From Rhodospirillales bacterium (lineage in GTDB: Bacteria > Pseudomonadota > Alphaproteobacteria > Rhodospirillales > Casp-alpha2), in NCBI GenBank assembly GCA_021775275.1, contig JAJFIE010000164.1:1-11090 (forward strand): 11,090 nt of DNA, given 5' to 3'. A model generated the notes under the pieces. That model made no database searches. It saw only the letters and a program-made list of their open reading frames with translations, and was not told the origin of the DNA. Shown here in pieces: positions 1 through 11,090 of this stretch. The translations under genes were made by a program, and so were the position numbers. Positions within the stretch are counted from its first letter, which is position 1. The number at the start of each line of letters is the position of its first letter.

Positions 1-905
1 ATGCAGCCGGGCATGCAGGCATGGGAGATATCGCCGCCGCGCTCCTTGTTCTGCTCGCGGATGAAGTCTCCGCCCATTTTCAGGACTTCGTCTTCCGATT
101 CTGTCAGGCGGCCCGCCGTGAAGTTCCTCACCGGCAGGCCGCCGATGTGGTTGGTCAGGTCGGCGACCAGCGCCGTTCCCGTGCTGCTCATATTCTGAAC
201 CGCGACGGACTCACCCAGTTGTCTGCCGTAGTCCTTGATGGCGCTCATGACGCCCCGGCGATCATGCAGGGGGGGCATTTTCAGCTTGTCGACGACAATG
301 GCCTTGACCTTTTTGTGGCCCATGACGGCGCCAACGCCGCCCCGCGCCGCCAGCCGCGACGGGCGGTTGTCGTTGTCGCTGATGGAAATGCCGGCCATCA
401 GGCCCTGGTATTCACCGACCGGCCCGCACAGCGCGATACTAACCTTTTTCCCGTATTTTTCATGCAGCAGTGCAGCAGTTTCCGTGGTTCCCTTGCCCAT
501 ATAGGGGGATGCGTCGTTAAACGTAATGTCACCTTCTTTGGGAATATGAATAACGACCCAGTCATCCGAGCAGCCATTCAGCGTAAATCCGGCAATTTCA
601 AGCTGACCCAGCGCAAACGCAAAGGTGCCGCCTGCGTTGGCTTCCTTGATGCCGCCTGTCAGAGGGCTTTTGCAGCCGACGCTCAGGCGGTTGGCGTTGG
701 AAAAATTGGTTCCGGCAAATGGCCCGGCGGAAAAGATCAACGGGTTGTCGGCAGACAGTGGATCAACCGTGGCGACGCCCATGTCCAGCAGGGTGCGGGC
801 AATAAAATGCCGCCCTGCGCTGGCCAGGGCTTCACCGGCCATTTCGTCGGTGTCAATGGCCTGAGCGGCCAAATTGATGTGCAGATATTTACGCGTGGTG
901 GTCAT
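1..905 (-). CDS. Aldehyde:ferredoxin oxidoreductase family protein, N-terminal part (runs off left edge)
   Basis: Translating the minus strand from the ATG at 905-903 gives 301 open residues up to the window edge; the gene is cut by the window, not visibly broken. The protein starts MTTTRKYLHINL and carries landmarks of the AOR N-terminal domain: NPLIFSAGPFAGTNFSNANR (about residues 54-73), KSPLTGG (79-85), EANAGGTFAFALG (88-100) and ARGGVGAVMGHKKVKAIVV (187-205). The last residues are HACMPGC, the first two cysteines of the iron-sulfur motif. Family members hold a tungsto- or molybdo-bispterin and a [4Fe-4S] cluster and oxidise aldehydes or related substrates with ferredoxin; complete proteins are around 600 residues, so about half is missing. 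It lies downstream of ridA-like and EthD-like genes on the same strand, 115 bp after the latter. No strong ribosome binding site is visible before this ATG, so the start is likely but not proven. Substrate and metal are unknown. Confidence 0.93.
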   Translation of the reverse strand, partial: MTTTRKYLHINLAAQAIDTDEMAGEALASAGRHFIARTLLDMGVATVDPLSADNPLIFSAGPFAGTNFSNANRLSVGCKSPLTGGIKEANAGGTFAFALGQLEIAGFTLNGCSDDWVVIHIPKEGDITFNDASPYMGKGTTETAALLHEKYGKKVSIALCGPVGEYQGLMAGISISDNDNRPSRLAARGGVGAVMGHKKVKAIVVDKLKMPPLHDRRGVMSAIKDYGRQLGESVAVQNMSSTGTALVADLTNHIGGLPVRNFTAGRLTESEDEVLKMGGDFIREQNKERGGDISHACMPGC

Positions 906-1020
906 GGCGGATTTGCTCAATCTATGCGGTCTTGTCCGGGGACGGTTGGGTAGCACATAGGTAGGCGTATCTCCATGTTTTTCAAGATCACGGGATCGGT
1001 CCGCATTAAGTGGCATGGCT

Positions 1021-1356
1021 TCATTCCCTCACGGCAATATCAATGACTTCATACAACACGTGGCGGATGTCACCATGGAACATGGGGGCAAAGTTGCTCA
1101 GATCGTCACGGGCGGTATATCTGACTTCGGACTCCAGGGCATTATCCAGATCATCACGTGTCTTGAATCCAAGTTCGAACGTCAACAGATAGGGCGGCTC
1201 TGCGTCGTTCCAGCGAACGCCCTTCAGATAACGCAGAGAAACAAGGCCGGGATATTTTGCCACCAGAGGCATATGAATATTCTCGATATGCTCATCAAAG
1301 GCGGTGCGTTTGTCATCCGGCACGGAGCCTAAGTAATGGGCGCACAATACAAACAT
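1021..1356 (-). CDS. EthD-like / dimeric alpha-beta barrel small protein
   Basis: The 111-residue product begins MFVLCAHYLGSVPDDKRTAF and continues with DEHIENIHMPLVAKYPGL, the pattern of EthD and related ferredoxin-like alpha/beta-barrel proteins: a first beta strand, then a helix with a conserved His before PL and PGL, then a strand carrying YLLTFELGF. The length is typical for a single such domain, which usually dimerises. Members act as small accessory proteins or enzymes in catabolic clusters; the exact role is usually unknown. The start is supported by GGGAA about 6 bases upstream. The ridA-like stop lies only 18 bp before the start, so the two are almost certainly co-transcribed and probably continue into the AOR gene. 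No transmembrane segment or signal peptide is seen. Confidence 0.75.
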   Translation of the reverse strand: MFVLCAHYLGSVPDDKRTAFDEHIENIHMPLVAKYPGLVSLRYLKGVRWNDAEPPYLLTFELGFKTRDDLDNALESEVRYTARDDLSNFAPMFHGDIRHVLYEVIDIAVRE

Positions 1357-1374
1357 TTATTTCCCGACTTTCGT

Positions 1375-1848
1375 TCAATTGGCCTCGATTTCGAAAACAC
1401 CGTCCAATTCCACAGGTACGCCAAGCGGAAGAGAACTGACGCCAACACCGACGCGGGTGTGCTTTCCCGAATCGCCAAAAATATCGGCCATCATATCTGA
1501 TGCCGCATTCATCACGCGCGGATGATCCAGGAAATCCGGGGTGCTGTTAAAGAACGCGTTGAGGCGAACAACCTGCCTGACCCGGTCGAGGTCTCCGCCA
1601 CAGGCCGCTTTGACCTGGGACAGGACGTTGCGCGCACATAATCTGGTCGCGGCTTCACCATCTTCGATGCTGATATCGCCGCCGAGGCGTCCGGTATATT
1701 TAACTTTGCCGTCTTCCAGTGTGACTTGTCCGGCTACGACAATCAGGTTCCCGGTCACCACATATGGCAGATAACTTGCGACCGGCACCGGCGGTACCGG
1801 GATGGTAATTCCGAGTTCGGCAAGGCGTGCGTCAATTTTTCCAGCCAT
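1375..1848 (-). CDS. RidA/YjgF/UK114 family protein
   Basis: This 157-residue protein belongs to the YjgF/YER057c/UK114 superfamily. Visible marks are VVAGQVTLEDGKVKYTGRLG (about 37-56), ARNVLSQVKAACGGDLDRV (72-90), and a C-terminal segment with HTRVGVGVSSLPLGVPVELD (130-149) in which R132 lines up with the substrate-binding arginine of RidA. It is longer than classic RidA (about 130 residues) and begins with an extra helix, MAGKIDARLAELGI, as in a subgroup of the superfamily whose substrates are mostly unknown. Classic RidA hydrolyses reactive enamine/imine intermediates released by PLP enzymes; other members work in heterocycle catabolism. The ATG has AGGAG (CTCCT at 1855-1859 on the plus strand) with 6-base spacing, so the start is firm. 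It is the first gene of the apparent ridA-ethD-AOR unit. Confidence 0.88.
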   Translation of the reverse strand: MAGKIDARLAELGITIPVPPVPVASYLPYVVTGNLIVVAGQVTLEDGKVKYTGRLGGDISIEDGEAATRLCARNVLSQVKAACGGDLDRVRQVVRLNAFFNSTPDFLDHPRVMNAASDMMADIFGDSGKHTRVGVGVSSLPLGVPVELDGVFEIEAN

Positions 1849-1979
1849 CGTATTCTCCTGAAAATTGGTTCATGGCGAACCAGCAGTTTCACTTCAGGTG
1901 AATATTTGAAGGAAAATCGATCAATTACACAAATTCAAAAATAGAATATATTTTTGAAGAATACTAATAAAACGGTGAA
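1849..1979. promoter_or_regulatory. AT-rich gap between lysR and the ridA-like gene with candidate operator dyads
   Basis: This 131-bp gap lies after the lysR stop and before the ridA-like gene and is clearly richer in A+T than the genes around it. It holds a perfect 10-bp inverted repeat with 5-bp spacer (TTCAAAAATA 1934-1943, TATTTTTGAA 1949-1958) and a smaller dyad TTCAC/GTGAA (1888-1892, 1898-1902). The sequence AAATTCAAAAATA at 1931-1943 recurs in inverse orientation at 2938-2950 in the lysR upstream region. I could not pick a convincing -35/-10 pair, so the transcription start is open. Reading as the promoter/operator of the ridA-ethD-AOR unit is inference. Confidence 0.5.
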
Positions 1980-2894
1980 TCATTCTATGAACTTAGGTGT
2001 CTTGCCGCGCAAGGCTTCCCATACCCGGCGTGCGCCGGGCGATAGTGGCTCATTACGTCTGCGGATGAGGCACAGTTTCCGTTTCACGACCGGGTGAGCC
2101 AAGGGCAGGAAAGCCAGATCAGAATTGGATGTCCCCGGCCTGGCGAGCTCTGGCAGGACCGTAATGCCAAGACCGACCCGAACCATTTCCAGCAATGTCA
2201 CCATGACGAGTACTTCACCAGCCGTCCTGCCGAGGAAATTTTCGAGCTCCGGGACCCCTTTCAACGCTACAGGTATGCCTGTATCCGATGCCATGGTAAA
2301 CACTCGTTCCGGATCGACGTCGTTCCACGATATGGGCGCACCCATTTTTGTCAGGGGATCATCGGTTCGGCAAACCACGCCGAAGCGATCCTGAGTCAGG
2401 GGGACATATTCAAGTTCCGGGTACTCGCCCCACCTGTTGGCGATACCGAAATCAACTTCGTTCTCGCGAACCTGGCGATGCAGTCCCCGTGCGTTGTCAT
2501 CGCGGAGTACGATGCGGATGTCATCATGGGTTTCGCCGATGTGCGCGATAACATCTGGCAGCAAACGAATAGCCACCGACGGCAAGACAGCAATGCGGAC
2601 TGTTCCGCCCAGCTGTGACGCGGACAAACGCATGGCGGCGATCATGCGATCGAATTCGTCAATGACATGTCGGGCGCTACTCAGGAATTTTTCACCATCG
2701 GCTGTGATCTGGACCTGCCGGGTCGTCCGGTTGAGCAGTCTCACTCCCAGGTCCTCTTCAAGCTGGCGTATGGTCACCGTCATGGATGATTGCGATAGCA
2801 GCAATTCTTCTGCGGCCCGGGAAAAGTTGCCGGTTTCAGCCACGGCGATGAACACCCGTAAATGGCGCAGGTTGACCGGTGATTTTTTAGTCAC
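1980..2894 (-). CDS. LysR-type transcriptional regulator
   Basis: The 304-residue product has the standard LysR layout and length. Residues about 8-67 form the winged helix-turn-helix: NLRHLRVFIAVAETGNFSRA, AAEELLLSQSSMTVTIRQLE and LGVRLLNRTTRQVQITADGE. A linker helix follows, then the effector-binding domain beginning near residue 92 (GGTVRIAVLPSVAIRLLPDV) with LGITVLPELA near residue 248. LysR regulators bind as tetramers, usually upstream of a divergent target gene, and respond to a small-molecule inducer. The start is a GTG with GAGGTGA at 2899-2905. It is divergent from the PreA-like gene (125-bp gap) and on the same strand as the ridA-like gene, so both are natural targets. The effector cannot be inferred. 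Confidence 0.95.
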   Translation of the reverse strand: MTKKSPVNLRHLRVFIAVAETGNFSRAAEELLLSQSSMTVTIRQLEEDLGVRLLNRTTRQVQITADGEKFLSSARHVIDEFDRMIAAMRLSASQLGGTVRIAVLPSVAIRLLPDVIAHIGETHDDIRIVLRDDNARGLHRQVRENEVDFGIANRWGEYPELEYVPLTQDRFGVVCRTDDPLTKMGAPISWNDVDPERVFTMASDTGIPVALKGVPELENFLGRTAGEVLVMVTLLEMVRVGLGITVLPELARPGTSNSDLAFLPLAHPVVKRKLCLIRRRNEPLSPGARRVWEALRGKTPKFIE

Positions 2895-2905
2895 GAAATC
2901 ACCTC

Positions 2906-2931
2906 ATTATTGATGAATTTATAGCAATAAT
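2906..2931. repeat. Inverted repeat ATTATTG-N12-CAATAAT, candidate LysR operator
   Basis: ATTATTG (2906-2912) and CAATAAT (2925-2931) are perfect reverse complements separated by 12 bp. The dyad lies directly upstream of the lysR ribosome binding site in the divergent lysR/PreA-like gap. Size and position fit a LysR-type operator, which typically has an interrupted dyad, but the consensus for this regulator is unknown. TGAATTTA occurs at 2914-2921 inside the dyad and again at 2944-2951, exactly 30 bp later. Confidence 0.45.
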
Positions 2932-2955
2932 ATCATTTATTTTTGAATTTAACAA
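2927..2955 (-). promoter_or_regulatory. Candidate sigma-70 promoter of lysR
   Basis: On the minus strand TTGTTA (2950-2955) and TATTAT (2927-2932) are separated by exactly 17 bp, matching 4 of 6 and 5 of 6 consensus positions. The -10 box overlaps the right arm of the 2906-2931 dyad and the spacer contains the 13-bp shared motif, which fits autorepression by the LysR protein. The region is AT-rich, so chance matches are possible. Confidence 0.45.
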
Positions 2956-3019
2956 ATTGCGAAAATTCGTGTCACATGTCTTGTAGAGTCATTCCAGGAG
3001 TACTGAGGGAGATGTTTTA

Positions 3020-4255
3020 ATGGCTGATATGGGAATCGAATTTTCGGGCATTCATTTGAAAAACCCGATCATTGTGGCCTCGGCTGAACCGAGCAACAGC
3101 GTGGAAAACATCAAGCAATGCATCGATTTCGGCGCCGGAGCGGTCATCACCAAGACCATCGGCGACATTCCCGGCATGCAGAAACTGACCCAGAATTCGA
3201 AGTACGCCATCCTCAATGATCAGGGCCGTATTATCAAAGGCAAGGTGCCGCGTTCCTTTGTTTTCTATTCCCGCTCCGGATACATCAGCGAACAGGCCGA
3301 GGACTGGATTTCTATCCTGAAGGAGACTCAGGTCTATGCCGAAGAACATGGTTCGGCCATTATCGCCAACATTGCGTCGGGCACCTTGGAGGGTTGGATA
3401 GAACTCGCAAAAATGTGCGAAGGCTGCGGCGTCCCCATGCTCGAGGTCAATTACCAGTGTCCTCATCCCGCAGGCATGGGCGATGATGCCGACGGTATCT
3501 GGATCGCCCAGGATCCGGGTGTCGCCGCCGAGGTAACGCGGCGGATCGTCGAAGCAGTTGATATCCCGGTCATGGTTAAATTGTCGCCGGAAACAAACCG
3601 CCTTACCGAAGTTGCAAGAAGTGTCATTGATGCCGGGGCAGCCAGCGTGGCCGTCAATTCCCGTTTCGTCGGTTTTGCTGTCGACATTGAAAAGGCCGAG
3701 CCGTACATCGGTGGTCCAGCCGGTGTGGGAGGGCCGTGGGTCAAGTACATCACCCAGCGCTGGGTCAATGAAATCTATAGTAAAACCGGTTGTCAGATTT
3801 CTGGTTCCAACGGCATCTTTGACTGGCGCGACGCCATTGAATTCATCATGAGCGGGGCGCGTGTCATGCAGGTTGGCTCCGTTCTGATGCTGAAGGGCAT
3901 CGAATGGCTACCCAAGGTCATCAGTGGTATGGAGAAGTTTCTCGATGATCATGGCTATCCAGACGTGGAATCAATTCATGGAATTGCGTCAAAAAAAGCA
4001 CTCATGACTCCGGCTGAAATGTTCGCCATGGAACCACTTTACTGTGAGATCGATAGCGACAAGTGCCAGTTTCCGAAGTGCAACATTTGCATCCGCATGT
4101 GTTTTTATGACTCGCTGCATTTCGGCGAACAGAACGTTCTGACAACGCCTGATACATGCATCGGATGCGAGCTATGCAGCAACGTCTGTCCGTTTGATGC
4201 GATTTCCATGCAACCGAAATCACAATTGCAAACGCCTGCATTTGCTGCTGGTTGA
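3020..4255 (+). CDS. Dihydroorotate dehydrogenase / PreA-like flavoprotein with C-terminal iron-sulfur domain
   Basis: The 411-residue protein combines a DHOD-type FMN barrel (about 1-310) with a ferredoxin-like tail. Barrel marks are KNPIIVASAEPSNS (14-27), ITKTIGDIPG (43-52), EVNYQCPHPAGMG (142-154), PVMVKLSPETN (183-193) and the FMN-phosphate region SGSNGIFDWRDAIEF (261-275) with GARVMQVGS (279-287). The tail has C349-x4-C354-x2-C357-x3-C361 and C380-x2-C383-x2-C386-x3-C390-P, fit for two [4Fe-4S] clusters. It most resembles the PreA subunit of dihydropyrimidine dehydrogenase, but no PreT partner gene is nearby, and the position matching the catalytic Cys671 of pig dihydropyrimidine dehydrogenase seems to be Ile162, so pyrimidine reduction should not be assumed. 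The ATG is preceded by GAGGGAG about 8 bases upstream. It is divergent from lysR and probably regulated by it. Function: an FMN reductase or dehydrogenase linked to ferredoxin, substrate unknown. Confidence 0.88.
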   Translation: MADMGIEFSGIHLKNPIIVASAEPSNSVENIKQCIDFGAGAVITKTIGDIPGMQKLTQNSKYAILNDQGRIIKGKVPRSFVFYSRSGYISEQAEDWISILKETQVYAEEHGSAIIANIASGTLEGWIELAKMCEGCGVPMLEVNYQCPHPAGMGDDADGIWIAQDPGVAAEVTRRIVEAVDIPVMVKLSPETNRLTEVARSVIDAGAASVAVNSRFVGFAVDIEKAEPYIGGPAGVGGPWVKYITQRWVNEIYSKTGCQISGSNGIFDWRDAIEFIMSGARVMQVGSVLMLKGIEWLPKVISGMEKFLDDHGYPDVESIHGIASKKALMTPAEMFAMEPLYCEIDSDKCQFPKCNICIRMCFYDSLHFGEQNVLTTPDTCIGCELCSNVCPFDAISMQPKSQLQTPAFAAG

Positions 4256-4570
4256 GACAGAATTCAATTGATATCGATAATCCGTATGCTCAGGTTGACA
4301 TCGATATTCATACATAACCATCATGGCTGGCCTATAATATCTTGCGCGGTACGCTTCGATCCTGACCATTGGGAAAACGCCTGATGACGGCGCTGGCAGT
4401 GTATTTTTCCGAGGTTAATCCCGATATTGAATCCAACGTGCGTGTGTACTACATTGCGTTTGAAATCAGCTATTTAAGCGCTGCAAAACTATACCGTCAG
4501 ATATAATGGCGGACGTTGCTTTTGAGGAACAGGGGTACCCTATCCGAGCTTTGAAAAAGGTATCACGTTC
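4256..4570. other. 315-bp stretch without a convincing gene
   Basis: The stretch after the PreA-like gene holds an inverted repeat ATATCGAT (4271-4278) / ATCGATAT (4300-4307), which is not terminator-like because it is AT-rich and lacks a T run. An exact TATAAT lies at 4333-4338 and another at 4502-4507, neither with a good -35 at 17 bp; a lone TTGACA at 4295-4300 is 32 bp before the first. A 40-codon frame (ATG at 4384, stop ending 4506) exists, but no family is recognised and its ribosome binding site is poor. The TATAAT at 4502 would place a start about 55-60 bp before the following small gene and is its most likely promoter element. Confidence 0.4.
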
Positions 4571-4792
4571 ATGCAGAAATATGAGGTTGGCATCTACAAC
4601 CAGACAGTCCGCGACCTTCTCGCCGAAGATGAGCACCATCGCCATCTGGACGACAAGTGGGCGGATGTTTATTATTTCGAGGTTAAGGCAGCCTCAGCCG
4701 ATGCTGCGCGTGCTAAAATGGCATCATCCCATCCGGCTAGCCAAGGGTACGTTATCGAAAGCGTGGAAGAGGTCGTTGATAACTTCGATTAA
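4571..4792 (+). CDS. Small acidic uncharacterised protein (73 aa)
   Basis: The product, starting MQKYEVGIYNQTVRDLLAED, is acidic, has no transmembrane segment and appears to be a compact alpha/beta domain: a strand (KYEVGIYN), a helix, a second strand (ADVYYFEVKA), a helix (SADAARAKMASS) and a final strand (GYVIESVEEV). The EVKAASADAARAKM stretch resembles the strand-helix pattern of small alpha/beta proteins that handle modified side chains or act as adaptors, but I recognise no named family. Codon use looks genuine and AAGG lies about 10 bases before the ATG. It stands alone, convergent with the efflux gene. A 127-codon plus-strand frame starting at 4506 overlaps it, but that product is basic, Ser/Arg-rich and typical of a shadow frame. 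Confidence 0.65.
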   Translation: MQKYEVGIYNQTVRDLLAEDEHHRHLDDKWADVYYFEVKAASADAARAKMASSHPASQGYVIESVEEVVDNFD

Positions 4793-4849
4793 GGCGCTGT
4801 CAGTCGCCACATGTGCCCGTACACAGCTTTCATCGCTCCGGTTTCTTGT

Positions 4850-4867
4850 ATTAATCGGCATTAATCG
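4850..4867 (+). repeat. Short direct repeat ATTAATCG x2
   Basis: ATTAATCG occurs at 4850-4857 and 4860-4867, a 10-bp period (one helical turn), in the 101-bp gap between the two convergent genes. No T-run terminator was seen there. Its meaning is unknown and it may be chance. Confidence 0.35.
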
Positions 4868-4893
4868 AACGCCGGTATCGATTTGCTGATTAT

Positions 4894-6102
4894 TCACACC
4901 TGTCTGGGGGATCGGAGTCCAAAATAACCGACGATACCGATACCAGTGAACCCGGCGATGGTTAACGTCAGCGGCCAGGCCGAGCCATCATGGAAGCTGC
5001 CCACCAACAAACCAGCCAGACTTGCCGCCGCCAGTTGGAGAGAACCAACGAGGCCTGCTGCTGCACCATTGGACCCGTTTCCGGTGCCATCGAGCAGGCA
5101 CGTCGGGCCGCTCGCCAGGATTAATCCAATTCCGAACGATAAAAATGTCATGCCGGACAGAATGGCCGCGAGGCTCTCCTTGTACGCCAACAGAGGTGCG
5201 ACCAGAACCACGCTGCCAAGGAAGGCAAAGAAAAGCGCCATCTGCACCAGGCGATCCGCGGCTATCCGGGCGGCCATGCGTGTGACCGTCAGGCCGCCCA
5301 GAATGAACGCGATAACCAGAACACCATAATAGAGTCCGTAATCCTGTGTTGCGATACCGAAGCGGTCTATGAGCAAAAACGGACCATCGGTGACAAAGGC
5401 GAAAAAGGAGCCAAACATCATGGCGAGGGGAAGCAAATACCGAAGGTAGGCGGGCCGTCTGAGAAGAGTGAGATAGCTGTGGGCGATTTTCCCGGGGTGG
5501 ATCGCGCCGTGGTCCCTTTTCCCGGTTTCGGGCAAAAACCGGTACACCAAAAGAAAGGCTACAGCGGCCAACACGGCAAGCAACACAAAATTCACGCGCC
5601 ACCCTGCCAGCACATGGATATACCCCCCGACAACCGGACCAATGGCCGGCGTGACCCCAACGGCCATCCCATAGTAACCCATGATCCGTACGGCGTTATT
5701 TCTATCGAACAGATCACGAATGATCAAAATAACCACCACCGAGGGGACGCTGGCAAACAGGCCCTGAACAACCCGGCCAACCAGAAGACCACCAATCGTC
5801 AGGGCGGTAGCGCAGATCAGGCTGGCGACGAGGAAACCTGTCATGCCGATCAGGAGTAACCGGCGTCGACCGAAGCGGTCGGCCAGGGGACCGTGGAACA
5901 ACTGGGCAATGGCATAGGCGGCGAGATTGAGGCTGACGGTCAGTTGTACGATTTCGATATCGCTGGCCAACAGGCGCGGCAGATGAGGCAGGCTCGGCGT
6001 ATAGAGATCGGTCGAGAGAATGCTGACGCTGGTGCATGCCACCAGCACGGCGGGGACAACCCAGGCTGTGTGCTTCGAAGGCTCATAGCTCGAACGCGGC
6101 AC
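4894..6102 (-). CDS. Bcr/CflA-family MFS drug efflux transporter
   Basis: This is a 12-helix major facilitator of the drug:H+ antiporter-1 type. Visible marks are STDLYTPSLPHLP in helix 1 (compare the STDMYLPALP-type signature of Bcr/CflA), motif A GPLADRFGRRR between helices 2 and 3, GRVVQGLF in helix 4, and motif C GVTPAIGPVVGG in helix 5. Such proteins expel bicyclomycin, chloramphenicol, florfenicol or other compounds from the inner membrane; the substrate cannot be told. I use the GTG at 6102-6100 because CTCCT at 6109-6113 gives AGGAG with 6-base spacing on the coding strand, and the 402-residue product matches the family. The frame stays open to a TTG at 6183, but the added 27 residues look non-native and no ribosome binding site is there. 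It is monocistronic and convergent with the 73-residue gene. Confidence 0.92.
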   Translation of the reverse strand: MPRSSYEPSKHTAWVVPAVLVACTSVSILSTDLYTPSLPHLPRLLASDIEIVQLTVSLNLAAYAIAQLFHGPLADRFGRRRLLLIGMTGFLVASLICATALTIGGLLVGRVVQGLFASVPSVVVILIIRDLFDRNNAVRIMGYYGMAVGVTPAIGPVVGGYIHVLAGWRVNFVLLAVLAAVAFLLVYRFLPETGKRDHGAIHPGKIAHSYLTLLRRPAYLRYLLPLAMMFGSFFAFVTDGPFLLIDRFGIATQDYGLYYGVLVIAFILGGLTVTRMAARIAADRLVQMALFFAFLGSVVLVAPLLAYKESLAAILSGMTFLSFGIGLILASGPTCLLDGTGNGSNGAAAGLVGSLQLAAASLAGLLVGSFHDGSAWPLTLTIAGFTGIGIVGYFGLRSPRQV

Positions 6103-6256
6103 ATTCGTCTCCTGACCAGAATTTTCTGAATGACGAAAAACGAGCGCAGAGACTGACGGTTTTCCGCTATAGTTGCAACTCAAGAATAAGTGTTATTCGC
6201 GCAAAAGTAGCGAGTCTGCAGCACCACTCATATCCGGAACTATCGCAGTATTCAGA

Positions 6257-6430
6257 TCAGGAGTCGGTTTTGAGGGCGTTTACCGCTTCTTGCAGCAAGA
6301 GGAAGGCGTCGTTACATTTCTCACCGGAAAAATCGTTAAATTTTCCGTCTTCCGAGCATGGGCAAAATACCTTTACGTACTCTTCCAAGTCTTCCTTGAT
6401 GCGGGTGAGGTGGTCGATTTGTTTTATCAT
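6257..6430 (-). CDS. Possible 57-residue cysteine-containing small protein
   Basis: A minus-strand frame from the ATG at 6430-6428 to TGA encodes 57 residues starting MIKQIDHLTRIKEDLEEYVK, then VFCPCSEDGKFND, a further Cys at 39, and a helix NDAFLLLQEAVNALKTDS. The codons follow the pattern of neighbouring genes (ATC, GAC, CTC, AAG), and the peptide reads as two amphipathic helices around a CPC motif, which might bind metal or form a disulfide. It lies between cobT and the efflux gene, on the same strand as both. No clear ribosome binding site precedes it (an ATG 5 bases upstream is out of frame). I recognise no family. It could be a real small gene, the last gene of the cobS-cobT transcript, or chance. 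Confidence 0.45.
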   Translation of the reverse strand: MIKQIDHLTRIKEDLEEYVKVFCPCSEDGKFNDFSGEKCNDAFLLLQEAVNALKTDS

Positions 6431-6524
6431 ACCATGAGGCTATTTGCAGACGGCAAGAGGTGTCAACACTGTTCTGTCGTGGCTCTGGGGCGATGAAACG
6501 ATCGCGCTGCTTATTATCGTTGGT

Positions 6525-8375
6525 TCAGCCTACACGTTTCATGCCGCGCGCGTTGCGCGGGTCGTCCTCGTCAAACAATTCCATGAGATTTTGCATCATG
6601 GTGCCGCCCAGTTCCTCGGCATCGATGAGGGTAACGGCGCGCCGGTAATAACGCGTTACGTCATGGCCAATGCCGATAGCGGTCAACTCGATAGATGACC
6701 GGGTTTCAATCCACTCAATCACATCGCGCAGGTGTTTTTCCAGATAGTTGCCCGGGTTGGCGGAAAGGGTCGCGTCATCCACCGGTGCGCCATCGGAAAT
6801 CACCATGAGGATCCGGCGCTGTTCCGGTCGACCGAGCAGCCGGTTGTGCGCCCATAACAGGGCTTCGCCATCAATGTTTTCCTTGAGCAGGCCTTCGCGC
6901 AACATGAGACCCAGATTACTTCGCGCGCGCCGCCATGGCGTGTCCGCGGATTTATAGATGATATGGCGCAGATCGTTCAGGCGCCCCGGGTTCTTGGGCT
7001 TGCCATCGCTGACCCATTTTTCCCGTGATGATCCCCCCTTCCAGGACCGCGTGGTGAAGCCGAGGACTTCCACTTTCACGCCGCAGCGTTCCAGCGTTCG
7101 CGCCAGTATATCGGCGCTCATGGCCGCCACGGTGATGGGGCGTCCTCGCATGGAGCCCGAATTGTCGATGAGCAGGGTGACAATGGTGTCGCGGAAGTCG
7201 GTCTCGGATTCCTGCTTGAAGGACAGTGGGTGCATGGGGTCAATGACCACGCGCGACAGGCGTCCGGCGTCGAGGATGCCTTCCTCCAGATCGAAATGCC
7301 AGGAACGCTGCTGTTTGGCCATGAGGTTGCGCTGTAACCGGTTGGCCAGTTTGGAAACCATGCCTTGCAGGTGGGATAGCTGTTGGTCGAGTTGGTGGCG
7401 AAGCCGCGCCAGTTCTTCCGGGTCGCACAGGGCTTCCGCACCGATCACTTCATCGAAGTGCATGGTGAAAGGGTGATAGGCGGTCGATGCCGATTGATCG
7501 TCAGCCCAGTTTCGCTGCCATTGGGTTGGTCCGGCCGGGTCTTCTTCACCTTCACCGGGCATCATCTCGTCTTCGCCGGAGTCCGCCATGCCTTCGGCCT
7601 CCTCGTCGGCTTCACCCATGGCGCTTTCTGTCGAGGCAGCACTTTCGGCTTCAGACTCACCGCTATCGCTGTCCATATCGTCGCCGCCGCTGGGATCTTC
7701 ATCAGCCTCGTCATCGGCATTGTCGTCAGAGTCCATTTCGTCAGTGGAATCGACGAGTTCCATGTCCTGAAGCATATGCATGACCCGATCGCCAAAGATG
7801 CGCTGATCGCTCATAATATCTTTCAGATCATCGAGCTGATGGCCTATCTTGTCATCCAGCCAGTCTTTCCACAGCGCGCACAGCTCCTTGCCGGCATCCG
7901 GAATGGCCTGGCCACCGCATTTTTCGCGGATCAGCAACCCCAGAACATCACCCAGCATTTCGTCGCGGCGCTGGTCGACACTGGCGTATCCCTTGGCCCG
8001 ACAGCGCTCATCCGTCAGGACGGCCAGATTGTCGGCAACGCCTCTCAGATGCTGGGCGCCAAGGCTCTCACAACGCGCCTGCTCGACCGCTTCAAACACG
8101 GATCGCGCCTCGGGCGAGGCGGGCATGCGTTTGCGGTGGAGGGCTTCGTCGTGGTGGTGAAGCCGCATGGCGAGGGCATCGGACATACCACGATAACGGG
8201 CGATGCCGTCGGCGGTGATCTGGTGCGGTGGAACCGGCAGGTGCGCCGTGTCGCCGGATACGCCAGCCGACCCTTGAGCAAACGAGACCTCGGTCTCGGG
8301 TTTGCCCGACAATGCCTTCAGCGTCGCTGCGGTGGTCCGTTTCAACAGTTCCGACGGTTGTTCCGGCTGGCTCAC
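6525..8375 (-). CDS. cobT: Cobaltochelatase subunit CobT
   Basis: The 616-residue protein has the full CobT layout: an N-terminal helical domain with [14 protein letters not shown] (11-24) and the region up to about 205, a long acidic low-complexity linker rich in Asp, Glu, Ser and Met (about 208-280), and a C-terminal von Willebrand-type A domain (about 395-600) with the metal-site motif [13 protein letters not shown] (401-413; D404, S406, S408) and VISDGAP (525-531). With CobS it forms the AAA+ chaperone that powers CobN to insert Co2+ into hydrogenobyrinic acid a,c-diamide in the aerobic cobalamin pathway. CobN is not in the window. The GTG start lies 37 bp after the cobS stop, so the two are an operon. 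The length is close to known CobT proteins (about 600-630). Confidence 0.97.
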
Positions 8376-8412
8376 GATCTCTACACCTTCGCCGATATCA
8401 GTGGTTCTGCCA

Positions 8413-9417
8413 CTAGCTCAATGCGATATTGCCCACGGATTCCGGCAATTCCTCGCCGAAACAGCGCTGATAGTATTCGGCGATCAACGGACGTTCGTGT
8501 TCATCACATTTGTTGAGGAATGTAACACGGAAGGCAAAGCCCCGATCACTGAAAATCTCAGCGTTCTCCGCCCACGTGATCACTGTTCGGGGCGACATGA
8601 CCGTGGAGATATCGCCGGACATGAAACCGTTGCGGGTCAAATTTGCCAGCTCGACCATGTCGCGGATATCCTTGCGGCCCTTGTCCGTATCGAAATCAGG
8701 AACCTTGGATAGAACAATGTTTTCCTCGTCCTCGCTGGAGAGATAGTTCAGCGTGGTGACGATATTCCAGCGGTCCATCTGGCCCTGGTTGATCTGCTGG
8801 GTGCCGTGATACAGGCCCGTGGTGTCGCCCAAGCCAACGGTGTTGGTGGTGGAAAACAGACGGAAGTACGGATGCGGGCGCATCACGCGGTTTTGATCCA
8901 GCAGGGTCAACTTGCCCTCAACCTCGAGAATACGCTGGATCACAAACATCACGTCTGGCCGACCGGCATCGTATTCATCAAATACCAGCGCCGTCGGATG
9001 CTGCAACGCCCATGGCAGGATACCTTCGCGGAACTCGGTTACCTGTTTGCCGTCACGCAAGACAATGGCGTCCTTGCCGACCAGATCGATACGGCTGATG
9101 TGGCTATCCAGATTAATGCGGATACATGGCCAGTTCAGGCGTGCCGCCACCTGTTCAATATGAGTGGATTTACCCGTGCCGTGGTAGCCCTGGACCATGA
9201 CACGGCGGTTGTGGCCGAACCCGGCGAGGATGGCCATGGTCGTGTCATGGTCAAAACGGTAGGCCGGATCAATGTCGGGTACATGGCCTTCCGCTTCGCT
9301 GAAAGCGGGAACCTCCATGTCGCTGTCGAGACCAAAAGTCTGGCGAACGGAAATCTTGATATCCGGTGCATCAAACGGAAATGCCTGTTCGGCGTCGGGT
9401 GTGGTCTGTGCGGTCAT
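8413..9417 (-). CDS. cobS: Cobaltochelatase subunit CobS (AAA+ ATPase)
   Basis: The 334-residue protein is a MoxR-like AAA+ ATPase. It shows Walker [10 protein letters not shown] (77-85; K83), Walker B LVFDEYD (144-150; D147, E148), a sensor-1 region LFSTTNT (187-193; N192), a candidate arginine finger in MDRW (R216) and the sensor-2 motif SPRTVITW (275-282; R277). The N-terminal segment [18 protein letters not shown] is typical of CobS. It forms hexameric rings with CobT and hydrolyses ATP during cobalt insertion by CobN. The ATG is preceded by AGG only about 5 bases upstream, inside a small palindrome (9421-9432). It is the first gene of cobS-cobT and lies 120 bp downstream of the J-protein gene on the same strand. 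Confidence 0.97.
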
Positions 9418-9420
9418 GGC

Positions 9421-9432
9421 CTGGAAATCCAG
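9421..9432. repeat. 12-bp palindrome over the cobS ribosome binding site
   Basis: CTGGA (9421-9425) and TCCAG (9428-9432) are separated by two bases, just before the cobS ATG (9417). On the minus strand the only ribosome-binding-like AGG lies in and beside this palindrome. A translation effect is possible but not shown; the stem is short. Confidence 0.3.
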
Positions 9433-9489
9433 ATTTGTTTGATCGATAAGGCGAATGTCGGGCTATGGGGTAAGACCAAAACATGAGCG

Positions 9490-9518
9490 CGTCAAGGTCC
9501 ACAATGTCATGATGACAT
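9490..9518 (-). promoter_or_regulatory. Palindrome ATGTCAT-G-ATGACAT upstream of a possible cobS promoter
   Basis: ATGTCAT (9504-9510) and ATGACAT (9512-9518) form a perfect 15-bp palindrome around a single base. On the minus strand a TTGACG (-35-like, 9490-9495) begins 8 bp downstream of it, with only a weak TA-rich -10. The site lies in the 120-bp gap between the J-protein stop and the cobS start. It looks like a dimeric regulator operator; the regulator is not identified. Confidence 0.4.
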
Positions 9519-9537
9519 CTTGTCGGCCCACTTGTGA

Positions 9538-10158
9538 TCAGGCATTTAGGGCCGTACGAAGTACGGAATAGGCCTGGTTAATCATCTTCAGGCGTTCCTC
9601 GGATTCTTTTGCCCCCTCGTTGGCATCAGGGTGGTGCTCCTTGACCAGCGACTTATAGCGGCTTTTCACATCATCCACGCTTACCGGGTATTCGAGCTCA
9701 AGGGTTTTGTAGGCACGTTCTTCCTCGGCATTGATAGGCGGACGTACCGGTGTATCGTCGCCGCACTGGTCATTTTTTTTCTGCCCGCTGGCCCCATTTC
9801 CACCGGTTCCACCATTTGTGAACAAATCAAACGGATCATTCGCCCTATCGAAAGAATCCGGGCCCAATTGCGTGCCAAGCTGCCAGGTGGGCCGATTCCA
9901 CACTGTATCGCGGCGAACATCCTCTTCGACCTCGCCTTCGCTCATGCCATCGTAGTAGTTCCACGATTTATTGTATTCGCGCACATGACCGAGGCAGAAC
10001 CAGCGGAAGGTATTAAGCTCATCACGCGAACGCGGTGCACGATACTCGCCCGCATCGGCACAGTTTGGCCACTCGCACGGGCGTTCATGCGCATCGGCCG
10101 GATTGTCTTCCGTGCCGGGGAGGGGTATAGCAACTCGTGATTTGCGCTTTGTGGACAT
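9538..10158 (-). CDS. J-domain (DnaJ-like) protein with N-terminal Cys/His segment
   Basis: From the ATG at 10158 the product is 206 residues. The J-domain lies at the C-terminus (about 147-206), with YKSLVKEHHPDANEG holding the HPD motif (H176-P177-D178) that stimulates Hsp70 ATPase, and INQAYSVL in helix IV. The N-terminal part has CEWPNC (C28, C33) and CLGH (C55, H58), a possible zinc site, followed by a Gly/Asn-rich linker near 115-132. It lacks the Gly/Phe and four-repeat zinc finger of true DnaJ, so it is a specialised co-chaperone of DnaK. Its place between bolA (divergent) and cobS-cobT is conserved in alphaproteobacteria as I recall. The frame is open to a TTG at 10203, but ATG at 10158 matches the usual start (MSTKRKSR); neither has a clear ribosome binding site. 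Confidence 0.9.
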   Translation of the reverse strand: MSTKRKSRVAIPLPGTEDNPADAHERPCEWPNCADAGEYRAPRSRDELNTFRWFCLGHVREYNKSWNYYDGMSEGEVEEDVRRDTVWNRPTWQLGTQLGPDSFDRANDPFDLFTNGGTGGNGASGQKKNDQCGDDTPVRPPINAEEERAYKTLELEYPVSVDDVKSRYKSLVKEHHPDANEGAKESEERLKMINQAYSVLRTALNA

Positions 10159-10233
10159 ATCTGAACTATGGTCGGTCTCATGGTGTGCTTCAAGGGTGAT
10201 CAATAATAATCGCTGTCGTATGTCAGATGAAGC

Positions 10234-10265
10234 GTGACGTGATGGGTGTCACAGCATACACCCAT
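10234..10265. promoter_or_regulatory. Overlapping inverted repeats between the J-protein gene and bolA
   Basis: In the 137-bp divergent gap, ATGGGTGT (10242-10249) and ACACCCAT (10258-10265) are perfect reverse complements around an 8-bp spacer, and GTGAC (10234-10238) pairs with GTCAC (10248-10252) over the same bases, so the two hairpins exclude each other. The element ends 30 bp before the bolA ATG. It may be an operator or a leader structure. No convincing -35/-10 pair was found for either gene. Confidence 0.35.
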
Positions 10266-10295
10266 AAGCGATGATAGGTGTGTTAAGGATCAGGG

Positions 10296-10580
10296 ATGAA
10301 ACAAATTGTCGCCGAACGCATCCAGGCGTTACTACAGGAAGCGTTTTCACCAACGCATCTGGAGGTAATTGACGAATCAGCGCATCATGCGGGGCATGCT
10401 GGCGCTACGCCGGGTGGTGAAAGCCATTTCCGTGTTATCGTCATTTCAGAACGATTTGCCGACACGGGCAGAGTTCAACGCCAGCGGCTGGTGTACAGCG
10501 CACTGGATGAGGTAATTAAAGACGGAGTCCATGCATTGTCCATGGTAACGTCAACGCCTGAGGAATATGTTGGTGACTGA
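10296..10580 (+). CDS. bolA: BolA family protein
   Basis: The 94-residue product is a complete BolA: an N-terminal helix (KQIVAERIQALLQEAF), strand LEVIDES, the BolA1-type loop HHAGHAGATPGGESHFRV (30-47) with conserved His residues, VIVISERF, RVQRQRLVYSALDEVI and the C-terminal DGVHALSMVTSTPEEY with the invariant His79. BolA proteins form [2Fe-2S]-bridged complexes with monothiol glutaredoxins and take part in iron-sulfur and iron regulation and stress morphology. The ATG follows AAGGA (10285-10289) with 6-base spacing. It is divergent from the J-protein/cobS-cobT group. Which paralogue it corresponds to cannot be settled here. Confidence 0.95.
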   Translation: MKQIVAERIQALLQEAFSPTHLEVIDESAHHAGHAGATPGGESHFRVIVISERFADTGRVQRQRLVYSALDEVIKDGVHALSMVTSTPEEYVGD

Positions 10581-10635
10581 AGCCAACAGGGTAGATGAAG
10601 ACCATTGCGTTTGGTTGAAAAGGACGGAATAGGGG

Positions 10636-10700
10636 TATTCATTTGCAGGATCACGTTAAGCAACCAGCGAGCGTTTCTTGTTGGGTTCCGCAAATGAATA
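10636..10700. repeat. 11-bp-arm inverted repeat in the bolA downstream gap
   Basis: TATTCATTTGC (10636-10646) and GCAAATGAATA (10690-10700) are perfect reverse complements separated by 43 bp. Inside, GGA (10648-10650) faces TCC (10687-10689) and CAAC (10660-10663) faces GTTG (10680-10683), so the whole 65-bp element could fold as one long hairpin. No T run follows on either strand, so it is not a standard terminator. No coding frame explains it. Confidence 0.5.
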
Positions 10701-10720
10701 AAACATAGTCAGTTTATGGG

Positions 10721-10753
10721 GTGCCTGATTGATGGGGTAGTGCATCGGGCACT
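10721..10753 (+). promoter_or_regulatory. Alternative leader hairpins before the ribbon-helix-helix gene
   Basis: As RNA, GTGCCTGAT (10721-10729) pairs with ATCGGGCAC (10744-10752) with one G-U pair, while AGTGC (10739-10743) pairs with GCACT (10749-10753). The two use the same right arm and exclude each other. They end 25 bases before the ATG at 10778, next to the AGGA at 10761-10764. This is a possible translation control or an operator; evidence is only the base pairing. Confidence 0.35.
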
Positions 10754-10777
10754 GAAAACCAGGAAAGAACACATACC

Positions 10778-11068
10778 ATGCAAGGAAATCTTGTTAGCCG
10801 CAACGTAACAATCTCGGGTCACCGGACGAGTATACGCCTGGAACAGGCCACCTGGGATGCACTCGATCAGATATGTTCCATCGAAAATAAAACAATCCAC
10901 GAACTTTGTTCTCTCGTCGAGAAATTCCGCCATGGTTCCAGTCGAACATCACTGGTGCGGGCGTTTATTGTCACTTATTTCCGGGCCGCCGCGAATACTG
11001 TCGGGAAACTGGAGAGCGGCAAGGTTCCATCTGTGCTGGAAATGACGGCAGGCAGCATGTCGCGATAA
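10778..11068 (+). CDS. Ribbon-helix-helix domain protein
   Basis: The 96-residue protein matches the small ribbon-helix-helix proteins common in alphaproteobacteria: a strand SGHRTSIRLEQ (13-23), helix ATWDALDQICSI (24-35), a helix starting TIHELCSLVEKF (39-50), then RTSLVRAFIVTYFRAA (56-71) and a variable tail. Proteins of this fold bind DNA as dimers through the beta ribbon, and the two helices after it form the dimer. Targets are unknown, and no toxin gene lies next to it in the window, so an antitoxin role is not supported. AGGA precedes the ATG at a rather long 13 bases. The gene is downstream of bolA in the same direction after a 197-bp gap that holds two inverted-repeat structures, so it probably has its own promoter. 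Confidence 0.8.
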   Translation: MQGNLVSRNVTISGHRTSIRLEQATWDALDQICSIENKTIHELCSLVEKFRHGSSRTSLVRAFIVTYFRAAANTVGKLESGKVPSVLEMTAGSMSR

Positions 11069-11090
11069 GGCCGGATGATTTTTTAGCTCA

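Follow-up and report, generated by a model that had tools for sequence, protein, structure and literature searches.

Gene content and promoter motif of the locus

The window analysed here is a stretch of 11,090 nucleotides from a Rhodospirillales bacterium and constitutes the entire contig C73 of an assembly (2.92 Mb in 537 contigs) given as 74% complete. Open reading frames and profile matches confirmed the five genes that an earlier note had listed for the window, in the same order and on the same strands. Four of them lie on the minus strand: an AOR-family gene (positions 3 to 905) represented by its N-terminal ~300 codons, a gene for a 111-aa EthD-like protein (1021 to 1356), a gene for a 157-aa RidA/YjgF-like protein of the PF14588 branch (1375 to 1848) and a gene for a LysR-type regulator assigned by profile matches (1980 to 2894). 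The PreA-like gene (3020 to 4255) is divergent on the plus strand, and encodes an FMN barrel followed on its C-terminal side by two [4Fe-4S] motifs; its neighbours are lysR, a 127-aa ORF without a match and an MFS gene. Since the contig starts inside the AOR gene, the C-terminal half of that gene and anything beyond it are outside the view. The MFS gene (4894 to 6183) was considered as a further member of the module and rejected, with no matches across the 11 loci L005-L015.

The divergent lysR/preA promoter carries a TTGAATTTnTCAA-like site, a LysR-box-like sequence of the T-N11-A form that reads TTGAATTTAACAA in the window (2943 to 2955, plus strand) and belongs to a block conserved over seven aligned loci. 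A candidate second site, TTGAATTTGTGTA, was found by motif scoring before ridA (1926 to 1938, minus strand) and is stronger in relatives. With the tested locus alone left out of training and related loci kept in, a TTGAATTTnTCAA-like site before ridA also reached p 0.03 or less in 6 of 8 loci, values that are uncorrected for the 8 gaps upstream of ridA and the 9 other upstream regions scored (5 of 9 at the same level). One motif was common to both units in these six loci but not significantly so in the window itself, where the site before ridA scored weakly (p 0.15, about the fourth-best score in the whole window); the same was true of L013 (p 0.51). The motif common to the preA and ridA promoters in most relatives tested represents predicted LysR sites.

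The PreA-like flavoprotein

The PreA-like protein matched DHO_dh with 98.9 bits (cut-off 27) together with Fer4-type profiles, and this DHO_dh barrel with two C-terminal [4Fe-4S] motifs places it in the superfamily of DPD-like, ferredoxin-linked FMN barrels. The layout is that of the PreA subunit and of mammalian DPD (NF006183; PDB 1h7w family). The best fold matches of its structural model were DPD chains, with dihydroorotate dehydrogenases next; the model is of moderate confidence (mean pLDDT 73), and its cluster domain and the loops of R85 and R215 are below 50. K45, N144 and K187 aligned with K574, N668 and K709 of DPD, and C147, the expected proton donor, with C671. Among homologues that are the best 120 of 5,963 hits and extend down to 53% identity, this cysteine was kept in 102 and replaced by another residue in 18, and the cluster cysteines were present in all 119 that had letters at those positions.

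In other respects the protein differs from PreA and DPD. It stayed below the NF006183 equivalog cut-off for PreA/NAD-dependent dihydropyrimidine dehydrogenase (210.6 versus 335 bits), was 26-29% identical to two presumed alphaproteobacterial PreA proteins, and had no PreT-like partner gene beside it in the window. Its first cluster motif is CX4CX2CX3C, followed by CX2CX2CX3C. The pyrimidine-binding DPD residues N609, E611, N736 and T737 were not kept at the aligned positions: R215 falls at T737, R85 lies in the segment replacing N609-E611, and serine occupies the position of N736. In the same best 120 of 5,963 hits, the latter position held Ser in 104 homologues and Asn in the other 16, whereas Arg85 and Arg215 were invariant (120/120). 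Loss of the N609, E611 and T737 positions together with the two invariant arginines would fit a carboxylate substrate. Judged by its sequence, the protein belongs to a distinct subfamily of DPD/PreA-type proteins.

The RidA-like and EthD-like proteins

The RidA-like protein matched PF14588 (93.6 bits, cut-off 35) and Ribonuc_L-PSP (47.9 bits, cut-off 27.3) but remained under the cut-off of TIGR00004 (33 versus 106.25 bits). It matched PDB 3d01 and the Rid protein PA0814 (9bk9) over nearly the whole length, and the arginine of its HTRVGVGVSSLP motif aligned with the conserved active-site Arg of 9bk9, 9bkb and 2dyy.

For the EthD-like protein, TIGR02118 was matched with 45.5 bits (cut-off 30.5) and Pfam EthD was narrowly missed (21.5 versus 22). 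Its model is an alpha+beta barrel of the EthD fold group, with 2ftr of the EthD family as the best fold match (TM 0.78, 28-29% identity); 4-methylmuconolactone methylisomerase was more distant (TM 0.66 to 3hfk_A, 18% identity). Matches at 1e-8 occurred in 8 of 385 alphaproteobacterial genomes, and the seven besides the window's had at most 36% identity. A protein search returned at least 21 hits, an under-count and no measure of rarity, because the search needs shared 5-residue words and misses the ~54% relatives in L007-L011. By sequence comparison the EthD-like protein is assigned to a subgroup of its own.

Conservation of the neighbourhood

The window was compared with other loci that carry this PreA-like subfamily, 12 loci in all with the window included. 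Besides the PreA-like gene (12), LysR was present in 11, RidA in 11, EthD in 10 and AOR in 3. The genes missing from L006 (RidA, EthD) and from L084 (LysR) would fall beyond contig ends, and EthD was absent from the 19-kb stretch of L085. The LysR-RidA-EthD-PreA neighbourhood thus recurs in other genomes, which places the gene order beyond chance, and these counts define a core of LysR-RidA-EthD-PreA in which AOR is optional. The earlier note had made its reading depend on co-conservation of the genes in related genomes: the set without AOR was conserved, while the set with AOR was not, and AOR as a fixed member is not supported.

A ProX/OpuAC betaine-type ABC transporter lies behind EthD, in place of AOR, in 6 of the 12 loci; for the transporter of L013, the incomplete assembly of the window's genome held only 25-27% matches elsewhere. 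FdxA and/or a ferredoxin reductase (FNR) was found near PreA in 7 of 12 loci, which agrees with the earlier proposal that electrons are passed by ferredoxin. AOR occurred in none of these seven and in three of the five remaining loci, a comparison of few and related loci, some of which run into a contig end. In L013, the closest relative, no AOR, FNR or FdxA gene lies within the 15-kb stretch, and none of the three is at the L085 locus.

Identical longest-contig values were observed for EthD cluster P0243 and PreA cluster P0029 (34,322), for EthD cluster P0249 and PreA cluster P0031 (9,202), and for AOR cluster P0165 and PreA cluster P0043 (7,141), so that the members of each pair are probably, though not provably, on the same contigs. 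The PreA-like subfamily occurs patchily: of 248 genomes in the family to which the L007 genome belongs, 2 had it, the L007 genome included, and 5 had ~50% relatives. The gene set is patchily distributed and stays together in several bacterial lineages. A plasmid search with PreA gave, among the best listed matches, proteins ~30% identical and mostly annotated preA; with RidA the best matches (~54%) were on plasmids of Shinella and Aminobacter, where the surrounding genes differ. No paper was found whose title or abstract describes the AOR/PreA/RidA/EthD/LysR set, in a literature search whose coverage leaves out most subscription journals.

A tentative pathway for a carboxylated N-heterocycle

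Tentatively, and with somewhat less than even confidence, we interpret the locus as a LysR-controlled catabolic module for reductive attack on a carboxylated N-heterocycle whose ring is opened by RidA; the substrate, the direction, the order of steps and the electron donors are all inferred. At its core would stand three proteins: a DPD/PreA-like flavoprotein that depends on ferredoxin, a deaminase/hydrolase resembling RidA, and an EthD-like protein of the isomerase type. The carboxylated heterocycle, possibly an N-methylated betaine-type compound, would be taken up, in relatives by the ProX/OpuAC transporter. The PreA-like enzyme would then reduce a ring double bond with electrons that reach FMN by way of its two [4Fe-4S] clusters, RidA would hydrolyse the resulting enamine or imine so that the ring opens and gives an aldehyde or ketone, and EthD would rearrange an intermediate. 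If true, this would give a genetic handle on the use of carboxylated N-heterocycles by reduction rather than oxygenation, and a DPD-like reductase subfamily defined by its own specificity signature, R85/R215.

A nitrogen heterocycle, a substrate class already suggested in the earlier note, is a reasonable choice. Three genomes (L095-L097) carry an operon of a PreA-like gene, cupin, amidase, DUF2848, FdxA, FNR and an XDH-type Mo hydroxylase, which resembles the reductive 6-hydroxynicotinate route and has the gene make-up expected for heterocycle breakdown. Its PreA-like protein is ~49% identical to that of the window and has the same two arginines, and FdxA and FNR accompany it. Unlike the module, it includes a hydroxylase and an amidase, both absent from the window, and has no RidA or EthD match.

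A betaine-type substrate raises the question of homarine (N-methylpicolinate), for which a catabolic operon, homABCDER, was reportedly described in 2026. In favour of such a function, six of the 12 loci carry a betaine-type transporter, an enzyme of the DAO/GCV_T type that processes N-methyl groups is encoded near L084, and L012 has a short gene with an MTTB domain. The homarine operon is, however, said to be widespread in the family of the L007 genome, to which the 2 of 248 genomes with the PreA-like subfamily are ill suited, and we regard identity of the module with this operon as highly improbable.

The chemistry might also run in the opposite direction, with the PreA-like enzyme dehydrogenating a ring amine or ring acid that is fully or partly saturated, RidA removing the imine formed, electrons flowing through ferredoxin to FNR, and AOR, if involved, converting acid to aldehyde. 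Dihydroorotate dehydrogenases, which share the barrel fold and follow DPD among the fold matches, run oxidatively, AOR and FNR can in principle work in either direction, and an imine product would suit RidA equally well. Nevertheless, the nearest fold is DPD, and the dicluster C-terminal domain with FdxA/FNR neighbours is what one would expect to see in a reductive enzyme of the DPD type, so that we consider the oxidative direction unlikely.

The role of the AOR-family gene

The AOR of the window matched Pfam AFOR_N with 184.8 bits (cut-off 29.8). AFOR_C reached 22.2 bits against a cut-off of 27, over its first 77 positions, as the contig begins within the gene; the protein ends at the second Cys of a CX3CX3C motif of full-length relatives. 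The full-length AOR of L012, 66% identical to it, matched both profiles, the domains of tungsten aldehyde:ferredoxin oxidoreductase (1aor). In L012 the four cluster cysteines and the active-site Glu and His are present, and the Glu, His and distal Cys align with 1aor; the half-gene of the window does not show this full set. Of 136 sequences scanned, 135 had CX3CX3C as their first Cys motif and the remaining one was the truncated L084; 1aor has CX2CX3C.

In the reductive pathway, AOR of the window lineage and some gammaproteobacteria would oxidise the released aldehyde and return electrons to ferredoxin, and in Rhodobacteraceae loci NADPH-FNR-FdxA would supply the ferredoxin electrons in its stead. 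It is conceivable, though distinctly improbable, that the pathway's own aldehyde powers the PreA-like reductase through AOR and ferredoxin, making ring reduction independent of NADPH, and that in sister lineages an NADPH-FNR-FdxA chain takes the place of AOR. If the reductive pathway as a whole holds, one ring reductase would work with interchangeable electron donors, FNR-FdxA or AOR.

Alternatively, AOR may be a bystander: an aldehyde enzyme of general use, separate from the module and acting for example on formaldehyde from N-demethylation, with LysR-RidA-EthD-PreA alone as the functional unit. Its presence in 3 of 12 loci would agree with this. The AOR subfamily was not found in the available sequence of 7 of 9 related genomes searched. 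It occurred in 15 other of 385 alphaproteobacterial genomes; none of these had a PreA-like match belonging to the present subfamily, and one, G417, has a 52% relative on another contig. Around these AOR genes, 16 stretches, some of them short, had no RidA, EthD, LysR or PreA match at 1e-5 (neighbours were scanned against Pfam in 6 of 16). In a tree that left out the short L084 and dropped rows with at least 30% gaps, the window AOR grouped with those alphaproteobacterial AORs and not with that of L012. A study of Methyloversatilis places a tungsten AOR among C1 formaldehyde genes (PMC5023235). Against a bystander role, the AOR gene immediately follows EthD, with the same orientation, in two distinct AOR lineages, that of the window and that of L012/L084, a hint that AOR was recruited more than once for a single purpose. 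On balance the bystander reading is possible but doubtful, and AOR was probably recruited separately in alpha- and gammaproteobacteria.

An AOR fragment on contig C315 was considered as the missing half of the window's gene and rejected: it is 31% identical to the L012 AOR, compared with 66% for the window's, and the genome probably has a second AOR.

A conserved lysR-ridA-ethD-preA locus with AOR as an optional member

Gene calls and domain scores confirmed the gene set described in the earlier note. On the minus strand, lysR (2894-1980, by gene call) is followed by a ridA-like gene (1848-1375), an ethD-like gene (1356-1021) and an aldehyde:ferredoxin oxidoreductase (AOR)-family gene with a likely start at 905 that continues past the contig edge, and the PreA-like gene (3020-4255, plus strand) is divergent from lysR with 125 bases separating them. 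To its right lie a Bcr/CflA-type MFS gene, then genes assigned by eye as putative cobT, cobS and DnaJ-type, and then BolA and a ribbon-helix-helix gene. The source assembly is 2.92 Mb in 537 contigs with 74% completeness, and the window is one whole contig.

Scanning genome contigs for the PreA-like protein, an FMN barrel with a C-terminal pair of [4Fe-4S] motifs, gave nine loci, of which seven are titled Rhodobacteraceae or Defluviimonas, one Rhodospirillales and one Gammaproteobacteria. The order of the L012 genome had a PreA-like match in 3/41 genomes, its own counted, and added two loci. The set is 12 loci including the window, with L014 and L071 omitted as identical in sequence to L013. 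Gene presence was scored by tblastn at 1e-15; L006, L084 and the window are truncated by contig ends on the relevant side. PreA was present in 12/12 loci, LysR and RidA each in 11 and EthD in 10, with no EthD found within the 19-kb stretch of L085; AOR was present in just three (window, L012 and L084). The proposal of a single LysR-controlled pathway holds for LysR, RidA, EthD and PreA; AOR, optional at the locus, is a possible member of that pathway. No published description of the set was found in the literature searched, which leaves many journals outside its coverage.

An OpuAC-type binding protein was found in six loci (L007-L011, L013), FdxA in six (L005, L007-L011), FNR in six (L006-L011) and a POR-type 2-oxoacid:ferredoxin oxidoreductase in L012. 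L009 carries a 3,046-base inverted repeat (2919-5964 and 12723-15768, 100% identical) with OpuAC ABC transporter genes on either side of the PreA module, either a recent duplication or an assembly effect.

The PreA-like subfamily is patchy. At 1e-60 it was matched in 3/48 genomes of the window's family (its own; G020, 88%; G003, just 50%), and it was matched in 5/248 of the L007 genome's family (its own; G444, 77%; three at 49-50%). EthD-like matches at 1e-8 occurred in 8/385 alphaproteobacterial genomes; all but the window's own are at ≤36% identity. A separate EthD protein search (21 hits) under-counts, as it does not list the ~54% relatives in L007-L011, and gives no measure of rarity. In the protein set, two EthD and PreA pairs and one AOR and PreA pair probably share a contig, judged solely by equal size of the longest contig.

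AOR occurs in varied settings

Among the genomes of the nine loci, three had any AOR match at 1e-3. This AOR subfamily was present in two, those of L012 (100%) and L011 (60%, on another contig than the locus); the L013 genome had relatives at 30-32% only. In the 385 alphaproteobacterial genomes drawn, the subfamily was matched at 1e-60 in 16 (15 excluding the window's) and the PreA-like protein in 2, the window's genome and G417 (the latter at 52% identity). RidA, EthD, LysR and PreA, sought at 1e-5 in the 16 stretches round these other AORs (L054-L069), gave no match. A Pfam scan of six of the stretches showed varied neighbours (tRNA synthetase, AMP-binding enzymes, TRAP transporter, sugar kinase, amidohydrolase, CO-dehydrogenase-type flavoprotein). 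OpuAC/permease relatives ~6-8 kb from AOR in L058 (524-10727) and L061 (8435-18668), of one genus, and POR relatives ~1.5 kb from AOR in L059 (4510-10661), are faint echoes of the PreA-like loci.

In a tree built on 297 columns of the window's AOR, this protein grouped with alphaproteobacterial AORs from other settings and cluster P0206, with support of 0.968 (0.38 at the inner node); the L012 group is separate. AOR therefore probably joined the locus separately in two lineages, behind EthD each time. The active-site Glu and His and the distal Cys of L012 AOR align with 1aor, whereas its first Cys motif is CX3CX3C against CX2CX3C in 1aor. CX3CX3C was found in 135/136 AOR sequences scanned, the exception being truncated L084, and is a possible signature of this proteobacterial branch. 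The window's genome has a second, distant AOR, cut by a contig end (C315:6932-7471), with 31% identity to L012's over the aligned part.

A conserved block between lysR and preA

Alignment of seven lysR/preA intergenic regions revealed a block of invariant columns round TTTTGnATTTAACAAATCAA, which holds a T-N11-A, partly palindromic sequence of the form TTGAATTTnTCAA, a pattern characteristic of LysR boxes. With a matrix trained leaving out the tested locus, the same core, oriented to ridA, was found in the lysR-ridA gap of L005 and L007-L011 (p 0.001 to 0.028). The window's gap shows a visible core (p 0.15, about fourth in rank across the whole window), and the matrix found nothing in that of L013 (p 0.51). 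Elsewhere the motif scored upstream of lysR in L006 (p 0.001), L005 (p 0.005) and L012 (p 0.20), upstream of preA in L006 (p 0.022), L005 (p 0.28) and L085 (p 0.017), in the ridA/preA gap of L012 (p 0.024) and L084 (p 0.066), and upstream of ridA in L085 (p 0.085). The pattern supports joint control of both units in related loci and is suggestive only for the window itself. The block is a candidate LysR site or a conserved core promoter; the data fit either, and the two cannot be told apart.

The PreA-like protein resembles dihydropyrimidine dehydrogenase

Sequence and predicted fold of the PreA-like protein both point to dihydropyrimidine dehydrogenase (DPD). Among the best 120 of 5,963 homologue matches, K45 is kept in 118, and N144, K187, Y83-S84-R85-S86-G87 and R215 in all 120; C147, which aligns with DPD C671, is kept in 102 (otherwise H 10, N 4, T 2, S 1, Y 1), and all eight cluster Cys are present in the 119 having letters there. 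Unlike DPD, the protein has R215 at the T737 position and a YSRSG-bearing segment replacing the N609-E611 stretch. We infer that its substrate would carry a carboxylate. Confidence in the AlphaFold2 model is moderate overall (mean pLDDT 72.8) but low in precisely the R85 and R215 loops and the cluster domain, so the geometry of these parts is tentative.

A proposed pathway and its electron supply

The EthD-like model is confident (pLDDT 95.4), with 2ftr as nearest structure. Because its fold group is shared with 4-methylmuconolactone methylisomerase, isomerase- or cyclase-like chemistry is suggested, not electron transfer. The RidA-like protein has matches in 3d01, 9bk9 and 9bkb and retains the conserved Arg. 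Among the matches listed, its closest plasmid relatives (~54%; Shinella HZN7 pShin-03, L099, and Aminobacter pAA03, L100, ~8001-8468) lie near genes annotated as dipicolinate synthase subunit DpsA, octopine/nopaline dehydrogenase family, 2-hydroxymuconate tautomerase and isochorismatase family, a setting that may represent a further route of ring degradation.

Related loci carry an extra betaine-type transporter, FdxA and FNR. Three genomes (G717, G501 and G718; L095-L097) share a conserved operon in which a ~49-50% PreA relative accompanies cupin, amidase, DUF2848, FdxA and FNR genes, and a molybdenum hydroxylase of XDH type is encoded next to it on the opposite strand (family assignments are from L096 alone). 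This operon has the appearance of a separate reductive pathway for an N-heterocycle. The gamma-type L084 has a DAO/GCV_T enzyme of N-methyl-processing type ~1.5 kb off, with one gene between, and L012, another gamma-type locus, has a short MTTB-domain gene. Taken together, these genes make a carboxylated and possibly N-methylated N-heterocycle the favoured candidate substrate, which the module would break down reductively.

AOR was present in 0/7 stretches with FdxA and/or FNR and in 3/5 without (~0.045 one-sided, hand-calculated assuming independent loci, which these are not). The simplest reading is that AOR, as a putative donor, would stand in as the reduced-ferredoxin source, at the same time removing an aldehyde. 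The exclusion holds within stretches; the L011 genome has AOR elsewhere. In the L006 genome, the opposite strand upstream of preA encodes a molybdopterin enzyme that has a pyrogallol-hydroxytransferase-like domain, together with a Fer4 partner (L098:8594-12444).
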